Positions 1-64,000 of a DNA stretch of 64,000 bases are shown here, one piece after another (position 1 is the stretch's first letter; each line of letters starts with the position of its first letter). The notes below the pieces were generated by a model. That model made no database searches, was not told the origin of the DNA, and saw nothing but the letters and a program-made list of their open reading frames with translations. The position numbers and the translations under genes were made by a program. The DNA lies in contig JAERSW010000045.1 in assembly GCA_016845305.1 (NCBI GenBank), forward strand, positions 1 to 64,000, read 5' to 3'. The stretch comes from Acidimicrobiales bacterium (GTDB lineage Bacteria; Actinomycetota; Acidimicrobiia; Acidimicrobiales; MedAcidi-G1).

Positions 1-48
1 GGGGTGGGCTGCGGTACCAAGGGATCGCCAATCCCCCGGGTCACGGGC

Positions 49-1605
49 TCAGGCGAAGCCGAGGACCTCGAGTGACCGGGCCACGGCGGGATCCGTGGCC
101 AGCTCCGCGTCCCGTTCGACCTGGGCGAGCATGGTGCGACGCCGCAGGAAGTCGTCGGGCTCCACGATCCACTCGTGGTCGGCCATGACCCGCACCTCGG
201 CCTCGGTCATCGGCACCAGGCCACCCATCGGCTCGCCGAGAGACCGGTCGTCGTCGACGAGGTCGAGCACCGGGAAGGCCCGCATGCCCTGCCGCCGCCA
301 CAGGTCCGCGGCCACCGTCGGATCGAGGACCAGCGCGTCGGCCCGGGCGTCGAAGCGGCGTCGGGCCGTCGGCCCCGGCTCGCCGTACCAGCGGCCCCGG
401 GCCCGGCCGGGTGTCAGGCCGCACGCCTCGGCCGCCTCGACGACCTCCTCGCCCACGTTCAGGCAGTCGGACAACTTGCCGCCCAGGACCGAGACCACGC
501 CGAGCGTCCCGTCGACCTCCACGGCGTGCTCGCGGGACAGCTCGGTCCAGTCGCGCCCGTCGGCGGAGTCGCCGGCCTCGACGACGAGGGCCCGCACGCC
601 GCAGCGTTCGGCGATCACGTCGTCGACGACCAACGGCTCGGCCAGGTCGAGGCGGGCGTTGATCTGGGCGAGCAGGAACGTCCGGTCGTCGTCGGTGACG
701 GCCACGGCGGGGTCGTCCACCGGCGTGTCGGTGGTGCCGACCACGGACCGCTCCCCCATGGGCAGCACGTAGAAGAGCCGCTCGTCGTCGTCGAAGAAGG
801 CCAGGATCCGACCCGAGTCGGTGATGCGGGGCACCACCAGGTGGATGCCCTTGGAGAACACCAGGCGGTGGTCGGTGGCCGACCCGAGCAGGTCGCCGAC
901 GACCGGCACGTGGGGCCCGCCGGCGTTGACCACCAGCGTGGCCCCGGCCGTCAACTCCCGGCCGGTGAGACGGTCGACGAGGTCGAGGCGCCAGCCGCCC
1001 ACGCCGTGCTCGGCACCGACCACCTCGACCCGGTTGGCGATGGTGGCGCCGTGGCGGGTCGAGGCGATGGCCATCTCGGAGACGAAGCGGGCGTCGTTGT
1101 CGACCAGCAGGTAGTCGGAGTACTCGATGCCGCCCCGGACCCCGGAGGTGTCGACGGCCGGCTCGAGACGCCCGATGGTGGGCGCCGAGCGGTGCCGGGG
1201 CGGCTGGGTGGCCAGGCGGCCGAGGCCCCAGTAGGCCACGGCGCCGAGGGCGGCGAACCAGGGCGGGAACGGCGCCCCGTGGTCGAGGGCGGCCAGGAAG
1301 CGGGCCTCGGCGAGGCGGGTCGGGTACGCCCGGGCGAGGCGGTTGCGGGAGTCGCAGAGGCCGGCCACGAGCCGCAGGTCGCGGCTCTCGAGGTACTTGA
1401 AGCCGCCCCACACCATGCACGACGACTCCTGGCTGGTGCCCGACGCGAAGTCGTGGCGTTCCACGAGGGCCACCGACAGGCCGTGGGCCGACAGGGCGAG
1501 GGCCGACACGGCGCCGTTGATGCCGCCGCCGATGACGAGGGCGTCGAAGGAACCGCCGTCGAGGGCGTCGAGTGCCTGTTCGCGTCGTTCCGGGGACCTG
1601 GCCAC
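49..1605 (-). CDS. glpD: FAD-dependent glycerol-3-phosphate dehydrogenase
   Basis: Oxidises sn-glycerol 3-phosphate to dihydroxyacetone phosphate and passes electrons to the quinone pool at the membrane. The N-terminus carries a dinucleotide-binding motif VIGGGINGA, followed by an ERHDFASGTS segment typical of GlpD FAD binding, and the C-terminal third matches the GlpD helical domain. About 518 aa, usual for the family. The frame stays open far upstream, but that part overlaps the neighbouring gene and its repeats, so I place the start at the GTG at 1605, about 17 codons before the FAD motif; a GTG at 1641 is the alternative. It lies about 100 bp downstream of the propeller gene on the same strand. 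Its partner glycerol kinase is 26 kb away. Function is confident, start less so. Confidence 0.88.
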   Translation of the reverse strand: MARSPERREQALDALDGGSFDALVIGGGINGAVSALALSAHGLSVALVERHDFASGTSQESSCMVWGGFKYLESRDLRLVAGLCDSRNRLARAYPTRLAEARFLAALDHGAPFPPWFAALGAVAYWGLGRLATQPPRHRSAPTIGRLEPAVDTSGVRGGIEYSDYLLVDNDARFVSEMAIASTRHGATIANRVEVVGAEHGVGGWRLDLVDRLTGRELTAGATLVVNAGGPHVPVVGDLLGSATDHRLVFSKGIHLVVPRITDSGRILAFFDDDERLFYVLPMGERSVVGTTDTPVDDPAVAVTDDDRTFLLAQINARLDLAEPLVVDDVIAERCGVRALVVEAGDSADGRDWTELSREHAVEVDGTLGVVSVLGGKLSDCLNVGEEVVEAAEACGLTPGRARGRWYGEPGPTARRRFDARADALVLDPTVAADLWRRQGMRAFPVLDLVDDDRSLGEPMGGLVPMTEAEVRVMADHEWIVEPDDFLRRRTMLAQVERDAELATDPAVARSLEVLGFA

Positions 1606-1673
1606 GGGCCCCGTTGTAGCCGCTCGGGAGCCCGCGGGCACGCTCCCCCGCCGGGTGCGGCCCGGGGGCCTCC

Positions 1674-1727
1674 GGGTGCCCGTAGGGCTCAGGGTGCCCG
1701 CAGGACTCAGGGCGTCCGCAGGATGCG
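1674..1727. repeat. 18-bp tandem repeat across a stop codon
   Basis: Three consecutive 18-bp units lie at 1674-1691, 1692-1709 and 1710-1727. The first two differ at two positions (gggtgcccgtagggctca, gggtgcccgcaggactca); the third is more diverged. The TCA at 1707-1709 is the stop codon (TGA on the minus strand) of the propeller gene, so the repeat duplicates the end of that gene, stop included, into the gap before glpD. It looks like a slippage duplication; no function is evident. Confidence 0.7.
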
Positions 1728-3290
1728 GGTCTTGCCGAAGACGTTGCCGAACAGGATCCGACCGTCGCCGTCGAGGTGCACGCCACCGCCGAGGGTGTTG
1801 AACCGGCTGTCGCCGACCACCCAGTGGCCCCGGGGCCGACCGGTCGTCCAGTCCACGGCCTCGATGGTCCACCGACCGTCCCGCGTGCCGCACGTGTAGA
1901 CGGTGTCGGCCCCGAGACTGACGTACGGCACCGAGTTGGGCGAGGCCACGTCGGCCACCCAGGCCTCCCGCAGCTGGCGGGCCGAGGTGTCCCACTCGTA
2001 CTTGTGCATGCCGGACGGGCGGAAGCGGTCGTGGTGGCCGAGGAAGAAGCACAGCAGTCGGGCGCCGCGCTGCGGCAACCAGTCGGGACGCGTGCCGGGC
2101 TCGTTGTCGACCGTCATCGCCCCCCAGCCGGCCACGGTGATCGACTGCTCGGTCTGGATGGCGTCGCGGTCGGGGTCGCCCATGTGCGCCGGTCCGAGGC
2201 CGGCGATGCGCCGCGACGGGGCGTCGGGCAGGCCCTTCCAGTCGTCGGGGATGGCGTCGCGCCAGAACAGCGTGATGTTGACCACGTCGTCGCCGTCGCC
2301 GATCACCACGAACCGGTCATCGTCGGGGTCGTCGCCCATCAGCGACGGGGTGGTGCCCGAGCCACGGCCGGTGCCGTTGCGGTAGCGGGCGCTCCACGCC
2401 CCGTCGGCCTCGTCGAACGAGAAGCGCTCGCCGGTCCACACGACCCGGTGGGTGGTGTCGACGGTGCTGACGTACACGCCGCCCTCGTCGTCGCAGCACA
2501 GGCTGGTGCGCACCCAGCCGTAGCCGGTGTTGCCCCGCTCGGCCTCCATGCGGGCGCAGTGCTCGGCGGCCACGTCACGGTCGGCCTCCACGGCGCCGGG
2601 CAGGCGGACGGCGACGTGGTCGGAGAAGTCGCGGGCCAGGCTGACCAGCCAGCCGTGGTCCGTCGACAGGACGAGGCGGCCGTCGGGGGTCATGTTGACG
2701 CCCACGAAGAAGCCGTCGACGCCGTCGGGCTTGTCCCAGCGGGCCTTCTCGACGAGCGGCGAGCGGCGGTCGGTCGGGTCCTCCTCGGCGTAGGCCACCG
2801 CGCCGGCCTTGCGGCCCAGGAACAGGGTGTGCTCGTGGTCGAGGAGGGCGTAGACGCCGTCGAGGCCGGTCATGAAGCGTGAGGCCAGGCCGGCGGCGTG
2901 CAGCACGGGTGCGTCGTCGTCGCCGTGGATGCCCTCGTCGAGGCCGGCCACGCCCGCCTCCCAGTCGGCCTGCGAGCTGGGTGGCTCGTCGGGCCGCTCG
3001 TGCGACAGGTCGAAGGTGGCGAGGACCTCGAGGGTGTCGTGGTCCAGCTTGGCGATGCACTCGCGGCCGTTGCTCCAGATGGTGCGACCGCCGTCCGGAT
3101 ACGGCCCGGAGATGAGGCCCCCGAAGTGGCCGGGTCCGAGCCACGTGTACTGGCGGTCGGCCTCGCCGAGGACCTCGGCCCCGTCGGGGACCGCGCCGGC
3201 GATGGCGGTGCTGTCGCGTTGGTCGCAGCGGCCGTGGGCGATCGGGTTCTCGCTGTCGGCCAGGAACGGGTTGTGCCAGCCGCCGGTCAC
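1707..3290 (-). CDS. Beta-propeller-like protein of unknown function
   Basis: 527 aa. I do not recognise a named family. The sequence is rich in short Trp/Asp/Gly-containing repeats of the type seen in PQQ/SMP-30-like beta-propellers (for example segments ending in RLVLSTDHGW and GGVYVSTVD), and no signal peptide or membrane segment is visible, so a cytosolic propeller that binds or converts a small molecule is the best structural guess. The start is fixed by a 4-bp GTGA overlap with the stop of the upstream TauD-type oxygenase, which means translational coupling. It is the third gene of a marR-tauD-propeller operon, so it probably acts on the same substrate as the oxygenase. The end of the gene is duplicated by an 18-bp tandem repeat. 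Confidence 0.72.
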   Translation of the reverse strand: MTGGWHNPFLADSENPIAHGRCDQRDSTAIAGAVPDGAEVLGEADRQYTWLGPGHFGGLISGPYPDGGRTIWSNGRECIAKLDHDTLEVLATFDLSHERPDEPPSSQADWEAGVAGLDEGIHGDDDAPVLHAAGLASRFMTGLDGVYALLDHEHTLFLGRKAGAVAYAEEDPTDRRSPLVEKARWDKPDGVDGFFVGVNMTPDGRLVLSTDHGWLVSLARDFSDHVAVRLPGAVEADRDVAAEHCARMEAERGNTGYGWVRTSLCCDDEGGVYVSTVDTTHRVVWTGERFSFDEADGAWSARYRNGTGRGSGTTPSLMGDDPDDDRFVVIGDGDDVVNITLFWRDAIPDDWKGLPDAPSRRIAGLGPAHMGDPDRDAIQTEQSITVAGWGAMTVDNEPGTRPDWLPQRGARLLCFFLGHHDRFRPSGMHKYEWDTSARQLREAWVADVASPNSVPYVSLGADTVYTCGTRDGRWTIEAVDWTTGRPRGHWVVGDSRFNTLGGGVHLDGDGRILFGNVFGKTRILRTP

Positions 3291-4147
3291 GCCCAGGGAC
3301 CCTCGCCCGCGGCGTTGCTCCCGGGGGCGTCGTCGCCCAGCCGGTAGGCCTCCATGGGGCCGCCGGCCACGTGCACCCGCTCGACCACCCGCTGCCCCTC
3401 GAAGTCGAACAGGGCGTAGTGCTGGGTGCTGCGGTTGTCCCAGATGACGACGTCGCCCTCGGTCCAGCGGTGCCGGTAGGTGAAGTCGGGCCGGGAGGCG
3501 TGCCGGATGAGGAACGGGAGGATGGCGCTGCTCTCGTCGGGCGGGAGGTTCATGATCCCCCGGCTGAAGATGTCGTTCACGAACAGGATCGGCCGACCGG
3601 TGTCGGGGTGGGCCACGACCACCGGGTGGACGGCCTTGGCGTCGGGGCCCTGGTCGTGGAGGCACTTCCGCCCGTCGACGAGTGCCTTCATGCCGCCGGA
3701 CAGCTCCTCGTAGGCGGCGCAGCAGTTGGTCCACGTGGTGTCGCCGCCAGCGTCGGGGCCGGTGCGCATGACGAGCACCGCGGCGCTGGGGATCACGTCG
3801 CGGAACGTGCCGTCGGTGTGCCAGCGGTCGGCCTTGTAGCCGACGGCCGAGTCGAACCGGCAGATCATCGGGTGGTCGGGGTGCTTGGGGAGGTGGTCCT
3901 CGGGGACGATGGGCTCCCCCAGGGCCGCCGCCAGGACCACGTGCTGCTCCGGCGTCGGGGCCAGGCCCCGGAGGACGACGACGTGGTGGTGGAGCATGGC
4001 CCGGTGCAACTCGGCCCGGGCGGTGTCGTCGTGGAGCAGCAGGTCGAGGTCGGGGTCGACGACCTCGATGCCGATACGTCCCGAGACGGGGCGCAACTGC
4101 AACTTCTGGCCTGTCGCGGCGGTGGTGGCGGTGCTCGTGGTGCTCAT
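3287..4147 (-). CDS. TauD/TfdA-family Fe(II)/2OG dioxygenase
   Basis: 286 aa, about the usual TauD length. The iron-binding facial triad is visible as His110-x-Asp112 (WHTDGTF) and the distal His243 (TQHYALFD), with Arg253/Arg257 placed to bind 2-oxoglutarate. The family hydroxylates taurine, alkyl sulfates, phenoxy acids, carnitine precursors and others; the substrate here cannot be read from sequence. An ATG at 4147 that overlaps the marR stop by ATGA decides the start over the longer reading at 4198. It is translationally coupled to the regulator before it and to the propeller protein after it, so it is likely derepressed by its own substrate or a related ligand. Confidence 0.88.
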   Translation of the reverse strand: MSTTSTATTAATGQKLQLRPVSGRIGIEVVDPDLDLLLHDDTARAELHRAMLHHHVVVLRGLAPTPEQHVVLAAALGEPIVPEDHLPKHPDHPMICRFDSAVGYKADRWHTDGTFRDVIPSAAVLVMRTGPDAGGDTTWTNCCAAYEELSGGMKALVDGRKCLHDQGPDAKAVHPVVVAHPDTGRPILFVNDIFSRGIMNLPPDESSAILPFLIRHASRPDFTYRHRWTEGDVVIWDNRSTQHYALFDFEGQRVVERVHVAGGPMEAYRLGDDAPGSNAAGEGPWA

Positions 4148-4638
4148 GGGCTGAGGGCTCCCTCGGGGACGCGGGTCGGGTCGGGTTCGTGGGTCCACCA
4201 GGCGCTGGACGAGGCGCCGGTGAGGCGCTCGAAGCCGCGGACCAGGTCGCGCACGGCGGCCAGGGCGGCGTCGTCGTCGAGGTCGGTGAAGACGAGGCGG
4301 TAGCGGTCGACGAGGTCGGCGAAGACGGCATCGTGGGCGGTCCGGCCGGCGTCGGTGAGGGCCACCAGGCGGCCCCGGCCGTCGGCGGGATCGGGGTGGC
4401 GTTCGACCCAGCCCCGGGCCTCGAGGCGCTTGAGGGTGGCGGTCAGGCCGCCGGACGTCTGGACGATGCGCTCGGCGATGAACGACGGGCTGACGACGGC
4501 CTCCGGCGAGTTGGCCAGCATCAGGAGGACGGACGCCTCGGCCGAGGTGGTGTCGTGGCGGCGGTGGTGCTCGGCCAGGAACTGCTCGTTCAGGCGCCCG
4601 AGGCGGGTGAGGAGGAGCCCGAGGGTCGCCGCGTCCAT
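4144..4638 (-). CDS. MarR-family transcriptional regulator
   Basis: 164 aa with the MarR winged helix-turn-helix: helix-turn-helix around TSGGLTATLKRLEARGWVER and the wing DPADGRGRLVALT, flanked by dimerisation helices. MarR proteins are dimeric repressors released by small aromatic or lipophilic ligands. It is the first gene of a tightly coupled operon with a TauD oxygenase and a propeller protein, which it presumably controls. The promoter and a perfect 7-bp inverted repeat sit immediately upstream (4645-4676), so autoregulation is likely. The ATG lies 6 nt after the -10 box, which suggests a leaderless mRNA. Confidence 0.92.
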   Translation of the reverse strand: MDAATLGLLLTRLGRLNEQFLAEHHRRHDTTSAEASVLLMLANSPEAVVSPSFIAERIVQTSGGLTATLKRLEARGWVERHPDPADGRGRLVALTDAGRTAHDAVFADLVDRYRLVFTDLDDDAALAAVRDLVRGFERLTGASSSAWWTHEPDPTRVPEGALSP

Positions 4639-4644
4639 GCGGGG

Positions 4645-4676
4645 AGCCTAGGCCACCAGTACCTTGCTGGCAAGGT
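4645..4676 (-). promoter_or_regulatory. Leaderless marR promoter with overlapping operator
   Basis: Reading on the minus strand: -35 TTGCCA (4673-4668), a 17-bp spacer, -10 TAGGCT (4650-4645), then 6 nt to the marR ATG at 4638. A perfect inverted repeat ACCTTGC-TG-GCAAGGT (4661-4676) covers the -35 box and spacer, as expected for a MarR operator. The spacing puts the transcription start at or next to the start codon. Confidence 0.7.
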
Positions 4677-4694
4677 TTCTAGAGTGGCGGTCGG

Positions 4695-5768
4695 CTACCC
4701 GAGTTCGGTGTAGCCGAGCGGACCCGGCGTGTAGAGCGTCTTCGGGTCGAACCGCTCAGGGCCCCGACCGTCGCCGATGCGGGCCACCAGGTCCGGCGTG
4801 GCGAGGAAGTGCCGACCGAACGACACGGCGTCGCAGCCACCGGCGTCGATGGCCGCGTCGGCCTCGGCGGCGTCGAACGAGTCGTTGGCGATGAGCGCCC
4901 CGTCGTGCAGCTCCCGGGCCATGGCCAGGTTGTCGAGCACGACGCCGGGGTCGCGCTCGTGACGCCGGATCACGTGCAGATAGGCCAGACCGAGGGGCCG
5001 GATGGCCGACAGGAAGGCCCGGAAGGTCGCCTCCACGTCGTCGGCGGGGTCGTCCTCGAGCCCGTTGAACGGGTTGCCCGGGCAGATCCGCAGGCCGACC
5101 CGGCCGGCGCCCACCTCGTCGACGAGGGCCTCGAGCACCTCGACCGGGAAGCGGATCCGGGCCTGGAGCGACCCGCCGTAGCGGTCGGTGCGACGGTTGG
5201 CGGTGCTGCTCAGGAACTGGGCGGGCAGGTAGCCGCTGGTCCCGTGCAGCTCGACCCCGTCGAACCCGGCGTCCATGGCCAACGCCGCGAACCGGCGGTA
5301 CTCCCCCACCACGGCCGCCACCTCGTCGGTGGTCAACTCCCGGGGCTCGTCGAAGGGCTGCATTCCCTCGTCGTCGGTGTACATGGCGCCGGCGGCACGG
5401 ACCGCCGACGGGGCCACCGTCTCTGTCCCCGGGGCCTTGTTGGCCGCGTGGGCGATCCGCCCCACGTGCATGGCCTGGGCCACGATCCGGCCGCCCCCGG
5501 CGTGCACGGCGTCGGTCACGGCCCGCCATCCCGGCACCCGCTCCGGTCCGTCGAGGACCGGCGTGCGGCAGTAGCCCTTGCCGACCTCGCTGGGGGCGAT
5601 CCCCTCGGTCACGATCAGCCCCGCGGTGGCCCGGGCGCCGTAGTGCTCGGCCATGAGCGCCGTGGCATCGCCGTCGACGGTGGCCCGCGACCGGGTCATG
5701 GGGGCCATGACCACCCGGTTGGCGAGGTCGAGGTCGCCGAAGCGGGCGGGATCGAGCAGGCGGGGCAT
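4695..5768 (-). CDS. Old Yellow Enzyme family ene-reductase (NemA-like)
   Basis: 357 aa FMN-dependent TIM-barrel reductase of alpha,beta-unsaturated carbonyls, maleimides or nitro compounds, using NAD(P)H. The N-terminal NRVVMAPMTRSRA block, the AQAMHVGRIAH block and the NRRTDRYGGS block are those of the NemA/OYE class. The substrate-binding pair normally reads His-x-x-His/Asn; here it is His175-x-x-Ser178 followed by Tyr180 (ELHGTSGYL), an unusual replacement of the second hydrogen-bond donor. A -10 box TAGATT lies at 5775-5780, 6 nt before the ATG, so the mRNA is probably leaderless. It stands alone between the marR operon and a divergent hydrolase. Confidence 0.9.
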   Translation of the reverse strand: MPRLLDPARFGDLDLANRVVMAPMTRSRATVDGDATALMAEHYGARATAGLIVTEGIAPSEVGKGYCRTPVLDGPERVPGWRAVTDAVHAGGGRIVAQAMHVGRIAHAANKAPGTETVAPSAVRAAGAMYTDDEGMQPFDEPRELTTDEVAAVVGEYRRFAALAMDAGFDGVELHGTSGYLPAQFLSSTANRRTDRYGGSLQARIRFPVEVLEALVDEVGAGRVGLRICPGNPFNGLEDDPADDVEATFRAFLSAIRPLGLAYLHVIRRHERDPGVVLDNLAMARELHDGALIANDSFDAAEADAAIDAGGCDAVSFGRHFLATPDLVARIGDGRGPERFDPKTLYTPGPLGYTELG

Positions 5769-5774
5769 CCGTCG

Positions 5775-5780
5775 AATCTA
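5775..5780 (-). promoter_or_regulatory. -10 box for OYE gene (leaderless)
   Basis: On the minus strand TAGATT is followed by 6 nt and then the ATG at 5768. This is the spacing expected for a leaderless actinobacterial transcript. No convincing -35 is visible. Confidence 0.5.
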
Positions 5781-5852
5781 GGGGGACGGCCTCCAGAGGC
5801 CCACGGGCTACCTTCGAGCGACCACGGAACGACCCAGCGGGAGACGAACGCG

Positions 5853-6650
5853 ATGCCCTTCGCAGCGGTGAACGGCCAGACCATCCACTACCAGGACTCC
5901 GATCCGGAGGCCGGCGCCGAGGTCCCGACGATCATCCTCAGCCACGGCTTCGCCATGGGCCATGAGATGTGGGAGCACCAGGTCGGACCGCTGTCCGACG
6001 CCGGCTGGCGGGTGGTCGCCCACGACGAACGGGGCTTCGGCCAGACCACCTACACCGCCACGTTCGACTACTGGGACCTGGCCGCCGACGTGCTGGGCCT
6101 CATGGACCACCTGGGCCTGGAGCGGGCCGTCCTCGGCGGCATGTCCCAGGGCGGCTTCCTGTCGCTGCGGGCCGCCCTCACCGCCCCCGAGCGGGTCCGG
6201 GCACTGGTGCTCGTCGACAGTGAGTCGGGCGTCTTCTCCGAGGAGGGCCGGGCGGGCTTCCAGGCCCTGTTCGACGCGGCGCTGGCCCTCGGCATGAGCG
6301 GCGAGATGGGCGATGCCCTGCAGATGGCCCTGTTCGGACCCGACTACGACGCCAGCCTGTGGCGGGCCCGCTGGACCGCCCGACCGCTGGCCCAGTGGAT
6401 GGACGCCAAGGAGTGCCTGTTCGAGCGGGACGACATCACCGACCGGATCGGCGAGATCACCTGCCCGGCCATCACCTTCCACGGCGACGTCGACCTGGCC
6501 ATCGACATCTCGCTCGGCCGCGCCCTGGCCGACGGGCTGGGCGGTCCGTCGGAGTTCGTGGAGGTGCCCGGTGCCGGACACTCCGCCAACCTCGAGAAGC
6601 CCGAGCTGGTCAACCCGCCGCTGCTCGCCTTCCTCGCCGGCCTGGACTGA
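5853..6650 (+). CDS. Alpha/beta hydrolase
   Basis: 265 aa. Typical alpha/beta-hydrolase core: oxyanion segment ILSHGFAMG, nucleophile elbow GMSQGG with Ser98, an acid in HGDVDLAID and the catalytic His in GAGHSANLE. A serine nucleophile makes it an esterase, lactonase or C-C hydrolase rather than a dehalogenase. The ATG at 5853 is preceded by a GGGAG-type ribosome site at 5839-5843; a -10-like TACCTT lies at 5809-5814. It is divergent from the OYE gene and convergent with the YciI gene. Substrate unknown. Confidence 0.88.
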   Translation: MPFAAVNGQTIHYQDSDPEAGAEVPTIILSHGFAMGHEMWEHQVGPLSDAGWRVVAHDERGFGQTTYTATFDYWDLAADVLGLMDHLGLERAVLGGMSQGGFLSLRAALTAPERVRALVLVDSESGVFSEEGRAGFQALFDAALALGMSGEMGDALQMALFGPDYDASLWRARWTARPLAQWMDAKECLFERDDITDRIGEITCPAITFHGDVDLAIDISLGRALADGLGGPSEFVEVPGAGHSANLEKPELVNPPLLAFLAGLD

Positions 6651-6671
6651 ATCCCGGTCGGGACCCGGGGT
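6651..6671. terminator. Candidate bidirectional hairpin terminator
   Basis: The 20-bp gap between the convergent hydrolase and YciI genes folds as CCCGG (6653-6657), a 7-nt loop, CCGGG (6665-6669), extended by a U-G and an A-T pair. There is no U tract, as is common in high-G+C actinobacteria. Confidence 0.4.
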
Positions 6672-6943
6672 CAGACCCCCAACGTGGGCCGCATGGCCGT
6701 GATCGTGACCCGGTCGAACAGGCCGACCTGCGTATAGGGGTCGCCGGCGGCGAACGCCTCGGCGGCGGCACGGTCCTCCACGTCGACCACCAGCAGCGAA
6801 CCGCACATCTCGCCGTCGTCGTCCAGCATCGGCCCGCCGAAGGCCACGTCGAAGCCCGAGGCGTACTCGAGGTGGTCCGGCCGGGTCCGGGCCCGCAGGT
6901 CACCGGCGTCGGAACGGTCGAAGGCGTGGATGACGAAGTGCAT
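6671..6943 (-). CDS. YciI-family protein
   Basis: 90 aa. The fold signature is YciI/YCII-like: MHFVIHAFDRSDA at the N-terminus, a central GGPMLDDDGEMCGSLLVVD strand pair, and the AAAEAFAAGDPYTQVGLFD segment carrying the conserved Asp-Pro. These small ferredoxin-fold proteins are often dehydratase- or hydrolase-like accessory enzymes. The ATG at 6943 is preferred over longer readings that run into the neighbouring gene. It lies about 40 bp downstream of the FAD monooxygenase on the same strand and probably belongs to that operon. Exact role unknown. Confidence 0.85.
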   Translation of the reverse strand: MHFVIHAFDRSDAGDLRARTRPDHLEYASGFDVAFGGPMLDDDGEMCGSLLVVDVEDRAAAEAFAAGDPYTQVGLFDRVTITAMRPTLGV

Positions 6944-6984
6944 GGGCGGTTCCTCTCCGCATCGGTGGCCCGGTGTCAGCCGGG

Positions 6985-8247
6985 TCAGTCGGCCAGCGCT
7001 CGCAGGGTGGCCAGATCGAATCCTGCCAGTTCCTTGTAGGCGTTCGCCTCCCGGGCCAGGTCGTCGGCGGGCACGCACACGTGGCGGTCCCCCGTCGCCG
7101 GGCCGCAGCCACCGTCGCACCGGTCGGCCACCCACTGCATGACCCGCTCCGGCCCGGCCTGCCGGTTGGCGAGCACCAGGCGGCTGGTCGGGTCACGCCG
7201 CCCGTCCTCGTAGGCAGCCAGGGCGGCGACGGGGTCCGGGTGCGCGGTGAGCGCCGTGGCCAGCGCCTCGCCGTCGAGGATGGCCTGGCTGGCCCCGTTG
7301 CTGCCGTTTGGCCGCATCGGGTGGGCGGCGTCGCCCAGCAGCGTGACCCGCCCATGGCTCCACCGCTCGAGGGGGTGGCGGTCGACCATCGGGAACTCGT
7401 AGGCCACGTCGGTCGCCGCGATCACCTCGCCGACGTGGATCCACCCGAAGTCCCAGGCGTCGAACCACGGGGCGATCCCGGCCGGGTCGACCGGGGCGTT
7501 CCAGTCGGCGTCGGCCACGTCGACCTCCATGGGTCGCTCGGCCACCCAGTTGACGAGGACCGTGCCGCCCGGTTGCTTCGGCCCGCGGATCGGGTAGACG
7601 ACGGCCTTCTGCCGGTCGTGGCCGGCCATGAACATGGTGCGCCCGTCCAGGTAGGGCGGCAGCTCGACGGCGCCGCGCCACAGCACCAGGCCGGCGTGGT
7701 GGAGTGGGTCGTCGTCACCCACGAGGTGACGCCGCACCGCCGAGTGCAGGCCGTCGCAGCCGACCAGCACGGCGCCCCGCTCCACGCCCACCTCGGCGCC
7801 GGCACGGTCCACGAACCGGGCCGTCACCCCGTCGTCGTCCGGGTCGAGCGAGGCGAGGCGGTGCCCGGTCCGGACCCGCTCGGGACCGAGGGTCGACCGG
7901 ACGGCGTCGAACAGCACCATCTGGAGGCGTCCCCGATGGATCGACACCTGCGGCCACGGGTTCCCGGCGGCGACGCCCCGCGGCTCCGACCAGATCAGGA
8001 CGCCATCGTCGGAGCAGAACCGCAGCTCGGCGGTCTCGACGCCCTCGGCGGCCAACGTGCCGGCCAGGCCCAGGTCGTCGAGGACCCGCACCGAGTGCGG
8101 CAGCAGGTTGATGCCCACGCCCAGCTCCCGCGGCTCGGCGACGGCCTCGAACACCGTGACGTCGTGGCCGTCGCGGTGCAGGCACAGGGCCGCCACCAGC
8201 CCGCCGATGCCGCCACCGGCCACCAGGACCGGACCGTGCGCGGTCAT
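6985..8247 (-). CDS. FAD-dependent aromatic-ring monooxygenase (salicylate/3-hydroxybenzoate hydroxylase class)
   Basis: 420 aa class A flavoprotein monooxygenase. Visible motifs are the N-terminal VAGGGIGGL dinucleotide fold, the VGCDGLHSAVR (DG-type) motif in the middle, and GRVTLLGDAAHPMRPNGSNG (the GD motif that binds FAD ribityl). The family uses NAD(P)H and O2 to hydroxylate aromatic acids or similar rings. The ATG overlaps the stop of the upstream MFS transporter by ATGA, so import and first oxidation are translationally coupled. The substrate is likely an aromatic acid brought in by that transporter (inference). Confidence 0.9.
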   Translation of the reverse strand: MTAHGPVLVAGGGIGGLVAALCLHRDGHDVTVFEAVAEPRELGVGINLLPHSVRVLDDLGLAGTLAAEGVETAELRFCSDDGVLIWSEPRGVAAGNPWPQVSIHRGRLQMVLFDAVRSTLGPERVRTGHRLASLDPDDDGVTARFVDRAGAEVGVERGAVLVGCDGLHSAVRRHLVGDDDPLHHAGLVLWRGAVELPPYLDGRTMFMAGHDRQKAVVYPIRGPKQPGGTVLVNWVAERPMEVDVADADWNAPVDPAGIAPWFDAWDFGWIHVGEVIAATDVAYEFPMVDRHPLERWSHGRVTLLGDAAHPMRPNGSNGASQAILDGEALATALTAHPDPVAALAAYEDGRRDPTSRLVLANRQAGPERVMQWVADRCDGGCGPATGDRHVCVPADDLAREANAYKELAGFDLATLRALAD

Positions 8248-9440
8248 GCGCCCTCCCCCTCCCCCGTCTCGCCGACCACCAGGCCCAGCCACAGCAGGCC
8301 GGCGGCCATCACGCACGCCAGGACCACCGCGGCGGTGTCCAGGCCCCACCGCTCCGCGACGACGCCGACCACCAGGGGCCCGAGCACCCGGCCGCCGTCG
8401 GTCAGCAGCGACGCCGCGGCCAGGAACGACGCCGTGCCCTCGGCCGGCGCCACGTCGCTGCTGAGGGTGAACAACGAGCCGGAGCTGAGGCCGTTGCCGA
8501 GGCCCATGACCAGCCCGGCCAGCAGCACCCCGGTCGCCGAGTCGGCCGCCACCAGGCAGAGCAGGCCCACGGCCAGCAGCCCATAGGCCGGGATCATCGC
8601 CGCCCGCCGGCCGAACCGGTCCATGATCGACCCCGAGACCGGGAACAGGAGCAGGTCGGCGCCGTACCCGGCGGCCACCAGCAGGCCGATGGTCGATGGC
8701 CGCAGGTCCAGGGCCACGCCCACCAGCGGCAGGAGCACCACGCGCCCCTCCCTGGTCGTCATCGACGACATCCCGAACAGGCCGGCGTGGAGCAGGCCGC
8801 GGCGGTTGCGTCGGACCACCGCCCACAGGCCCGGCCCGCCGGCGCCGACGGGCGCCACCTCGGCCTCCGGGCGTCGGGCACCGGGCAGCACGGCGGGGAT
8901 CCCGATGGCCGCGCCGAGCCCGGCGGCCACGAACGTCCAGCGGGCCCCGACGACGTCCACGAGCACGCCGCCGATGGCCGTCCCGAGGAACACCGAGAAC
9001 CGCATCGACCCGCCCATCAGCGACATGGCCCGGCCCCGCAGGGTGACCGGGATCCGCGGCGTCAGGTCGGCCTGCCGCGACAGCATCACCCCCAACGACC
9101 CGGCGCCGAACACGAGGTGGCCGAGCCCCAGGACCACCGGCTCCAGCGTGGTCGCCATCACCACCGCCGCGGCCACCATCAGCGTCAGCGCCCCCACCCC
9201 GACCCGGGCCGGGCCCCAGCGGTCCGTCGACCATCCGGTCGGCAGCGCGCCGATGGCCGCCCCGGCACCTCCCGCACCGGCGACCAGGGCGGCCACGCCG
9301 TACCCGTGGCCCTCGTCGACCATCACGATGGGCAGGGCGACGAGCAGGATGCTCATGCCGAGGCTGGCCGCCATCCACGGGCCGTAGATCGGCCAGACGT
9401 AGGGCGCCAACGACCGGAACCCCTGCCCGCTGGCCATCAC
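8244..9440 (-). CDS. MFS transporter
   Basis: 398 aa with about 12 hydrophobic segments and the loop 2-3 signature GWSTDRWGPARVGV, repeated in the second half as GSIMDRFGRRAAMI. Start: a GTG at 9440 followed directly by an ATG; a -10 box TAGGGT lies 6 nt before the GTG, so the transcript is probably leaderless. It heads an operon with the FAD monooxygenase and probably the YciI protein. By coupling it should import, or export the product of, the monooxygenase substrate. Confidence 0.9.
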   Translation of the reverse strand: MMASGQGFRSLAPYVWPIYGPWMAASLGMSILLVALPIVMVDEGHGYGVAALVAGAGGAGAAIGALPTGWSTDRWGPARVGVGALTLMVAAAVVMATTLEPVVLGLGHLVFGAGSLGVMLSRQADLTPRIPVTLRGRAMSLMGGSMRFSVFLGTAIGGVLVDVVGARWTFVAAGLGAAIGIPAVLPGARRPEAEVAPVGAGGPGLWAVVRRNRRGLLHAGLFGMSSMTTREGRVVLLPLVGVALDLRPSTIGLLVAAGYGADLLLFPVSGSIMDRFGRRAAMIPAYGLLAVGLLCLVAADSATGVLLAGLVMGLGNGLSSGSLFTLSSDVAPAEGTASFLAAASLLTDGGRVLGPLVVGVVAERWGLDTAAVVLACVMAAGLLWLGLVVGETGEGEGA

Positions 9441-9446
9441 CGGCCG

Positions 9447-9490
9447 ACCCTAGGTCCGAGGCCGCGAACGGGCCGTGTCCGACCTATGTT
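9447..9490. promoter_or_regulatory. Divergent promoter region, MFS and lactonase operons
   Basis: On the minus strand TAGGGT (9452-9447) stands 6 nt before the MFS GTG. On the plus strand TATGTT (9485-9490) stands 28 nt before the lactonase GTG at 9519, whose ribosome site is GGAGG at 9510-9514. The ATG inside TATGTT would give a longer lactonase, but I read it as the -10 box. Confidence 0.5.
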
Positions 9491-9518
9491 CGGGCCCGTT
9501 CCGACCACCGGAGGACCC

Positions 9519-10394
9519 GTGGCCCCGCCCCAACCCGAGATCTCGCTGCTCGTCGACGGGCTGGACTTCGGCGAGGGGCCGCGCTGGCACGACGGGCGCC
9601 TCTGGTACAGCGACTTCCACCACCACCGGGTGTACGCCGTCGACGCCGACGGGAACCGGGAGACGATGCTCGACACCGGCGACGAACGGCCGTCCGGGCT
9701 CGGCTGGCTGCCCGACGGCGACCTGCTCGTGGTGGCCATGCTGGCCCGACGGGTGTGGCGGGTCCACGACGGCGAGGCCAGCGTCCACGCCGACCTATCG
9801 CACATCGCCACCTGGCACTGCAACGACATGGTCGTCGCCGCCGACGGCACCGCCTACGTCGGCAACTTCGGCTTCGACCTCGAGGGCGACCGGTCCAACC
9901 CGACGCCGGCCACGCTGGCCATCATCCGCCCCGACGGCACCGTCGAGGCCGGCCCCGGCGACCTGGCCTTCCCCAACGGCTCGGTCATCACGCCCGACGG
10001 ACGCACCCTCATCGTCGGCGAGACCTTCGGATCGCGGATGACCGCCTTCGACATCGGGCCCGACGGCCGCCTCGACGGCCGCCGCGTCTGGGCCGAGACG
10101 CCCGGCGTCCGGCCCGACGGCTGCTGCCTGGACGAGGCCGGCGGCATCTGGATCGCGAACGCCAGCAAGGACCACGTGGTCCGGGTCGTCGAAGGCGGCG
10201 AGGTCACCGACCGGATCACCATGCCCGACCACGGAGGCCCGCAGTTGACCTACGCCTGCATGCTCGGCGGCGACGACGGCCGCACCCTCCACTGCGTGAC
10301 GGCACCGGGCTCCAGCCTGGCCGAGACCGTCGGCGTGGGCGGTGGCGCCATCTGGACGGTGCGGGTCGACCACGCCGCGGCGGGCCGGCCATGA
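9519..10394 (+). CDS. SMP-30/gluconolactonase-family protein
   Basis: 291 aa six-bladed propeller lactonase. The N-terminal LDFGEGPRWHDGRLWYSD block supplies the metal-binding Glu; the middle carries FPNGSVITPDGRTLIVGET (conserved Asn) and the end RPDGCCLDEAGGIWIAN (conserved Asp). These enzymes hydrolyse sugar lactones or organophosphates with Ca or Zn. GTG at 9519 is chosen for its ribosome site; an in-frame ATG at 9486 is part of a probable -10 box. The stop overlaps the start of the downstream TauD enzyme (ATGA). Substrate unknown. Confidence 0.87.
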   Translation: MAPPQPEISLLVDGLDFGEGPRWHDGRLWYSDFHHHRVYAVDADGNRETMLDTGDERPSGLGWLPDGDLLVVAMLARRVWRVHDGEASVHADLSHIATWHCNDMVVAADGTAYVGNFGFDLEGDRSNPTPATLAIIRPDGTVEAGPGDLAFPNGSVITPDGRTLIVGETFGSRMTAFDIGPDGRLDGRRVWAETPGVRPDGCCLDEAGGIWIANASKDHVVRVVEGGEVTDRITMPDHGGPQLTYACMLGGDDGRTLHCVTAPGSSLAETVGVGGGAIWTVRVDHAAAGRP

Positions 10395-11281
10395 CCGGCA
10401 TCGACGTCCGGCCGGTCTCGCCGGTGTTCGGCGCCGAGGTCCACGGCGTCGACCTGGCCGCCGGCATCGACGATGCCACCTTCGCCGCCGTGCACGCCGC
10501 GTGGCTCGACCACGGCGTGCTCGCCTTCAAGGGCCAGTCGCCGATGCCCGCCGACGTGCAGATCGACTTCGCCCGCCGCCTCGGGCCGCTCCACGAGCAC
10601 CCGGCGGCCCCCGCCGAGCACGAGAACGCGGCGGTGTTCGTGATCCGCACCCACCGCGACTCGCCCATCTCCAACGGCAACGGCTGGCACTCCGACGTGT
10701 CCTGCGACGTCGAGCCCCCGTCGGCCACCATGCTCCAGGTCCGGCTGCTGCCCGACTGCGGTGGGGGCGACACGCTGTTCGCCGACATGGAGGCGGCCTA
10801 CGCCACCCTGGACCCCGCCGACCGGGCCCGACTCCGGGACCTCGAGGCCGTCCACGCGTCGGAGCACGTGTACCCGGGTCGGTACGCCGACCGGGGCGCT
10901 GACGACGCTGCCATCGACACCCCGTGGGCCATCCACCCGGTGGTCCGCACCCACCCCGAGACGGGCCGCCGCAGCCTGTTCGTGAACCCGTCGTTCACCG
11001 TCTCCATCGAGGGCATGGACGAAGCCGAGGGCACCGCCCTGCTGGACCGCCTCCACGAGCACTGCACCCGCCCCGAGTTCCAGATCCGGCACCGCTGGGA
11101 CCCTTACGACGTCCTGCTGTGGGACAACCGCCGGGTCCAGCACTTCGCCATCTGGGACTACTGGCCGCACGAACGGTCCGGCCACCGGGTCACCGTGCAG
11201 GGCACCCCGCCGTCCTTCGATCCCGACGGGCCCGAGCCCGACGGGTCGCCCATCCGGGTCTCGCCGGGCCGCCTGGCCTGA
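10391..11281 (+). CDS. TauD/TfdA-family Fe(II)/2OG dioxygenase
   Basis: 296 aa. Iron triad His100-x-Asp102 (WHSDVSC) and His251 (VQHFAIWD), with 2OG-binding Arg262/Arg266. The spacing of His and the two Arg (+11, +15) is that of TauD itself. Substrate not inferable. It is translationally coupled to a SMP-30-like lactonase, so the pair may oxidise and then hydrolyse one metabolite. It converges on the F420-type oxidoreductase gene across a 25-bp gap that holds a hairpin. Confidence 0.88.
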   Translation: MTGIDVRPVSPVFGAEVHGVDLAAGIDDATFAAVHAAWLDHGVLAFKGQSPMPADVQIDFARRLGPLHEHPAAPAEHENAAVFVIRTHRDSPISNGNGWHSDVSCDVEPPSATMLQVRLLPDCGGGDTLFADMEAAYATLDPADRARLRDLEAVHASEHVYPGRYADRGADDAAIDTPWAIHPVVRTHPETGRRSLFVNPSFTVSIEGMDEAEGTALLDRLHEHCTRPEFQIRHRWDPYDVLLWDNRRVQHFAIWDYWPHERSGHRVTVQGTPPSFDPDGPEPDGSPIRVSPGRLA

Positions 11282-11291
11282 GGCCCCGGCG

Positions 11292-11306
11292 CCGGCGGCC
11301 CGCCGG
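11292..11306. terminator. Candidate bidirectional hairpin terminator
   Basis: CCGGCG (11292-11297), loop GCC, CGCCGG (11301-11306) fills the gap between two convergent stop codons. Perfect 6-bp stem, no U tract. Confidence 0.4.
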
Positions 11307-11807
11307 TCAGTCGACGATGGCCTCGGTCTCGGTGAGGCGGACCAGGGGGATCACCCGGTCGGTCTTCGCCTGGTAGTCGGCGTACCACGCCCGGTCCTCG
11401 AGCATCGCCGCCCACAGGGCGTCACGCTCGGGGCCGGCGTCCAGCACCTCGTGCTCCGACCAGAACATGCCGTCCTGCACCCGGACCTTCACCCGGGGGT
11501 TGGCGTCGCGGTCGCGCAGGTTCAGCACCCACGACGGGTCCTTCGTGGCGCCGGCGAACGAGCCGATCACGATCCGGTGCCCGTCGAGGTCACGCCAGTA
11601 CGGCAACGCCACCTTGTGCTCGTTGCCGGACCGCCGGCCGATGGTGTGCAGCAGGACGTGGTGCATGCCGGCCACGCACCACACGGCGTCGTCGTCAGTC
11701 ATCTCCATCCCGGCCACGTGGCCACGGGAGATCTCGATGATCTCGTCGTGCGACGGGGTCTCCCACTCCATCTGGACCTTCTGGCTGCTTCCCTCGTTCT
11801 CTGCCAT
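11307..11807 (-). CDS. F420-type deazaflavin-dependent oxidoreductase (DDN/nitroreductase family)
   Basis: 166 aa split-barrel protein. The segment GMHHVLLHTIGRRSGNEHKV followed by LPYWRDLDGHRIVIGSF and the NPRVKVRVQD strand are hallmarks of the actinobacterial DDN family, which uses reduced coenzyme F420 to reduce quinones, nitroimidazoles or other ene compounds. The ATG at 11807 lies 7 nt after a -10 box TACGGT (11815-11820), which suggests a leaderless message and rules out the longer reading. The gene stands alone, divergent from the sulfatase. It implies that the host makes F420. Confidence 0.88.
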   Translation of the reverse strand: MAENEGSSQKVQMEWETPSHDEIIEISRGHVAGMEMTDDDAVWCVAGMHHVLLHTIGRRSGNEHKVALPYWRDLDGHRIVIGSFAGATKDPSWVLNLRDRDANPRVKVRVQDGMFWSEHEVLDAGPERDALWAAMLEDRAWYADYQAKTDRVIPLVRLTETEAIVD

Positions 11808-11814
11808 GCCGGCG

Positions 11815-11820
11815 ACCGTA
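11815..11820 (-). promoter_or_regulatory. -10 box for deazaflavin oxidoreductase (leaderless)
   Basis: TACGGT on the minus strand, 7 nt before the ATG at 11807. Confidence 0.45.
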
Positions 11821-11875
11821 GCGGCGAGGCCCCCCGGGTTCGGCACCGGTCGGCCGGCTCCACGAAGATCGCCCC

Positions 11876-13321
11876 GTGGTCAGCTCCGCCCGACGCCCCA
11901 ACGTCATCCTGATCAACTGCGACGACCTCGGCTACGGCGACCTGTCGTGCTACGGATCCACCCAGCACGACACCCCGGCGCTGGACCGCATGGCCGCCGA
12001 GGGCGCCCGCCTCACCGACTTCTCGATGGCGTCGCCGGTCTGCTCGCCGTCCCGGGCCGCCATGCTCACCGGCAGCTACCCCCTGCGGGTCGGCTTCGGC
12101 GGACGCAGCATCGACAACGCCCCGGTGCTGTTCCCCGGGCAGGCCCAGGGCCTCCATCCCGACGAGGTCACCATCGCCCGCCTCCTCCAGGACGCCGGCT
12201 ATGTCACCCGGATCATCGGCAAGTGGCACTGCGGCGACCAGCCCGAGTTCCTCCCCACCCGCCACGGCTTCGACGGCTGGTTCGGCCTGCCCTACAGCAA
12301 CGACATGGGCATCCAGGCCTTCCCCGAGGAGGGCCGGCCGTACCGGGAGATCATGGAGGCGCTCGGCACGCCGCTCCCCGACGACGCGCCGATGCTGGAG
12401 CCGCGCCCGCCGCTGCCGCTGATGCTCGACGAAGACGTCGTCGCCGAGCAGCCCGACCAGGCGGCGCTCACCGAGCGGTACGTGACCGACGCCGTGCGGT
12501 TCCTGCGGGCCAACCGCGACCGGCCGTTCTTCCTCTACCTGGCCCACCTGTACGTCCACCTGCCCATCTACGTGCAGACCCGGTTCGTGCGCGAGTCGCG
12601 CAACGGCCGCTACGGCGCCGCGGTGCACTGCATCGACTGGTCGACCGACGTGCTGCTGCGCGAGCTGCGGGCACTCGGCCTCGACGAGGACACGGTGGTC
12701 GTGTTCACCAGCGACAACGGGGCGCTGACCCGCGACGGCGGCGGCAGCAACGGGCCGCTGCGGGGATCGAAGGGGTCGACGTGGGAGGGCGGCCAGCGGG
12801 TGCCGTGCATCGTGCGCTGGCCGGGACGCATCCCCGCCGGGCAGGTGGTGGGCGACGTCGCCAACGCCATGGACCTTTACCCCACGATCGCCGGCTGGTG
12901 CGGCGTGGACGTCCCGACCGATCGGACGCTCGACGGCCGCGACCTCGGGCCCCTGCTGGACGGCGACGGGACGCTCGACGAGGCCCCGTTCCTGTCGATC
13001 CTGGGCGGGAACGTCGAGGCGGTGCGGCTCGGCCGGTGGAAGCTGCACGTCCGCAAGTGGAACGTCGAGAAGGTGCGCCTGTACGACCTGGAGGCCGACG
13101 TCGGCGAGCGGAAGGACCTCGTCGACGAGCACCCCGACGTCGTCGAACGGCTCCTGGCCATCGTGGAGGCGGCCCGGATCGAGCTGGGCGACGACGCCAC
13201 CGACATCGTCGGCACCGGGGTGCGACCGGTCGGGCGGGTGGAGGACCCCGTGACGCTGACCGTGCACGACGAGCACGCCGCTTACTACATGGCCGAGTAT
13301 GACCTCCCCGAACGGGGCTGA
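11876..13321 (+). CDS. Sulfatase (arylsulfatase family)
   Basis: 481 aa alkaline-phosphatase-fold sulfatase. The N-terminal PNVILINCDDLGYGDLSCYG block holds the metal-binding Asp pair; the formylglycine signature is SPVCSPSRAAMLTG (Cys-x-Pro-x-Arg), to be converted by a formylglycine-generating enzyme; IIGKWHCG and VVVFTSDNGA supply further active-site residues. No signal peptide is visible, so it is likely cytoplasmic. The start is a GTG. Sixteen bp downstream a small alpha/beta hydrolase follows and is probably co-transcribed. It hydrolyses sulfate esters; substrate unknown. Confidence 0.92.
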   Translation: MVSSARRPNVILINCDDLGYGDLSCYGSTQHDTPALDRMAAEGARLTDFSMASPVCSPSRAAMLTGSYPLRVGFGGRSIDNAPVLFPGQAQGLHPDEVTIARLLQDAGYVTRIIGKWHCGDQPEFLPTRHGFDGWFGLPYSNDMGIQAFPEEGRPYREIMEALGTPLPDDAPMLEPRPPLPLMLDEDVVAEQPDQAALTERYVTDAVRFLRANRDRPFFLYLAHLYVHLPIYVQTRFVRESRNGRYGAAVHCIDWSTDVLLRELRALGLDEDTVVVFTSDNGALTRDGGGSNGPLRGSKGSTWEGGQRVPCIVRWPGRIPAGQVVGDVANAMDLYPTIAGWCGVDVPTDRTLDGRDLGPLLDGDGTLDEAPFLSILGGNVEAVRLGRWKLHVRKWNVEKVRLYDLEADVGERKDLVDEHPDVVERLLAIVEAARIELGDDATDIVGTGVRPVGRVEDPVTLTVHDEHAAYYMAEYDLPERG

Positions 13322-13336
13322 ACCAAGGGAGTTCCC

Positions 13337-14095
13337 ATGACCATCGCCTTCGTCCACGGCAACCCGGAGACCGACGCCGTCTGGTCGGCCCTGGTCGGCG
13401 AGCTGGCCAACCGGGGCGTCGACGGCATGGTCCTGCTGTCGCCACCCGGGTTCGGCGCCCCCGTCCCCGACGGCTGGGGTGCGACCAGCACCGAGTACCG
13501 GGACTGGCTGGTGGCCGAGGTGGAGGCCCTGGCGGCCACGGCCGGCGGGCCCGTCGACCTGGTGGGGCACGACTGGGGCGCCGGGCACGTCTTCGGCGTG
13601 CTGGACGTCCGACCCGACCTGGTGCGGTCGTGGGCCTGCGACTGCGTGGGCCTGCTGCACCCCGACTACGTCTGGCACGACAACGCGCAGATCTGGCAGA
13701 CCCCCGAGGCCGGCGAGCAGGCCATGGCGATGCGGGCCGCGATGCCCCGCGACGACCGGGTCGCCATGATGACCGGCCTGGGCATGGACCAGCAGGCGGC
13801 GGAGTCGTCGGTCGACGCACCCGACGGCATGGCGGACTGCGTCCTCCCCCTGTACCGGTCGGCCATCCAGCCGGCGCTGGCCGAGCTGGGGGCCCGACTC
13901 GCCGCCGCCGACCTGCCGCCCGGCCTGACCCTGGACGCCACCGCGGACCCCTTCGTCGGCTTCGGCGCGGAGACGGCCCCCGTGCTGGGCGCCCGGCTGG
14001 CCACCATGGAGGGCGCCGGCCACTGGTGGATGTGCGAGCGACCGGCCGAGGCCGCCGACCACCTGGTCGCCTTCTGGGCGTCACTGGAGGGCTGA
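13337..14095 (+). CDS. Alpha/beta hydrolase with Asp nucleophile (epoxide hydrolase/dehalogenase-like)
   Basis: 252 aa. The oxyanion segment is FVHGNPET at the extreme N-terminus, and the nucleophile elbow GHDWGAG has Asp79, which is the pattern of epoxide hydrolases and haloalkane dehalogenases rather than esterases. Catalytic His is in GAGHWWMCERP. A ribosome site AAGGGAG (13324-13330) precedes the ATG. It follows the sulfatase and may process its product. Substrate unknown. Confidence 0.85.
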   Translation: MTIAFVHGNPETDAVWSALVGELANRGVDGMVLLSPPGFGAPVPDGWGATSTEYRDWLVAEVEALAATAGGPVDLVGHDWGAGHVFGVLDVRPDLVRSWACDCVGLLHPDYVWHDNAQIWQTPEAGEQAMAMRAAMPRDDRVAMMTGLGMDQQAAESSVDAPDGMADCVLPLYRSAIQPALAELGARLAAADLPPGLTLDATADPFVGFGAETAPVLGARLATMEGAGHWWMCERPAEAADHLVAFWASLEG

Positions 14096-14110
14096 CCCGC
14101 CGCCGGTAGG

Positions 14111-14127
14111 GGGCGGACACGCCGCCC
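14111..14127 (+). terminator. Candidate hairpin terminator
   Basis: GGGCGG (14111-14116), loop ACACG, CCGCCC (14122-14127), 16 nt after the hydrolase stop codon. No U tract. Confidence 0.4.
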
Positions 14128-14159
14128 ACCCGGCCACCGATGTCACACCCTGCGCATTG

Positions 14160-14218
14160 GCTCCCGGGAGCGACGCACGGGAAGATGCAGGCGACCGACC
14201 GCGAGGGACCGGCCGGTC
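14160..14218 (+). promoter_or_regulatory. Two perfect 12-bp palindromes upstream of adh operon
   Basis: GCTCCCGGGAGC (14160-14171) and GACCGGCCGGTC (14207-14218) are each perfectly palindromic and lie in the 144-bp gap before the alcohol dehydrogenase gene. They are candidate operator sites. In DNA this G+C-rich, palindromes of this kind also occur by chance. A ribosome site GGAG is at 14227-14230. Confidence 0.3.
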
Positions 14219-14239
14219 GACGGAACGGAGCACACCACC

Positions 14240-15322
14240 ATGCAGGGACTCATCCAGGAAGGTGACGGCGAAGAGCACGTCCGGCTCTCCGACGACCTCG
14301 AGCACGCCACCGGCCTCGACCCCCGCCAGGTGCGGGTGCAGGTCATGGCCGCCGGCGTGTGCGGTAGCGACCTGAGCTGCATCCACGGCAAGTACTACAT
14401 GCCCACCCCGCTGGTGCCGGGCCACGAGGCGGCCGGCATCGTCGCCGAGGTCGGCTCGGCCGTCACCTACTGCGAGGTCGGCGACCACGTCGTGCTGTCG
14501 ACCTTCGGCAACTGCGGCCACTGCCCGACCTGCGAGGGCGGCGACCCCGGCAACTGCGGCTTCGGCGGCCTGCGGTACACGCACGTCGAGGGCGAGCAGC
14601 AGCTGTGGGGCTTCGCCAACCTCGGCGCCTTCGCCCAGGAGACGATCGTCCACGAGAACCAGGCCGTGCCCATCCCGAAGGAGGTGCCGCTCGCCTCGGC
14701 CGCGCTGATCGGCTGCGGCGTGATGACCGGTGCCGGCGCGGTGTTCAACCGGGCCCGCCTCGGGATCGGCGACACCTGCGTGGTGATCGGCGCCGGCGGC
14801 GTCGGCCTCAACGTCATCCAGGCGGCGCACCTCAGCGGCGCCTCGCAGATCATCGCCGTGGACCGGGCCGCCTCCAAGGAGCGCCTGGCCGTCGAGTTCG
14901 GCGCCACCGACTTCGTGCTCGTCGACGGCGACGACTTCGACTCGGTGGCCGCCGTCCAGCAGCTCAGCGGCGGCGGGGTCGACCATGCCTTCGAGGTGGT
15001 CGGCAGCACCAAACTGCTGGCCGACTGCCTGCCCATGACCAAGGCGGGCGGCAACATCTGCGCCGTCGGCGTCCCCGACCTGACGGCCACCGTCACCTAC
15101 CCGTTCCAGGCCCTCCACCAGAACAAGAACCTGATGGGCATCCGGGCCGGCGGCGGCAAGCCCCGCCGGGACTTCCGGCTCCTCGCCGACCTGTACCTCA
15201 AGGGCCGGTTCAAGCTGGACGAGCTGGTGTCGCACACCGCCGGGCTGGACGGCCTCCAGGGCGCCCTCGACGGCCTGAAGGCTGGCGCAGAGGCCCGCAC
15301 CGTGCTGCTCCCCAACGGCTGA
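14240..15322 (+). CDS. Zinc-dependent alcohol dehydrogenase (class III/NDMA-dependent type)
   Basis: 360 aa MDR alcohol dehydrogenase. Catalytic zinc ligands Cys41, His62 and Cys159 (IGCGV), structural zinc Cys92, Cys95, Cys98 and Cys106, and NAD-binding GAGGVG at 184-189. The overall pattern is the class III group, which includes formaldehyde/glutathione-type and actinobacterial NDMA- or mycothiol-dependent enzymes; which alcohol is used cannot be told. It is the first gene of a three-gene operon with an SDR and a crotonase, which together look like oxidation of an alcohol- or hydroxyacyl-type compound. Confidence 0.9.
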   Translation: MQGLIQEGDGEEHVRLSDDLEHATGLDPRQVRVQVMAAGVCGSDLSCIHGKYYMPTPLVPGHEAAGIVAEVGSAVTYCEVGDHVVLSTFGNCGHCPTCEGGDPGNCGFGGLRYTHVEGEQQLWGFANLGAFAQETIVHENQAVPIPKEVPLASAALIGCGVMTGAGAVFNRARLGIGDTCVVIGAGGVGLNVIQAAHLSGASQIIAVDRAASKERLAVEFGATDFVLVDGDDFDSVAAVQQLSGGGVDHAFEVVGSTKLLADCLPMTKAGGNICAVGVPDLTATVTYPFQALHQNKNLMGIRAGGGKPRRDFRLLADLYLKGRFKLDELVSHTAGLDGLQGALDGLKAGAEARTVLLPNG

Positions 15323-15387
15323 CCGGCCACTCACACCGCATCCCCCAGCCCCCTCGAACGATCGAATCCCCCCACAGGAGGAACCCC

Positions 15388-16167
15388 ATGCCCCGAGTGA
15401 ACCTGGACGGCAGCTCGTCGCTCGTCACCGGCGGTGCGTCCGGCATCGGCGAGGCCAGCGCCCGCCAGCTCGCCGCCGCCGGCAGCCGCGTCGTCATCGC
15501 CGACCTGAACGAGGAGCGCGGCCAGGCCGTGGCCTCCGAGCTGGGCGGCCTGTTCGTGAAGTGCGACGTGACCAGCACCGAGGACGCCGACACGGCGGTG
15601 GCCGCGGCCTCGGAGATGGGCCCGCTGCGGGCGCTCGTGAACTCGGCCGGCCTCGGCCACCCGGGCCGCACCATCAACCGCGACAACGAGCCAATGGAGC
15701 TCAAGCACTTCGAGTTCGTGATCCGGGTCAACCTGATCGGCTCGTTCAACATGCTGAGCCGGGCCGCCGGTGCCATGGCGAAGACCGAGCCGCTGGACGA
15801 GGACGGACACCGGGGCGCCATCGTGAACATGGCGTCGGTGGCGGCCTTCGACGGCCAGATCGGTCAGGCCGCCTACTCGGCGTCCAAGGGCGGCATCGTC
15901 GGCATGACGCTGCCCATCGCCCGCGACCTGTCCGCCGTCGGCGTGCGGGTCAACACCATCGCCCCAGGGCTCATCGACACGCCCATCTACGGCGAGGGCG
16001 AGCAGTCCGACGCCTTCAAGGCGCACCTCGGCCAGTCGGTGCTGTTCCCCAAGCGGCTCGGTAGCGGCGAGGAGCTGGCCTTCATGGTCATGGACCTGCT
16101 GACCAACCCGTACATGAACGGCGAGGTGGTCCGGGTCGACGGCGGCATCCGGATGCCCCCCAAGTAG
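15388..16167 (+). CDS. SDR oxidoreductase (3-hydroxyacyl-CoA dehydrogenase type 2-like)
   Basis: 259 aa classical SDR. Cofactor motif TGGASGIG at 14-21 and Asp39 favour NAD; NSAG, catalytic Ser150 and Tyr163-x3-Lys167 (YSASK) are in place. The insert after the NSAG motif and the ASVAAFDGQIGQAAYSASK block resemble HSD17B10-type 3-hydroxyacyl-CoA dehydrogenases. AGGAGG at 15376-15381 is a strong ribosome site. Position between an alcohol dehydrogenase and an enoyl-CoA hydratase fits a beta-oxidation-like step. Confidence 0.9.
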   Translation: MPRVNLDGSSSLVTGGASGIGEASARQLAAAGSRVVIADLNEERGQAVASELGGLFVKCDVTSTEDADTAVAAASEMGPLRALVNSAGLGHPGRTINRDNEPMELKHFEFVIRVNLIGSFNMLSRAAGAMAKTEPLDEDGHRGAIVNMASVAAFDGQIGQAAYSASKGGIVGMTLPIARDLSAVGVRVNTIAPGLIDTPIYGEGEQSDAFKAHLGQSVLFPKRLGSGEELAFMVMDLLTNPYMNGEVVRVDGGIRMPPK

Positions 16168-16201
16168 CCCAGCCACCCACCGGCAGAGAGCAAGACGAGA
16201 C

Positions 16202-16966
16202 ATGAGCGACGACGCGACCTCCGCGGTCCTGACCGAACGACGGGACCGCGTGCTCGTCATCACCCTGAACCGGCCCGAGGCCATGAACGCCATCAACGGC
16301 GACCTCTCCGGGGGCCTGTGGGCCGCCGTGAACGAGCTCAACGACGATCCGGGCCTCACCGCCGGGGTCCTCACCGGCGCCGGCAAGGGCTTCTGCTCGG
16401 GCATGGACCTCAAGGCGTTCTCGCGTGGCGAGGACATCGGCCCGATGCTGGAGTTCGTCAGCAACGGTGCCGAGAAGCCGCTGATCGCCGCCATCGAGGG
16501 CTTCGCCCTGGCGGGCGGCCTCGAGTTGGCCCTGTCGTGCGACCTGCTGGTGGCCGCCGAGGGCGCCAAGCTGGGCATCCCGGAGGTCGGCGTGGGCCTG
16601 TTCGCCGCCGGTGCCGGGCTGTTCCGCCTGCCCAGCCGGGTCGGCTACGCCAAGGCCATGGAGATGGCCGTCACCGGCGACCCGATCACCGCCGACGAGG
16701 CGGCCGAGCGGGGCCTGGTCTCGCGCCTCACCGCCAAGGGCCGAGCGCTCGACGAGGCCATCGCCCTGGCCGAGCGGATCGCCCGCAACGCCCCCCTGGC
16801 CGTGGCCGCCTCCAAGAAGTTGATCCGGGCCACCCAGGGGGCGACCGAGGACGAGCTCCGAGAGGCCCAGAAGCCGTTCATGAAGTCGGTGTGGGGCTCG
16901 AACGACGCCAAGGAGGGCCCGCGGGCCTTCGCCGAGAAGCGCGCCCCGGAGTGGACCGGGACCTGA
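16202..16966 (+). CDS. Enoyl-CoA hydratase/isomerase (crotonase family)
   Basis: 254 aa crotonase. The N-terminal LNRPEAMNAI, the oxyanion-hole segments GKGFCSGMDLKAF and GFALAGGLELAL, and the two catalytic-position acids in GGLELAL and GIPEVGVG are all present, so hydration of a 2-enoyl-CoA is plausible. It is the last gene of the adh-SDR-crotonase operon and converges on the amidohydrolase gene with 14 bp between the stops. Confidence 0.9.
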   Translation: MSDDATSAVLTERRDRVLVITLNRPEAMNAINGDLSGGLWAAVNELNDDPGLTAGVLTGAGKGFCSGMDLKAFSRGEDIGPMLEFVSNGAEKPLIAAIEGFALAGGLELALSCDLLVAAEGAKLGIPEVGVGLFAAGAGLFRLPSRVGYAKAMEMAVTGDPITADEAAERGLVSRLTAKGRALDEAIALAERIARNAPLAVAASKKLIRATQGATEDELREAQKPFMKSVWGSNDAKEGPRAFAEKRAPEWTGT

Positions 16967-16980
16967 CCCGCCCGGCCTCG

Positions 16981-18390
16981 TCAGTCGTCGACGGGGCCTG
17001 AGGAGAGCTGGCGCCGGCCGGGGCGAGCCTCGCCGAACTCGCCGTCCCGGATGACCGGCGTGCCGGCCACCACCACGTGGTCGACTCCCACGGCCTCGAG
17101 GTAGGGCTCCAGGTAGGTGGCCCGGTCCTCCACGGTGGCGGCGTCGAACACCATCAGGTCGGCGTCGCAACCCACGCCGAGCCGGCCCTTGCGGGCGAAG
17201 TGTGGGGCGATGCCCTCGAGGCGCCGGGCCGGGTACCAGGCCATCTTGGCCACCGCATCCGACAGGGTCACCAGCTCCTCGTCGCGGACATAGCGACCGA
17301 GGATCCGGGCATGGGTGCCCGCCCCGTTGGGTACCGACTTCGTCTCCAGGTCGAAGCACGGCATGGCGTCGGTGGCGATGATCATGTCGTCGGCCACGAG
17401 GCCCCGGCGGATCCACTCCTCCTTCATGTAGTGGTGGATCACCGTGGTGCTGCGGTCGGCCTCCTGGATGCGGGTGAACGACTCCTCGGTCAGCCACTCA
17501 CCGGTGGCGGCCAGCTGGATGTCCCCATGGGTGATGGCGAACCGTTCCTGCCAGTCGGTGCGGAAGGCGTGCACGCCGATCCCGGTGGAGCCGGCGGTGT
17601 GGACGAACATCTCGTAGGTGACATCCGCGCCGGCGGCGTTGGCGGCCTCGATCCGCCGCAGCCACTCGTCGATGGCGCCCATGGCGCTGGCGTTGATGTG
17701 GCACACGTGGACCGGGGCGCCCGTCTCCAGCGACAGGTCCAGCATCTCGTCGAGGCCGAACGGGTCGCCCGCCGCGCCGCGTCGCACGTGGACCCAGATG
17801 GGAGCGGAGCGCTCCGCCGCCACCTCGCCGAGCATCCGGAGCTCGTCAGGCTCGACGGCCCGGCTCATGTAGTCGAGCAGGAGGCCGATGCCGAGGCCGC
17901 CGGCGTCGAGGCCCTCGTGGAGGCGGCGGGCCATCTTGGCAAGTTGCTCGCCGTCGCCGGGCACGACGAAACCCTTGCCGGCCCGGAACATCCGCCCGGA
18001 GTGGACCATGCACGGCTCATCCGCGTCCTCGATGACCTTGGCCCGCACGGCGAAGTGACCCGTCGACGCGCCGAAGTGGATCGGCGACCGCCCCACCTGG
18101 TCGAGGCCGTAGGCGCCCGTCGGATAGGCGCCGGCCTCCAACTCGAGGGCGGTGGTGATGCCGGAGCGGGCGGCCAGGTAGGCGCCGAGGTCGGTGGGCG
18201 TGTGGGTGTGGAGGTCGACGAATCCGGGGCACACCACCCGGCCGGTGGCGTCGATCACGTCGCGGCCGTCGAGCGGTTCGGTCGACACGGCGGTGACGAT
18301 CCCGTCGTCGATGCCGAGGTGCCGGATGGCGTCGACGTCGTTGGCGGGGTCCACGAGGCGGCCGCCGGCCACCACCAGGTCGTGCGTCAT
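16981..18390 (-). CDS. Amidohydrolase (N-acyl-D-amino-acid deacylase-like)
   Basis: 469 aa metal-dependent amidohydrolase. The N-terminal beta-sandwich segment ends in VVCPGFVDLHTHTPTD with the His-x-His metal site; a middle HVCHINASAMG segment and the late TDAMPCF Asp complete the barrel. The layout resembles D-aminoacylase/dihydroorotase-like deacylases. It is the third gene of an operon with an M20 aminoacylase-like protein and a thioesterase, consistent with hydrolysis of N-acylated amino acids (inference). ATG at 18390 lies 14 bp after the thioesterase stop. Confidence 0.85.
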   Translation of the reverse strand: MTHDLVVAGGRLVDPANDVDAIRHLGIDDGIVTAVSTEPLDGRDVIDATGRVVCPGFVDLHTHTPTDLGAYLAARSGITTALELEAGAYPTGAYGLDQVGRSPIHFGASTGHFAVRAKVIEDADEPCMVHSGRMFRAGKGFVVPGDGEQLAKMARRLHEGLDAGGLGIGLLLDYMSRAVEPDELRMLGEVAAERSAPIWVHVRRGAAGDPFGLDEMLDLSLETGAPVHVCHINASAMGAIDEWLRRIEAANAAGADVTYEMFVHTAGSTGIGVHAFRTDWQERFAITHGDIQLAATGEWLTEESFTRIQEADRSTTVIHHYMKEEWIRRGLVADDMIIATDAMPCFDLETKSVPNGAGTHARILGRYVRDEELVTLSDAVAKMAWYPARRLEGIAPHFARKGRLGVGCDADLMVFDAATVEDRATYLEPYLEAVGVDHVVVAGTPVIRDGEFGEARPGRRQLSSGPVDD

Positions 18391-18404
18391 CGTCACCCCG
18401 TCCC

Positions 18405-19226
18405 TCAGGCGCCGGTGTCGGCGCCGGGCAGGAGCATGGCGAGCTGGCGGGACCGGGCCACGAGCGCGCCCTCTGAATCCCACAACCACCCGTCCTCGAT
18501 GAGGCGTCCGTCGTGGAGGTCCTCGGTGACGAAGCGGCCGATCATCCAACCCGGAGCGGGACGGCGTCGCACGTGCACGGTCAACTCGATGGTGGGCACC
18601 CATCCGACCCGGCCGAGGCGGGTGAAGATCGACGGGGCGAAGGCGTCGGAGAACAGCACGGCCGACAGGGTGTCGGGCGTGCGCTCGTCGACGCAGCGGA
18701 TCCAGGCCCGCATCTCGGCGGCCTCCGATCCGCCGGCCGTGGACATGGCCGGGTCGACGCGCAGGTCGATGCGTTCGGCGATGAACAGGCTCACGCCCTG
18801 CTCGAGGGTGTCGCGGGCCACGCAGTCGGCCACCGGCGGCATGTCGGGTGGCGCCGGGATCGTCATGTCGACGTCGTGGCCGGACGCCCCCGACAGGTCG
18901 CCCATCGCCGCGACCACCTCGATGCGGTCCTTGCCGCCCTGGGTGAGCGTGGCCCTCGCCGTGGTCACCGAGCGGCCCTGGCGGACCAGCTCGGTGCGGA
19001 CCTCGCCGGGCTGTCCGCCGGATCCGGGGCGCAGGAAGTGGGTGGTCACCGACATCGGGTCCTGGTGGGGGCCGAGGTCGCGCAGCGCACGGATGGCGAT
19101 GGCGGTCAGGTACCCGCCGTTGGGGTTGTCGCCGATGTTCCAGCGGTCGCTGACGTCGACGGCGTAGCGACCGTCGCCGAGCGGGCGCAGCGTCGTCTCG
19201 GCGTCGAGGTGGTTGGTAGCGGTCAT
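18405..19226 (-). CDS. Acyl-CoA thioesterase (double hot-dog)
   Basis: 273 aa with two hot-dog halves as in TesB-like thioesterases: the first carries WNIGDNPNGGYLTAIAIRAL and VTTHFLRPG, the second IELTVHVRRRPAPGWM followed by LIEDGWLWDSEGALVARSRQ. Hydrolyses acyl-CoA to free acid. The ATG overlaps the stop of the upstream M20 gene by ATGA, so the two are coupled, and the amidohydrolase follows after 14 bp. Confidence 0.87.
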   Translation of the reverse strand: MTATNHLDAETTLRPLGDGRYAVDVSDRWNIGDNPNGGYLTAIAIRALRDLGPHQDPMSVTTHFLRPGSGGQPGEVRTELVRQGRSVTTARATLTQGGKDRIEVVAAMGDLSGASGHDVDMTIPAPPDMPPVADCVARDTLEQGVSLFIAERIDLRVDPAMSTAGGSEAAEMRAWIRCVDERTPDTLSAVLFSDAFAPSIFTRLGRVGWVPTIELTVHVRRRPAPGWMIGRFVTEDLHDGRLIEDGWLWDSEGALVARSRQLAMLLPGADTGA

Positions 19227-20578
19227 CCGAGGAGGTCCCGGCAGACGTCGAGGTACATCTCGGTGGTGAGGCGCAGCGACTCGACGTCGATGCGTTCGTC
19301 GTTGCCGTGGAAGCGCTGGGAGTACTCGCCGACGCCGAGCGACGGGCTCATCAGGCCGGCCCCGTAGGACACCGATCCCATCCTGCGGTAGATGCGCGAG
19401 TCGGTGAAGCCGACGATGAACTGCGGGTTCAGGCGGGCGGTCGGGAACGGCTTGGTGACGGCCCGTTCGAGCGAGTCCCACAGGGCGGTGTCGGTCCGGC
19501 TCGACGACGCCGCGTCGTCCAGCAGGACCTCGACCTCCACCTCGTCGGCGAGGTCGCCGAGGGCATCGCGGAGGTGGGCGGCGACCTCGTCGGTGTCGTC
19601 GCCGGGCATGGTCCGGATGTCGACGTCGAGGACGACGGTGTCCGGGATGGTGTTGGTCTTGCGGGGCCCGACGGCCACGTTCGGCGACATGGTCGTGTGG
19701 GTGCAGGCGTGCAGGTGCGCGGCCAGGCCGTCGACCGACGGACGTCGGGGCAGGTCGGACAGGTAGTCGTCGATCCGGTCCTCGTCGAGGAGCTGGGCCC
19801 GGGCCTCGTCGGGTATGTCCATGGTCTCAACCTGGGCCCGCCACGTCTCGTGGAAGCGGGGGTCGGGCGAGTAGTCGGCCAGGCGCTGGACGGCGGCGGC
19901 GGCCTTCACCAGCGCGTTGTCGGAGCGGTACGGCATGGAGCCGTGGCCGGGCGTGCCGCGCAGGGTGAGGCGACGCCACGCCACGCCCTTCTCGGCCACG
20001 TTCACGCCGATGGCCGGCGCCGACTCGTCGCCCGAATGGAGGCCCCCGTTCTCGGTGAGGACGAAGTCGGCTGCGATGGCGTCCCAGGCGTTGTCGGCCA
20101 TCCACTGTGCGCCGTGGACGCTGCCGGCCTCCTCGTCGGCCACGGCGAAGAAGACGAGGTCGCCCCGGGGTCGGAAGCCCTGGTCGGCCAGCGTGCGGAA
20201 GGCCACCGCCTGGGAGGCGACGAGGTTCAGCATGTCGACGGCGCCACGGCCCCACACCTCGCCGTCGACCAGCTCGCCGCCGAACGGGTCGCGGCTCCAG
20301 CCGTCGGGGTTGACGGGCACCACGTCGGTGTGGCCCATCAGGCACAGCGACGGCGCGTCGGGGTCGGAACCCTCGATGCGGGCCACCAGAGAGGTGCGCC
20401 CCGGGGTCGGTTCGTAGCGCTGCAGGTCGAGCCCCGTGCCCTCCAGGAAGCCGGCGAGCAGGTCGGCGTTGCGGACCTCCTGGCCCGACTCCGGCGTGCC
20501 GTCGCCCACGCACTCGTTGCGGATGAGCGCCTGGAGCAGCTCGATGGTCTCGGCGTTGCGGCCCTCGGCGGACGCCAT
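19223..20578 (-). CDS. M20 family metallo-aminoacylase/peptidase
   Basis: 451 aa. Dinuclear zinc site: LMGHTDVVPV (His and following Asp), GRGAVDML (bridging Asp), DEEAGS (catalytic and metal Glu), VLTENGG (Glu) and the C-terminal His in RFHGNDERI. A dimerisation domain follows TLRGTPGHGSMPY. The family includes acetylornithine deacetylase-like and aminoacylase enzymes; ACY1-type carboxylesterase/aminoacylase is the closest impression. It is first in an operon with a thioesterase and an amidohydrolase. Confidence 0.9.
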   Translation of the reverse strand: MASAEGRNAETIELLQALIRNECVGDGTPESGQEVRNADLLAGFLEGTGLDLQRYEPTPGRTSLVARIEGSDPDAPSLCLMGHTDVVPVNPDGWSRDPFGGELVDGEVWGRGAVDMLNLVASQAVAFRTLADQGFRPRGDLVFFAVADEEAGSVHGAQWMADNAWDAIAADFVLTENGGLHSGDESAPAIGVNVAEKGVAWRRLTLRGTPGHGSMPYRSDNALVKAAAAVQRLADYSPDPRFHETWRAQVETMDIPDEARAQLLDEDRIDDYLSDLPRRPSVDGLAAHLHACTHTTMSPNVAVGPRKTNTIPDTVVLDVDIRTMPGDDTDEVAAHLRDALGDLADEVEVEVLLDDAASSSRTDTALWDSLERAVTKPFPTARLNPQFIVGFTDSRIYRRMGSVSYGAGLMSPSLGVGEYSQRFHGNDERIDVESLRLTTEMYLDVCRDLLG

Positions 20579-20645
20579 CAGGCGTCCTCTCCCCTGCCGG
20601 TCCGGCCGTCGCCCCGGGGGTCGAAGTCGCTCACTGCCTGCCCTC

Positions 20646-22970
20646 TCATTGCATGCGCTCCGCGGCGGCCAGCTCGATGGCGTCCTCTTCATCGGGCCGG
20701 AAGGCCCGCTCGGTGGCGATCTCGACCCGGTCGATCCGCCCGGCGAACGCATACGGGGCCTCGTAGGCGCCGCTGACGCCGGTCGGGTTGCGACCCAGGT
20801 CGAGTCCGATCGGCGAGATCATCACCGGCACCACCGGGATCAGCACCTCGGTCACGACGGCGCCGTCGACCAGCAGGCGGGCCCGGCCGGGACCGCGCTT
20901 CACCCGCTGCTGCTGGACGGTCAGGACGCTGGCGCCGGCGGGCACCGGCTCGGGCGACCGGACCACGGTGTGGTCGGCGTAGGCGTTGTGGTCGTAGACG
21001 AGGTGGCCGTCGTCGTCGACGTAGGCCACGAGGCCGTTGTTGACCGTCCCGAAGGCGAACAACACGCCGGCCTCGGTGCCGGTGGGCCGGTCCACGTGGA
21101 CGGCGGCCTCCCAGTTGCGCGACCCCAGCGCCGGCCCGGCGTCGGGCGGGACCCGGGGCGTGGGCGGCATGTACACGAAGGCGTCGCGGTTGCGGGGCGT
21201 GCCCGCCGTGGCGTGCCCGCTGAACAGCCCGCCGCCGGCGGCGCCCGAGAGGTTCCCGCCGCCGTCCATGATCGGGAGCACGCCGTAGCGGTCGGCCTCC
21301 TCCCAGAACATCTCGACCATGGCGGCGAGACGGTCGGGCTGCTCGTCGGCCAGGTCGTGGCACTCGGAGAAGTCCTCGTCGAGGTGGTACAGCTCCCACA
21401 CGTCGTCGTCGAGGCTGGTGCCGAACCGGTGGAAGGCGACGGCCTTCCAGCCGTCGGCCCAGATGCCGCGGTGGCCCTGCATCTCGAAGTACTGCCGGCC
21501 CTTGCGGCTGGGCACCGCCGAGGCGTCGTCGGCCTGCGGGTCGAACGTGTAGGCGAGGCTGGTGCCCTCGATGGGCTGCTGCTCGATGCCGTTGATGGTC
21601 GCCGGGGCGGCCGAGCCGACGAGATCCAGCAGGGTGGGCGCCAGGTCCACGACGTGGTGGAACTGGGTGCGGACCTGCCCGTTGGCGGCAGGGTCGATAC
21701 CCGCCGGCCACGAGATGATGAGCGGGTCGCGCACGCCGCCCGAGTGGGTGTTCTGCTTGTAGCGCTTGCCCGGCGAGTTGCCGACCTGCGCCCAGCCCCA
21801 CGGGTAGTTCGTGTTGCTGGTGCGGGTGCCGATCTCGTCGAGCCGGGCGACGGCCTCGTCCACGGGTTGGTCGACGCCGTTGAAGTGGCGGAACGTGTCG
21901 AGGATGCCGGTGGCCCGCCCCTCCTGGGAGGCGCCGTTGTCGCTGAGGGCGACGACGATGGTGTCATCGGCGATGCCGAGGGCGTCGAGCTCGTCGAGGA
22001 GGCGGCCGAGTTGGGCGTCGGTGTGGTCGAGCATGGCGGCGAATGCCTCCTGGAGGCGGCACGCCAGCGCCTGCTCGTCGGACGACAGGTCGTCCCAGGC
22101 CTCGACGCCGGGGTTGCGGGGCGCCAGGTCGGTGCCGGGCGGGATGACGCCCATGGCCAGCTGGTTCTCGTAGACGCGTTGGCGGGCGACGTCCCAGCCC
22201 TCGTCGAACCGGCCCCGCCACTTCTGCAGGTAGTCGTCGGGCGCCTGGTGCGGGGCGTGGGTGGCGCCGAAGGCGAGGTACAGGAAGAAGGGCCGTTCGG
22301 GGACCATCGTGTGCTGGGTGCGCACCAGGTCGATGGCGTGGTCGACGAGGTCCTCGGTGACGTGGTACCCCTCCTCGGGCGTGCGGGGCTGGTCGACGAG
22401 GCGGTTGTCCTCGTACAGCTCGGGGTGGAACTGGTCGGTCTCGCCCTGCATGAAGCCGTAGTAGCGGTCGAAGCCCCGCTGCAGCGGCCAGTCGCCGAAC
22501 GGTCCGACGGCCGACGCCTCCCGCATCGGGGTGAGGTGCCACTTGCCGACCGCCCACGTGGCGAAGCCGTCCTCGCGGAGCATCTCGGCCATGGTCCCCG
22601 CCGACCGGGCGATGCGGCCTCGCATGTTCGGGTAGCCGGTGTCGAAGTTCGAGAGCGCCCGCATGCCCACCGAGTGGTGGTTGCGACCGGTCAGCAGGCA
22701 GGCCCGGGTCGGCGAGCACAGCGCCGTGGTGTGGAAGTTGGTGTAGCGCAGGCCGCGGGCCGCCAGGCGGTCGTAGTTGGGGGTGTCGACGAGGCCGCCG
22801 TAGCAGCCGAGGTGGGCGAAGCCGGTGTCGTCGAGCAGCACGACGACCACGTTGGGGGTGCCGGCGGCCGGGAGGACCGGCTCGGGCCACCACGGGGTGG
22901 ACTCGCTGGTGGTACGGCCGATGACCTGGTCGGCCTGCGACGTGGGCCCGGGGGTGGCGGTGTCCGTCAT
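20646..22970 (-). CDS. Large arylsulfatase (AtsD-like)
   Basis: 774 aa, the length of mycobacterial AtsD/AtsB-type arylsulfatases. After a short N-terminal arm come PNVVVVLLDDTGFAHLGCYG (metal Asp pair), the formylglycine site TALCSPTRACLLTGRNHH (Cys-x-Pro-x-Arg), VGKWHL, and VVALSDNGAS. The extra C-terminal 250 residues form the beta-rich domain typical of this subgroup. No signal peptide. It lies 79 bp downstream of the fatty acid/sterol hydroxylase on the same strand, so co-transcription from the region holding the 24128 palindrome is likely. Cleaves a sulfate ester, probably of a large or lipophilic substrate (inference). Confidence 0.92.
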   Translation of the reverse strand: MTDTATPGPTSQADQVIGRTTSESTPWWPEPVLPAAGTPNVVVVLLDDTGFAHLGCYGGLVDTPNYDRLAARGLRYTNFHTTALCSPTRACLLTGRNHHSVGMRALSNFDTGYPNMRGRIARSAGTMAEMLREDGFATWAVGKWHLTPMREASAVGPFGDWPLQRGFDRYYGFMQGETDQFHPELYEDNRLVDQPRTPEEGYHVTEDLVDHAIDLVRTQHTMVPERPFFLYLAFGATHAPHQAPDDYLQKWRGRFDEGWDVARQRVYENQLAMGVIPPGTDLAPRNPGVEAWDDLSSDEQALACRLQEAFAAMLDHTDAQLGRLLDELDALGIADDTIVVALSDNGASQEGRATGILDTFRHFNGVDQPVDEAVARLDEIGTRTSNTNYPWGWAQVGNSPGKRYKQNTHSGGVRDPLIISWPAGIDPAANGQVRTQFHHVVDLAPTLLDLVGSAAPATINGIEQQPIEGTSLAYTFDPQADDASAVPSRKGRQYFEMQGHRGIWADGWKAVAFHRFGTSLDDDVWELYHLDEDFSECHDLADEQPDRLAAMVEMFWEEADRYGVLPIMDGGGNLSGAAGGGLFSGHATAGTPRNRDAFVYMPPTPRVPPDAGPALGSRNWEAAVHVDRPTGTEAGVLFAFGTVNNGLVAYVDDDGHLVYDHNAYADHTVVRSPEPVPAGASVLTVQQQRVKRGPGRARLLVDGAVVTEVLIPVVPVMISPIGLDLGRNPTGVSGAYEAPYAFAGRIDRVEIATERAFRPDEEDAIELAAAERMQ

Positions 22971-23049
22971 GCCCCGAGCGTGGCGCAGATCGGCGCCCGG
23001 GTCGTCACCGGGGAGGCCGTCGCGGAGGCCGCCCCGGAGGCAATCAGCC

Positions 23050-24042
23050 TCAGGACGCCTGGTCGGCGCGCTGGCGGCCTTTGAGGCGTTCGTGGGCGAC
23101 CTTGGTGCCGTCGTGCCACGTGCCGGTCCACCGGTCGATCGGCATCTGGGTGTTGCCGTAGTTGACCTCGAAGTACCGGTGGTGGAGCTGGTGGAACAGG
23201 TCGCCGGCGGAGACGGTGATGCGCCCGAACCGGACCCGGTCGAAGCCGCTGTGCGAGGGCGCCGGACCGGGGCCGTCGTACATGACGAACATCAGGACCA
23301 CCAGCGGGTGCACCGGGACCACCAGGAACACCAGGAAGCCCGAGAAGTAGACGAGGTGCTCGAGGGGGTGCATCGAGATGCCCGTCCACGGGCCCGGGTT
23401 GGGGTTGCGGTGGTGGAGTGCGTGGACGGTCCGGTAAAGGGGCACCGAGTGGATGAGCCGGTGGTTCAGCCAGAAGTGGGCCGTCGACAGCCACACCACC
23501 CCGAGGGTGGCCGACAGGAGCACGACCACCGGGTTCGACGCCCAGTCCGGACGGTCGACCAGGCCGCTGGCGTACGCCCAGTGGGTGAGGCACTCGTAGG
23601 CGGTCAGGAAGCCGACACCGCTGGTCATCGTCCAGAAGGCGTTGTCGCGGGTCTGGTTGCCGAAGGTGAACTTGGCGCCGTCGCCCGGCCAGCGGCGGTT
23701 GAACTTGAACTCGTCGCCCTGGGCGCGCCTGACGTAGAGCCACCAGTGGAGGCCGCCGGCGATGCCGCCGACGAGGAGCAGGTTCCGGACCCAGATCTGG
23801 GCGATCCAGCCGATGTGGAGGTCGGCCATCGTCGCCTCCGACGGGAGGAACCACTGCCAGATGACCAGCGACAGGACGAAGTAAAAGGCCACCCACGGGT
23901 AGGTGATCATCCGCAGGATCCACGCCACCGCGGCGCCGGGTCGGGGCGGCCACGAGAACACGGCGGGCGCCTCGATGGGGACGGGCGGCTGGTAGTCGCT
24001 GTTGGCGATGCCGAGGTACGCCTCGGACCTGTTCTCAGACAT
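23050..24042 (-). CDS. Fatty acid/sterol hydroxylase-family membrane di-iron enzyme
   Basis: 330 aa. Several hydrophobic segments (about residues 37-65, 85-102, 150-170, 178-195, 255-275) are interleaved with histidine boxes HFWLNHRLIH, HALHHRN and HQLHHRYFEVNYGNTQ, the signature of the membrane-bound sterol desaturase/fatty acid hydroxylase superfamily. It inserts oxygen or a double bond into a lipid using O2 and reductant. The next gene on the strand is the large arylsulfatase. It diverges from a dehydrogenase-aldolase operon, with a TetR-type palindrome between them. Confidence 0.9.
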   Translation of the reverse strand: MSENRSEAYLGIANSDYQPPVPIEAPAVFSWPPRPGAAVAWILRMITYPWVAFYFVLSLVIWQWFLPSEATMADLHIGWIAQIWVRNLLLVGGIAGGLHWWLYVRRAQGDEFKFNRRWPGDGAKFTFGNQTRDNAFWTMTSGVGFLTAYECLTHWAYASGLVDRPDWASNPVVVLLSATLGVVWLSTAHFWLNHRLIHSVPLYRTVHALHHRNPNPGPWTGISMHPLEHLVYFSGFLVFLVVPVHPLVVLMFVMYDGPGPAPSHSGFDRVRFGRITVSAGDLFHQLHHRYFEVNYGNTQMPIDRWTGTWHDGTKVAHERLKGRQRADQAS

Positions 24043-24127
24043 GCGGCCTCTCAGACATGGGGTGCCTCGGGCATGGCGGGCCTCCGGGTCGTGCCGGTCC
24101 GGCTCGATCGGTGAACGGCGGTAGCGT

Positions 24128-24145
24128 ACTGGACGTTCGTTCAGT
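24128..24145. promoter_or_regulatory. TetR-type palindrome, copy 2
   Basis: ACTGGACGTTCGTTCAGT has 8-bp arms around a central TT with one mismatched pair. It lies in the 128-bp divergent gap between the hydroxylase (start 24042) and the dehydrogenase (start 24171), directly after a plus-strand -10-like TAGCGT at 24122-24127. It matches the site upstream of tetR at 49558-49575 in 16 of 18 positions, so the same repressor may bind both. Confidence 0.65.
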
Positions 24146-24170
24146 CGTGGAAGACCTCGGGGAGGCCCAC

Positions 24171-25055
24171 GTGCACGTCCTCGTGATCGGGCTCGGCCAC
24201 ATGGGTGGGCCCATGGCCGCCAACCTGGTCGCCGCCGGCCACGACGTCTCCGGCTTCGACCTCGGCGCCGACCAGTGCTCCACGGCCGCCGCCACCGGGG
24301 TCGCCGTCGTCGACGCCGTCGAGGCGGCTGCGGGTGCCGCCGACGTGGTCCTCACCTCGCTCCCCGGCCCCACCCAGGTCGGCTCCGTCGGCGAGCAGCT
24401 CTTCGCCTCGATGGCGCCGGACGCCGTCTGGGTCGACACGTCGACCAGCGACCTGGACCGCGCCGAGTCGCTCCGGGGGCCCGCCCGGGAGGCCGGGGTC
24501 CACCTGGTCGACGCCACCGTGTCCGGCGGGCCGGAGGGCTCGGCCGCCGGCACGCTGTCGGTGTTCGTGGGCGGCGACGACGAACCGGTGGCCCGCTGCA
24601 TGCCGCTGTTCGACGCCATCGGCGAACGCATCCACCACCTCGGCCCGCACGGCGCCGGCTACGTGGCCAAGATCGCCCAGGTCACGCTGTGCTACACGCA
24701 GACCGTCTGCCTCGTCGAGGCGCTCATGCTGGGCGTCAAGGGCGGCGTCGAGCCGGCCCGGATGCTGGAGATGATCCGGCACAGCGCCGGCGGCAGCTAC
24801 GTGGCCGACAACTACGGCCCCGAGATCGTGGCCGGCACCTACGACCCCACGTTCCCGTTGTCACACGCCGCCAAGGACATGCGCCTGGCCATGGAGATGG
24901 CCGGACACGTCGGCGCCGAACTTCCCTTCATGGCCGCCGTGGCCGAGGCCTACGCTGCCGCCGAGTCGACCTTCGGCGCCGAGGCCCCGCACCTGCTGGC
25001 CGCCCGACTCACCGAGATCGCCAACGACCTGACCCTGCACGAGGAGCGACGATGA
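24171..25055 (+). CDS. 3-hydroxyisobutyrate dehydrogenase-family NAD(P) oxidoreductase
   Basis: 294 aa beta-hydroxyacid dehydrogenase. N-terminal VLVIGLGHMGGPMAANL (cofactor loop and substrate-binding motif), VDATVSGGPEGSAAGTLSVFVGG (substrate motif) and the catalytic Lys in GYVAKIAQ, although the usual following Asn is Gln here. The GTG at 24171 has GGAGG at 24161-24165 five bases upstream. It overlaps the class II aldolase by ATGA. This dehydrogenase-plus-aldolase pairing resembles LtnD-OtnC of tetronate catabolism, but the kinase of that pathway is not in the window. Confidence 0.88.
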   Translation: MHVLVIGLGHMGGPMAANLVAAGHDVSGFDLGADQCSTAAATGVAVVDAVEAAAGAADVVLTSLPGPTQVGSVGEQLFASMAPDAVWVDTSTSDLDRAESLRGPAREAGVHLVDATVSGGPEGSAAGTLSVFVGGDDEPVARCMPLFDAIGERIHHLGPHGAGYVAKIAQVTLCYTQTVCLVEALMLGVKGGVEPARMLEMIRHSAGGSYVADNYGPEIVAGTYDPTFPLSHAAKDMRLAMEMAGHVGAELPFMAAVAEAYAAAESTFGAEAPHLLAARLTEIANDLTLHEERR

Positions 25056-25831
25056 CCGACCAGCCCCGCGAGCTCACCGGCGACGACTTCGCCGCCGCCA
25101 ACGCGTCGAGCATGAGCGGCGCCGAGTGGGAGGCCCGGGTCGACCTGGCCGCCATGTACCGGCTGTCGGCCCACTTCGGCTACGACGACACCGTCTGGAA
25201 TCACATCACGATGCGGGTCCCGGGCACCGAGAACGACTTCTTCCTCAACAAGTTCGGGCTGCTGTACAGCGAGGTCACGGCGTCGAACCTCATCAAGGTC
25301 GACAGCGAGGGGACGGTGCTCGAGGGCCCCGCCGACGTGAACACGGCCGGCTTCGTGATCCACGGCGCCATCCACAACGACTTCCCGCAGCACAAGGTCG
25401 TCTTCCACGCCCACGTGCCCGATGCCCTGGCGGTCACCGCGCTGCGCGACGGCTTCGAGCACCTCGTGCAGGACACGTCGATGCTGTACGGCCAGATCGG
25501 CTACCACGACTGGGAGGGGCTGTCGCTGACGCTGGAGGAGCGGGAGCGCCTGGCCAAGAACATGGACGGCAACCGGATGCTGGTCATGCGCAACCACGGG
25601 TTCCTGGCCGTCGGCGAGACCGCCGGCGAGGCGTTCATGGTGATGCACTACTTCATCCGGGGATGCCGCACGCTGCTGCGGGCCCGGGCCACCGGCCTGC
25701 CCATCGACCCGGGGCCGACCGACATCTGGGAGCTGTCCAAGCGCCAGTACGACCAGTTCCCGCTCGGTAGGCACGAGTGGCCGGCGCTGAAGCGGATGCT
25801 GGACGGGATCGACCCGTCATACCGCCAGTAG
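25052..25831 (+). CDS. Class II aldolase/adducin-family protein
   Basis: 259 aa. Conserved features: YDDTVWNHITMRVPG near the N-terminus, the zinc-binding HAHVP pair with a later His in RNHGFLAVG, and the INTAGF-like VNTAGFVIH. The family splits or decarboxylates sugar-phosphate or acid substrates. Coupled by ATGA to the dehydrogenase upstream; followed 41 bp later by an enolase-superfamily gene, so a sugar-acid route is plausible. Confidence 0.88.
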   Translation: MTDQPRELTGDDFAAANASSMSGAEWEARVDLAAMYRLSAHFGYDDTVWNHITMRVPGTENDFFLNKFGLLYSEVTASNLIKVDSEGTVLEGPADVNTAGFVIHGAIHNDFPQHKVVFHAHVPDALAVTALRDGFEHLVQDTSMLYGQIGYHDWEGLSLTLEERERLAKNMDGNRMLVMRNHGFLAVGETAGEAFMVMHYFIRGCRTLLRARATGLPIDPGPTDIWELSKRQYDQFPLGRHEWPALKRMLDGIDPSYRQ

Positions 25832-25872
25832 GACCGCCGCTCCCCTCCCTCGGCCCCCCGCTGCTCCCCGCC

Positions 25873-26970
25873 GTGGCCACCATCGAACGGCTGACGACCA
25901 CGGTCGTCGACGTGCCGCTGCCACGGCCGATCGCCACATCGATCCACGCCAGCCGCTCGGTCGGTTGCGTGCTCGTCGACGTGACCACGACCGACGGGGT
26001 CGTCGGCCAGGGCTTCGCCTTCGCCATGGACGGCCGTCGGATCCGGGCCTTCGACGAGGTGGTCCGCGACTACGCCCGGTTCGTGGAGGGCCGTGACACC
26101 GCGGACGCCGAGGCCATCTGGCAGGACGTGTGGGCCGACCTGAACCCCACCGGCCACGCCGGGATCACCGTCTCGGCGCTCGCCGCCGTCGACGTGGCCG
26201 TCTGGGACGCCCACGCCCGCAGCCGCGACGTGCCGCTCCACGCCCTGTTCGGCACCTGCCGGGACCGGGTGGCGACGTACGCCAGCAGCGGGCTGTGGCT
26301 GTCGGTCGGACTCGACGACCTGGCCGCCGAGGCCCGGCGGTTCGTGGCCGACGGCTTCCGGGCCGTGAAGGTGCGGATCGGCTCGGCGCCCACGGCCGAG
26401 GGCCTGGCCGACGACGTGGCGCGGGTGCGGACGGTGAGCGAGGCCGTGGGGCCGGACGTGGCCGTCCACGTGGACGCCAACCAGGGCTTCGGCGTCGACC
26501 ACGCCGTCGAGGTGGCACGGGCCCTGGCCCCGCTGGACGTGGCATGGCTGGAGGAGCCCGTGGCCTACGACGACCTGGCCGGGCACGCCCGGGTACGCGC
26601 CGACGGCGGCGTCCCGGTCGCCACCGGCGAGACGGTGTTCGCCCGGGCCGGGATCGCCGCGGTAGTCGCGGCCGGGGCGTGCGAGGTGATCATGCCCGAC
26701 CTGCAGCGCGTCGGCGGCTACACGGAGATGCGCCGTGCGTGTGCGCTGGCGGCCACGGCCGGGGTGCCCGTGTCGACCCACTTCTTCACCGAGCACAGCC
26801 TGTCGGTGGCGGCGTCCACGCCGGGCTGCACGTCGGTCGAGCACGTCGACTGGTTCGCCCCGCTGTTCGCCGAGTCGATGGAGCTGCTCGACGGCGAGCT
26901 GGTGGTCCCGGACCGGCCCGGGACCGGGTTCACGTTCGACGAGGACGCCCGGAGGCGCTACGCCGTCTGA
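25873..26970 (+). CDS. Mandelate racemase/enolase-superfamily acid-sugar dehydratase-like enzyme
   Basis: 365 aa. Metal ligands Asp201 (HVDANQG), Glu227 (WLEEPV) and Glu253 (ATGETVF); Asp276-His303 dyad (MPDLQRVGG, STHFFTEHS). The catalytic Lys-x-Lys of mandelate racemase reads Lys166-Val-Arg168, so the second lysine is replaced by arginine, which fits acid-sugar dehydratases better than racemases. GTG at 25873 is chosen as first start after the aldolase; longer readings overlap it. Its 3' end overlaps the convergent TauD gene by 13 bp. Confidence 0.85.
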   Translation: MATIERLTTTVVDVPLPRPIATSIHASRSVGCVLVDVTTTDGVVGQGFAFAMDGRRIRAFDEVVRDYARFVEGRDTADAEAIWQDVWADLNPTGHAGITVSALAAVDVAVWDAHARSRDVPLHALFGTCRDRVATYASSGLWLSVGLDDLAAEARRFVADGFRAVKVRIGSAPTAEGLADDVARVRTVSEAVGPDVAVHVDANQGFGVDHAVEVARALAPLDVAWLEEPVAYDDLAGHARVRADGGVPVATGETVFARAGIAAVVAAGACEVIMPDLQRVGGYTEMRRACALAATAGVPVSTHFFTEHSLSVAASTPGCTSVEHVDWFAPLFAESMELLDGELVVPDRPGTGFTFDEDARRRYAV

Positions 26971-27797
26971 CGCCGGTCGGCAGTGACGATGAGCCGGTGC
27001 ATGACGCGCCGGTGCGGCAGGTAGTCGTCGGCGGCGTAGTGCTGGGTGCCCCGGTTGTCCCACAGGACGACCACGTCGGGCTCCCACCGCACCCGCACCT
27101 GGAACTGGGGGCGGGCGATGGTGTCGAACAGGTAGGTGAGGATGCGTCGACCCTCGGGGACGGCCATGCCGATCACGTGGGTGGTGAAGCTCTCGTTCAC
27201 GTGGATGAACGGCTGGCCGGTCACCGGGTGGTGGTCGACGATGGGGTGCACCGAGGCGCCGACCTCGGCGAGGCGTTCGTTCATCAGCTCCACGCCGCCC
27301 TCGGCGAACGTGTGATTGCGGAACGACCCCATGTCGTGGACCGCGGAGAGGCCGGCCAGGTCGGCGCGCAGGCCGGGGAGCAGCGAGTCGTGGACGGCGG
27401 ACAGGCTGGCGAACAGGGTGTCGCCGCCGGTGGGCGGCAGGACCGACGGCTGGAGGATCGACAGGAACGGCCGGTCGGGCCGGAAGCTCAGGTCGGTGTG
27501 CCACTCGGCGTTGTCGGGCGGCTGGTCGGGCCCGGTGTCGAGCACGGTGATGGACGGGTGGCCGTCGAGGCTCGGGTAGGTGTGGTGGGCGGGGGCGAGC
27601 GGGCCGAACGAGGCGCCGAGGGCCTCCATCTGGTCGGGGGCCAGCGGGCCGCCCCGCAGGACCAGGACGTGGTGCTCGAGGAGGGCGTCGTAGAGGGCGT
27701 CCGCGGTGGCGTCGTCGAGGCCGTCGGCCAGGTCGAGGCCGTGGACCTCGGCGCCGATCGCCGGCGTCAGCCGAACCGTCTCGAAGGCCCCGGTCAC
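26958..27797 (-). CDS. TauD/TfdA-family Fe(II)/2OG dioxygenase
   Basis: 279 aa. Triad His100-x-Asp102 (WHTDLSF) and His253 (TQHYAADD), 2OG-binding Arg264 and Arg268, spaced as in TauD. Substrate not inferable. Start GTG at 27797, 10 bp after the glycerol kinase stop; the frame is open further upstream inside glpK, which I reject. It is the last gene of a six-gene operon with a Rieske oxygenase, haloalkane dehalogenase, PhzF, PPOX-like protein and glycerol kinase. Confidence 0.87.
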   Translation of the reverse strand: MTGAFETVRLTPAIGAEVHGLDLADGLDDATADALYDALLEHHVLVLRGGPLAPDQMEALGASFGPLAPAHHTYPSLDGHPSITVLDTGPDQPPDNAEWHTDLSFRPDRPFLSILQPSVLPPTGGDTLFASLSAVHDSLLPGLRADLAGLSAVHDMGSFRNHTFAEGGVELMNERLAEVGASVHPIVDHHPVTGQPFIHVNESFTTHVIGMAVPEGRRILTYLFDTIARPQFQVRVRWEPDVVVLWDNRGTQHYAADDYLPHRRVMHRLIVTADRRQTA

Positions 27798-27807
27798 GGC
27801 CGGGACC

Positions 27808-29343
27808 CTAGGCCCAGTCGAGGGTTCGCTGGACGGCCTGGGACCAGCGGTCGGTGAGGCGGGTGCGTTCGGCGTCGGGCATGGTCGGCGACCAGCGGCC
27901 GCCCTCCTGCCACCGGTCGCGGACCTCGGCCTCGTCGGACCAGACGCCCTCGGCCAGCCCGGCGGCGTAGGCGGCACCCAGGACGGTGGCCTCGCCGACG
28001 ACGGGGCGGACGACGTCGACGTCGAGCAGGTCGGCCTGGAACTGCATGAGCAGTTCGTTGGCCACCATGCCGCCGTCGACCCGCAGTTCGGCCAGGTCGA
28101 GGCCCGCTCCCCCGGCGACGCCGACGGCGTCGGCACGCATCGCCTCGATCACCTCGTGGACCTGGAAGGCGGTCGACTCGAGGACCGCCCGGGCCAGGTG
28201 CCCCCGGTTGGCGAAGCGGGTCAGGCCGACCATCGCCCCCCGGGCGTCGGGCCGCCAGTGGGGGGCGAACAGGCCGGAGAAGGCGGGCACGAGGTAGACG
28301 TCGCCGTTGTCGTCGACGCTGCGGGCCAGCGCCTCGACCTCGGCGGCGTCGTCGATCAGGCCGAGCTCGTCGCGCAGCCACTGCACGGTCGCCCCGGCCA
28401 TGGCCACCGACCCCTCCAGGGCATAGGTGGCCGGCCGTCCGGCGACCTGGGCGGCGACGGTGGTGAGTAGGCCGTGGGTGGAGGGCACGATCTCCTCTCC
28501 GGTGTGGAGCAGCAGGAAGCAGCCGGTGCCGTAGGTGTTCTTGGCCCGGCCAGCCTCGTGGCAGCCCTGGCCGAACAGGGCGGCCTGCTGGTCGCCGAGG
28601 ACGCCGGAGACCGGCACGCCGGCCAGCGGGCCGACGCACGTGCCGATCCGCCCGATCGACGGGACGATCTCGGGCAGCGCTGCGGCGGGCACGTCCATGG
28701 CGGCGAGCAGCTCGGGATCCCAGTCGAGAGTGGCGAGGTCCATCAGGAGGGTGCGCGAGGCGTTGGTGACGTCGGTGGCGAACCGGCCGCCGTCGGGGCC
28801 GCCGGTGAGATGCCACAGCAGCCAGGCGTCGATCGTGCCGAGGCAGGCGTCGCCGGCCTCCGCGGCGGCTCGGAGGCCGCCGACCTCGCCGAGGAGCCAC
28901 GTCATCTTCGGCCCGCTGAAGTAGGTGGCGAGCGGCAGGCCGGTCGTCGCCCGGAAGCGGTCGATGCCCCCGACGCTGCCCCCGACATTGCTCCCGGGGC
29001 TGGCGAGGCGGTCGACGATGTCGGCGGAGCGGACGTCCTGCCAGACGATCGCCGGATGCAACGGGCGGCCGGTCGTGCGGTCCCACGCCACCAGGGTCTC
29101 GCGCTGGTTGGTGATCCCGACCGCCGCGAGGTCGCCGGCGACCAGGCCTCCGGCCTCGAGGGCCTCGGCGACGACGGCCCACGTGTTGGCCAGGATCTCG
29201 TCGGCGTCGTGCTCGACCCAGCCGGGCCGGGGGAAGTGCTGGGCGTGGGGACGTTGTGCCGAGGCGACGACCGTGCCCGATTCGTCGACGACGAGGAAGC
29301 GCGTGCTGGTGGTGCCCTGGTCGATCGCTCCGACCAGCGCCAT
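27808..29343 (-). CDS. glpK: Glycerol kinase
   Basis: 511 aa FGGY-family kinase making sn-glycerol 3-phosphate from glycerol and ATP. The N-terminal [17 protein letters not shown] phosphate loop, [25 protein letters not shown], the [10 protein letters not shown] segment and [13 protein letters not shown] are those of GlpK; length is typical. It sits 3 bp after the PPOX-like gene and 10 bp before a TauD gene, inside the operon headed by a Rieske oxygenase and dehalogenase, rather than with glpD or a facilitator. This suggests that glycerol or a glycerol analogue is formed by that operon (inference). Confidence 0.93.
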
Positions 29344-29346
29344 GGC

Positions 29347-30030
29347 TCAGACCGCCCGACCGTTCGCCAGACCCGGGCCGCGGGCCCAGTCGGCCACGTG
29401 GTCCGGGACCGGGTCGTCGCCGGTGTCGTCGTCGGGCACCGGTTCGCCGACGGCCACGCCGATCGGGATCAGCCCGGCCCAGGTGTCCTCGTCCATGTCC
29501 TCGTCGTCGTCGATCGGCGGCCCGGTCCGGACCTTCATGGAGCACTCGTCGAGCGGCAGCACCAGCACCGTGGTGGCCCGGACCTCGGACTCGTGAGCGG
29601 GACGGACGGCGGCGACGCGGCCGGGGATGGTGTGGTCGACGATGCGGTCCAGCGCGGCGACCTTCTCGTCGGCGTCGGTGACCTCCACGGCGGTGCCCAT
29701 CACGACGACGGACCGGTAGTTCATGGAGTGGTGGAGGCCGGACCGGGCCAGGACCAGGGCGTCGAGCAGGGTGACCGTCACGCACACCTCGGCGCCCTTC
29801 TTGGCCGCCCGGAGCAGGCGGCTGGCCGGCGAGCCGTGCAGGTAGAGCCGTTCGCCGTCCCGGGCGTACAGCATGGGGATGACGACCGGATGGGCTGCGT
29901 CGTCACCGGTCGGGCCGCCGGCGATGAGCCCGACGTGGGCCAGCAGCCCCTCGTCGAGCGCGGCATGGATGGCGTCGCGGTCGGTGAGGCTGCGGTCCGG
30001 CATCCGTCGCAGTTCGGTCCGTTCGGTCAT
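29347..30030 (-). CDS. Pyridoxamine 5'-phosphate oxidase-like flavin protein
   Basis: 227 aa split-barrel protein. HPVVIPMLYARDGERLYLHG with SPASRLLRAAKKGAEVCVTVTLLDALVLARSGLHHSMNYRSVVVMG is the flavin-binding core of the PPOX-like family that binds FMN, F420 or haem. Other actinobacterial members reduce or detoxify small molecules. It lies between the phzF and glpK genes in a co-directional operon. Cofactor and substrate are not determinable. Confidence 0.87.
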   Translation of the reverse strand: MTERTELRRMPDRSLTDRDAIHAALDEGLLAHVGLIAGGPTGDDAAHPVVIPMLYARDGERLYLHGSPASRLLRAAKKGAEVCVTVTLLDALVLARSGLHHSMNYRSVVVMGTAVEVTDADEKVAALDRIVDHTIPGRVAAVRPAHESEVRATTVLVLPLDECSMKVRTGPPIDDDEDMDEDTWAGLIPIGVAVGEPVPDDDTGDDPVPDHVADWARGPGLANGRAV

Positions 30031-30058
30031 GTCTCGTGTTCCGTTTCCCGGTCGAGGT

Positions 30059-30865
30059 TCAGAGGATGCTGCCGCGGATCACCGTCACGGCACGGCCGGT
30101 CAGGTACACCCGGTCGCCGACGAGCCGGACGTCCAGTTCGCCGCCGCGGGCCGATGCCTGCTCGGCCCGGAAGGCGTCGCCGAGCCTCGGCGCCCACCAG
30201 GCGGCGAGCGTGGTGTGGGCCGACCCGGTGACCGGATCCTCGACGATGCCGACGTTCGGGCCGAAGACCCGCGACACGATGGCCACGTCGTCCCGGTCGT
30301 CGCAGGCCGCCGTCACGATCACGGCCCGGTCGGCCAGCCCGGCCACCAGGCCCAGGTCCGGGTGACAGGACCGCACGTCGGCGGCCGCACCCACCTCCAC
30401 CACCAGGTCGGTGGCACCCATCGCGGAGCCGACCACCGGACACCCCACCGCCGCCGACATGGCCTCGGTGACCGGGACCGCCTCGAGGACGTCGACCGGG
30501 AAGTCGAGGCGGATGCCGTCGTCGGTGGCCACGGCGGCGAGGCGGCCTGACCGGGTGTGGAAGCCCATTTCGCCGGCCACGCCGTGGTCGGTGGCCAGCA
30601 CGTGGGCGGTCGCCAGGGTGGCGTGACCACACAGGTCGACCTCGGCGGTCGGGGTGAACCAGCGAAGGTCCCACTCCCCCGCCGAGCCGTCGGGCACCGC
30701 TGCGTCGGACGGATGGCAGAACGCCGTCTCCGACAGGTTCATCTCGAGGGCGACCGCCTGCATCCAGGCCGGGTCGGCCAGCCCGTCGAGGACCAGCACG
30801 GCCGCCGGGTTACCCCGGAACGCCTCGTCGGCGAAGGCGTCGACCTGGGTGAACTCGTGCGGCAC
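30059..30865 (-). CDS. PhzF-family isomerase/epimerase-like protein
   Basis: 268 aa with the two-domain PhzF fold: N-terminal QVDAFADEAFRGNPAAVL, the catalytic-position Glu46 in MNLSETAF, RWFTPTAEVDLCGHATLATAH, and in the second half VEDPVTGSAHTTLA. PhzF relatives carry out proton-shuttling isomerisations without cofactor. The start is a GTG. It lies 19 bp after the haloalkane dehalogenase stop. Substrate unknown. Confidence 0.9.
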   Translation of the reverse strand: MPHEFTQVDAFADEAFRGNPAAVLVLDGLADPAWMQAVALEMNLSETAFCHPSDAAVPDGSAGEWDLRWFTPTAEVDLCGHATLATAHVLATDHGVAGEMGFHTRSGRLAAVATDDGIRLDFPVDVLEAVPVTEAMSAAVGCPVVGSAMGATDLVVEVGAAADVRSCHPDLGLVAGLADRAVIVTAACDDRDDVAIVSRVFGPNVGIVEDPVTGSAHTTLAAWWAPRLGDAFRAEQASARGGELDVRLVGDRVYLTGRAVTVIRGSIL

Positions 30866-30884
30866 CGATGCAGCCTCGCAGGCG

Positions 30885-31796
30885 TCAGGGGGTCGCGGCG
30901 ATCAGGTTCGCGATCACGGCGGCCAGGTCCGGGCCGACGTCCTCCTGCAGGAAGTGGGCGCCACCGGCCATGGTCGGGTGGTCGAGGCCCGCGGCGCCGG
31001 GGACCTTCTCGCGGAACGGCCGGTCGTTGCCGGCGGTGATCGGGTCGGAGTCGCCGAAGGCGCACAGGAACGGGCGGCCGAAGGCCTCGAGCACCGTCCA
31101 GGCGTCGATGTTGGGCTGCGACTCGGGGTCGTCGAGGCTGGTCGGCACGAGTGCCGGAAAGATCCGGGCGCCGGCCTTGTACGCGTCGTCGGGGAACGGG
31201 GCGTCGTAGGCGGCGATCTCGGCATCGGTGAGGTCGGTGGCGCACCCACCGTTGACGATCTTGCCCACGTTGAAGCTCGGCGACGTCTGGGAGTACTGCT
31301 GCCAGGCGAGGAACGCCTCGGACGGTCGACCGTGGCCGGTGGGCAGGAACGTGTTGCCGACCACGACGCGGGCGAACCGGTCGGGCTGGGCGGTGACGAG
31401 CCGCAGGCCGATCAGGCCGCCCCAGTCCTGGCCGAAGAAGGTGGCGTCGCGCAGGTCGAGGTGGTCGAACACCAGCGACGACGTCCACGCCACATGGCGG
31501 GCGTACGTGTAGTCGGACTGCTCGGTCGGCTTGTCGCTGCGTCCGAACCCGACCAGGTCGGGCACGACGACACGGTGGCCGGCGTCGACGAGCACCGGGA
31601 CCATGTGCCGGTACAGGTAGGCCCACGACGGCTCGCCGTGGAGCAGCAGCACGGGGGCGGCGTCGGCGGGCCCCTCGTCGAGGACATGCATCCGCAGCGT
31701 CCCCCCGTCGCCGTCGGGCACCTCGGCGTAGTGCGGTTCGAAGTCGAAGTCGGGCAGGTCGACGAAGCGGTCGTCGGGGGTGCGCAGGACGTCCAT
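30885..31796 (-). CDS. Haloalkane dehalogenase
   Basis: 303 aa alpha/beta hydrolase of the DhlA/DhmA subgroup, which replaces a halogen on an alkane by hydroxyl. HGEPSW at 53-58 forms the oxyanion hole; the nucleophile elbow FGQDWGG has Asp124 and the halide-binding Trp125, the same positions as in Xanthobacter DhlA; a second Trp165 sits in the cap; the acid is probably Asp251 (GDSDPIT) and the base His281 (GGAHFLQED). It overlaps the upstream Rieske gene by one base (TGATG). Conserved triad supports activity; substrate unknown. Confidence 0.9.
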   Translation of the reverse strand: MDVLRTPDDRFVDLPDFDFEPHYAEVPDGDGGTLRMHVLDEGPADAAPVLLLHGEPSWAYLYRHMVPVLVDAGHRVVVPDLVGFGRSDKPTEQSDYTYARHVAWTSSLVFDHLDLRDATFFGQDWGGLIGLRLVTAQPDRFARVVVGNTFLPTGHGRPSEAFLAWQQYSQTSPSFNVGKIVNGGCATDLTDAEIAAYDAPFPDDAYKAGARIFPALVPTSLDDPESQPNIDAWTVLEAFGRPFLCAFGDSDPITAGNDRPFREKVPGAAGLDHPTMAGGAHFLQEDVGPDLAAVIANLIAATP

Positions 31797-32974
31797 CAGA
31801 TCGTCTCCAGGAGGGGCAGGGGTTCCATGCCGAGCAGCCGCCGGTAGGTGCCGTGGTAGTGGTGCAGGGCCGGTTCGTTGCGGCCGAACACCACGTGGTC
31901 GACGGCGCCGGACGAGGCGGTTCGCTGCTGGCTGGCGGCCACCACGTAGTCCTCGTCACGGATGATGCCGCCGAAGCCCTCCGACAGGCCGGTGAGGGCG
32001 AGGCGGGCGTCGGCGTCGGCGGCCGGGCCCGGACGCAGGTACCAGGAGATGCGGCTGACGTGGCGGCCGGGGTCGTGCGGGTCCGGATAGGCCCGCAGCA
32101 GGTGGAGGCCCTCGGCGAACGGCATGAGCTGGACGTTGGGGAACAGCCAGTAGACGGGCAGCGCCGCGGTGGTGATCGACCAGTCGTCCTCCGGCAGGGT
32201 CCGCAGCGTCTCGATGTCGCGCTTGCACAGCAGCATCCGGTGGTTGCGCCCGTAGGTGTCGTAGCACTGGACGTTGCCGTGGAAGGCCAGGTTGATGGTC
32301 TCGGCGTGCAGCGCCGGAAAGTGGTACGTCTCGCCGAACGTGTCCATGGCCAACTTCCAGTTGCAGGCCACCTCGTAGGCGTCGCGGCCGAGGTACGACA
32401 GCTCGCCGAGATCCCAGGCGGCCAACTCGGCCCGCAGTTCGGCGCCCAGCTGCTCGTCGAGGTCGATGGTGCCGGCCGGGTCGGGGTGCACCCACAGCAG
32501 ACCGGCCTCCTCAAGCGACGGGAGTTCGACGAGGCCGAGGCACGACGGGTCGGGGTTGCCGAAGTGGTCGGGGTTGGGCAGGCCGACGAGGGCGCCGGCG
32601 GTGTCGTAGGTCCAGCGGTGGAAGGGGCAGGTGAAGCGGCGTTCCTCGCCGCGGTCGCGTTCCTCGAGAACGACGCCGCGGTGGCGGCAGGCGTTCACGA
32701 AGGCCCGGAGACGACCGTCGTCGTCGCGGGTGGCGAGGATCGGCGTCGGCAGGTCGTCGCACGTCAGGAACGAGCCCGGACCGGGCAGGTCGCCGGACAG
32801 GCCGACGAGGTGCGGGTGGCCGCCGAAGAAGGCGTCGCGTTCCCGGCGGGCGAGGTCCCCGTCGACGTAGACGTCGGTCGGGTTGCGCCGGAAGCCGCCG
32901 GCGTCGACGTTGGTGCCGGCGTCGAGGCGAGCCATCAGCAGCTTCGCCTGGGCGACCTGTTCGCTCCGTTCCAC
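31796..32974 (-). CDS. Rieske-type aromatic-ring/N-demethylating oxygenase, alpha subunit
   Basis: 392 aa. Rieske [2Fe-2S] ligands CRHRG and CPFHRWTYD, then the mononuclear iron site FGETYHFPALH (His-x4-His) with a preceding Asp in NWKLAMD bridging between centres. The family hydroxylates rings or demethylates quaternary amines and needs a reductase, which is not adjacent. GTG at 32974 follows a GGGGAG-type ribosome site; the longer reading enters the divergent intergenic region. It is first in the six-gene operon ending in a TauD gene, and divergent from the second dehalogenase. Confidence 0.9.
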   Translation of the reverse strand: MERSEQVAQAKLLMARLDAGTNVDAGGFRRNPTDVYVDGDLARRERDAFFGGHPHLVGLSGDLPGPGSFLTCDDLPTPILATRDDDGRLRAFVNACRHRGVVLEERDRGEERRFTCPFHRWTYDTAGALVGLPNPDHFGNPDPSCLGLVELPSLEEAGLLWVHPDPAGTIDLDEQLGAELRAELAAWDLGELSYLGRDAYEVACNWKLAMDTFGETYHFPALHAETINLAFHGNVQCYDTYGRNHRMLLCKRDIETLRTLPEDDWSITTAALPVYWLFPNVQLMPFAEGLHLLRAYPDPHDPGRHVSRISWYLRPGPAADADARLALTGLSEGFGGIIRDEDYVVAASQQRTASSGAVDHVVFGRNEPALHHYHGTYRRLLGMEPLPLLETI

Positions 32975-33049
32975 GACTCCCCCCGGTGTCGATCGGTGTC
33001 CGGAGCGCTGCCGCCCCGACGCCCGAGTGTCATGCGGGGTCGGAGCCGC

Positions 33050-33088
33050 TGCCAACATGGCTGGCACCGCCGGGCGGACGCTCCGCCC
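33050..33088. promoter_or_regulatory. Two inverted repeats in divergent promoter region
   Basis: TGCCA-7 nt-TGGCA (33050-33066) and GGGCGGA-CGC-TCCGCCC (33072-33088, perfect) lie in the 146-bp gap between the Rieske operon and the second dehalogenase. They are candidate operator sites controlling both directions. A strong ribosome site AGGAGG at 33110-33115 serves the plus-strand gene. Confidence 0.4.
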
Positions 33089-33120
33089 CGGCCACCGGCA
33101 CGCCCGACCAGGAGGTCGCC

Positions 33121-34041
33121 ATGGTCCCCCTCGACGAGACCTACGACGGGACGTTCCCGTTCGCCCCGCACACCTTCGACGGCCACGGCTTCGTCCAGCA
33201 CTACGTCGACGAGGGCCCCCGGGACGCCGAGCCGATCGTGCTCCTGCACGGCGAGCCGACCTGGGGGTACCTGTACCGGAACATGATCGGGCCGCTGGCC
33301 GAGCACAACCGGGTGATCGTCCCCGACCACATGGGCTTCGGGAAGTCCGAGACGCCGCAGGACCGCGAGTACACCCTGCAGGCGCACACCGAGAACCTGG
33401 TGGCGCTCGTCGAGCACCTCGACCTGACCGACATCACCTTCTTCGGCCAGGACTGGGGCGGACCGATCGCCACGGCGCTGACGGTGCGCCATCCCGAGCG
33501 GGTCAAGCGGATGGTGTACGCCAACTCGCTGGCCGGCTACGGCCGGATCGGGAACGACGACGCCACGCCGACCCAGCAGTCACCGTGGTTCCAGTGGATC
33601 GGCGGCGGCCTCGAGTCGGGGCGCACCGCGGACGTCCTGCTGAACCTGGGCTCGACGGTGCTGTCGGTGATGAAGATCACCGGGTTCACCAACTCGGCCG
33701 CCGTGGACGACACGTGGATCCGGGCGTACTCGGACCCGTTCCCCGACCGGGACTCGGCGATCGGCGGCCTCGAGTTCCCGCTGGACGCCTACCTCGGCAG
33801 GATCGCCGAGTACGTGATCGCCGGGGCGGGCGGCGTGCCCGACCTGGTGGGCAAGCCGGCGATCCTGCTGGAGGGCATGGCCGACGCGGCGATCCCGCCG
33901 GACCGGGCTATCGCCGACTTCCGGGCGCTGTGGCCCGACGCCCCGGTGGTGGAGCTGCCCGGCGTCGGCCACTACTGCCAGGAGGACGCCCCCGAGGTCC
34001 TCGTCGCCAACGTCCGCCAGTTCCTCCAGGCCAACCCGTAG
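33121..34041 (+). CDS. Haloalkane dehalogenase-like alpha/beta hydrolase
   Basis: 306 aa. HGEPTWGYLYR at 43-53, nucleophile elbow FGQDWGG with Asp111-Trp112, and catalytic His284 in GVGHYCQED are those of haloalkane dehalogenases; the acid is less standard, with Asp255 (GMADAAIPP) the best candidate. It resembles the first dehalogenase only in the active-site segments, so it is not a recent duplicate. ATG at 33121 has AGGAGG just upstream. It diverges from the Rieske-dehalogenase operon and is followed by a strong hairpin. Confidence 0.87.
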   Translation: MVPLDETYDGTFPFAPHTFDGHGFVQHYVDEGPRDAEPIVLLHGEPTWGYLYRNMIGPLAEHNRVIVPDHMGFGKSETPQDREYTLQAHTENLVALVEHLDLTDITFFGQDWGGPIATALTVRHPERVKRMVYANSLAGYGRIGNDDATPTQQSPWFQWIGGGLESGRTADVLLNLGSTVLSVMKITGFTNSAAVDDTWIRAYSDPFPDRDSAIGGLEFPLDAYLGRIAEYVIAGAGGVPDLVGKPAILLEGMADAAIPPDRAIADFRALWPDAPVVELPGVGHYCQEDAPEVLVANVRQFLQANP

Positions 34042-34075
34042 GCCGTCAGGAGCCGTCGCCCCGGCGTCTGACGGC
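34042..34075 (+). terminator. Strong hairpin terminator after dehalogenase gene
   Basis: Starts immediately after the TAG stop. GCCGTCAG (34042-34049) pairs perfectly with CTGACGGC (34068-34075), and the inner GCCG/CGGC adds four pairs around a 6-nt loop. No U tract follows. Confidence 0.6.
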
Positions 34076-34090
34076 TGCACCGTTCCTGCC

Positions 34091-34110
34091 TTGCCCCCCC
34101 GGGGGGCCAA
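34091..34110. repeat. G/C-run near-palindrome
   Basis: TTGCCCCCCCGGGGGGCCAA pairs in 9 of 10 positions around its centre. It lies between the hairpin after the dehalogenase and the DinB-like gene (start 34176) and could be a second terminator element or an operator for that gene. Confidence 0.4.
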
Positions 34111-34175
34111 TGGAAGCATGCTCGACGTGGGTGGCCGAAGGTCGTGTCGCCCGACGGGACCCTGCGGGAGGACCC

Positions 34176-34751
34176 ATGGAGACGTTCACCTTCCTCGACG
34201 AGGTCATGGCGCTGTTCACCGACCTGACCGACGGCACGGACGCTGACCGGTTGGATGACCCCACGCCGTGTGACGAATGGACGGTCCGGCATCTGATGGG
34301 GCACGCCATCGGCGCTGCCTACGTCTACTCCACCGTCATGAGCGGCACGAACGAGATGGCCCCGGGCCCCATGGATCTGGACCGGCTCGCTTCGCGGGTC
34401 GGCGACGACCACCGGGCGGCCGCCCGGGCCGCCTTCGCCCAGCTCCGCGAGGCCGGTGGGTCCGTCGACGACCGCGACGCCCCGGCCACCACGTTCTGGG
34501 CCGATGTCACGTTCGACTGGGTGCTGCGCATGTGGGCCACCGACATGCTCGTCCACTGCTGGGACCTGGCCACCGCCACCGGGCAGGACCTCAGCGTGCG
34601 CGACGACCTGGCCCAGGCCGCGCTGGACCTCTCGTACGACTACGTGGCAGAGGTCTCCCGACCCGCCGGTCGGGTCGGCCCGGCCGCCGAGATCGACGAC
34701 GGCGCCACGACCTTCGAACGGCTCGTCGCCCACTACGGCCGGGGCCTCTAG
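34176..34751 (+). CDS. DinB-like/TIGR03086-type metal-binding protein (mycothiol maleylpyruvate isomerase superfamily)
   Basis: 191 aa four-helix bundle. The first helix, the PTPCDEWTVRHLMGHAIGAAY segment with a metal-binding His, and the later ATDMLVHCWDLATATGQ with a second His match the actinobacterial TIGR03086 family, relatives of mycothiol-dependent isomerases and transferases. The ATG at 34176 has GGGAGG (34167-34172) upstream. It supports a mycothiol-using host. It converges on the IPNS-like oxygenase across a 13-bp gap. Specific function unknown. Confidence 0.85.
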   Translation: METFTFLDEVMALFTDLTDGTDADRLDDPTPCDEWTVRHLMGHAIGAAYVYSTVMSGTNEMAPGPMDLDRLASRVGDDHRAAARAAFAQLREAGGSVDDRDAPATTFWADVTFDWVLRMWATDMLVHCWDLATATGQDLSVRDDLAQAALDLSYDYVAEVSRPAGRVGPAAEIDDGATTFERLVAHYGRGL

Positions 34752-34764
34752 CCGGGCCGTCCCA

Positions 34765-35730
34765 TTAGCCCACGCCGCCGAGGTGGGTGTGGGAATCCGA
34801 CGGGGCCTCGTCGGGCCAGTTGGTGCGCCACACCTCGGCCTGGACGCTGCCCATCGGGATCGACCGGGCCTCGAAGCCGTCCACCGGCGCCAGAAACGGC
34901 TCGGCCACCACCGCGTGGTTTGGGACCACGAAGAACGGTGCGCTGTACCGCTCGGCCCCCTCTGGGCTGGCCACCCGGTGCGGGGTCGACACCAGGCGCC
35001 CGCCGGTCCACACCTCGAGCACGTCGCCGACGTTGACCAGCAGTGCGTCGTCCGGACACGCCGCCTCGACCCACGACCCGTCCCGGTCGCGGACCTCGAG
35101 GCCACCGACCGGGTCGGGGTCGAGCACCGTGACCACCGTGATGTCCTTGTGGGGATGGAACCCCGGCGACGGGTCGTCGGCCCGCCGTGGCGGATAGTGC
35201 AGCAGGGTTGCGTTGGTCAGCGGCGCGTCGAGCGCCGCGGCGAGGGCGCTGCGGTCCAGGCCGAGCACGGGCGCCACGGCGTCCAGTAGGCGGCCGACGA
35301 ATCCGTCCATGGAGGCCCACCACGCGGCCACCACCGCAGGCATGCCTGGCAGGTGGTCCGGCCAACGGTTCGCCCCATAGAGGTCGCACTCACTACGGGC
35401 CGGATGGCCGGCCGGGCACTCCCAGTGCAACTTGTAGCCCTCGAAGGCGTCCGGAACCGTCCCGTCGTCGTCCTCACGATTCGGGGTGAAGAACTGGAGG
35501 GGAATGAAGCCCCGGTAGTTCGTGCGTTCCACCGCTTGGCGACGCTTGGCCGCCTCGTCGACGGCGAACAGGTCGACCAGCAGGCGCCGCATGGCCGCCA
35601 GGTCGGCGACGGGGACGCCGTGGCCGCGCACGGCGACGAACCCGACCGTGGACAACGCCCCGACCAGGCCCGCTCCGTCGGCGAGGTCGGCGACCGGCAC
35701 GCCCGCGGTGGACGTCGCCGGCGGCACCAT
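34765..35730 (-). CDS. Isopenicillin-N-synthase-like Fe(II)/2OG dioxygenase
   Basis: 321 aa. N-terminal DIOX_N region with GFVAVRGHGVP, then iron ligands His194-Lys-Asp196 (HPHKDITVV) and His251 (STPHRV), with Arg261-x-Ser263 for 2-oxoglutarate. The family includes IPNS, gibberellin and ethylene-forming enzymes; bacterial homologues hydroxylate small acids. It overlaps the M24 gene by one base (TGATG) and ends the long minus-strand run that begins at tetR. Confidence 0.88.
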   Translation of the reverse strand: MVPPATSTAGVPVADLADGAGLVGALSTVGFVAVRGHGVPVADLAAMRRLLVDLFAVDEAAKRRQAVERTNYRGFIPLQFFTPNREDDDGTVPDAFEGYKLHWECPAGHPARSECDLYGANRWPDHLPGMPAVVAAWWASMDGFVGRLLDAVAPVLGLDRSALAAALDAPLTNATLLHYPPRRADDPSPGFHPHKDITVVTVLDPDPVGGLEVRDRDGSWVEAACPDDALLVNVGDVLEVWTGGRLVSTPHRVASPEGAERYSAPFFVVPNHAVVAEPFLAPVDGFEARSIPMGSVQAEVWRTNWPDEAPSDSHTHLGGVG

Positions 35731-36911
35731 CAGATGATCGGCAGCTCGGCGGGGGCCCGACGGGACAGCAGTTCGGGGCCGTCGGCGCGGACCACCAGGT
35801 TCTCCTCGTGGAGCATCATCCGGCCCGCCGCCCAGGTCAGCCCCGGCTCGAGGGTGAGCACCATGCCCTCCTCGATCACCGTGCCGTCATCGGCGGTATG
35901 CGACGGCCATTCGGTGACCTGCATGCCGAGCCCGTGGCCGAGCCGCCCCACCGAGTTGCCGAGCGAACCGCCGGCGTCGAGCACGCCGGCCATGGCCCGC
36001 CACAGGTCGCTGGTCGTCGCCCCGGGCCGACAGGCGGCGAGGCCGGCCTCGGTGGCCTGCCACACCGTCTCGTAGGCCCGCCGGGCACCGTCGTCGGCGT
36101 GGCCGAACGCCACGTACCGGTCGAAGTCGCTGGAGTAGCCGTCGAAGATCGAGCCGGTGTCGAACATCAGCAGGTCGCCCGGCTCGATCACCCGGTCCGA
36201 CGGCTGCTTGATGACGTCGTCGAAGCCGGGGCCGGTCGCCCCCACCAGGTACGGCACGTCGTCGGCGCCACGCTCCAGCAGGTCGACCTTGAAGGCCTTG
36301 AACGCCTGCCGCTCGGTCATGCCGACCGACAGCAGGTCGCCGAGACCCTCGAACCCACCGGAGACGATGTCGCAGATGTGGGCGACCTTGGCGATCTCGC
36401 GGTCGGACTTGACCATGCGCAGGCCCCGGACCACGTCGGTGGCGTCCACGAAGGCCATGGGGGCGATGCTGTCCCGGAGCGCGTCGAGGTCGGCCAGCGG
36501 CATGCGGACGTGCGTCTCGTGGCCCATCGGCAGGCCGATCCGGGCACCGTCCCCCGTGGCTCCGGCAGGCCCGGCGACCAGCTCGGCGAGCGTGTCGGCG
36601 AGCAGGCCGAGGCCGTCGTCGACGGGGCGCGGCGCCGGCCACGTCCGGATGTCGTCCACCCACGTGGCGGACATCGCCGAGGCGCCAATCCCGGGGATCA
36701 CCGCCACCGGCCGACCCTCGGCGGGCAGGACCACGAACCACGGTCGGGTCGGGCTCTGCCAGAACGGCGTGTAGAAGCCCGTCAGGTAGCGGACCTCCGG
36801 CTCCGTGCAGACCAGCAGCGCGGCGAGGCCCCGTTCGGCCATCATCGCCTGGGCCCGCTCGGCCCGTGCCTCGAACTCGGCGACCGGGAAGCCCCGCTCG
36901 GGCACCGTCAC
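35730..36911 (-). CDS. M24-family metallohydrolase (Xaa-Pro peptidase/creatinase/ectoine-hydrolase class)
   Basis: 393 aa. N-terminal creatinase-like domain (about 1-160), then the pita-bread domain with the metal pentad Asp251, Asp262, His326, Glu355 and Glu370. Family members cut Xaa-Pro peptides or C-N bonds of creatine and ectoine. GTG at 36911 is fixed by a GTGA overlap with the upstream isomerase gene. The neighbour resembles EutA-type proteins, and M24 plus EutA-type genes occur together in ectoine degradation clusters, so a compatible-solute hydrolase is possible, but nothing in the sequence is diagnostic. Confidence 0.86.
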   Translation of the reverse strand: MTVPERGFPVAEFEARAERAQAMMAERGLAALLVCTEPEVRYLTGFYTPFWQSPTRPWFVVLPAEGRPVAVIPGIGASAMSATWVDDIRTWPAPRPVDDGLGLLADTLAELVAGPAGATGDGARIGLPMGHETHVRMPLADLDALRDSIAPMAFVDATDVVRGLRMVKSDREIAKVAHICDIVSGGFEGLGDLLSVGMTERQAFKAFKVDLLERGADDVPYLVGATGPGFDDVIKQPSDRVIEPGDLLMFDTGSIFDGYSSDFDRYVAFGHADDGARRAYETVWQATEAGLAACRPGATTSDLWRAMAGVLDAGGSLGNSVGRLGHGLGMQVTEWPSHTADDGTVIEEGMVLTLEPGLTWAAGRMMLHEENLVVRADGPELLSRRAPAELPII

Positions 36912-37723
36912 GACCGGTCCCCCACCGACCCACCGTCGAGGTCGAGGCCGTAGAGGCTGCCGAGGCCGTCGATGCGGTCGTCGATGCCGGCCAGGCGCAG
37001 CAGGTGCCACCCGAACGCCAGGTTGCTGGACACCACCGGCACGCCCAGCTCGTCCTCGAGGCCACCGGCGACGCCGAAGGCCCGCAGGCTGGTGCACGAC
37101 ACGAACACGGCGTCCGGCCGGCCGTCGCCGTCGCTGGCACCCTCGGCGGCACCCACCACCCGGCGCACGGCGTCGGCCACCGACTGCTCGGTGATGCGGG
37201 CCACGGTGGCGTCGCTCTCCTCGAGGAACGACCCGGCGGCCACCACCTCGAGGCCACGGTCGCCGAGCAGGCCGACGATCCCGGCCGTCACCTCGGCGCT
37301 GTACGGCGTCACCACGGCCACCCGACGGGCCCGCAGCGCCGACACCGCCGCCAGCACGGCGCTGATCGGGTTCGTGTTGGGCACGTCGGGATGGGCGACT
37401 CGCAGCGCGGCGGACACCCGTTCCTCGCCGATCAGCGTCGCCGCCGACGTGCACCCGTAGCCGATCACGTCGAAGCCCATCAGCCCGGGCAGCAGGCCGG
37501 CGGCCTCCGGGATCCGGGCCTCCATGGCCCGCAGCGTCTCCGGCGTGACCCGGTCCTCCATCGGGATGCGGTTCACGAACGACGTCACCCCGTCGGGCCA
37601 CAGGCCGTTCAGCTCGGCCTCGACGGTCTGGTCGTTCTCCAGGACCACCAGACCGATCCGGGCCCGCTCGCCGAAGCCGGCGTCCGTGGCCAGGTCCAAC
37701 GGGACCAGGTCGACGGTGGTCAC
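36908..37723 (-). CDS. Maleate isomerase/arylmalonate decarboxylase/EutA-superfamily protein
   Basis: 271 aa Asp/Glu-racemase fold. The two active-site cysteines are Cys91 (GYGCTSA) and Cys210 (VSCTSLR), with RVAVVTPYSAEV in the second domain, as in maleate cis-trans isomerases and ectoine-utilisation protein EutA. Both cysteines favour an isomerase over a decarboxylase. It is coupled at both ends by GTGA overlaps to PhyH and M24 genes, so the four genes from 38586 down to 34765 act as one unit. Confidence 0.87.
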   Translation of the reverse strand: MTTVDLVPLDLATDAGFGERARIGLVVLENDQTVEAELNGLWPDGVTSFVNRIPMEDRVTPETLRAMEARIPEAAGLLPGLMGFDVIGYGCTSAATLIGEERVSAALRVAHPDVPNTNPISAVLAAVSALRARRVAVVTPYSAEVTAGIVGLLGDRGLEVVAAGSFLEESDATVARITEQSVADAVRRVVGAAEGASDGDGRPDAVFVSCTSLRAFGVAGGLEDELGVPVVSSNLAFGWHLLRLAGIDDRIDGLGSLYGLDLDGGSVGDRS

Positions 37724-38586
37724 GACGGCACGCCCCGGGCCTGCTGGTCGAAGAACGACGCCGTCTCCGGCACCTCGGCGATCGGCATCTCGTAGGCCAC
37801 GCACCGGATCCGACCCGTCGCCTCGCCGCGCACCACCTCGCCCTCGTGCACGCTCGGCAGGTGGTTGGGATGCAGGATCCTCGAGTCCTCCGACCGGTAG
37901 CTGAAGATCGACAGGGTGCGGGGCACGTCGGTCAGGTTCGGCCGCGACCCGTGCACCAGGCGGGTGTGCATCAGGCACGCCGTGCCGGCCGGACCGTGGC
38001 AGGCCACCGGCTCGTCGAGGCCGTCCAGGTCGTCGTCGACGATGGTGCCGGTGAACACGCCGTCCTGCCAGTGGTCGAAGATCGTCCCCCGGTGGGTGCC
38101 GGGCACCACCTCGAGCGGCCCGTTCTCCGGGGTGACGTCGTCGACGAAGAGCAGCACGGCCAGCATGTCGTCGTTGGTGTGGGCCTCGTAGGCGAAGTCC
38201 TGGTGGAACCGGATCTCGGTGGCCGAACCCGGCTGCTTGCAGTTGGTCTTCACGTTGTTGACGACCACGTTCGGGCCGATCAGCTGGGCTGCCGCGTCGA
38301 CCAGCGGGCTGTCGCGCATGACCCGGAGGTGCACGTCGCACACCTCCTGGGGCGACGCCACCCGACGCAGCGCCGGAGCGTCGGCCGAATGTCCCGGCTG
38401 GACGTCGAAGCGGGAGCGGTGGTCCATCGTCTCGCCCCACGGCCCCTCGTGGCCGCGGCTCTCCTCCACCCAGCCGGCCACGGCCGCCTTCAGGTCGGCG
38501 AGGTCGGTGGGCGACACGGCCCCGTCCATCACCACGTAGCCGTCGCGCCAGAAGGCGTCGACCTGCGCCTCGCTCAGGGGTCCCAT
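37720..38586 (-). CDS. Phytanoyl-CoA dioxygenase (PhyH)-family Fe(II)/2OG oxygenase
   Basis: 288 aa. Triad His128-Gln-Asp130 (RFHQDFAY) and His212 (LVHGSRPN), 2OG-binding Arg223. The family includes phytanoyl-CoA hydroxylase, ectoine hydroxylase EctD and many bacterial oxygenases of unknown substrate. Its length and coupling to an EutA-like isomerase keep a compatible-solute substrate open. The ATG lies 25 bp after the preceding oxygenase gene. Confidence 0.87.
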   Translation of the reverse strand: MGPLSEAQVDAFWRDGYVVMDGAVSPTDLADLKAAVAGWVEESRGHEGPWGETMDHRSRFDVQPGHSADAPALRRVASPQEVCDVHLRVMRDSPLVDAAAQLIGPNVVVNNVKTNCKQPGSATEIRFHQDFAYEAHTNDDMLAVLLFVDDVTPENGPLEVVPGTHRGTIFDHWQDGVFTGTIVDDDLDGLDEPVACHGPAGTACLMHTRLVHGSRPNLTDVPRTLSIFSYRSEDSRILHPNHLPSVHEGEVVRGEATGRIRCVAYEMPIAEVPETASFFDQQARGVPS

Positions 38587-38611
38587 GGCCGGAAGTCTGC
38601 CCGAAACCCGC

Positions 38612-39640
38612 TCAGGCGTCGCCCGATCCGGACCCCGGATCGCGCTCGTAGTGCTCGATCGGCGGGGGTTCGCTCCGCATCTCGTCGATGGCCCGGCGCA
38701 CGTCGGCCACGGCGTCCTCCAGCAGGTCGGCGGCCGCCGCGTTGTCGATCCCGAACGGCACCGAGTCGACCAGCGACTGGAGGCGCCCGACGCCGCGCCA
38801 CGCCGCGTGGCGCGCCCATTCGGCGCCCAGCACCGCTGGATCGTCGACGCCGACGAGGTCCTGCGCCCGGGACTGGTCGTCACGGCTGCGGTCCATGGCG
38901 ACGTAGCCGTTCACCATGGTGATCCGCTCGGCCGGCTCGTCGAGCGGGCCGCCCCGGTGCACGACCATGTTGCCGTGCAGGGCGATGGCCCATCCGGGAC
39001 CACCGAAGTCCGGTGCCAGGGTCCGGTCGGCGGGTGGTCGTTCCCCGGCCGCGGCCAGCTCGGCGGCCTCGGCCTTGGTGCCGAGGAACACCTCGAAGCG
39101 CCCGCCGGGCAGCGTGGTCGGGTCGGACACCGGCATGACGTAGTCCAGCGCCAACGTGTCGTGGTGCCACTTGTCGACCGCCTCGCCGACGGTGGTCGGC
39201 TCGTAGTTCAGGTGCCCGAGGTGCAGCGGCATCGTGTGGGGCGCCACGTCGACGCCGTAGACGCCGGCCATCGCCGCAGTGACCTCCGGCGACCGGCACA
39301 GGTCGCGCAGCCACCTCGACCGGTAGCAGCCGCCCCGCACCATGTTCTCGATGCGCTCCCGGGCCCGTGCCCTGTAGGGCCGCAGTCGGCGGGCCACGTC
39401 GAGGAGCACGGCGGCACCCTCGTCGGACAGCACCCGGAACGGCGACGAGAAGGCGACCGGGGTGGCCGTCGGGGCGATGTCGGACTCGTCGTAGCCGAGG
39501 TCGGCCAGCAGCACCACCTCGGTCGGTGGCCGCAGGTCGAGGTGGCGGTCCGGGTCGAAGGCGGGCTCGTCGTCGAACCACTCGTAGCCGGGTGGCCGGT
39601 CTTCCGGGAACGGCAGGCCCCCGGTCGCGTGGTCAGCCAT
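38612..39640 (-). CDS. Divergent Fe(II)/2OG oxygenase-like protein
   Basis: 342 aa. A long N-terminal region of about 150 residues, of no family I can name, is followed by WHHDTLALDYV, giving His159-His-Asp161, then His228 (MVVHRGGPL) and Arg239 (ERITMVNGY), the ordering of a PhyH-type iron and 2OG site. The overall sequence is otherwise unlike the other oxygenases here. It overlaps the upstream enolase-superfamily gene by 8 bp, so it is probably part of the same pathway. Confidence 0.72.
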   Translation of the reverse strand: MADHATGGLPFPEDRPPGYEWFDDEPAFDPDRHLDLRPPTEVVLLADLGYDESDIAPTATPVAFSSPFRVLSDEGAAVLLDVARRLRPYRARARERIENMVRGGCYRSRWLRDLCRSPEVTAAMAGVYGVDVAPHTMPLHLGHLNYEPTTVGEAVDKWHHDTLALDYVMPVSDPTTLPGGRFEVFLGTKAEAAELAAAGERPPADRTLAPDFGGPGWAIALHGNMVVHRGGPLDEPAERITMVNGYVAMDRSRDDQSRAQDLVGVDDPAVLGAEWARHAAWRGVGRLQSLVDSVPFGIDNAAAADLLEDAVADVRRAIDEMRSEPPPIEHYERDPGSGSGDA

Positions 39641-40766
39641 GGATGGCCACCGGCTCGCCCAACACCGCGAGATCGGGTGTGACGCCCAGGCCCGGCGCGT
39701 CGGGCGCCACCACGCCGCCGTCGACGACCGGGGCGTCGAGGTGGCCGACCGAGGCGTCGACCATGTGGCGGGTGTCGAGCACGCAGCGCAGGGCGTGGAC
39801 GGGCACCGTCTGCCCGAGGTACAGCACGGCGGCCATGGCCACCTCGGTCCCGACGGTGTCCTGGACGGGGATGGCCAGCCCGGCGGCCAGGCACATGTCG
39901 CGCTGGCGACGGCTGCGGGTCAGGCCGCCCTGCTTGGTGACCTTCAGGTTGATGCCGTCGGCGGCGTTGGTGGCGATGGCGTACGCCACCGTGTCGTCGT
40001 CGGTGGCCAGCTCGTCGAGGTTCATGGCCACGCCGGTGCGGGCCCGCAGCGCCAGGTGCGCCGTCCACGTCGGGCACGGCGCCTCGAACACGAAGTCGAG
40101 GCCGTCGGGCACCAGCGCCAGGAAGCGCAGCGCCGATTCGACGGTCATGCCGCCGTTGGCGTCCACGATGTAGTACTCGCCGGGGCGGGCGTCGGCCAGC
40201 GAGGCGGCGACCCGTTCGGCGTCGAGCGCCGGGCCGCCCTCGTGGTCGAGCGCACCGACCTTCACCGAATGGCCGAGGTAGCCGAGCTCCCGGTGCTCGG
40301 CGACGCGACGCCGCATGTCGTCGGGATCGCCGGTGTGGATCGACGAGATGACCGGCATGCGGTGCTCGACACGACCGCCCAGCAGGTCGCAGACCGGCAG
40401 GCCGACGGATCGCCCGAACAGGTCCCAGCAGGCCACGTCGATCGGCGCCTTGGCGTGGAGGTGGCCGACGAGGGCCCGGTCCATGGCCTCGTTGAGGCGG
40501 TCGTGGCGCCGGGGATCCAGGCCGAGCAGCGACGGTGCCATCTCGGCGATCCCGGCCCGGACGCCGGCGGCGTGGGCGGCCAGGTAGGTGGCGCCGAACG
40601 GCGTGGACTCGCCCCACCCCTCCGAGCCGTCGTCGGCCACCACCCGGACGAGCGTGGCGTCGAACGTCGTGAACGTCCGCCCGCCGGACACCCGGTAGAC
40701 GGCGCCCTCGGACGAGCCGGCGAACGGCAGGTCGTGCTGGTACACCTCGAGGCGTTCGATCCTCAT
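39633..40766 (-). CDS. Enolase-superfamily epimerase/dehydratase, MLE subgroup (hydroxyproline-betaine epimerase-like)
   Basis: 377 aa. Metal ligands Asp202 (VDANGG), Glu228 (FEAP) and Asp251 (LDELA); catalytic lysines Lys169 (SVKVG) and Lys275 (INLKVTKQGG) on opposite faces, as in racemases and epimerases. The N-terminal VYQHDLP and YRVSGGRTFTTFDATLVRV blocks recall HpbD (hydroxyproline-betaine epimerase) and cis-3-hydroxyproline dehydratases. The next gene upstream is an N-methylproline-demethylase-like enzyme, which strengthens that reading. Exact reaction uncertain. Confidence 0.8.
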   Translation of the reverse strand: MRIERLEVYQHDLPFAGSSEGAVYRVSGGRTFTTFDATLVRVVADDGSEGWGESTPFGATYLAAHAAGVRAGIAEMAPSLLGLDPRRHDRLNEAMDRALVGHLHAKAPIDVACWDLFGRSVGLPVCDLLGGRVEHRMPVISSIHTGDPDDMRRRVAEHRELGYLGHSVKVGALDHEGGPALDAERVAASLADARPGEYYIVDANGGMTVESALRFLALVPDGLDFVFEAPCPTWTAHLALRARTGVAMNLDELATDDDTVAYAIATNAADGINLKVTKQGGLTRSRRQRDMCLAAGLAIPVQDTVGTEVAMAAVLYLGQTVPVHALRCVLDTRHMVDASVGHLDAPVVDGGVVAPDAPGLGVTPDLAVLGEPVAIHG

Positions 40767-40837
40767 GGGCGGGCTCCCGGTCGGTCAGTGGATGGGTCAG
40801 CGGCGGGTCAGCGGGCGGTGGTTCTCGGGCGTGGGCG

Positions 40838-42916
40838 TCACAGGTGCTGGAGGAGCCGGCGGGCGTCGAGCAGTGCCGAGGCCACGTCCCGGCTGGCGAT
40901 GCAGTCTCCCACCCGGAACAACGCCGGTCCGGCGTCGCTCCCCCCTCCGAGCCCGGCGAAGGCCGGCTGTGCGGTGCCGGCGGCGAGCGCCGCGAGGTCG
41001 GTCACCCCGTCGTTGGACGAATCGGGGCGCAGGGCGGCGAACAGGTCCTCGTCGGGCACCACCCCGTGCTCCACCACCACGGCGTTCACGCTGCGCTCCA
41101 CCTCGACGCGGGTGTAGTCGTTGCGCAGGACGGCCCGCAGGCCCGTCCCGTCGTCGGCGGCCTCGACGCGCACCAGGCGGTGGTCGGGCGTCATGGCCAC
41201 CCCGGCCCCGTAGAGCATCCGCAGGTACTCCGGACCCAGCGGCGTGGCCAGGTCCAGGCCGACGTGCCGGTCCGGCGTCACCACCTCGACAGCGCAACCG
41301 GCGTCTCCGGGCGGGTTCCCGTTCCCGACGAGGTGCTCGACGACGGCGAGCCCACGCTCGGCACCGTGGTCGTCGTAGACGAGCACCCGACCGGTGGGCC
41401 GCGCGTGGCCGCCGAGGACGTCCCAGGACGTGTGCACCAGCTCCGCTCCGGCGTCGAGGAAGCCCGTGTCGGGCCAGCCACCGGTGGCCACCACCACGAC
41501 GTCCGGCGACTCGGCCCACACCTCGTCGGTGCCCACCGGAGTCGACAGGCGCACGTCGACGCCGCTGCGAACCACCTCGTCGACCAGCCAGTCCACGAGC
41601 CCGGCCACCTCGCGCTGGCGCTCCGCTGCACGGGCCATCAGGGCCAACTGGCCGCCGAGCCGATCCTGGGCCTCGAACAGCACCACGTCGTGACCCCGTT
41701 CGGCCGCCACGCGGGCCGCCTCGAGCCCCGCCGGTCCCCCACCCACGACGACGACGCGTCGCCGCGGCCCCTCGGAACGCACCACCAACTGCGGCACGGT
41801 CGCCTCCCGACCGGTCGCCGGATTCTGGATGCACACCGAGTCGAGGCCGAGGTGGAGGCGGTTGATGCACAGCGACGCCCCCACGCAGGTGCGGATCCGG
41901 TCCGCCTCGCCGCGGGCCAGCTTGGCCACCAGGTGCGGGTCCGCGAGGTGCGCCCGGGTCATCCCGACCAGGTCCACGGCGCCCGACTCGACGGCGTGGC
42001 GGGCCGTGGCCACGTCGGTCACCCGGGTGGCGTGCAGGATGGCCACGTCGGTGGCCGACCGGACCGCGGCGGCCACCGGCAGGTACGGGGCCAACGGGGT
42101 GCCGGCGGGCGGGATGGCCTTCGCCAGGCCGTCGTCGGTGGCCAGTGCCGGCCCGGCCACGTTCAGAAAGTCGAGCATCCCGGTGTCGGCCAGACGCACG
42201 GCGATGGCGCAGCAGTCGTCCTCGGTCAGGCCGCCGAGACGGTCCTCGGTGCCGAGCATCCGCAGGCCCACCAGCATCCGCCCGTCGGCGGCGGCACGCA
42301 CCGCCTCGAGCACCTCGAGGGTGAGGCGCAGGCGGTTGTCCAGCGATCCGCCGTAGCCGTCGGTGCGCCGATTCACCAGCGGCGACCAGAACTGGTCCAG
42401 CAGGTGGCTGGTGGCCAGCAGCTCGACGCCGTCCAGGCCGGCGTCGGCGGCCCGGCGGGCGGCCGCGGCGAAGTCGGCGACGACCCGACGCAGGTCGGCC
42501 GGTTCGGCCTGCTTCGGCCAGAAGCGGTGCATCGGCTCGCGCACCGGCGACGGGGCGATGGTGGGCAGCCAGTCGCCGTCGTTGGAGACGTTGCGGCGAC
42601 CCATGTGCGTCAGCTGGCACATGATCGCCGCCCCGTGGCCGTGGATCCGGTCCACCATGGCCGCCAACGGGTCGACGATGGCGTCGGTGGCGAACGACAG
42701 CTGCCCCCACAGCGACGCCGAGTCGATCGACACGTTCGACGACCCACCGATCATGGTCAGTCCGATCCCGCCGAGCGCCTTCTCCTCGTGGTAGCGGACG
42801 TACCGGTCGCTCGGCGTGCCGTCGTCGTTGTAGCCCGGCGAGTGGCTGCTGGAGAAGACCCGGTTGCGGAGCCGCAGCCCGGCCAGGTCGAACGGCTCAA
42901 GCAGCGGGTCGGTCAC
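40838..42916 (-). CDS. Two-domain OYE-type flavoenzyme, N-methylproline demethylase-like
   Basis: 692 aa: FMN TIM barrel (about 1-340), iron-sulfur segment, then a Rossmann part starting with VVVVGGGPAGLEAA (about 388-401), the FadH/trimethylamine-dehydrogenase architecture. The SDRYVRYHEEKALGGIGL, LTHMGRRNVSNDGDWLP and CVGASLCINRL segments look like stachydrine StcD/HpbA-type demethylases as I recall them. Only three cysteines (344, 350, 362) occur where FadH has four. GTG at 42916 follows the amidohydrolase stop by 14 bp. Likely oxidises an N-methyl amine; substrate by inference. Confidence 0.82.
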   Translation of the reverse strand: MTDPLLEPFDLAGLRLRNRVFSSSHSPGYNDDGTPSDRYVRYHEEKALGGIGLTMIGGSSNVSIDSASLWGQLSFATDAIVDPLAAMVDRIHGHGAAIMCQLTHMGRRNVSNDGDWLPTIAPSPVREPMHRFWPKQAEPADLRRVVADFAAAARRAADAGLDGVELLATSHLLDQFWSPLVNRRTDGYGGSLDNRLRLTLEVLEAVRAAADGRMLVGLRMLGTEDRLGGLTEDDCCAIAVRLADTGMLDFLNVAGPALATDDGLAKAIPPAGTPLAPYLPVAAAVRSATDVAILHATRVTDVATARHAVESGAVDLVGMTRAHLADPHLVAKLARGEADRIRTCVGASLCINRLHLGLDSVCIQNPATGREATVPQLVVRSEGPRRRVVVVGGGPAGLEAARVAAERGHDVVLFEAQDRLGGQLALMARAAERQREVAGLVDWLVDEVVRSGVDVRLSTPVGTDEVWAESPDVVVVATGGWPDTGFLDAGAELVHTSWDVLGGHARPTGRVLVYDDHGAERGLAVVEHLVGNGNPPGDAGCAVEVVTPDRHVGLDLATPLGPEYLRMLYGAGVAMTPDHRLVRVEAADDGTGLRAVLRNDYTRVEVERSVNAVVVEHGVVPDEDLFAALRPDSSNDGVTDLAALAAGTAQPAFAGLGGGSDAGPALFRVGDCIASRDVASALLDARRLLQHL

Positions 42917-42930
42917 GGCAGCGGATCCGG

Positions 42931-44613
42931 TCAGGCCTCGACCGGGTGCGGGGTGCCCTCGAACACGGTGCCCCAGATCGGGACCTCGTGCAGCGACTCG
43001 GCGGGCACCTCGAACGGGTCCTCGTCGAGGACCGCGAAGTCGGCCCACTTGCCGGCCCGGATCGACCCGAGGTCGTCCTCGCGACGCAGGATCCGCGCCG
43101 GGCCCAGGGTGATGGCGTGGAGGGCCTGTTCGACGGTGAGCCGCTCGTGCTCCCCGAGGACGTGGCCGTTGGGCGACAGCCGGTTGGCGGCCATCCAGGC
43201 CAGCAGCATCGGCTGCGGCGGCGACACGATGGTGTCGGCGTGGATGCCCAGCGTCATGCCGTTGCGGACCACCGACTGCAACGGGAAGACCTGGTGGAGC
43301 CGGTCGATGCCCAGCACCCGCTCCCGGAACTGCTCGCCCACCGAGTGCAGCGGCCACACCAGCGTCGACACGCTGGCCCCGAGGGCGGCCGCCCGGCGCA
43401 GGGTGGCCGGCGACGCGCCGCTGAGGTGCTCGAGGGTGAAGCCGTGGTCGAAGCGGGGCTTCTCGGCCTGGAGACCCTCGAGGATGTCGACGGCCAGGCG
43501 GGCGCCGAGGTCGCCCTGGACGTGCACGTGGACGTCGTAGCCCTCCATCCAGAAGGCCCGGCACCATTCCCGGAGCGAATCCGGCGGGGTCATCCACTGG
43601 CCGACGTGCCCGTCGATGTAGCCCGGTTCGTCCCACTGGCCGATCTGGTCGACGTACGACCCGTCGGCGAAGAACTTGACCTTCTTCCGGGTGAAGGTGA
43701 TGCGGTCGCCGTCCAGCGACGTCACGTCGCCGATGGCCCCGATGGCGTCGTCGAGGCCGAGGCGACGGATGAACGGCATGCCGCCGGGGGTGAGCATGGT
43801 CCGCAGGGGCACGTCGGGGCCCTCCAGGACGGGAGCGAGCGCCGCCACCTCGTGCTGCGGGCGTCCGCCGCTGTACATGCCGGAGCCGGGCTCGTGCATG
43901 GTGGTCACGCCGTTGGCGTTGAGCATCCCCCGGAGCAACTCCAGCCCGCCGGTGAGACGGTCGGGCGCCTGCATGATCGGGCGGATCCTCGGCATGAGCA
44001 GCGAGAACTGTCCGTCCTCGGAGAAGGATCCCTGCTCCCAGTCCACGAAATGGCCGAAGCCCGAGTCGGTGACGTGCCCCTCGGTCAGGTCGAGGGCCTC
44101 GAGCGCGGCGCTGTTGACGATCATCACGTGGCTGGACCGGCTGCCGATGGCCACCGGCCGGGTGTCGCACACCGCGTCGAGGTCGGGGCGGCCGATCGTC
44201 CCGTGGGCGGCCTTCGTGTAGCCGAACAGGAACAGCCAGTCGTACCCCGGGCCCATCTCCTCGTGGCGGCGGGCCACCACGTCGAGCAGGGCCGGGCCGT
44301 CGGGGATCCCGCCGACCACCCCGGACGGGAACTTCCACGGGTCGGGGGTGACGAACGTGCACGGGAAGTAGGTGGCGGCCAGCAGCGGATGCAGGTGCGG
44401 TTCGACGAAGCCGGGCAGCAGGACCTTGTCCTCGAACGTGCCGTCGAACGTCGTGGGGAACGCGTCGGTCCAGGGGCGCAGGTCGTCGAGGTCCCGTCCC
44501 ACCGAGACGACGCGGCCCCGGTCATCGACGGCCACCGCGGTCCCCGTCGGCCACCCCGGCTCCATGGTGTGGATCCGGCGGGCCGTGTAGACGGTGAGAG
44601 TCCGGTCGGCCAT
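42931..44613 (-). CDS. Amidohydrolase family 3 (YtcJ-like)
   Basis: 560 aa. N-terminal beta-sandwich, metal-binding LLPGFVEPHLHPL (His-x-His), a middle KKVKFFADGSYVDQ segment with the carbamylable-type Lys, LEHLS, and the late GIHADTIVS Asp/His segment are typical of YtcJ-type amidohydrolases that split amides or cyclic imides. It lies between the sulfotransferase and the demethylase-like gene. Natural substrate unknown. Confidence 0.87.
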   Translation of the reverse strand: MADRTLTVYTARRIHTMEPGWPTGTAVAVDDRGRVVSVGRDLDDLRPWTDAFPTTFDGTFEDKVLLPGFVEPHLHPLLAATYFPCTFVTPDPWKFPSGVVGGIPDGPALLDVVARRHEEMGPGYDWLFLFGYTKAAHGTIGRPDLDAVCDTRPVAIGSRSSHVMIVNSAALEALDLTEGHVTDSGFGHFVDWEQGSFSEDGQFSLLMPRIRPIMQAPDRLTGGLELLRGMLNANGVTTMHEPGSGMYSGGRPQHEVAALAPVLEGPDVPLRTMLTPGGMPFIRRLGLDDAIGAIGDVTSLDGDRITFTRKKVKFFADGSYVDQIGQWDEPGYIDGHVGQWMTPPDSLREWCRAFWMEGYDVHVHVQGDLGARLAVDILEGLQAEKPRFDHGFTLEHLSGASPATLRRAAALGASVSTLVWPLHSVGEQFRERVLGIDRLHQVFPLQSVVRNGMTLGIHADTIVSPPQPMLLAWMAANRLSPNGHVLGEHERLTVEQALHAITLGPARILRREDDLGSIRAGKWADFAVLDEDPFEVPAESLHEVPIWGTVFEGTPHPVEA

Positions 44614-44632
44614 GCCCGGCAGTCTCCCCCGA

Positions 44633-45388
44633 TCAGCCGTCGGACGCCGGATCGGCGTCGACCGGCAGCCGGTGGGCCAGCAACGCCTCGTAGTGCACGG
44701 TGGCCCGCTCCAGGAACTCCACGAGGCGGGGGTCGTCGTCGAGGGGCGCGTACTCGGTGGTGGGCCGGCTGATGCCCGTGCTGGCCCGCAGGTTGTCGTG
44801 CCACGGCCCGGTGCCCTCGCCGTACCACGCCACCTCGGAGCGGTCGCCCTCCTCCCACGACAGGGCCTCGGCGACGAAGTCGATGCCGACGGCGGCGCAG
44901 TAGGCGCGCACGGTGGCCTCGGTCCGGTCGAGCAGGTCGTCGGACGCCATGACCGGCGGCGGCGTGCCCGTCCGCTCGGTGATGCGCTCGTGGAGGCGGT
45001 GCAGCGACTCGAAGCCGACCTCCTCCCACGAGCAGTCGGGCCAGTGCCTGGCCAGGCCCTGGATGACCCGGCGGGGCTCGCGCACCAGGAAGGTGTGGAC
45101 CATGCCGTCGAGGCGCTCGTCGGTCAGCTCGTGCTCGACGGAGTAGACGAAGTCCTTCACGAACGCCCGTCCGCCGGCCGCCGCGGAGTCCAGCTCCTCC
45201 CAGGCCGCCGCGTAGGTGTGGCCGGGCCGGGCCTCGACGTGGGCGTCACGGTCCGACCGACGGTCGACGCCGTAGTAGTAGAGCTCGTTCCACGGCTCGT
45301 GGAAGCAGGTGAAGTCGCCGCGCTGGCGCATCATCCACTCGAACGCCGTCGAGGTGGACCGGGGGGTCGCCCACAGGGTCAGGAACAC
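44633..45388 (-). CDS. Sulfotransferase-family protein
   Basis: 251 aa. The 5'-phosphosulfate loop is at residues 7-18 (WATPRSTSTAFE) and a 3'-phosphate segment follows around HTFLVREPRRVIQG. It would transfer sulfate from PAPS to a hydroxyl or amine. A GGAGG ribosome site five bases before the GTG at 45388 supports the start. It sits directly after the complete PAPS-synthesis gene set, so sulfation of a metabolite or lipid is the obvious purpose of that set. Acceptor unknown. Confidence 0.85.
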   Translation of the reverse strand: MFLTLWATPRSTSTAFEWMMRQRGDFTCFHEPWNELYYYGVDRRSDRDAHVEARPGHTYAAAWEELDSAAAGGRAFVKDFVYSVEHELTDERLDGMVHTFLVREPRRVIQGLARHWPDCSWEEVGFESLHRLHERITERTGTPPPVMASDDLLDRTEATVRAYCAAVGIDFVAEALSWEEGDRSEVAWYGEGTGPWHDNLRASTGISRPTTEYAPLDDDPRLVEFLERATVHYEALLAHRLPVDADPASDG

Positions 45389-45454
45389 GGTCGCCTCCGG
45401 CAGGTCGGCGCGTCGGGGTCGGGGTTGGGGTCGGCCGTCGGAGCGAACCGGCGG

Positions 45455-46084
45455 TCAGGCGTCGACGCCCAGGTGGGCGAGGACGTCGGCCACGCAGGCG
45501 TCCAACGGGCGGGTGGTGTCGAGCGTCAGGTCCGGCGTGGTCGGCGCCTCGTAGGGGGCGGACACGCCGCTGAACTCGGGGATCTCGCCAGCGCGGGCCC
45601 GGGCGTACAGGCCCTTGACGTCGCGGCCCTCGCACACCTGGAGCGAGGCGTCGACGAAGACCTCCGAGAACGCCCCGTCCGGGTGGAGCGCTCGGACCAG
45701 GTCGCGGTCGGCCCGGTACGGCGAGATGAACGCCGAGAGCACGACGAGGCCGGCGTCGACGAACAGGCGGCACACCTCCCCCACCCGGCGGACGTTCTCG
45801 GTGCGGTCCTCCGGCGAGAAGCCGAGGTCCCGGTTGAGGCCCATACGGACGTTGTCGCCATCGAGCACGTAGGCGGCGATGCCGCGGGCGACGAGCGCCT
45901 CCTCGACGGCATAGGCCACCGTCGACTTGCCGGACCCCGACAGCCCCGTCAACCACAGGGCGTGCCCGACGTGACCGGTCACCGCGGCCCGGCGGGCGGC
46001 GTCGACGTGGCCGTCGGCGCGGGTCAGGTTCCGCTCGGCGTCGCCGGGCGGCAGCGTCGACCCGTCGTGTCCCACGTCAGCCAC
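45455..46084 (-). CDS. cysC: Adenylylsulfate kinase (stand-alone)
   Basis: 209 aa. Makes PAPS from APS and ATP. Walker [10 protein letters not shown] at 47-55, [30 protein letters not shown] and [19 protein letters not shown] are all canonical for APS kinase. The start is a GTG that overlaps the cysNC stop by 8 bp. This enzyme is in addition to an APS kinase domain fused to CysN in the gene just upstream, and its motifs are better conserved than those of the fused copy, so it probably carries the kinase activity. Confidence 0.92.
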
Positions 46085-47996
46085 CGATCACGCCCCGGTC
46101 GGCGAGCAGCCCGAGGATGGCGTCGACGCACCCGTCGACGCCCCGCGTGGCGCCGTCGAGCACCAGGTCGGCGTCCGTGGGGCGTTCGTAGTCGGCGGTC
46201 ACGCCAGGGAAGTCGGGGATCTCGCCCCGGTCGGCGGCCTCGTACTGGCCGTTCGGGTCGCGCCGCCGGCACTCCTCGATCGGCGTGTCGACGAAGACCT
46301 CCACGAACCGGTGGTCGCCGATGAGCTCCCGGGCCCGGGCCCGCACGTCGGCCTCGGGAGCGACGAGCGCGGCGATGGCGATCAGGCCCTGCCGGTTGGC
46401 CAGCAGGGCGACCTCGGCCACCCGACGCAGGTTCTCGGACCGGTCGGTGGCGCTGAAGCCGAGGTCGCGGCTGATGCCGAGCCGGACGTTCTCGCCGTCG
46501 AGGCGCATCGTGGTCCGGCCCCGGTCGAAGAGGCGGCGCTCCAGGGCCGCCGCAATGGTGGACTTGCCGGCGGCGGTGAGGCCGGTGAGCAGCACCGTGC
46601 AGGGTCGCTGGCCGAGGCGGGCGGCCCGCTCCTCGGGGGTGATCTCGGAGCGGTGGCGCACGAGGCCCTCGTCGGGCTCGACGTCCCACGTCGACGCCGC
46701 GCCGGTGATCATCCCGGCGGCGACGGTGGCGTTGGACATGCGGTCCACGAGGACGAACGAGCCGGTGACCGGATCCTCCGCATACGGGTCGAACAGGAGC
46801 GGCCGCTCGGCGACCAGGGTGCAGGCGGCCACGTCGTTCAACGCCAGGGCGTCGGCGGGCACCTCGTCGCCCGTGTTGACGTCGATGCGGTGGCGGATGG
46901 CGGCCAGCGAGGCATCGACCTCGCCGGTGGCCAACCGCAGCAGGAGGCGCCGCCCCGGCTCGACCGGCTCGGCGGCCATCCAGACGACGGTGGCCTCCAG
47001 GTCGTGGACGCGGGTCGGGTGGTCGCCGGTGCCGACCAGCAGGTCGCCGCGGCTCACGTCGATCTCGTCGGCCAGCGTGACGGTCACGGCATCGCCCGGA
47101 CCGGCCTCGTCGAGGTCGCCGTCGAAGGTCACGAGGCGGGCGACGGTCGACGACACGCCGGACGGCAACGCCACCACGTCGTCGCCGGGCCGCAGCACGC
47201 CGGACGCCACCGTGCCGGCGAAGCCCCGGAAGTCCAGGTCGGGGCGCACCACCAGCTGCACCGGGAAGCGCAGCCGCTCGAGGTCGGCGTCGTCGGCCAC
47301 GTCGACCGTCTCGAGGTACTCCATGAGCGGCGGTCCGTCGTACCAGCCGAGGTTGTCGCCGGCGTCGACCACGTTGTCGCCCAGCAGCGCCGAGATGGGC
47401 AGGTAGTGGGCGTCGACGGCGCCGAGGCCGTCGGCGAACGCCCGGTGGTCGGCGACGACCTCCTCGAAGCGGTCGCGGGACCAGTCGACGAGGTCCATCT
47501 TGTTGACGGCCACCACCAGGTGGCGGATGCCGAGCAGGTGGGCGATGAGGGTGTGGCGACGGGTCTGGTCGAGCACGCCGTGCCGGGCGTCGACGAGCAC
47601 GACGGCCAGCTGGCAGGTCGACGCCCCGGTGACCATGTTGCGGGTGTACTGCTCGTGCCCGGGCGTGTCGGCCACGATGAACTTGCGGCGGGCCGTCGAG
47701 AAGTACCGGTAGGCCACGTCGATGGTGATGCCCTGCTCGCGTTCGGCCTTCAGGCCGTCCATGAGCAGGGCCAGGTCGACGCGGTCGCCGGCCGAGCCCA
47801 TGGTCGTCGAGTCGGCCTCGAGGCCGGCCAGGTGGTCCTCGTAGATCATCGCCGAGTCGTGCAGGAGTCGGCCGATGAGGGTCGACTTGCCGTCGTCGAC
47901 GCTGCCGCAGGTGAGCAGGCGCAGGAGGTCCTTGCGCTCGTGCTCGGCGAGGTAGGCGTCGATGTCGGTGGCGATCAGCTCGGAGGCGTGCGACAT
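46077..47996 (-). CDS. cysNC: Bifunctional sulfate adenylyltransferase large subunit/APS kinase
   Basis: 639 aa. GTPase part: P-loop GSVDDGKST at 31-39, [12 protein letters not shown] and NKMDLVDW, which drives APS formation with CysD. APS kinase part: P-loop GLTAAGKST from residue 462, [20 protein letters not shown]. In this domain the usual FISPxR reads LVAPEA and the usual KGLY reads NGQY, so substrate-binding residues are altered and kinase activity is doubtful. It overlaps cysD by one base (TGATG). Confidence 0.92.
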
Positions 47997-48895
47997 CAGA
48001 AGTAGCCCTCGCGCTTCTTCTCCTCCATGGAGCCCGACTGGTCGTGGTCGATGACCCGGCCCTCGCGCTCGGAGCGCGTGGCCAGCAGCATCTCCTGGAT
48101 GATCTCGGGCAGCGTGGTGGCCGTCGACGCCACGGCGCCCGACAGCGGATAGCAGCCCAGCGTGCGGAACCGCACCGAACGCATCTCGGGTTTCTCGCCG
48201 TCGGCGAACCGGAAGCGGTCGTCGTCGACCATGATCAGCGTGCCGTCGCGCTCCACGACGGGGCGGACCGCCGAGTGGTACAGCGGCACGATCGGGATCT
48301 GCTCGAGGTGGATGTACTGCCAGACGTCCAGCTCGGTCCAGTTGCTGATCGGGAACACCCGGATGCTCTCGCCCCGGTGGACCCGGCCGTTGTAGAGGTT
48401 CCAGAGCTCCGGGCGCTGGTTCTTCGGGTCCCAGCGGTGGTGGCGGTCGCGGAAGCTGAAGACCCGTTCCTTGGCCCGGGACCGCTCCTCGTCGCGGCGG
48501 GCGCCACCGAAGGCGGCGTCGTAGCCACCGGCCTCGAGCGCCTGCTTGAGGGCCTGGGTCTTCATGACGTCGGTGTAGTTGCGCGACCCGTGGTCGAACG
48601 GGTTGATGCCCGCCGCCCGGCCCTCCTCGTTGGTGTGGACCACCATGTCGAGGTCGAGCTCGGCGGCGGTGCGGTCGCGGAACTCGATCATCTCCCGGAA
48701 CTTCCACGTGGTGTCCACGTGCAGCAGCGGGAACGGGATGCGCCCCGGGTGGAACGCCTTGCGGGCCAGGTGCAGCAGGACCGACGAGTCCTTGCCGATC
48801 GAGTAGAGCATGACGGGCCGCTCGAACTGGGCGACGACCTCGCGCATCACGTGGATGCTCTCGGCCTCGAGCTGCTGGAGGTGGGTGCGGCGCAT
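47996..48895 (-). CDS. cysD: Sulfate adenylyltransferase small subunit
   Basis: 299 aa. PP-loop ATP pyrophosphatase; [12 protein letters not shown] at 32-43, [37 protein letters not shown] and the C-terminal [10 protein letters not shown] are diagnostic of CysD. Together with CysN it makes APS from sulfate and ATP. The ATG at 48895 is 2 bp after the tetR stop, so regulator and enzyme form one operon. No APS or sulfite reductase gene is near, which favours PAPS for sulfation over cysteine synthesis. Confidence 0.95.
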
Positions 48896-48897
48896 GG

Positions 48898-49512
48898 TCA
48901 GGCGGATCCCTCTGCTGCTCCAGTGCCGCCCGGGGCGGGGGCGAGCGCGATCTCGTCGCAGCGACGCAGGCCCCGGTCGAGGGCGGCCCGGTCGCCGAAC
49001 CGGGCCCAGTTCAGCCACAGGCCGTTCTGGGTGAGCGACACGTCGTCGGCCCTGGCGCGGGCCTCGGCGGCGTCCACGCCGGGTCGGGCGGCCATGATGA
49101 GCTCCGCCATGCGGGCCACGTACTGCTCGTAGACCCGCAGGTCGGCAGCGCCGATCTCGGGGTCGAGGCGGCCGGCTGCCCACAGCACGAGGCGGAGGCG
49201 GAGGTACCCGGGCGACAGGAACTCCTCGTCGGCCGCGCCGCGGACGAACGCCCGGACGCGCTCCTCGGGGCCGTCCACGCCGTCGAGCGTGTTCATGGCC
49301 GAGGCCAGGAGGCGGTCGCATGCCAGCTGGAACGCCGCCGTGATGAGCGCCTGCTTGCCGGCGAAGTGGTAGTTCAGCAGGCCGAGCGACACGTCGGCCT
49401 CGGCGGCCACCGCCCGCATGCTGACCCCGGCGATCCCACCCTCGGCGAGGCAGGCCAGCACGGCGTCCAGGATCTGTTCCTGGGTGTCGCTGAGCTCCGC
49501 CTGCGGGGTCAT
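48898..49512 (-). CDS. TetR-family transcriptional repressor (BetI-like C-terminal type)
   Basis: 204 aa. N-terminal helix-turn-helix: [22 protein letters not shown] then the [11 protein letters not shown] helix; the C-terminal ligand domain resembles the BetI-type group. First gene of the operon with cysD, cysNC, cysC and, 66 bp later, the sulfotransferase. An 18-bp palindrome lies 45 bp upstream of the ATG, so autorepression is likely, and a near copy lies at 24128-24145. The inducing ligand is unknown; a lipid, acyl-CoA or sulfated compound would fit the linked genes. Confidence 0.9.
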
Positions 49513-49557
49513 GGAACCGGCACCTCTCCGGGGATCCGTCGCCCTGGGGCGACCGGG

Positions 49558-49575
49558 ACTGGACGTTCGTCCAAT
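49558..49575. promoter_or_regulatory. TetR-type palindrome, copy 1
   Basis: ACTGGACGTTCGTCCAAT; the inner TGGACG-TT-CGTCCA is fully symmetric. On the minus strand a -10-like TAGATT (49578-49573) runs into its edge, so a bound repressor would block the tetR-cysD promoter. It lies in the 136-bp gap between tetR and the divergent monooxygenase and could control both. Confidence 0.65.
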
Positions 49576-49634
49576 CTAGGACACGGCAGCCACATGAGGG
49601 GGAGCCGGGTTCCCGTTCCAGCCCCGGGTTTTCC

Positions 49635-49640
49635 TAGGGT
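49635..49640 (+). promoter_or_regulatory. -10 box for monooxygenase gene
   Basis: TAGGGT lies 8 nt before the ATG at 49649, close to the spacing of the other leaderless promoters in the window. Confidence 0.4.
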
Positions 49641-49648
49641 CGGCGTCC

Positions 49649-51172
49649 ATGGCGGACACCACTGACGCAGCCACGACCAACCACCACGACGTCCTCATCG
49701 TGGGTGCCGGCATCTCCGGCCTCGGCGGCGCCGTCCACCTCCGCGAGCGGTGCCCCGACCACACCTTCGCCATCCTCGAGGGCCGTCCCGACATCGGCGG
49801 CACCTGGGACCTGTTCCGCTATCCGGGCGTGCGGTCCGACAGCGACATGCACACCCTCGGCTACCGGTTCAAGCCGTGGAAGCACGAGAAGTCGATCGCC
49901 GACGGACCCGTCATCATGGACTACCTCCGCGAGACGGTCGCCGAGTACGACCTGGCCCGCCACATCCGCTTCGGCCACCGCGTCACCCGCGCCGAGTGGT
50001 CCAGCGACGACGTCCGGTGGACGCTCACCGTCACCCGCACCGACGGCACGACCGGCGCCGAGGACGAGGTCACGATGACCTGCGGGTTCCTGTTCATGTG
50101 CTCCGGCTACTACAGCTATCGCGAGGGCTACACGCCGGTGTTCGAGGGGCGCGACCGCTTCCGGGGCACGATCGTCCACCCCCAGCAGTGGCCCGAGGAC
50201 CTCGACTACACGGGCAAGCGGGTGCTGGTGGTCGGTTCGGGCGCCACGGCCATGACGGTGGTACCGGCCATGGCCGACACGGCCGAACACGTCACCATGC
50301 TGCAACGCTCCCCCACCTACGTCGTGGCCCGGCCGGCGAAGGACGTGATCGCCAACCGGCTCCGCAGGTTCCTGCCCCCCCGGCTCGCCTACGCCATCGT
50401 GCGCCGCAAGAACGTGTTCCGCCAGGGCCTCGTCTACCGCAAGACCCGCACCGAGCCGGAGAAGATCCGGCAGCTGATGCTCGCCGGCGTCCGGGCCGGC
50501 CTGGGTCCCGACTACGACGTCGACACCCACTTCACCCCTTCGTACAACCCGTGGGACCAGCGGCTCTGCCTCATCCCCGACGGCGACCTCTTCAAGGCCA
50601 TCCGGTCCGGGAAGGCGTCGGTGGTGACCGACACCATCGACACGTTCACCGAGGACGGGATCCTGCTGGACAGCGGCGAGGAGCTCCACGCCGACATCAT
50701 CGTGACGGCCACGGGCCTGAACCTCGTCACCCTCGGCGAGATGGACTTCGTCGTCGACGGCGAGCCGGTCGACTTCGCCCGCACCTGGACGTACCGGGGG
50801 CTCGGCTACTCCGACATCCCGAACCTCGTGTCCACGTTCGGCTACGTGAACGCCTCGTGGACGCTGAAGGCCGACCTGACGTCGGAGTACGTGTGCCGCC
50901 TGCTGAACCACATGGCGAAGGCCGGCGCCACCCGCTGCACGCCCCGGCTGCGACCCGACGACGCCGACATGCCGCAGCGCAAGTGGATCGAGGACTTCCC
51001 GGCCGGGTACATGGAGCGGTCCATGCACCTGCTCCCCCGCCAGGGCGACCGGGCGCCGTGGCTGAACCCGCAGGACTACCGGCGCGACGTGAAGATGATC
51101 CGCCGGGGCGCCATCGACGACGGCGTCATGACCTTCGACGCTCCCGACCGGGCGGCCGTGCCCGTCGGCTGA
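49649..51172 (+). CDS. Flavin-containing monooxygenase, Baeyer-Villiger type (EthA-like)
   Basis: 507 aa. N-terminal VLIVGAGISGLGG (FAD), the Baeyer-Villiger fingerprint FRGTIVHPQQWP, VLVVGSGATAMTVVP (NADPH), and VTATGLNL near the end. The family inserts oxygen next to ketones or oxidises sulfides and thioamides. A nitrilase gene follows 45 bp later on the same strand and may act in sequence. It diverges from tetR, so the palindrome in between may regulate it too. Substrate unknown. Confidence 0.9.
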   Translation: MADTTDAATTNHHDVLIVGAGISGLGGAVHLRERCPDHTFAILEGRPDIGGTWDLFRYPGVRSDSDMHTLGYRFKPWKHEKSIADGPVIMDYLRETVAEYDLARHIRFGHRVTRAEWSSDDVRWTLTVTRTDGTTGAEDEVTMTCGFLFMCSGYYSYREGYTPVFEGRDRFRGTIVHPQQWPEDLDYTGKRVLVVGSGATAMTVVPAMADTAEHVTMLQRSPTYVVARPAKDVIANRLRRFLPPRLAYAIVRRKNVFRQGLVYRKTRTEPEKIRQLMLAGVRAGLGPDYDVDTHFTPSYNPWDQRLCLIPDGDLFKAIRSGKASVVTDTIDTFTEDGILLDSGEELHADIIVTATGLNLVTLGEMDFVVDGEPVDFARTWTYRGLGYSDIPNLVSTFGYVNASWTLKADLTSEYVCRLLNHMAKAGATRCTPRLRPDDADMPQRKWIEDFPAGYMERSMHLLPRQGDRAPWLNPQDYRRDVKMIRRGAIDDGVMTFDAPDRAAVPVG

Positions 51173-51217
51173 CCCGCCCGCTCCTCGAGAACCGACCACC
51201 CGAAGGGACACCCCGAC

Positions 51218-52129
51218 ATGCGCATCGCCGCCATCCAGGACTCGCCGGCGTACCTCGACCAGGCCGCCACGCTCGAGATCGTCCGCAGCCGGATCGCCGA
51301 GGCCGGTGCCGGCGGCGCGGAGCTGATCGCCTTTCCCGAGGTGTTCGTCATGGGCTACCCGGTGTGGATCGACAACACCGACGCCTCGGCGTGGGAGCAG
51401 CCCGCCCAGCAGAAGGCCTTCGCCCGCTACCTCGACCAGTCCGTCGACCTGACCGGCGACGAGTTCGCCACCGTCGTCGACGCCGTCCGCGAGGCCGGAG
51501 CGTTCACCTACCTGGGGGTGGTCGAGCGGGCCGCGTCGGGCGGATCCGTCTACTGCTCGTTGGTGGCCATCGACCCGACGGCCGGCATCGTCGGCGTGCA
51601 CCGCAAGCTCAAGCCCACCTACGGCGAGCGGCTCGTGTGGGCCGACGGCGACGGGGCCGGCCTGGTGGCCCACGACCACGCAGGGGTGCGCCTCACGGGC
51701 CTGAACTGCTGGGAGAACTGGATGCCGCTGGCCCGCACGGCCATGTACGGCACCGGCTCGCAGGTCCACGTGGCCGCCTGGCCGGGTTCGGCGGGCCTCA
51801 CCGAGGACGTCACCCGGTTCGTCGCCAAGGAGGGCCGCCTGTTCGTGGTCAGCGTGGGCGCCGTCTACGACGCCTCGATGCTGCCCGACGACTTCCCGCT
51901 GGCCGACCAGATCGAACCCGGGACGAAGTTCCACAACGGCGGGACGTGCATCGCCGGTCCGGACGGCCGCTGGGTGGTCGAGCCGGTCCGCAACGAGAAG
52001 GGCATCGTCTGGGCCGACGTCGACGTCGGCGAGGTGGCCCGGCAGCGCCAGAACTTCGACCCCACCGGCCACTACAGCCGCCCCGACGTGCTGCGCCTGT
52101 CGGTCGAGCGGACCCGCCTGGCGCCGTAG
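51218..52129 (+). CDS. Nitrilase-family carbon-nitrogen hydrolase
   Basis: 303 aa. The catalytic triad is complete: Glu41 (AFPEVF), Lys132 (HRKLKPT) and Cys164 (GLNCWENW), with Glu137 as accessory. Length and the NCWENW signature point to true nitrilases (nitrile to acid and ammonia) rather than amidases. It has a GAAGGGAC ribosome site upstream of the ATG and is probably co-transcribed with the monooxygenase. Confidence 0.9.
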   Translation: MRIAAIQDSPAYLDQAATLEIVRSRIAEAGAGGAELIAFPEVFVMGYPVWIDNTDASAWEQPAQQKAFARYLDQSVDLTGDEFATVVDAVREAGAFTYLGVVERAASGGSVYCSLVAIDPTAGIVGVHRKLKPTYGERLVWADGDGAGLVAHDHAGVRLTGLNCWENWMPLARTAMYGTGSQVHVAAWPGSAGLTEDVTRFVAKEGRLFVVSVGAVYDASMLPDDFPLADQIEPGTKFHNGGTCIAGPDGRWVVEPVRNEKGIVWADVDVGEVARQRQNFDPTGHYSRPDVLRLSVERTRLAP

Positions 52130-52137
52130 CCGAGCGT

Positions 52138-52149
52138 CGGCCCGGGCCG
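52138..52149. other. Palindrome between convergent genes
   Basis: CGGCCCGGGCCG is a perfect 12-bp palindrome in the 39-bp gap between the nitrilase and the membrane-anchored protein. Without a loop it is a poor hairpin, so terminator status is doubtful. Confidence 0.2.
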
Positions 52150-52168
52150 GGGCTCAGGCGCCTTCCGT

Positions 52169-53587
52169 TCAGTAGAGCCGCCCGTACTGCTCCAGGATCA
52201 CCCGGCCCGGCCCGTCCGGGTCCAGGTGGTCGAGGAACGCCTCCCACGGCACCTCGAGGTAGCCGGGGTCTCCGCCGCAGCACGAACCGGGAAAGACCCA
52301 GTCCGTACCGATGAACGTGATGGTCGACGGCATCAGGACCACGGGGTACCGCGTGCTCGCCCACTCGTAGAACTTGTCCTCGTGCCCGTAGAAGACCTCA
52401 TCGAACTCGGCGAGGCTCATCGACGGCGGTTCACCATCCCCGACCGTCATCGCCGCAACCCACCAAGCCGGGTCCTCCGGTGGAGGCGGTGCCATCACGC
52501 CGCCCTCGGCGTCCCACCACCCTGACGCGGCCGCGAATGCTCCGGCGACCGGCCACCACCAGTCGTCGTCGCCGCCGAAGAGATCGGCCAGCCCGAAAAC
52601 CGCTCCCGTGCGGCGTTCGACGTGGACGGGATGGAATCCCTCGATGAAGTCGTTCGAGGTGACGTGGTGGGAGGAAGACACCATCAGGACGCTCAGGATG
52701 CCGTCGTCACGAGTGACGTCGCCGTCGATCCACAGGCGGGCCGGAATCCGTCCACCCGAAGCCCCCACCAGGAGGTCGGAGCCGTCCTCCAGATGTCCGT
52801 CCTGACAGGCCCCTCCAGCGCAGACCCGTTCCTCCTGGGCTGCCCAGTGGTCCAGGAAGGAGTAGTGCACCGCGCCACGGATGAAGTCACTGACCGCTGG
52901 TGGTTCACGGTGGGAGAAATCCGGGTAGCGCATCGAGATCAGGCTCAGCGTCCAGAGGCGGTCGACCTCGACACCACACACCAGGCCGATCTCGTCGCCC
53001 TCCCAGCCGGACTCGGCGACCACCGGCCGGGTGAACTCCCGGCACACCCGGGTGCGATCGACCTCCGGAGCTCCCGAAGCGAGCCGACCCTCCGGCGACT
53101 GGGCCACCTCCATCTCGTGGGTCACCTCCCAGTCCGTGCACGCCACGACGAGGTCGAGGACGCCGTCCGGATCGAACTCGGGATCCCACTGCCCGACCTC
53201 GGAGGGATCCAACAGGATCCACGGCCTGTCTTCGATCCCGGAGGCGACGCAGTCCGCCTCCCCCTCGTCGAGCCTGAGCGCTCCGGGCCATCCCCATGAG
53301 GGACTTGACCGGAAGAACGCGACCTCTCGCTCCAGACGGGTCGCGCTGTCGATCGGAGGGTCGCCCTCTGGATCGACTTCCCCCACCTCGGCCGACGGCA
53401 GATCGGCCCCTGCCTTCCCGTCAGAGGGCGAATCCATGCCGAGCGAGATCAGCAGGACCGAGGCGAGGACCGTGGTCAGGATGGCGAGGGTGGTCCGGGC
53501 CGGGGCATTCCGCGGTTCGGCGGTCGGCGGGTCGTGGTCTCGGGCGATGCCCGACGGTACGTGTCCGGTGTGACGCTCGCCGGTCAT
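52169..53587 (-). CDS. Membrane-anchored protein of unknown function (possible DUF3298/RsiV-like domain)
   Basis: 472 aa. One hydrophobic segment at about 33-51 after a short hydrophilic N-terminus predicts a single-pass protein with the long, acidic C-terminal part outside. Eight cysteines outside the membrane part (about 113, 150, 182, 204, 256, 261, 436 and 437) could form disulfides. Around residues 310-455, HVERRTGAVFGLADLFGG and the late GYLEVPWEAFLDHL resemble the DUF3298/RsiV-type extracellular domain, but weakly. No operon partner is clear; the MOSC gene lies 41 bp upstream of this gene's product end on the other side of a small tandem repeat. I assign no function. Confidence 0.8.
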   Translation of the reverse strand: MTGERHTGHVPSGIARDHDPPTAEPRNAPARTTLAILTTVLASVLLISLGMDSPSDGKAGADLPSAEVGEVDPEGDPPIDSATRLEREVAFFRSSPSWGWPGALRLDEGEADCVASGIEDRPWILLDPSEVGQWDPEFDPDGVLDLVVACTDWEVTHEMEVAQSPEGRLASGAPEVDRTRVCREFTRPVVAESGWEGDEIGLVCGVEVDRLWTLSLISMRYPDFSHREPPAVSDFIRGAVHYSFLDHWAAQEERVCAGGACQDGHLEDGSDLLVGASGGRIPARLWIDGDVTRDDGILSVLMVSSSHHVTSNDFIEGFHPVHVERRTGAVFGLADLFGGDDDWWWPVAGAFAAASGWWDAEGGVMAPPPPEDPAWWVAAMTVGDGEPPSMSLAEFDEVFYGHEDKFYEWASTRYPVVLMPSTITFIGTDWVFPGSCCGGDPGYLEVPWEAFLDHLDPDGPGRVILEQYGRLY

Positions 53588-53606
53588 CCCGGGCCAAGGA
53601 CCGGGC

Positions 53607-53634
53607 GCCGGGGTTCAGGCGTCGGGGCTCAGGC
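53607..53634. repeat. 14-bp tandem repeat across a stop codon
   Basis: gccggggttcaggc (53607-53620) and gtcggggctcaggc (53621-53634) are 12/14 identical. The TCA at 53629-53631 is the stop of the MOSC gene; its duplicate lies downstream. Same type as the repeat at 1674-1727. Confidence 0.55.
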
Positions 53635-54486
53635 GTCGAGAGTGAAGCGGTCGCCGAGGCGGACCGAACCCGGGGTGGCGACCTCGCCGTAGGTGCCGAG
53701 GCAGGCGAAGACGCCCATGCCGGTGTCGTGCCGGGCGTGCTCGGCCAGCGTGGCGAGGACCTCCCGCTGTCGGCCGTGACCACCCTGCGGCAGGGTCGTC
53801 ATGACGCACCGCGGCGCCGGCCCGGAGATGGCCAGGCCCACCCCGCCGACCGTGGCGGTCCGGTCCACCCACGACAGGTCGGCGAAGCCGGGAGCCGCCG
53901 ACGTGTCGGTGGCGCGCAGCAGCATCGTGGGACGGAACCGTTCGACGGGCACGTCGGCGCCGATCAGGCCGGCCAGGTGATCGACCGAGTCGGCGACCAC
54001 GAGGTGCACCGCGGCGAGGTCCACGAACGAGGACCGCTCGGTCATCATCGCCACCGGCAGTTCCATCTCGACGTCGGACAGCGCCGTGCCGGGGATCTCC
54101 GGCCACTCGCTGTCATAGGTCTCCTCACGGCCCGCCTCGACGGGCGTCATGGCCAGCGACCCGCCGAAGGCCGTCGACAGCGCCGCGTCGAGGCCGGGGT
54201 CGCCGGCCATCCACCGGTCACCGTCGGGCGAGGTGACCTCGACGGAGCCGTCGTCGGTGATCCGGGCCGCCCAGTCCAGGAGCCCGCCGAACGGCCGGGG
54301 TTTCTTGGCGCTGGCCAGTCGCCCGGTCTCCAGGTCGCGGACCGCCCAGCGGCGATCACCCGCCACGCCACCGGCATCGAGGTCGATCGACTCGACCTGC
54401 TCGCCGGCCATCGACTTGACCGGATAGCGCCAGAGTCCCGCCACCGCATAGGCCACCTCGTCGGCCACCTCGTCGGCGTCGCTCAT
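53629..54486 (-). CDS. MOSC-domain protein
   Basis: 285 aa. N-terminal MOSC_N region (GLWRYPVKSMAGEQ, GVAGDRRWAV) and C-terminal MOSC domain ending near APRCVMTTLPQG, whose cysteine is in the position that binds the molybdenum cofactor in mARC-type proteins. Such proteins reduce N-hydroxylated compounds or carry sulfurated Moco. The ATG overlaps the stop of the upstream OYE gene by ATGA, so a reductive role next to a flavin reductase is plausible. Confidence 0.88.
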   Translation of the reverse strand: MSDADEVADEVAYAVAGLWRYPVKSMAGEQVESIDLDAGGVAGDRRWAVRDLETGRLASAKKPRPFGGLLDWAARITDDGSVEVTSPDGDRWMAGDPGLDAALSTAFGGSLAMTPVEAGREETYDSEWPEIPGTALSDVEMELPVAMMTERSSFVDLAAVHLVVADSVDHLAGLIGADVPVERFRPTMLLRATDTSAAPGFADLSWVDRTATVGGVGLAISGPAPRCVMTTLPQGGHGRQREVLATLAEHARHDTGMGVFACLGTYGEVATPGSVRLGDRFTLDA

Positions 54487-55775
54487 GTGCGTCCTCCCCC
54501 ATCCGTCCGGTCCGGCAGTCGGACGCCGATCCGGTCCTGGTCGATCAGTCGGTACGGGCTGGCCACGCCCTTGGCGATGGCGTCCCACGTCGGGTAGTCG
54601 AGGTAGCCGGGGTCGGCCGACCCGTCCGGTCCGAGACCGTAGAACGTGTCGCGCTCGTACACGTTCAACGGACGACCCGTCCGGATGCGCTCGGGGAGGT
54701 CCGGGTTGGCGAGGAACCATCGTCCGAAGGCCACGGCGTCATAGGCGCCGGCCTCGATGGCCGCCGACGCCGACGGCGGCGTGAACCCTCCGGCACCCAG
54801 CAGTGCGCCGTCGAACAGGTCGCGGTAACGGCCGTTGCGCAGCGGCGGCATCTCGTCGAGCGGTCCCCCGGCCAGGCCCGCCACCCGCGGTTCGGTGAGC
54901 AGCAGGTAGGCGAGGCCACGGCCGGCCAGCCCCTCCACGGCGTGGCCGTAGGTGGCCTCCGGGTCCGTGCACGTGGCGCCGAAGAAAGCGTGCCCGTCGT
55001 GCGGGCCGTCGCCGGGCGCGGGCTGGGGCGAGAGACGCACCCCGACGCGCCCCTCCCCCACTTCGTCGACCAGCGCGTCGACCACCTCGAACAGGAAGCG
55101 GCAGCGGTTCGCCGCCGACCCGCCGTACCGGTCGGTCCGCCGGTTCACCCCGTCGCAGAGGAACTGGTCGACCAGGTAGCCGTGGGCGCCGTGCACCTCC
55201 ACGGCGTCGAAGCCGGCCCGGACGGCCCGGGCCGCGGCGGCCCGGTAGTCGTCGACCACCCGGGCCACCTCGTCGGTGTCGAGCGCCCGGGGCACGGCCG
55301 CGGTGTCGTCCCAGCCGTAGTCGCCGGCGGCCCCATCGGCCGGAAGGGCAATCGCCGATGATGACACCGTCGGCACGGGTAGCCCAGAGGCGGCGACCAG
55401 TGGGTGGTCGGCGATGCCGGGCTGGGCGATCCGGCCGGCGTGGAGCAGCTGGCACGAGATGAGGCCGCCACGGTCGTGGACGCCGGCGACCACGTCGGCC
55501 CACCGGCCTTCTTGTTCGTCGGTCCACAGGCCGGTCACGTGGCCACCGTTGACGCGGACCCGGTCGTAGATCGACCACACCGGCGTGCCCTCCGGCGACA
55601 CCTGGACGGCCTCGGTGACGAGCAGGCCGCTGTCCGACGCCCGTTCCCGGTAGTAGGCGGCCGTGGCCGGCGTGGGCGCCAGCGTGTCGGGGTGCGCCCG
55701 GCAGCGGGTCAGCGGCGCCAGGACGATCCGGTGCGCCATCCGGAGGCGACCGGCGCGGAACGGGAGGTGGAGCAC
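54483..55775 (-). CDS. Old Yellow Enzyme-family ene-reductase
   Basis: 430 aa, longer than usual for OYE (about 360), with an insertion around TSSSAIALPADGAAGDYGWD and a C-terminal extension. The VLAPLTRCRA, CQLLHAGRIAQPG and NRRTDRYGGS blocks and a complete His-x-x-His-x-Tyr (HGAHGYL) are present. GTG start at 55775. It is coupled to the MOSC gene and lies 28 bp downstream of a PhyH oxygenase on the same strand, so the three may be one operon. Substrate unknown. Confidence 0.88.
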   Translation of the reverse strand: MLHLPFRAGRLRMAHRIVLAPLTRCRAHPDTLAPTPATAAYYRERASDSGLLVTEAVQVSPEGTPVWSIYDRVRVNGGHVTGLWTDEQEGRWADVVAGVHDRGGLISCQLLHAGRIAQPGIADHPLVAASGLPVPTVSSSAIALPADGAAGDYGWDDTAAVPRALDTDEVARVVDDYRAAAARAVRAGFDAVEVHGAHGYLVDQFLCDGVNRRTDRYGGSAANRCRFLFEVVDALVDEVGEGRVGVRLSPQPAPGDGPHDGHAFFGATCTDPEATYGHAVEGLAGRGLAYLLLTEPRVAGLAGGPLDEMPPLRNGRYRDLFDGALLGAGGFTPPSASAAIEAGAYDAVAFGRWFLANPDLPERIRTGRPLNVYERDTFYGLGPDGSADPGYLDYPTWDAIAKGVASPYRLIDQDRIGVRLPDRTDGGGRT

Positions 55776-55803
55776 GGCGACGTTCCCGGCGGTCCGTCGG
55801 GCC

Positions 55804-56637
55804 TCAGATGGTCCGCCGGTCGGTGCGGGCGCCCTCGTAGATGATGGTGCGCATGGCCGCGGCCGCCTGCTCGAAGAAGGGGACGGTTGCGGGGTCCATG
55901 GCGACGCTCGGACGGGGGCAGTGGGCGAAGTTGCCGAACCCGTCGGTGCCGCGGACGAGCGCGGCGGCGTCCCAGTCGACCTTGGTCTGTCGCGTCGACG
56001 TCGGCATGTAGTGCATCGACAGGCCGATGCGACGCTCCGTCGTCGTGTTGGGCCCCGAACCGTGGGCGGTGCGCACGTCGTGGAAGGACGCCTGCCCCGG
56101 CGCCAGTGGCATGGCCACCGGATCGTGATCGGCAGGGTCGATGGCGAGCTCCTGGCCGCGGCTCAGCAGGTTGTCGGCGGCATAGGTCTCGCGGTGTCCG
56201 ATGGCCTGCCGGTGGCTGCCGGGGATCACCGACATGCAGCCGGCGTCCTCGCCGGCCGGCGACAGGGCCAGCCAGACGCTGACGAGGCGGTCGTCGTCGA
56301 GCCCCCAGTACTCGAAGTCCTGGTGCCAGCCGACGTAGCTGGCGCTGCCGGGCTCCTTGATCCAGAAGATGGTGTTCCAGCACAGCAGGTCGGGGCCGAT
56401 CAGGTCCTCGATGGCGTCCAGCAACCGGGGATGGCGCATCAGGTCGTCGACCCACGGCATGAGGATGTGGGCGCCGGATCGGTGGACCGGCCCGAGCGAG
56501 CCGCCCATCGACGCCTCCCAGGCCTCGAGCGCGACCCGAGCGGCCGCCACCTCGCCGGCGTCGAGCAGGTCGAATGGCGACAACCAGCCACTGGTGCGGT
56601 AGGCGTCCACCTGTTCGGTCTGGAGGATCCGGGGCAC
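55804..56637 (-). CDS. Phytanoyl-CoA dioxygenase (PhyH)-family Fe(II)/2OG oxygenase
   Basis: 277 aa. Triad His105-Gln-Asp107 (VGWHQDFEYW) and His192 (RTAHGSGPN), Arg203 for 2-oxoglutarate. The GTG at 56637 is 7 nt after a -10 box TACCCT, which suggests a leaderless transcript and argues against a longer reading. It heads a likely operon with an OYE and a MOSC protein. Substrate unknown. Confidence 0.88.
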   Translation of the reverse strand: MPRILQTEQVDAYRTSGWLSPFDLLDAGEVAAARVALEAWEASMGGSLGPVHRSGAHILMPWVDDLMRHPRLLDAIEDLIGPDLLCWNTIFWIKEPGSASYVGWHQDFEYWGLDDDRLVSVWLALSPAGEDAGCMSVIPGSHRQAIGHRETYAADNLLSRGQELAIDPADHDPVAMPLAPGQASFHDVRTAHGSGPNTTTERRIGLSMHYMPTSTRQTKVDWDAAALVRGTDGFGNFAHCPRPSVAMDPATVPFFEQAAAAMRTIIYEGARTDRRTI

Positions 56638-56644
56638 GGCCCGG

Positions 56645-56650
56645 AGGGTA
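56645..56650 (-). promoter_or_regulatory. -10 box for PhyH gene (leaderless)
   Basis: TACCCT on the minus strand, 7 nt before the GTG at 56637. Confidence 0.45.
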
Positions 56651-56699
56651 GGTCCGGAGGCCCACCGGTACCGGATTCGGCACCCTGCGCCGAGACCGG

Positions 56700-57650
56700 T
56701 CACTCCGCGAACAGGGCGTCCTGGATCGGCGTCGCCGGCGGCACGACCGGCTCCGGGGCGTCCGGTGCGGAGAGGACGGCATCGAGGCCGTCGACCGACC
56801 GGAGTTCGGTGGCGCCACGGCCAGCAAGCGCCGCGTTGCCCGGGCCCTCCCCCTCACCCCGCCAGACCAGGACGCGGCCGAAGCCCTGACGGAGGGCCTC
56901 GGTTGCCCCGGCCCACGTGCCACCGGCGTCCTCGTCGGTGGCCACGACCACCGTCGCCGAGGCCAGGGCGTAGACGACCTTGTTGCGACCCATGGCGTTG
57001 CCGACGCTGAACGGTGCCTCCGGCCCGTAGGGCGTGGCGAACACGGCAGTCCCATCGAGGACGGTCGTGCGGACCTCGGGGCGTCGCAGGGTCCGGGTCA
57101 GCGAATCGGCGAGGACCGCCACCACGCGACCACCCGCCTCCCACGCCGCGTTCATCGCGATCTGGTCGACGCCCCGGGCACCGCCGGACACCAGGCCGTG
57201 GCCCGCAGCCACGCTGCGTCGGGCGATCGACGCCGCCACGTCCGCCCCCGCCTCGTCGACCCCGCGGCTCCCGACCACGCCGACCGCCGGCCCCACGAGC
57301 AGCCCGGGATCGCCGGCCACGTGGAGGAGGACCGGTGCCCGGTCGCCCAGCCTCTCCCGGAGGCGCTGCGGGTAGCCGTCGTCGTGGACGGTGACCGTCC
57401 GGACGCCCGACTCCTCGTACCGGTCCAACTCGAAGGCCAGGGCCACCGACCGGTCGAAGAGGCGGGTGAGGCGTTCGGCCAGCTCCGGGGCGAAGCCGTC
57501 GGCCACCAGGTCGTCGACCGTCCGACCGAGGAGCCCGCCGGGTGGTTCGGGCAACGCCCAGAACTCCGAGGCCTTCAGCGTGTCGTGGCCGTCGCCGGCG
57601 ATCCGGCTCACCAACAGGGCGGTGGCCAACGAGTCGGCCGAACGGGTCAC
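56700..57650 (-). CDS. DprA/Smf-like DNA-processing protein
   Basis: 316 aa. Rossmann core with VGVVGSRGVDEAGAD and VSGGARGVDQIAMNAAWEAGG, the DprA signature for binding single-stranded DNA, and NKVVYALASATVVVATD. It is not beside topA, comM or other usual chromosomal dprA neighbours; instead it is coupled by a GTGA overlap to a RecQ helicase carrying a phosphoribosyltransferase-like tail. It may be a paralogue that works with that helicase in DNA processing or defence rather than in transformation. Confidence 0.87.
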   Translation of the reverse strand: MTRSADSLATALLVSRIAGDGHDTLKASEFWALPEPPGGLLGRTVDDLVADGFAPELAERLTRLFDRSVALAFELDRYEESGVRTVTVHDDGYPQRLRERLGDRAPVLLHVAGDPGLLVGPAVGVVGSRGVDEAGADVAASIARRSVAAGHGLVSGGARGVDQIAMNAAWEAGGRVVAVLADSLTRTLRRPEVRTTVLDGTAVFATPYGPEAPFSVGNAMGRNKVVYALASATVVVATDEDAGGTWAGATEALRQGFGRVLVWRGEGEGPGNAALAGRGATELRSVDGLDAVLSAPDAPEPVVPPATPIQDALFAE

Positions 57651-59719
57651 GTCGATCGACCTGCCGCGTCGGCCAGGGCGAGCGGGTGCACGGGACCGGA
57701 ACCGGCTTCACGAAGGGCCCGGCCGACCACGGTCAGCGTCCACCTCGAGTCCACCACGTCATCCAGGAGGAGCACCGGGGCGTCGTCGACCGGGCCGTTC
57801 ACAGCGAACGCCCCGTCGACGTTGGCGAACTGGGTGGCACTGTTCCGCATCTCCTTCTGGGGCTGGCGCGGTTCGACGCGCTCGGCCACCTCCGCGAACC
57901 GTAGACCCACGGCGTCGGCCAGGCAGCGAGCCAGGTCCGGGAGGAGGGTCGGATGTCGGGCCGAGGGCACCACGGTCACCCAGCCGGGTGCCGGATCGGG
58001 CCCCCATCGGTCCAGGAGGGCCACCAGGGCTGCCACGAGGTCATCCGGGTAGCGCCCCGCCGCCCGACCCTCGGCGACGGCGCCTCCCCATCCCCCGTCA
58101 CCCCATCGACTCAGGGCGCGGCCCTCCTCCACACGCAGCCCGGCCGGCAGGGTGCGCCCGACCGGTGCCTGCCTCCTCGGCTCGACCACCAGGAAGCCGC
58201 TCCGCAGGTGTTCGACGGCCGCGGCCACCAGGTCCCTCGGAAGATCCACGTCCAGAGATCGCCCGGTGCAGTTGTCGCACAGCCCACAGGGCGACCGGTC
58301 CGGGTCGTCGAGGGCCTGACAGAGGAACGACATCCGACAGCCCTCGGTGTCCGCATAACGGACCATCTCCTGCTGTTCGACGCGCCGTTGGCCGGTCACG
58401 TCCTCGGCCCGTCGGTGGTCGTACTCCCACGGGCGGAGCGTGCGCCGCCAGACGCTGCCATCGCGCTCCACGGCGCCCTCCACGTGGAGGGTGGTCAGGA
58501 GGTGCTGGAGGCGCTTGCGCTGGACGTTGTGGCGCTCCTCCAGCTCACGGAGGGTGAACCCGCTCGGGTTGGCCTCCAGGTCGGAGACGATCGTCGTGGC
58601 GTTGGCCGGATCCGGAAAGGCCGACTCGATGAAGAAGTCCTGGATGTCGACGTCCTCCCGACCGCGGAGCAGGACGCCGACCGACGAGCCCAACTGGCGT
58701 CCGGCACGACCCACCTGTTGGTAGTAGGCGATCGCCGAGGCCGGGGCCTGGTAGTGGACCACGAAGTGCAGGTCGGGCTTGTCGAAGCCCATGCCCAGGG
58801 CCACGGTGGCCACCACCACGTCCACCTCGTTGGCCAGGAGGCGTGCCTCGACGTCAGTCCGGCGCTCCGAGTCGAGACCTGCGTGGTACGCCACCGCGTC
58901 GATGTTCCGCGACCGCAGCCAGTCGGCCACCCGCTCGGCGTCGGCCACGGTCAGCGTGTAGACGATCCCCGACCCGCCGAGCCGAGGAATCGACTCGGCC
59001 AGCCAGGCCAGGCGTCGGGCCGGCTCCGGGACGTCGAGCACGTGGAGGGCCAGCCCGTCACGGCGGAGCGGGCCACGCAACGAGCCACGGGTCCCGAGCT
59101 GTGCGTCGACGTCGTCCACCACGCGGTCGTTGGCCGTCGCCGTGCACCCCACGATGGGGACCCCCGGCGGCATCGACTCGACGGCCCGCACGATCCGCCG
59201 ATAGTCAGGGCGGAAGTCGTGCCCCCAGTCGGAGATGCAGTGCGCCTCGTCGACGACCAGGAGGCCGACCCGACGCCCGACCGTCGTCAAGGTCGTGGTC
59301 CGGAACTCCTCATTCGCCAGCCGCTCGGGCGCCACCATGAGGACGTCGACCCGATCAGCGTCGAGATCGGAGACCACCTGGTCCCACTCGTCGCTGTTGG
59401 TGCTGTCGATCCGCTCGGCCCGGATCCCCATCCGCTCGGCGGCCAGCACCTGGTTGCGCATGAGGGCGAGCAGGGGCGACACCAGGAAGGTCGGGCCGGC
59501 ACCGCGGTCGCGCAGCATCCGGGTGGCGATGAAGTAGACGGCGCTCTTGCCCCAGCCGGTCCGCTGGACCACGAAGACCCGCTCACGCAGCTCCACCACC
59601 CGGTGGATGGCCTCCAGTTGCTGGTCGTGGAACGTGGCGTCCTGCCGGCCCGTCAGGGTCCGCAGGTGGCCGAGTGCCTCCTCGTGGAACCCCTCGCTGA
59701 TCCCGTCCGTGCCCGTCAT
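57647..59719 (-). CDS. RecQ-family DNA helicase with C-terminal phosphoribosyltransferase-like domain
   Basis: 690 aa. Helicase motifs: Walker A TGWGKSA at 54-60, DEAH at 157-160, GMGFDKPDLHFVVHYQ and QQVGRAGR (335-341); RecQ zinc site Cys461, Cys478, Cys481 and Cys484. No HRDC domain; instead residues about 570-690 look like a PRTase, with the PRPP-loop VLLLDDVVDSRWT at 649-661. A helicase-PRTase fusion coupled to a DprA-like gene is not the housekeeping recQ arrangement. Confidence 0.9.
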   Translation of the reverse strand: MTGTDGISEGFHEEALGHLRTLTGRQDATFHDQQLEAIHRVVELRERVFVVQRTGWGKSAVYFIATRMLRDRGAGPTFLVSPLLALMRNQVLAAERMGIRAERIDSTNSDEWDQVVSDLDADRVDVLMVAPERLANEEFRTTTLTTVGRRVGLLVVDEAHCISDWGHDFRPDYRRIVRAVESMPPGVPIVGCTATANDRVVDDVDAQLGTRGSLRGPLRRDGLALHVLDVPEPARRLAWLAESIPRLGGSGIVYTLTVADAERVADWLRSRNIDAVAYHAGLDSERRTDVEARLLANEVDVVVATVALGMGFDKPDLHFVVHYQAPASAIAYYQQVGRAGRQLGSSVGVLLRGREDVDIQDFFIESAFPDPANATTIVSDLEANPSGFTLRELEERHNVQRKRLQHLLTTLHVEGAVERDGSVWRRTLRPWEYDHRRAEDVTGQRRVEQQEMVRYADTEGCRMSFLCQALDDPDRSPCGLCDNCTGRSLDVDLPRDLVAAAVEHLRSGFLVVEPRRQAPVGRTLPAGLRVEEGRALSRWGDGGWGGAVAEGRAAGRYPDDLVAALVALLDRWGPDPAPGWVTVVPSARHPTLLPDLARCLADAVGLRFAEVAERVEPRQPQKEMRNSATQFANVDGAFAVNGPVDDAPVLLLDDVVDSRWTLTVVGRALREAGSGPVHPLALADAAGRST

Positions 59720-59810
59720 GCCGCTGCCCCCTGGCCTCCCGCCGGATTCCCGTACCGGTCCGTCGGGCCGATTGTCACGGACGCCTGTGACAGCCTCCGC
59801 CGTCTGCCGG

Positions 59811-60572
59811 TCAGCCGCGGCCGACGAAGGGCATGTCGTTGGCCATCACGGTCATGGACAGCACGTTGGCGTCCAGCGGCAGGCTCGCCATGTGGACGAC
59901 GGCAGCGCCGACGTTCGCGAGGTCCATGGTGGCCTCGGCCCGCACCGTGCCATCGGGCTGGAGGATCCCGGCCGCCATCTGCTCGACCATCTCCGACGCC
60001 GCGTTGCCGATGTCGATCTGCCCGCAGGCGACGCCGAGCCCCCGCCCGTCGAGCGACAGCGACTTCGTCAGGCCGGTGATGGCGTGCTTGGAGGCCGTGT
60101 AGGGCGCCGAGAACGGTCGGGGCGTCGTCGCCGACACCGACCCGTTGTTGATGATGCGGCCGCCCGACGGGTCCTGACGTCGCATCCGACCGAAGGCGGC
60201 CCGGGCACACAGGAACGAGCCCCGCAGGTTCACGGCCATCAGGTCGTCCCACGCCTCGACGGGAAGCTCGTCGATCGGCACCGGAGGGGCGGCGATCCCG
60301 GCGTTGTTGAACAGCAGGTCGACCCGACCGAACCGGTCTTCGACGGTGTCGAAGAGCCGATCCACGTCGACCTCGTCGGCCACGTCGGCGACCACGGCGA
60401 GCCCGTCGCCGGGCAGGGCGGCCACGGTGGCGTCGAGGTCGGCGGCGGTGCGCCCACACACGACCACGACCCAGCCGTCGGCCGACAGCGCCTCGGCCAC
60501 GGCCCGGCCGATGCCCCGGCCACCGCCGGTCACCACGGCGATCCGGCCCGCCCCGGACCTCGCGTCCTTCAT
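59811..60572 (-). CDS. SDR-family oxidoreductase
   Basis: 253 aa classical SDR: TGGGRGIG cofactor motif near the N-terminus, NNAG, catalytic Ser in NNGSVSATTP and the Tyr-x3-Lys of YTASKHA. Start ATG at 60572 is fixed by an ATGA overlap with the upstream Hyi-like gene; a longer reading from 60605 lies inside that gene. The coupling suggests oxidation of a small hydroxy- or keto-acid handled by the isomerase-like protein. Confidence 0.9.
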   Translation of the reverse strand: MKDARSGAGRIAVVTGGGRGIGRAVAEALSADGWVVVVCGRTAADLDATVAALPGDGLAVVADVADEVDVDRLFDTVEDRFGRVDLLFNNAGIAAPPVPIDELPVEAWDDLMAVNLRGSFLCARAAFGRMRRQDPSGGRIINNGSVSATTPRPFSAPYTASKHAITGLTKSLSLDGRGLGVACGQIDIGNAASEMVEQMAAGILQPDGTVRAEATMDLANVGAAVVHMASLPLDANVLSMTVMANDMPFVGRG

Positions 60573-61351
60573 GCCGCCCTCCCGGCCAGCCAGGGCGACA
60601 ACCACGCCAGGCCGGCCTCCAGGTCACCCCGCGGCCGGTACTCGGCGGCGAAGTACCCGCCGTAATCGGCAGCGATGGCGGGGATCAGGGCGGCGCAGTC
60701 CAGATCGCCGGCGTCGGGCTCGCCGCGGTCCGGGTACGCGGCGATCTGCACGTGGCCCAGCCGGTCGCCGAGCCGACCGGCGGCGTCGAGCACGTCGTCG
60801 CCCATGTCGACCACGTGGAAGAAGTCGAGGATGACCCGGACCACGTCCGGCACGCCGTCGAACCGCAGGGCGTCGATGGTCTCGACGGCCTGGTCGACGG
60901 CGTGGAGGTGGTAGCCGTCGAAGGCGTTGGTGGTGATCGGCTCCACGAGGACGGTGAGGTCGTGCTCCTGGGCCCGGTCGGCGGCGTACGCCAGGTTGGA
61001 ACGGTAGGTCGCCTCCGCACCATCGATCCGGCCGGACCGTCCGGCCATCACGTGGACCGTCGGACACCCGATGGCCACCGCGTACTCGACGGCCCGGTCG
61101 ACGTCGTCCCGGGCCTCGGCCTCCCGCCCCGGAATGGCACCCAGGCCGAACTCCGGACCCGAATGGTCGGTGTTGAGCCCCAGCATGGGGAGGCCGACCT
61201 CATCCAGGGCGGCCCGCACGGCGACCGGGTCCTCGCCGTAGGGCATGTGGCACTCCACGGCGTCGAAGCCAGCAGCGGCCGCCGCACGGATGCCGTCGGG
61301 AAGCGTCCGGTCGGTCCACAGGAACCCCAGGTTGGCGGCGAACCTGATCAC
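60569..61351 (-). CDS. Hydroxypyruvate isomerase-family TIM-barrel protein
   Basis: 260 aa. N-terminal FAANLGFLWTD and AAAAGFDAVECHMPYGED, a metal-binding Glu in VEPITTNAFDGYHL, Asp-Phe-Phe-His in ILDFFHVV, HVQIAAYPDRGEPDAGD and the late Glu in AAEYRPRGD match Hyi/xylose-isomerase-like barrels. It isomerises hydroxypyruvate and tartronate semialdehyde or a related hydroxyketone. GTG start. It is the first gene of a two-gene operon with the SDR. Confidence 0.87.
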   Translation of the reverse strand: MIRFAANLGFLWTDRTLPDGIRAAAAAGFDAVECHMPYGEDPVAVRAALDEVGLPMLGLNTDHSGPEFGLGAIPGREAEARDDVDRAVEYAVAIGCPTVHVMAGRSGRIDGAEATYRSNLAYAADRAQEHDLTVLVEPITTNAFDGYHLHAVDQAVETIDALRFDGVPDVVRVILDFFHVVDMGDDVLDAAGRLGDRLGHVQIAAYPDRGEPDAGDLDCAALIPAIAADYGGYFAAEYRPRGDLEAGLAWLSPWLAGRAA

Positions 61352-61380
61352 GCCCCCATCCTGCCCGCGACCCGCCTGCC

Positions 61381-61395
61381 GGCGGGGAACCCGCC
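61381..61395 (-). terminator. Candidate hairpin after GYD gene
   Basis: GGCGGG, loop GAA, CCCGCC in the 70-bp gap between the GYD gene stop and the start of the Hyi-like gene. No U tract on the minus strand. Confidence 0.35.
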
Positions 61396-61421
61396 CGGCG
61401 GCATCACGGTGACCCGGGAGG

Positions 61422-61748
61422 TCAGCCTCCCGGCGGCCGGTAGTCGGCGCCCGAGGCCTTCTGTGCCGCGGCGTCGACGTCGGCCGGCGTGAGCAGCGGG
61501 GTCACGCTGATCCGGATCTTGTCGCTCGTCGATGCGGCCAGGCTGGCCGCCGCGGCCGAGGCGTCGTCGGGCAGTTCGCAGATGGCGATCACGTCGTCGT
61601 CGCCCCAGATGAAGTAGACGCTCTCGACGCTTCCCCCCATCGATTCGATCAGGCTGCTGGCCGCAGCGGCCCGGCCGGACCCGCCCTCGGCGATCAGTCC
61701 CTTGGCGCCTTCGGCCGTGTACGAACCCCGGATCAGATAGTGCGGCAT
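61422..61748 (-). CDS. GYD-domain protein
   Basis: 108 aa. MPHYLIRGSYTAEGAKGLI at the start, GGSVESVYFIWGDDDVIAICELPDD in the middle and the TPLLTPADVD end are typical of small GYD-domain proteins common in high-G+C bacteria; their function is unknown. AAGGAG lies 7 nt before the ATG. Single gene, divergent from the MFS transporter. Confidence 0.85.
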   Translation of the reverse strand: MPHYLIRGSYTAEGAKGLIAEGGSGRAAAASSLIESMGGSVESVYFIWGDDDVIAICELPDDASAAAASLAASTSDKIRISVTPLLTPADVDAAAQKASGADYRPPGG

Positions 61749-61835
61749 CGTGAAGCTCCTTCCACCTGTCGTCGGCGGGCGCCGACGGTCCTCCCATCAG
61801 AGCACGCCGACCCCCCAGCCGCCAACGGGCAGCAC

Positions 61836-61871
61836 CGGTCCCCCGAGAGGACCGAGGGTCGCCGTTAGCGT
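61836..61871 (+). promoter_or_regulatory. Promoter with inverted repeat upstream of MFS gene
   Basis: CGGTCC, 7-nt loop, GGACCG (61836-61854) is followed by a -10 box TAGCGT at 61866-61871, which is 7 nt from the GTG at 61879. The repeat sits where the -35 would be, so it may be an operator. Leaderless start likely. Confidence 0.4.
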
Positions 61872-61878
61872 CGCCGGC

Positions 61879-63030
61879 GTGGAGGTCGAGCCCCGGAGGA
61901 GCCATCGCACGCTGGTCGGCTGCGTCCTGCTGAGCGGGGCGTTGGGCACGATCCATGCCTGGAGCCTCTTCCTCCGGCCCCTCGAAGCCCACCTGGACGT
62001 CGGACGGGGCCGGACCAGCTCCATCTATTCGGTGGCGCTCCTGGCCATCACCGTGGCGGTCCTCGTGGGCCACCGCCTCTTTCCACGCCTACCGGGGGGT
62101 GGCGTGACCCTGCTCTCCGCCGGTGGTGGCACCCTCGGCCTGCTGGTCGCTGCCGGTGCCGACTCCTGGCCCACCCTCCTCGCCGGCTACGGAGTCCTGT
62201 TCGGCCTCGCCAACGGCCTCGGATACGCCTTCGCCCTCCAACGAGCCGCCGAGGCCGATCCCGACACCGGTGGGCGGGCCATGGCCCTGGTCACCGCTGC
62301 CTACGCCCTGGGAGCCGCCACGGCCGGTGTCGGCCTGGCCGGCGTGGTCGACGTCCACGGCGCCGGGCGGGGCCTTCGGGTCCTGGCGCTCGCCGTCGGC
62401 ATGGCCGGAGCGGCCGCGGCGACGCTGGTCGGCCGGAACCGCTCTCCCCTCCCGGACCGCCCGTCGGCTTCGGCGACCGGAGTCGACCGCCGGGGCCTCT
62501 TCCGGTTCTGGCTGGCCTACGGGCTGGCGGTACTGGCCGGGCTCACCGTCCTCGGACACGCGGCGGCCATCGTGGACCAGGTCGGTGGCACCGGGGACGC
62601 CGCGGTGACGACGGCCAACTTCGCCAGTGCCGCCGGCGGGCTCTCGGTGGCCGCAGCGCTCGGTCGGACCAGCCACCGGCGCCTCGCCGTCGGGCTTCCG
62701 GTGGCCACCTCCGTCCTGGCCTCGGCCGGGGCCATGGTGGCGACCGCTCCCGTGACGGCCACGGTGGTCCCGGGCGTGGCCCTCGCCTACGGATCGATCA
62801 TCGCCCTCTACCCGGCCATCGTCCGCGACAGGTACGGCCCGGACGGCTACCCGGCCGCCTATGGACGGGTGTTCACGGCATGGGGCGTCGCCGGACTGGT
62901 CGGACCCCTCGGCGCAGGCACCCTCTTCGACGCGACGGGCGGCTACCGACTCCCCCTGCTGCTGGCCTCCGTGGCCGCAGCCGCCTCGGCCCTCGTCGCC
63001 CGACGGGAGGCCGGCAGGCGGGGCGACTGA
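61879..63030 (+). CDS. MFS transporter (oxalate/formate-antiporter-like)
   Basis: 383 aa with about 12 hydrophobic segments. The GCVLLSGALGTIHAWSLFLRPLE start, an Arg-rich loop after SIYSVALL, and a C-terminal FTAWGVAGLVGPLGAGTLFD resemble the OFA monocarboxylate antiporter branch of MFS. GTG at 61879 is chosen for the -10 box 7 nt upstream; the frame is open further upstream across the GYD promoter. It is convergent with the cysteine-synthase-like gene with 7 bp between stops. Substrate by resemblance only. Confidence 0.85.
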   Translation: MEVEPRRSHRTLVGCVLLSGALGTIHAWSLFLRPLEAHLDVGRGRTSSIYSVALLAITVAVLVGHRLFPRLPGGGVTLLSAGGGTLGLLVAAGADSWPTLLAGYGVLFGLANGLGYAFALQRAAEADPDTGGRAMALVTAAYALGAATAGVGLAGVVDVHGAGRGLRVLALAVGMAGAAAATLVGRNRSPLPDRPSASATGVDRRGLFRFWLAYGLAVLAGLTVLGHAAAIVDQVGGTGDAAVTTANFASAAGGLSVAAALGRTSHRRLAVGLPVATSVLASAGAMVATAPVTATVVPGVALAYGSIIALYPAIVRDRYGPDGYPAAYGRVFTAWGVAGLVGPLGAGTLFDATGGYRLPLLLASVAAAASALVARREAGRRGD

Positions 63031-63037
63031 GGCCCGT

Positions 63038-63979
63038 TCAGGCGAAGAGGTCGCCGTCCAGGTACTTGGCGCCGGTGTCCACCCCGAAGGTGGCGACCAC
63101 CGAACCGGGGCCCCGCTCGACGGCCAGCCCGACGGCGGCCACCACGTTCAGCCCGGTCGACGGGCCGCACAGCAGTCCCTCCTCGGCGGCGAGGCGTCGG
63201 CACATGGCGATGGCGTCGGCCTGGTCGACGGCACGGACCTCGGCCACCCGGTCGCGGTCGAGGAACGGCGGGGTGAAGCCGAGCCCGATGCCCTCGACGC
63301 GGTGCGACCCGCCGGCCCCGGTGGTCAGGAACGGCGACTGTGCGGGTTCGAGGCCCACGGCGTCCGGGGCGAGGCCGGCGGCGTCGAGGCCGTCGAGCGC
63401 CCCCATCAGCGCTCCCCCGGTGCCGACGCCGGCGCACACCACGTCGAGTCGACCGTCGAGGGCCTCGGCGATCTCGGTGCCCATCGGGGCGTAGCCGGGT
63501 CTGATGTCGGCGTTGCCGAACTGGTCCGTGTACCACGACCCCGGTTCGGCGCCGAGCGCGTACGCCCGATCCCGAACCCGGGCGATGAGGTCGGGGGTGA
63601 TGCCGCCGCCGTGGCTCGGCTCGACCAGCACCTCGGCGCCGTAGGCGGCCATGGACCGCAACTTCACCGGGGCGAAGGCGTCGGAGCTGACCGCGGTGAA
63701 CCGCAGGCCCGTGAGCGCCGCCACGTGGGCGAGCGCCGTTCCGGTGCTGCCGCCCGTGTACTCGACGAGCCGGTCTCCGGGCGCCACGTCGCCGCGGTCG
63801 AGCGCGCCGCGCACGATGGCCACGGCGAGCCGGTCCTTGTAGGAGCCGGAGGGGTTGCCGGACTCCAGCTTCAGCCAGACCTCGCCCGCTCCGTCGGGGA
63901 CGACCCGACGGAGGCGGACGAGCGGCGTGGATCCGACGGCGACGGCGTCCAGCGCCGCCCGCCAGTCGTCGTCCGCCAT
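63038..63979 (-). CDS. PLP-dependent cysteine synthase/cystathionine beta-synthase-family enzyme
   Basis: 313 aa fold-type II. PLP Lys48 in SGSYKDRLA, TGGSTGTALAHVAA for the substrate carboxylate, GVGTGG for the PLP phosphate and GPSTGLN near the end for the PLP ring. Members include O-acetylserine sulfhydrylase and related beta-replacement enzymes; without a serine acetyltransferase nearby the substrate is open. ATG at 63979 has GGGAGG upstream. The window ends 21 bp beyond the start. Confidence 0.88.
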   Translation of the reverse strand: MADDDWRAALDAVAVGSTPLVRLRRVVPDGAGEVWLKLESGNPSGSYKDRLAVAIVRGALDRGDVAPGDRLVEYTGGSTGTALAHVAALTGLRFTAVSSDAFAPVKLRSMAAYGAEVLVEPSHGGGITPDLIARVRDRAYALGAEPGSWYTDQFGNADIRPGYAPMGTEIAEALDGRLDVVCAGVGTGGALMGALDGLDAAGLAPDAVGLEPAQSPFLTTGAGGSHRVEGIGLGFTPPFLDRDRVAEVRAVDQADAIAMCRRLAAEEGLLCGPSTGLNVVAAVGLAVERGPGSVVATFGVDTGAKYLDGDLFA

Positions 63980-64000
63980 GGGCCTGGTCCTCCCGCCGAT

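Follow-up and report, generated by a model that had tools for sequence, protein, structure and literature searches.

Within the window (the whole 64,000-nucleotide stretch of DNA analysed here), a gene for a MarR-type regulator heads a TauD-propeller gene pair, and a palindrome stands immediately in front of it. This arrangement raises the question of whether the neighbouring MarR uses the palindrome as its operator, and whether the regulator could thereby control its own operon at a leaderless promoter.

Anatomy of the marR promoter and operon

The palindrome reported in the initial annotation was indeed present at 4661-4676 (ACCTTGCTGGCAAGGT) and reads ACCTTGC-TG-GCAAGGT, a perfect 7-2-7 inverted repeat whose arms (4661-4667 and 4670-4676) are 100% complementary; we refer to ACCTTGC-NN-GCAAGGT, with core CTTGCYAGCAAG and no assigned strand, as the operator dyad. 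Reading along the minus strand, we located a -35 element, TTGCCA (4673-4668), within the dyad, followed after 17 nt by a -10 element, TAGGCT (4650-4645), and after a further 6 nt by the ATG of marR at 4638, in the same succession that the initial annotation had given. That annotation also called the promoter near-consensus, which holds for the -10 element by the actinobacterial standard (TAGGCT is a full match to TANNNT) but not by that of E. coli: counted by hand against the E. coli consensus, TTGCCA matches TTGACA at 5/6 positions and TAGGCT matches TATAAT at 3/6, or 8/12 in total, and a strict consensus scan found no E. coli-type sigma-70 promoter with at least 9/12 hexamer matches. The promoter has the geometry by which we define leaderless starts, namely a TANNNT hexamer 6-7 nt 5′ of an ATG or GTG, and an in-frame stop three codons 5′ of the marR ATG makes a start farther upstream impossible.

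From this predicted leaderless ATG, marR (4144-4638, minus strand) encodes a 164-aa protein with orthologues in related genomes. Its MarR winged-helix domain was recognized by Pfam MarR_2 (PF12802, 7.8e-15) and by PF01047 (3.5e-10), both past the cut-off, and MarR chains in the PDB were matched to it by sequence. Its identity as a named NCBIfam regulator was ruled out, as the best score against the named MarR equivalogs (MarR, BagL/FevM, OhrR, HpaR and others) was 40.1 bits vs a cut-off of 240. The segment VQTSGGLTATLxRLE, which we take to be the recognition helix, is nearly invariant across 13 aligned MarR proteins.

Downstream, tauD (3287-4147, minus strand; Fe(II)/2-oxoglutarate dioxygenase family, Pfam TauD 5.5e-51) shares an ATGA with marR and overlaps the propeller gene (1707-3290, minus strand) by 4 bp. 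These overlaps make it very likely that marR, tauD and the propeller gene form one three-gene operon and, together with the comparative data below, they bear out the initial annotation's linking of the regulator to the TauD-propeller pair. The best solved sequence for TauD was an (R)-phenoxypropionate dioxygenase, and taurine dioxygenases were also among its nearest solved relatives, so an aryloxy or sulfonate acid might be guessed as the TauD substrate or the ligand of the regulator. The 527-aa beta-propeller protein had no family in Pfam, NCBIfam or PHROGs, and its structure model (mean pLDDT 67.5, with 153/527 residues below 50) gave many propeller matches. We rejected reading its function or substrate from this middling model, as the matches were generic ones to many unrelated propellers. 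The labels glpD, smp30, sulf and tauD2 are readings of translations by eye, made without family matches.

We also asked how far these elements exceed chance expectation in a single genome. The exact palindrome occurs as a single copy in the 2.92-Mb assembly, and the sole instance of TTGNNN-17-TANNNT in the window is the one at marR, although 0.51 were expected and at least one appeared in 40/100 shuffles. Ten perfect 7-2-7 palindromes were found in the window, and the one at marR alone has at least three A/T per arm; seven-base inverted repeats with spacers of 0-8 are expected about 0.12 times in the 56-bp gap upstream of marR. Given the ten palindromes and this expectation, sequence from a single genome does not make a compelling case, and as judged by sequence comparison the evidence for the palindrome is weak from one genome and strong once relatives are compared.

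Conservation of the dyad and its co-occurrence with marR

Our family search covered 48 genomes, including the window's own, 16 of which matched at 1e-10. Fourteen orthologues (own genome included) were testable, being full-length with an upstream region, while G035 was cut by a contig end and G045, which has a weak paralogue only, was left out. In 14/14 of these the dyad was kept, along with a TANNNT hexamer 6 or 7 nt before an ATG or GTG, such that a conserved palindrome overlaps the promoter of the regulator's own operon throughout the testable set. After removal of two exact duplicates of a third promoter, 12 distinct promoters remained, and in 12/12 a hexamer in the dyad (TTGCCA, TTGCTA, TTGCTG and, once, TTTCTA) lies 17 bp from the -10. 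Columns of the operator core were 67-100% identical and the TA...T of the -10 was 100% identical, whereas the flanks were mostly at 33-50% and most of the spacer was poorly conserved. Where the gap to the start codon is 7 rather than 6 nt, the dyad and the -10 are shifted jointly, and the upstream neighbour varies among the orthologues (an old-yellow-enzyme family gene, a divergent hydrolase gene, or none of the window's genes). Kept and co-shifted despite a changing neighbour, the dyad and the -10 behave, by this comparison, as a promoter-operator unit. The conservation likewise backs the initial annotation in laying an operator over the -35 and spacer and in assigning a leaderless start.

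Beyond the family, a profile search for the regulator found it in 16/397 genomes of the order, under six family codes, and a search of the phylum found it in 2/396 genomes, these being the window's own and one already found in the order. We compared 15 outside-family marR loci (L053-L056, L066, which is the same as L057, and L067-L076), with named Acidimicrobiales contigs included; L069 and L075 share one genome, L074 and L076 share another, and a weak Streptomyces match (L058) was not counted. The core CTTKMYRKMAAG, matched at 11/12 positions or more with its ends as given, was present near the operon start in 14/15 of these loci, the exception being L074 (G360 contig 33, tauD-marR order), where no recognisable dyad was found in 9 kb. 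L076 is a more distant marR paralogue next to a divergent, weakly similar tauD.

The order of the genes differs between loci, and the dyad stays at the operon promoter: it is 5′ of marR in marR-first loci, 5′ of tauD in 3/4 tauD-first loci (L066, L067 and L069, not L074), and between the genes in the two divergent-gene loci, L099 and L101. In seven further marR-first loci (L053-L056, L068, L070 and L071), the dyad contains TTGACA or TTGCCA, and a spacing of 17-18 bp separates this hexamer from one resembling a -10 (TANNNT in 4, TTAGAT or TTAGTT in 3), itself 6-7 nt from the start codon. L072 and L073 retain the dyad but show no leaderless geometry, and L067 and L069 have their dyad positioned over a -10 rather than a -35. 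The dyad pattern used for these counts was derived from these same promoters; across 256 kb surrounding marR genes, it produced 3 stray matches. Separately, we observed that the same seven marR-first loci contain two overlapping dyads 12 bp apart, reaching from the -35 nearly to the -10, and that in L036 (2217-3759) the homologue of the window's gene at 49-1629 is split into two adjoining matches, a frameshift or a broken gene.

The propeller gene is commoner than the regulator, occurring in 58/397 genomes of the order, and thus provides a natural control. In 43 genomes the propeller gene has no marR beside it, and we took 40 stretches from them (127.7 kb in total), omitting G063, G094 and G397, where the propeller gene is incomplete or reaches the end of a contig. 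The dyad was absent upstream of all 40 marR-less propeller genes across the 127.7 kb scanned, in stretches of which 31/40 were at least 3 kb and 9 shorter, 39/40 reaching at least 1.4 kb and one having 500 bases; in the nine marR loci measured, the distance between dyad and propeller gene is 1.32-1.39 kb. An earlier control had comprised 23 marR-less loci with 1.5 kb upstream of each. One locus near a contig end (L169, in G332) has tauD adjoining the propeller gene but lacks marR, and the 1.5 kb beyond contains no dyad; the dyad thus seems to accompany marR rather than tauD.

To place these differences on a phylogeny, we built a quick tree from 44 propellers, of which 21 come with marR and 23 do not; on it, the presence of marR required 8 changes, 7 of them on supported branches. 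Dyad and marR agreed in 7/7 independent tree pairs (sign test p 0.0156), with G035, whose upstream region is missing, left out of the pairs; upstream lengths were uneven in this run, and longer stretches gave identical labels. At two loci without marR (L110 and L111, in G019 and G022), the propeller gene starts 18 and 10 nt past the stop of what is seemingly the same upstream gene, and this looks like an empty site for the promoter, marR and tauD. In the close relatives L015-L017, it is the promoter, marR and tauD that follow that upstream gene, which was identified by eye.

We then considered whether the dyad marks other operons. The strict 14-mer CTTKCYRGMAAGRT, searched in 18 genomes and matched in 12, hit 9 marR promoters and 4 other sites (G032 contig 14, G035 contig 92, G043 contig 5 and G045 contig 12), and the reversed pattern, used as a control, matched once overall. 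The strict form missed 5/14 family promoters, each off by a base, and sites one base off were sought genome-wide in G000 alone. None of 12 window proteins was found near the 4 non-marR sites. Across these 18 genomes we rejected a wider regulon, as these extra sites all fall within the open reading frames of other genes; MarR in this family seems to govern no more than this one operon.

A model of the switch and its alternatives

Our model builds on what was observed: how the promoter is built and conserved, a 17-bp spacing that does not vary within the family, a dyad that occurs together with marR, and overlapping genes. The palindrome is very probably the docking site of its regulator, lying over the promoter of that regulator's own operon, and MarR would bind it as a dimer. 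Such a dimer on the dyad would cover the -35 hexamer and the beginning of the spacer, thereby blocking RNA polymerase and keeping marR, tauD and the propeller gene off. A ligand, perhaps the substrate or product of TauD, would bind MarR and cause the repressor to leave, upon which a leaderless mRNA would begin at or next to the marR ATG. One arm of the operator would double as the -35 element. Taken as a whole, we consider it likely that the palindrome serves as operator for the MarR encoded next to it, and that MarR represses its own operon at a leaderless promoter with one arm as the -35.

The same dyad might instead be bound by a MarR that activates its own promoter, or that does both. The authors of a study of ForZ, which is leaderless and has its site over its own -35, proposed that it could autoactivate (PMC12421854), and for this reason we weighted activation up and the repression reading down. 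Set against this, the very bases of the -35 are part of the dyad in 12/12 promoters, and the dyad lies over the -35 here and over the -10 in L067 and L069, positions that both fit a steric block and do not fit activation by contact; MarR sites over the -10 or -35 usually mean steric repression, as put in the cited part of another report (PMC5401885). Activation is, on balance, unlikely.

We regard it as decidedly unlikely that the dyad is an operator while the main transcript comes from elsewhere, by read-through from the old-yellow-enzyme gene (OYE) or from an upstream promoter, with the leaderless start being illusory. OYE is on the same strand and ends 56 bp upstream of marR, and a consensus scan for a second promoter or terminator at the locus was empty; against this, OYE is closed by a strong hairpin across its stop codon (4686-4724, minus strand; -21.6 kcal/mol, z -3.6), which may act as a terminator lacking a U run and separate OYE from the marR promoter, and 14/14 orthologues retain both the -10 and its spacing from the start codon whatever lies upstream, including the divergent hydrolase gene. 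A palindrome arising by chance, or acting as an RNA element rather than an operator, is scarcely credible: the expectation for a gap of this size, given above, leaves some room for coincidence, but the palindrome is conserved independently of gene order and absent where marR is absent, and it lies upstream of the predicted transcript. Repression by MarR bound over the -35 thus remains our preferred reading.

More tentatively, and with slightly less than even confidence, we surmise that the operator, marR and mostly tauD make up a cassette gained and lost repeatedly 5′ of a propeller gene that is more widespread in the Acidimicrobiales, with the operator re-siting on whichever promoter element is available. 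If so, an arm would serve as the -35 in marR-first loci with a leaderless start, the operator would sit on the -10 in tauD-first loci that have a leader, and in one group it would be doubled across the spacer; one 12-bp core would be under joint selection as operator and promoter element.

Leaderless starts, known systems and significance

The initial annotation described the layout as unusually compact, a description that we do not uphold. Of the 55 genes crudely called in the window, 6 have TANNNT 6-7 nt before the ATG or GTG, compared with 4 at other distances from 0 to 40, and ForZ of Streptomyces has the same layout (PMC12421854), so the arrangement is neat but has precedent. Besides marR, such starts were seen at 5768, 9440, 11807, 27797 and 56637 (minus strand), the one at 11807 being a start that would shift that of its open reading frame; the OYE gene and an MFS-like gene are among the six. 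Raw counts of TANNNT 6-7 nt before RTG in the window were not above those of shuffles, and the signal thus lies in placement at gene starts. The five other sites are probable leaderless promoters, and leaderless starts are probably normal in this genome.

These starts resemble those of M. tuberculosis, where leaderless transcripts were reported for 26% of genes having a primary start site and where a TANNNT -10 sets the start at the start codon; the cited part of that study found no conserved -35, unlike the TTGNCA-like hexamer kept here as part of the operator (PMC3898074). In the part consulted of another leaderless-related paper, Acidimicrobiia appear only in an anti-SD table.

Among regulators, ForZ (Streptomyces formicae) is MarR-family and actinobacterial, with a leaderless gene and a palindromic site over its own -35, as here; however, it is transcribed divergently from its repression target, the exporter gene forAA, is the proposed autoactivator mentioned above, binds an imperfect 8-bp inverted repeat of other sequence, and responds to formicamycin (PMC12421854). 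CrtR (Corynebacterium glutamicum) is likewise MarR-type, actinobacterial and autoregulated, its gene is reported to be leaderless, and its regulon is very small, perhaps one site; unlike the regulator studied here, it is divergent from the crt operon, needs a TTAA motif and has isoprenoid pyrophosphates as its signal (PMC5401885). The same source gives MarR sites as typically 16-20 bp over the -10 or -35 (PMC5401885). Among the nearest PDB entries, 8YLG is described in the cited part of one paper as a DNA-bound MarR structure. Our literature search found no MarR paper with this dyad among the matches listed. In a string search that listed 25 of 4,390 matching papers, the one MarR paper among the 25 concerns AesR (C. 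glutamicum), which we rejected as a same-dyad regulator on the grounds of its other motif: its half-sites are ACTATG/CATAGT, its operator lies 92-135 bp 5′ of the start codon, and the ACCTTGC string in its footprint is a chance occurrence inside an imperfect repeat (PMC13413800).

The design is therefore a familiar type of bacterial on/off switch that is well conserved in relatives. For uncultured marine Acidimicrobiales, it offers a pairing of regulator and operator that is well supported and whose presence and absence form a natural series. It is a simple case in which operator arm and -35 element are identical bases, and what seems to us worth keeping is the series of gain, loss and re-siting of one operator together with its regulator. 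The pair also indicates which genes to induce for finding the substrate of the unnamed TauD-propeller pathway.

Follow-up and report, generated by a model that had tools for sequence, protein, structure and literature searches.

Comparison with described systems

BetI1 of Ruegeria pomeroyi is a choline-responsive TetR repressor, whose site, the betI box, reads ATTGACG*CGTCAAT (PMC12442346). The TetR protein encoded in the window, the 64,000-nucleotide stretch of Acidimicrobiales DNA analysed here, resembles it in several respects. It carries a BetI-type C-terminal domain, has BetI as its top NCBIfam match by score and is predicted to be autoregulated and to serve a regulon of several sites, and the half-sites of both regulators hold ...GACG/CGTC.... 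In one related locus (L143) tetR and a true choline-sulfatase gene (667 bits against a cut-off of 433) overlap, an arrangement that resembles the betI1-betC operon and is seen in that locus only. However, the window protein reaches 67.7 bits against the BetI equivalog cut-off of 201.3, its predicted operator is ACTGRACGNNCGTYCAGT and not the betI box ATTGACG*CGTCAAT (PMC12442346), and no bet genes are seen around its gene. Membership in BetI thus fails on both the NCBIfam score and the operator sequence. Choline or choline-sulfate genes were not seen in the window.

The locus is also reminiscent of EthR-EthA of Mycobacterium tuberculosis, in that tetR is divergent from a gene for a Baeyer-Villiger-type flavin monooxygenase and the two regulators share the general TetR fold (Z of about 16 for the EthR chains). 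Unlike in that system, the operator in the window lies on the tetR/PAPS side and is absent from genomes without tetR, although the monooxygenase persists there. A divergon of the EthR/EthA type is unlikely, as the operator tracks tetR and not the monooxygenase. The nearest protein of known structure, by sequence profile and by fold, is 3e7q, an uncharacterised TetR of Pseudomonas aeruginosa PAO1.

Loci with relatives of this TetR, as opposed to the window itself, encode M24 proteins that are 31–35% identical to the DMSP lyase DddP (4b28, 4rzy). All six metal ligands described for DddP (PMC4108388) are conserved in six M24 sequences, as is Asp377, its proposed base; Tyr366 is conserved in five of the six. 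The M24 proteins score 274.7 bits against the NCBIfam DddP equivalog cut-off of 600, and their lyase role is putative. No published account of the regulon described below was found in the open-access literature.

The TetR protein and the PAPS operon

The proposed repressor is a protein of 204 amino acids encoded on the minus strand at 48898–49512. Its TetR_N helix-turn-helix domain scores 45.4 bits against a Pfam cut-off of 24, while the BetI-type C-terminal domain (TetR_C_6) is marginal, with 28.3 bits against 27. The structure model (pLDDT 90.5) shows the all-helical TetR fold and matches 3e7q most closely (Z 19.7 over 190 residues, 27% identity); a sequence-profile comparison likewise puts 3e7q first among solved structures (E 3e-23). 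The structure search was considered for hints of a ligand, but the matches to choline-bound 4kwa and TMAO-bound 7acm were tied with many unrelated TetR proteins and were given no weight.

The gene heads a PAPS operon on the minus strand, as the sequence-only reading had proposed. The cysD gene (47996–48895; sulfate adenylyltransferase subunit 2, with a Pfam PAPS_reduct domain) begins 2 nt past the tetR stop codon, and its own stop is overlapped by cysNC (46077–47996; sulfate adenylyltransferase GTPase and APS kinase). A second APS kinase gene, cysC (45455–46084), follows and is kept behind cysNC in the loci L139–L142; cysNC and cysC are named by sequence. The last gene (44633–45388) is sulfotransferase-like. 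The divergent flavin monooxygenase (BVMO-like; 49649–51172, plus strand) has its own conserved -10 element near the ATG and persists where tetR and the operator are missing; it is probably outside the control of the operator discussed here.

Two palindromes in the window

The first palindrome, O1, is ACTGGACGTTCGTCCAAT at 49558–49575, placed within the tetR promoter, between tetR and the start of the monooxygenase gene at 49649. The second, O2, is ACTGGACGTTCGTTCAGT at 24128–24145 and ends 25 nt before the start of a dehydrogenase gene. The two are identical at 16 of 18 positions, as had been noticed by eye, and each is palindromic save for one pair and the TT center. The earlier observation that each touches a -10-like box also holds: TAGATT on the minus strand (49573–49578) overlaps O1, which fits autorepression of tetR, and TAGCGT on the plus strand (24122–24127), pointing toward the dehydrogenase operon, abuts O2. 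The predicted operator consensus is ACTGRACGNNCGTYCAGT, with an 8+2+8 architecture, ACTGGACGNNCGTCCAGT.

No third copy is found within the window at three allowed mismatches, where 0.08 would be expected from shuffled sequences. The two palindromes are real and far beyond chance.

Conservation within the genus

An intact tetR ortholog is present in six of the 17 genus genomes, namely the window's own and five others with 69–79% identity. All six retain the gene order monooxygenase – tetR – cysD, with one extra gene in G005, and all six carry the palindrome 20–45 bp upstream of tetR. In the alignment of the intergenic regions ACTGRAC...GTCCA and the adjoining TAG, which belongs to the -10-like box of tetR, are kept in each of them, and the remaining DNA has diverged. 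Six genomes keep the monooxygenase and cysD without an intact tetR; in G001, G004, G008 and G009 the two genes adjoin each other, tetR is missing and the palindrome is absent. G005 is an intermediate arrangement, with a dioxygenase gene between the monooxygenase and tetR and the operator between the dioxygenase and tetR.

An apparent tetR remnant lies between the monooxygenase and cysD in G011 (locus L099, about 2415–2705), with the palindrome GCTGAACGACCGTTCAGT still present, and a recent loss of the regulator is possible in this genome. G012 may hold a shorter remnant.

The operator also occurs at the promoter of a PhyH dioxygenase gene, 7 nt before a -10-like TAGCGT and the ATG (L027, L028, L032 and L033, near 1501–1518), and is conserved there in G002, G003, G014 and G016 and absent in G007. 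The near-perfect sites of G003 and G014, at this PhyH/SDR promoter, are found in assemblies without tetR and without the whole BVMO-cysD block; either these assemblies are incomplete or another regulator is able to use the site.

The neighbors of the second palindrome

O2 lies between a divergent fatty acid hydroxylase gene (23050–24042, minus strand) and an operon on the plus strand. The first gene of the latter encodes a beta-hydroxyacid dehydrogenase of the 3-hydroxyisobutyrate dehydrogenase family (24171–25055, with a GTG start behind GGGAGG), followed by a class II aldolase/adducin family protein (25052–25831) and an MR/MLE enzyme of the enolase superfamily (25777–26970), whose start codon is uncertain. 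A sulfoquinovose-type pathway, considered on account of a sulfolactaldehyde reductase match, was rejected, since the scores are under the cut-off and weaker than those of other members of the dehydrogenase family.

The fatty acid hydroxylase is present in 16 of the 17 genus genomes, mostly with a sulfatase behind it. The palindrome is absent upstream of this gene in every relative with a readable upstream region, including the TetR-bearing G002, G006, G015 and G016. In several relatives the upstream neighbor of the hydroxylase is a TauD-like gene, and only in this genome is the dehydrogenase operon inserted between the two. Since the palindrome occurs at the hydroxylase only where this operon is inserted, O2 is assigned to the inserted operon, and the hydroxylase gene is probably not the evolved target. 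The rest of the genus has no ortholog of the O2 operon (only ~40% identical paralogs of the dehydrogenase), and there is no footprint within the genus at this site.

The TauD-like dioxygenase gene of the window is located at 26958–27794, parted from the hydroxylase by the inserted operon. Several members of the genus, some with tetR and some lacking it, have the hydroxylase within ~14–26 kb of the PAPS operon (20646–24042 and 44633–48895 in the window; relatives G001, G002, G004, G006, G008, G009 and G011).

Further sites in the genome

A pattern search of the whole genome (2.92 Mb in 136 contigs) with the combined pattern and at most one mismatch returns three places: O1, O2 and C82:10138. 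The last of these, ACTGGACGTTCGTACAGT, is a near-exact copy, whereas a looser site, ACTGAACAAGCGTTCAGT at C18:29008, was found with a slightly wider pattern. At three mismatches the genome-wide matches are no more numerous than in the background control, and such weaker sites were discarded. Only these four sites, on three contigs, stand out in the genome. The absence of a third copy, remarked on in the sequence-only reading, is thus correct for the window and not for the genome, and the proposal of a local regulon of two sites has to be given up.

The third site is 52 bp upstream of a Rieske oxygenase gene. Among solved structures, carnitine monooxygenase 6y8j is the best relative of this enzyme (E 1e-60); glycine betaine monooxygenase is its top NCBIfam match, under the cut-off. 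In the rest of the genus the gene has only ~40% identical paralogs and no ortholog, so that a footprint within the genus is lacking. The fourth site lies between an enoyl-CoA hydratase (ECH) gene and a second MR/MLE gene. In the genus this ECH-MR/MLE cluster is found only in this genome and in G005, both of which have tetR and the site. Downstream of the MR/MLE gene at the fourth site there is a second fatty acid hydroxylase paralog (39% identity; G000:C18:31121–32077, L088).

TetR relatives outside the genus

The comparison outside the genus covers 38 loci with TetR relatives from named genomes, nearly all of them Acidimicrobiales metagenome assemblies. The homologs, from other Acidimicrobiales, have 40–61% identity; the relatives were fetched partly by recognition-helix and C-terminal patterns, so that similarity within these segments adds no independent support. 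At no more than one mismatch the palindrome occurs at 24 sites in L143–L174, while the reversed control and 12 shuffled palindromes give none. The operators are located at gene starts, between a dioxygenase gene and tetR or otherwise ahead of the dioxygenase gene, at DddP-like M24 genes with or without a divergent sulfatase, and at an EamA transporter gene. The more distant TetR homologs in L150, L151, L155, L161, L163, L165, L166 and L168 have no site in the DNA examined.

A weight matrix trained solely on these outgroup sites ranks O2 first in the window (31.9) and O1 second (25.3), with the third-best position at 10.0. The maximum in 60 random sequences of 64 kb (3.84 Mb) is 19.4. The Rieske and ECH sites, outside the window, score 28.2 and 27.7, respectively.

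Orthologs of the O2 operon are found beside a TetR homolog in 13 of the fetched loci, with identities, where the genes are present, of 52–61% for the dehydrogenase, 79–85% for the aldolase and 52–58% for the MR/MLE enzyme. Three of the 13, L145–L147, also contain a homolog of the window sulfotransferase (68–69% identity), which ends the dehydrogenase operon there. Both operons of the window therefore appear to be parts of one cluster elsewhere. The SDR at the PhyH site of G002, G003, G014 and G016 is 61–67% identical to an SDR that immediately follows TetR in most of the other loci.

Between a HalD-like dioxygenase gene and tetR, four loci have a pair of operators 33–34 bp apart (L145:5932–5983, L146:5923–5974, L147:5915–5966 and L149:5924–5974), and tandem pairs are also seen at L169/L171:3257–3308 and L173:3050–3101. 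Such pairs may serve cooperative binding or the control of two divergent promoters.

The DddP-like M24 proteins are encoded at L164:2571–3761, L169:3330–4520, L143:3617–4774, L149:1064–2206, L163:481–1665 and L172:2469–3656, and several of these genes have the operator in their promoter.

Alternative explanations

Given the short length of TetR-type half-sites and the frequent occurrence of imperfect palindromes, a coincidental resemblance of O1 and O2 has to be considered. The low expectation from shuffled sequences, the conservation of the palindrome together with tetR, the scores of the outgroup-trained motif, far above the random maximum, and the counts of outgroup sites refute this in practice and leave it a negligible probability. 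Alternatively, only O1 would belong to this TetR, and another member of the TetR family that recognizes a similar half-site would act at O2 and the two further sites. The genome has ~20 TetR-type genes, one of them 2.7 kb from the Rieske site, and in G003 and G014 a site is present although this TetR is not. However, the remaining TetR genes found in the genome all lack both a comparable recognition helix and an adjacent copy of the motif, and those close to the Rieske and PhyH loci, tried as alternative binders, were rejected as their recognition helices differ. Moreover, O2 outscores O1 with a motif trained on the family of this very TetR, and its operon adjoins members of this family in other genomes, which makes a second regulator improbable.

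The other two alternatives concern the targets. The sequence-only reading saw in the fatty acid hydroxylase-arylsulfatase pair a connection of sulfate activation with lipid hydroxylation and desulfation. O2 is 86 bp upstream of the hydroxylase start, and several relatives have the hydroxylase and cysD no more than about 25 kb apart. Yet the gene is conserved in the genus whereas the palindrome precedes it only in this genome (in the readable regions), exactly where the dehydrogenase operon was inserted. The part of the proposal that concerns sulfate activation stands, the hydroxylase/sulfatase pair is probably not a target, judging from the genes and sites compared, and the lipid connection is unlikely. 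An EthR-like control of the divergent flavin monooxygenase could be suspected from the divergent arrangement, which is found in the window and in four relatives. It has little to recommend it, though, given that the operator is at least 73 bp from the monooxygenase start, that the gene has a conserved -10 element of its own, that in G005 the dioxygenase gene parts tetR from it, and that six genomes retain the monooxygenase and cysD in the absence of an intact tetR.

The proposed regulon and its ligand

The best explanation as a whole, with a probability of about 0.85, is that the TetR encoded at 48898–49512 uses the palindrome as its operator and that the palindrome defines a regulon of four sites. 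The earlier suggestion that this TetR recognizes the palindrome is supported by the tetR-linked conservation and by the outgroup sites. The placement of both window sites in one regulon, also suggested earlier, draws on the fact that TetR homologs elsewhere adjoin an O2-type operon, which is independent of the motif. From these genomic comparisons, the very probable targets of the protein are its own tetR-cysDNC-sulfotransferase operon and the operon at 24171–26970.

The motif, its rarity in the genome, its coupling to the presence of tetR and the gene neighborhoods are observed; binding, repression, induction and the ligand are inferred from them. In the proposed mechanism, the ligand-free TetR dimer would bind O1, cover the -10/start region of the tetR promoter and thereby shut off tetR-cysD-cysNC-cysC-sulfotransferase. 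The dimer would also occupy O2, ahead of the dehydrogenase-aldolase-MR/MLE operon, and the sites at the Rieske oxygenase and at the ECH-MR/MLE cluster would complete the regulon in this genome. The regulon may represent the scattered form of a cluster that is kept together in other Acidimicrobiales and comprises TetR, a HalD-like dioxygenase, the dehydrogenase operon and, at times, a sulfotransferase.

A small onium-type compound, or a product of its breakdown, is the probable ligand and would act as the inducer, as suggested by the BetI-type domain together with the choline-sulfatase and the DddP-like and CntA-like partners. The dehydrogenase-aldolase-MR/MLE operon, by contrast, looks more like one for sugar-acid breakdown, to judge by its predicted enzymes, which keeps this assignment conditional. 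A more far-reaching reading is possible, if rather doubtful. It holds that an undescribed BetI-like TetR of the Acidimicrobiales responds to an osmolyte of the onium or sulfate-ester type (choline-O-sulfate, a carnitine/betaine-like compound or DMSP) and, via one conserved palindrome, coordinates the supply of PAPS with osmolyte breakdown by choline-sulfatase, the DddP-like lyase, the CntA-like oxygenase and the dioxygenase-dehydrogenase-aldolase-dehydratase operon. The ancestral cluster would have been split in the lineage of the window into dispersed operons, which kept or regained the operator.

The palindrome marks four promoters in the genome of this marine-type actinobacterium and dozens in its relatives, and points to an uncharacterised set of co-regulated genes for the breakdown of small organic compounds and the handling of sulfate. 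Two look-alike palindromes thereby become a testable regulon in widespread, little-studied and mostly uncultured actinobacteria. A dioxygenase, a beta-hydroxyacid dehydrogenase, a class II aldolase, an enzyme similar to sugar-acid dehydratases, sulfatases, a DddP-like lyase and PAPS synthesis are predicted to work together. If the onium reading is true, the Acidimicrobiales would have a part in turning over sulfur and nitrogen osmolytes in the sea.
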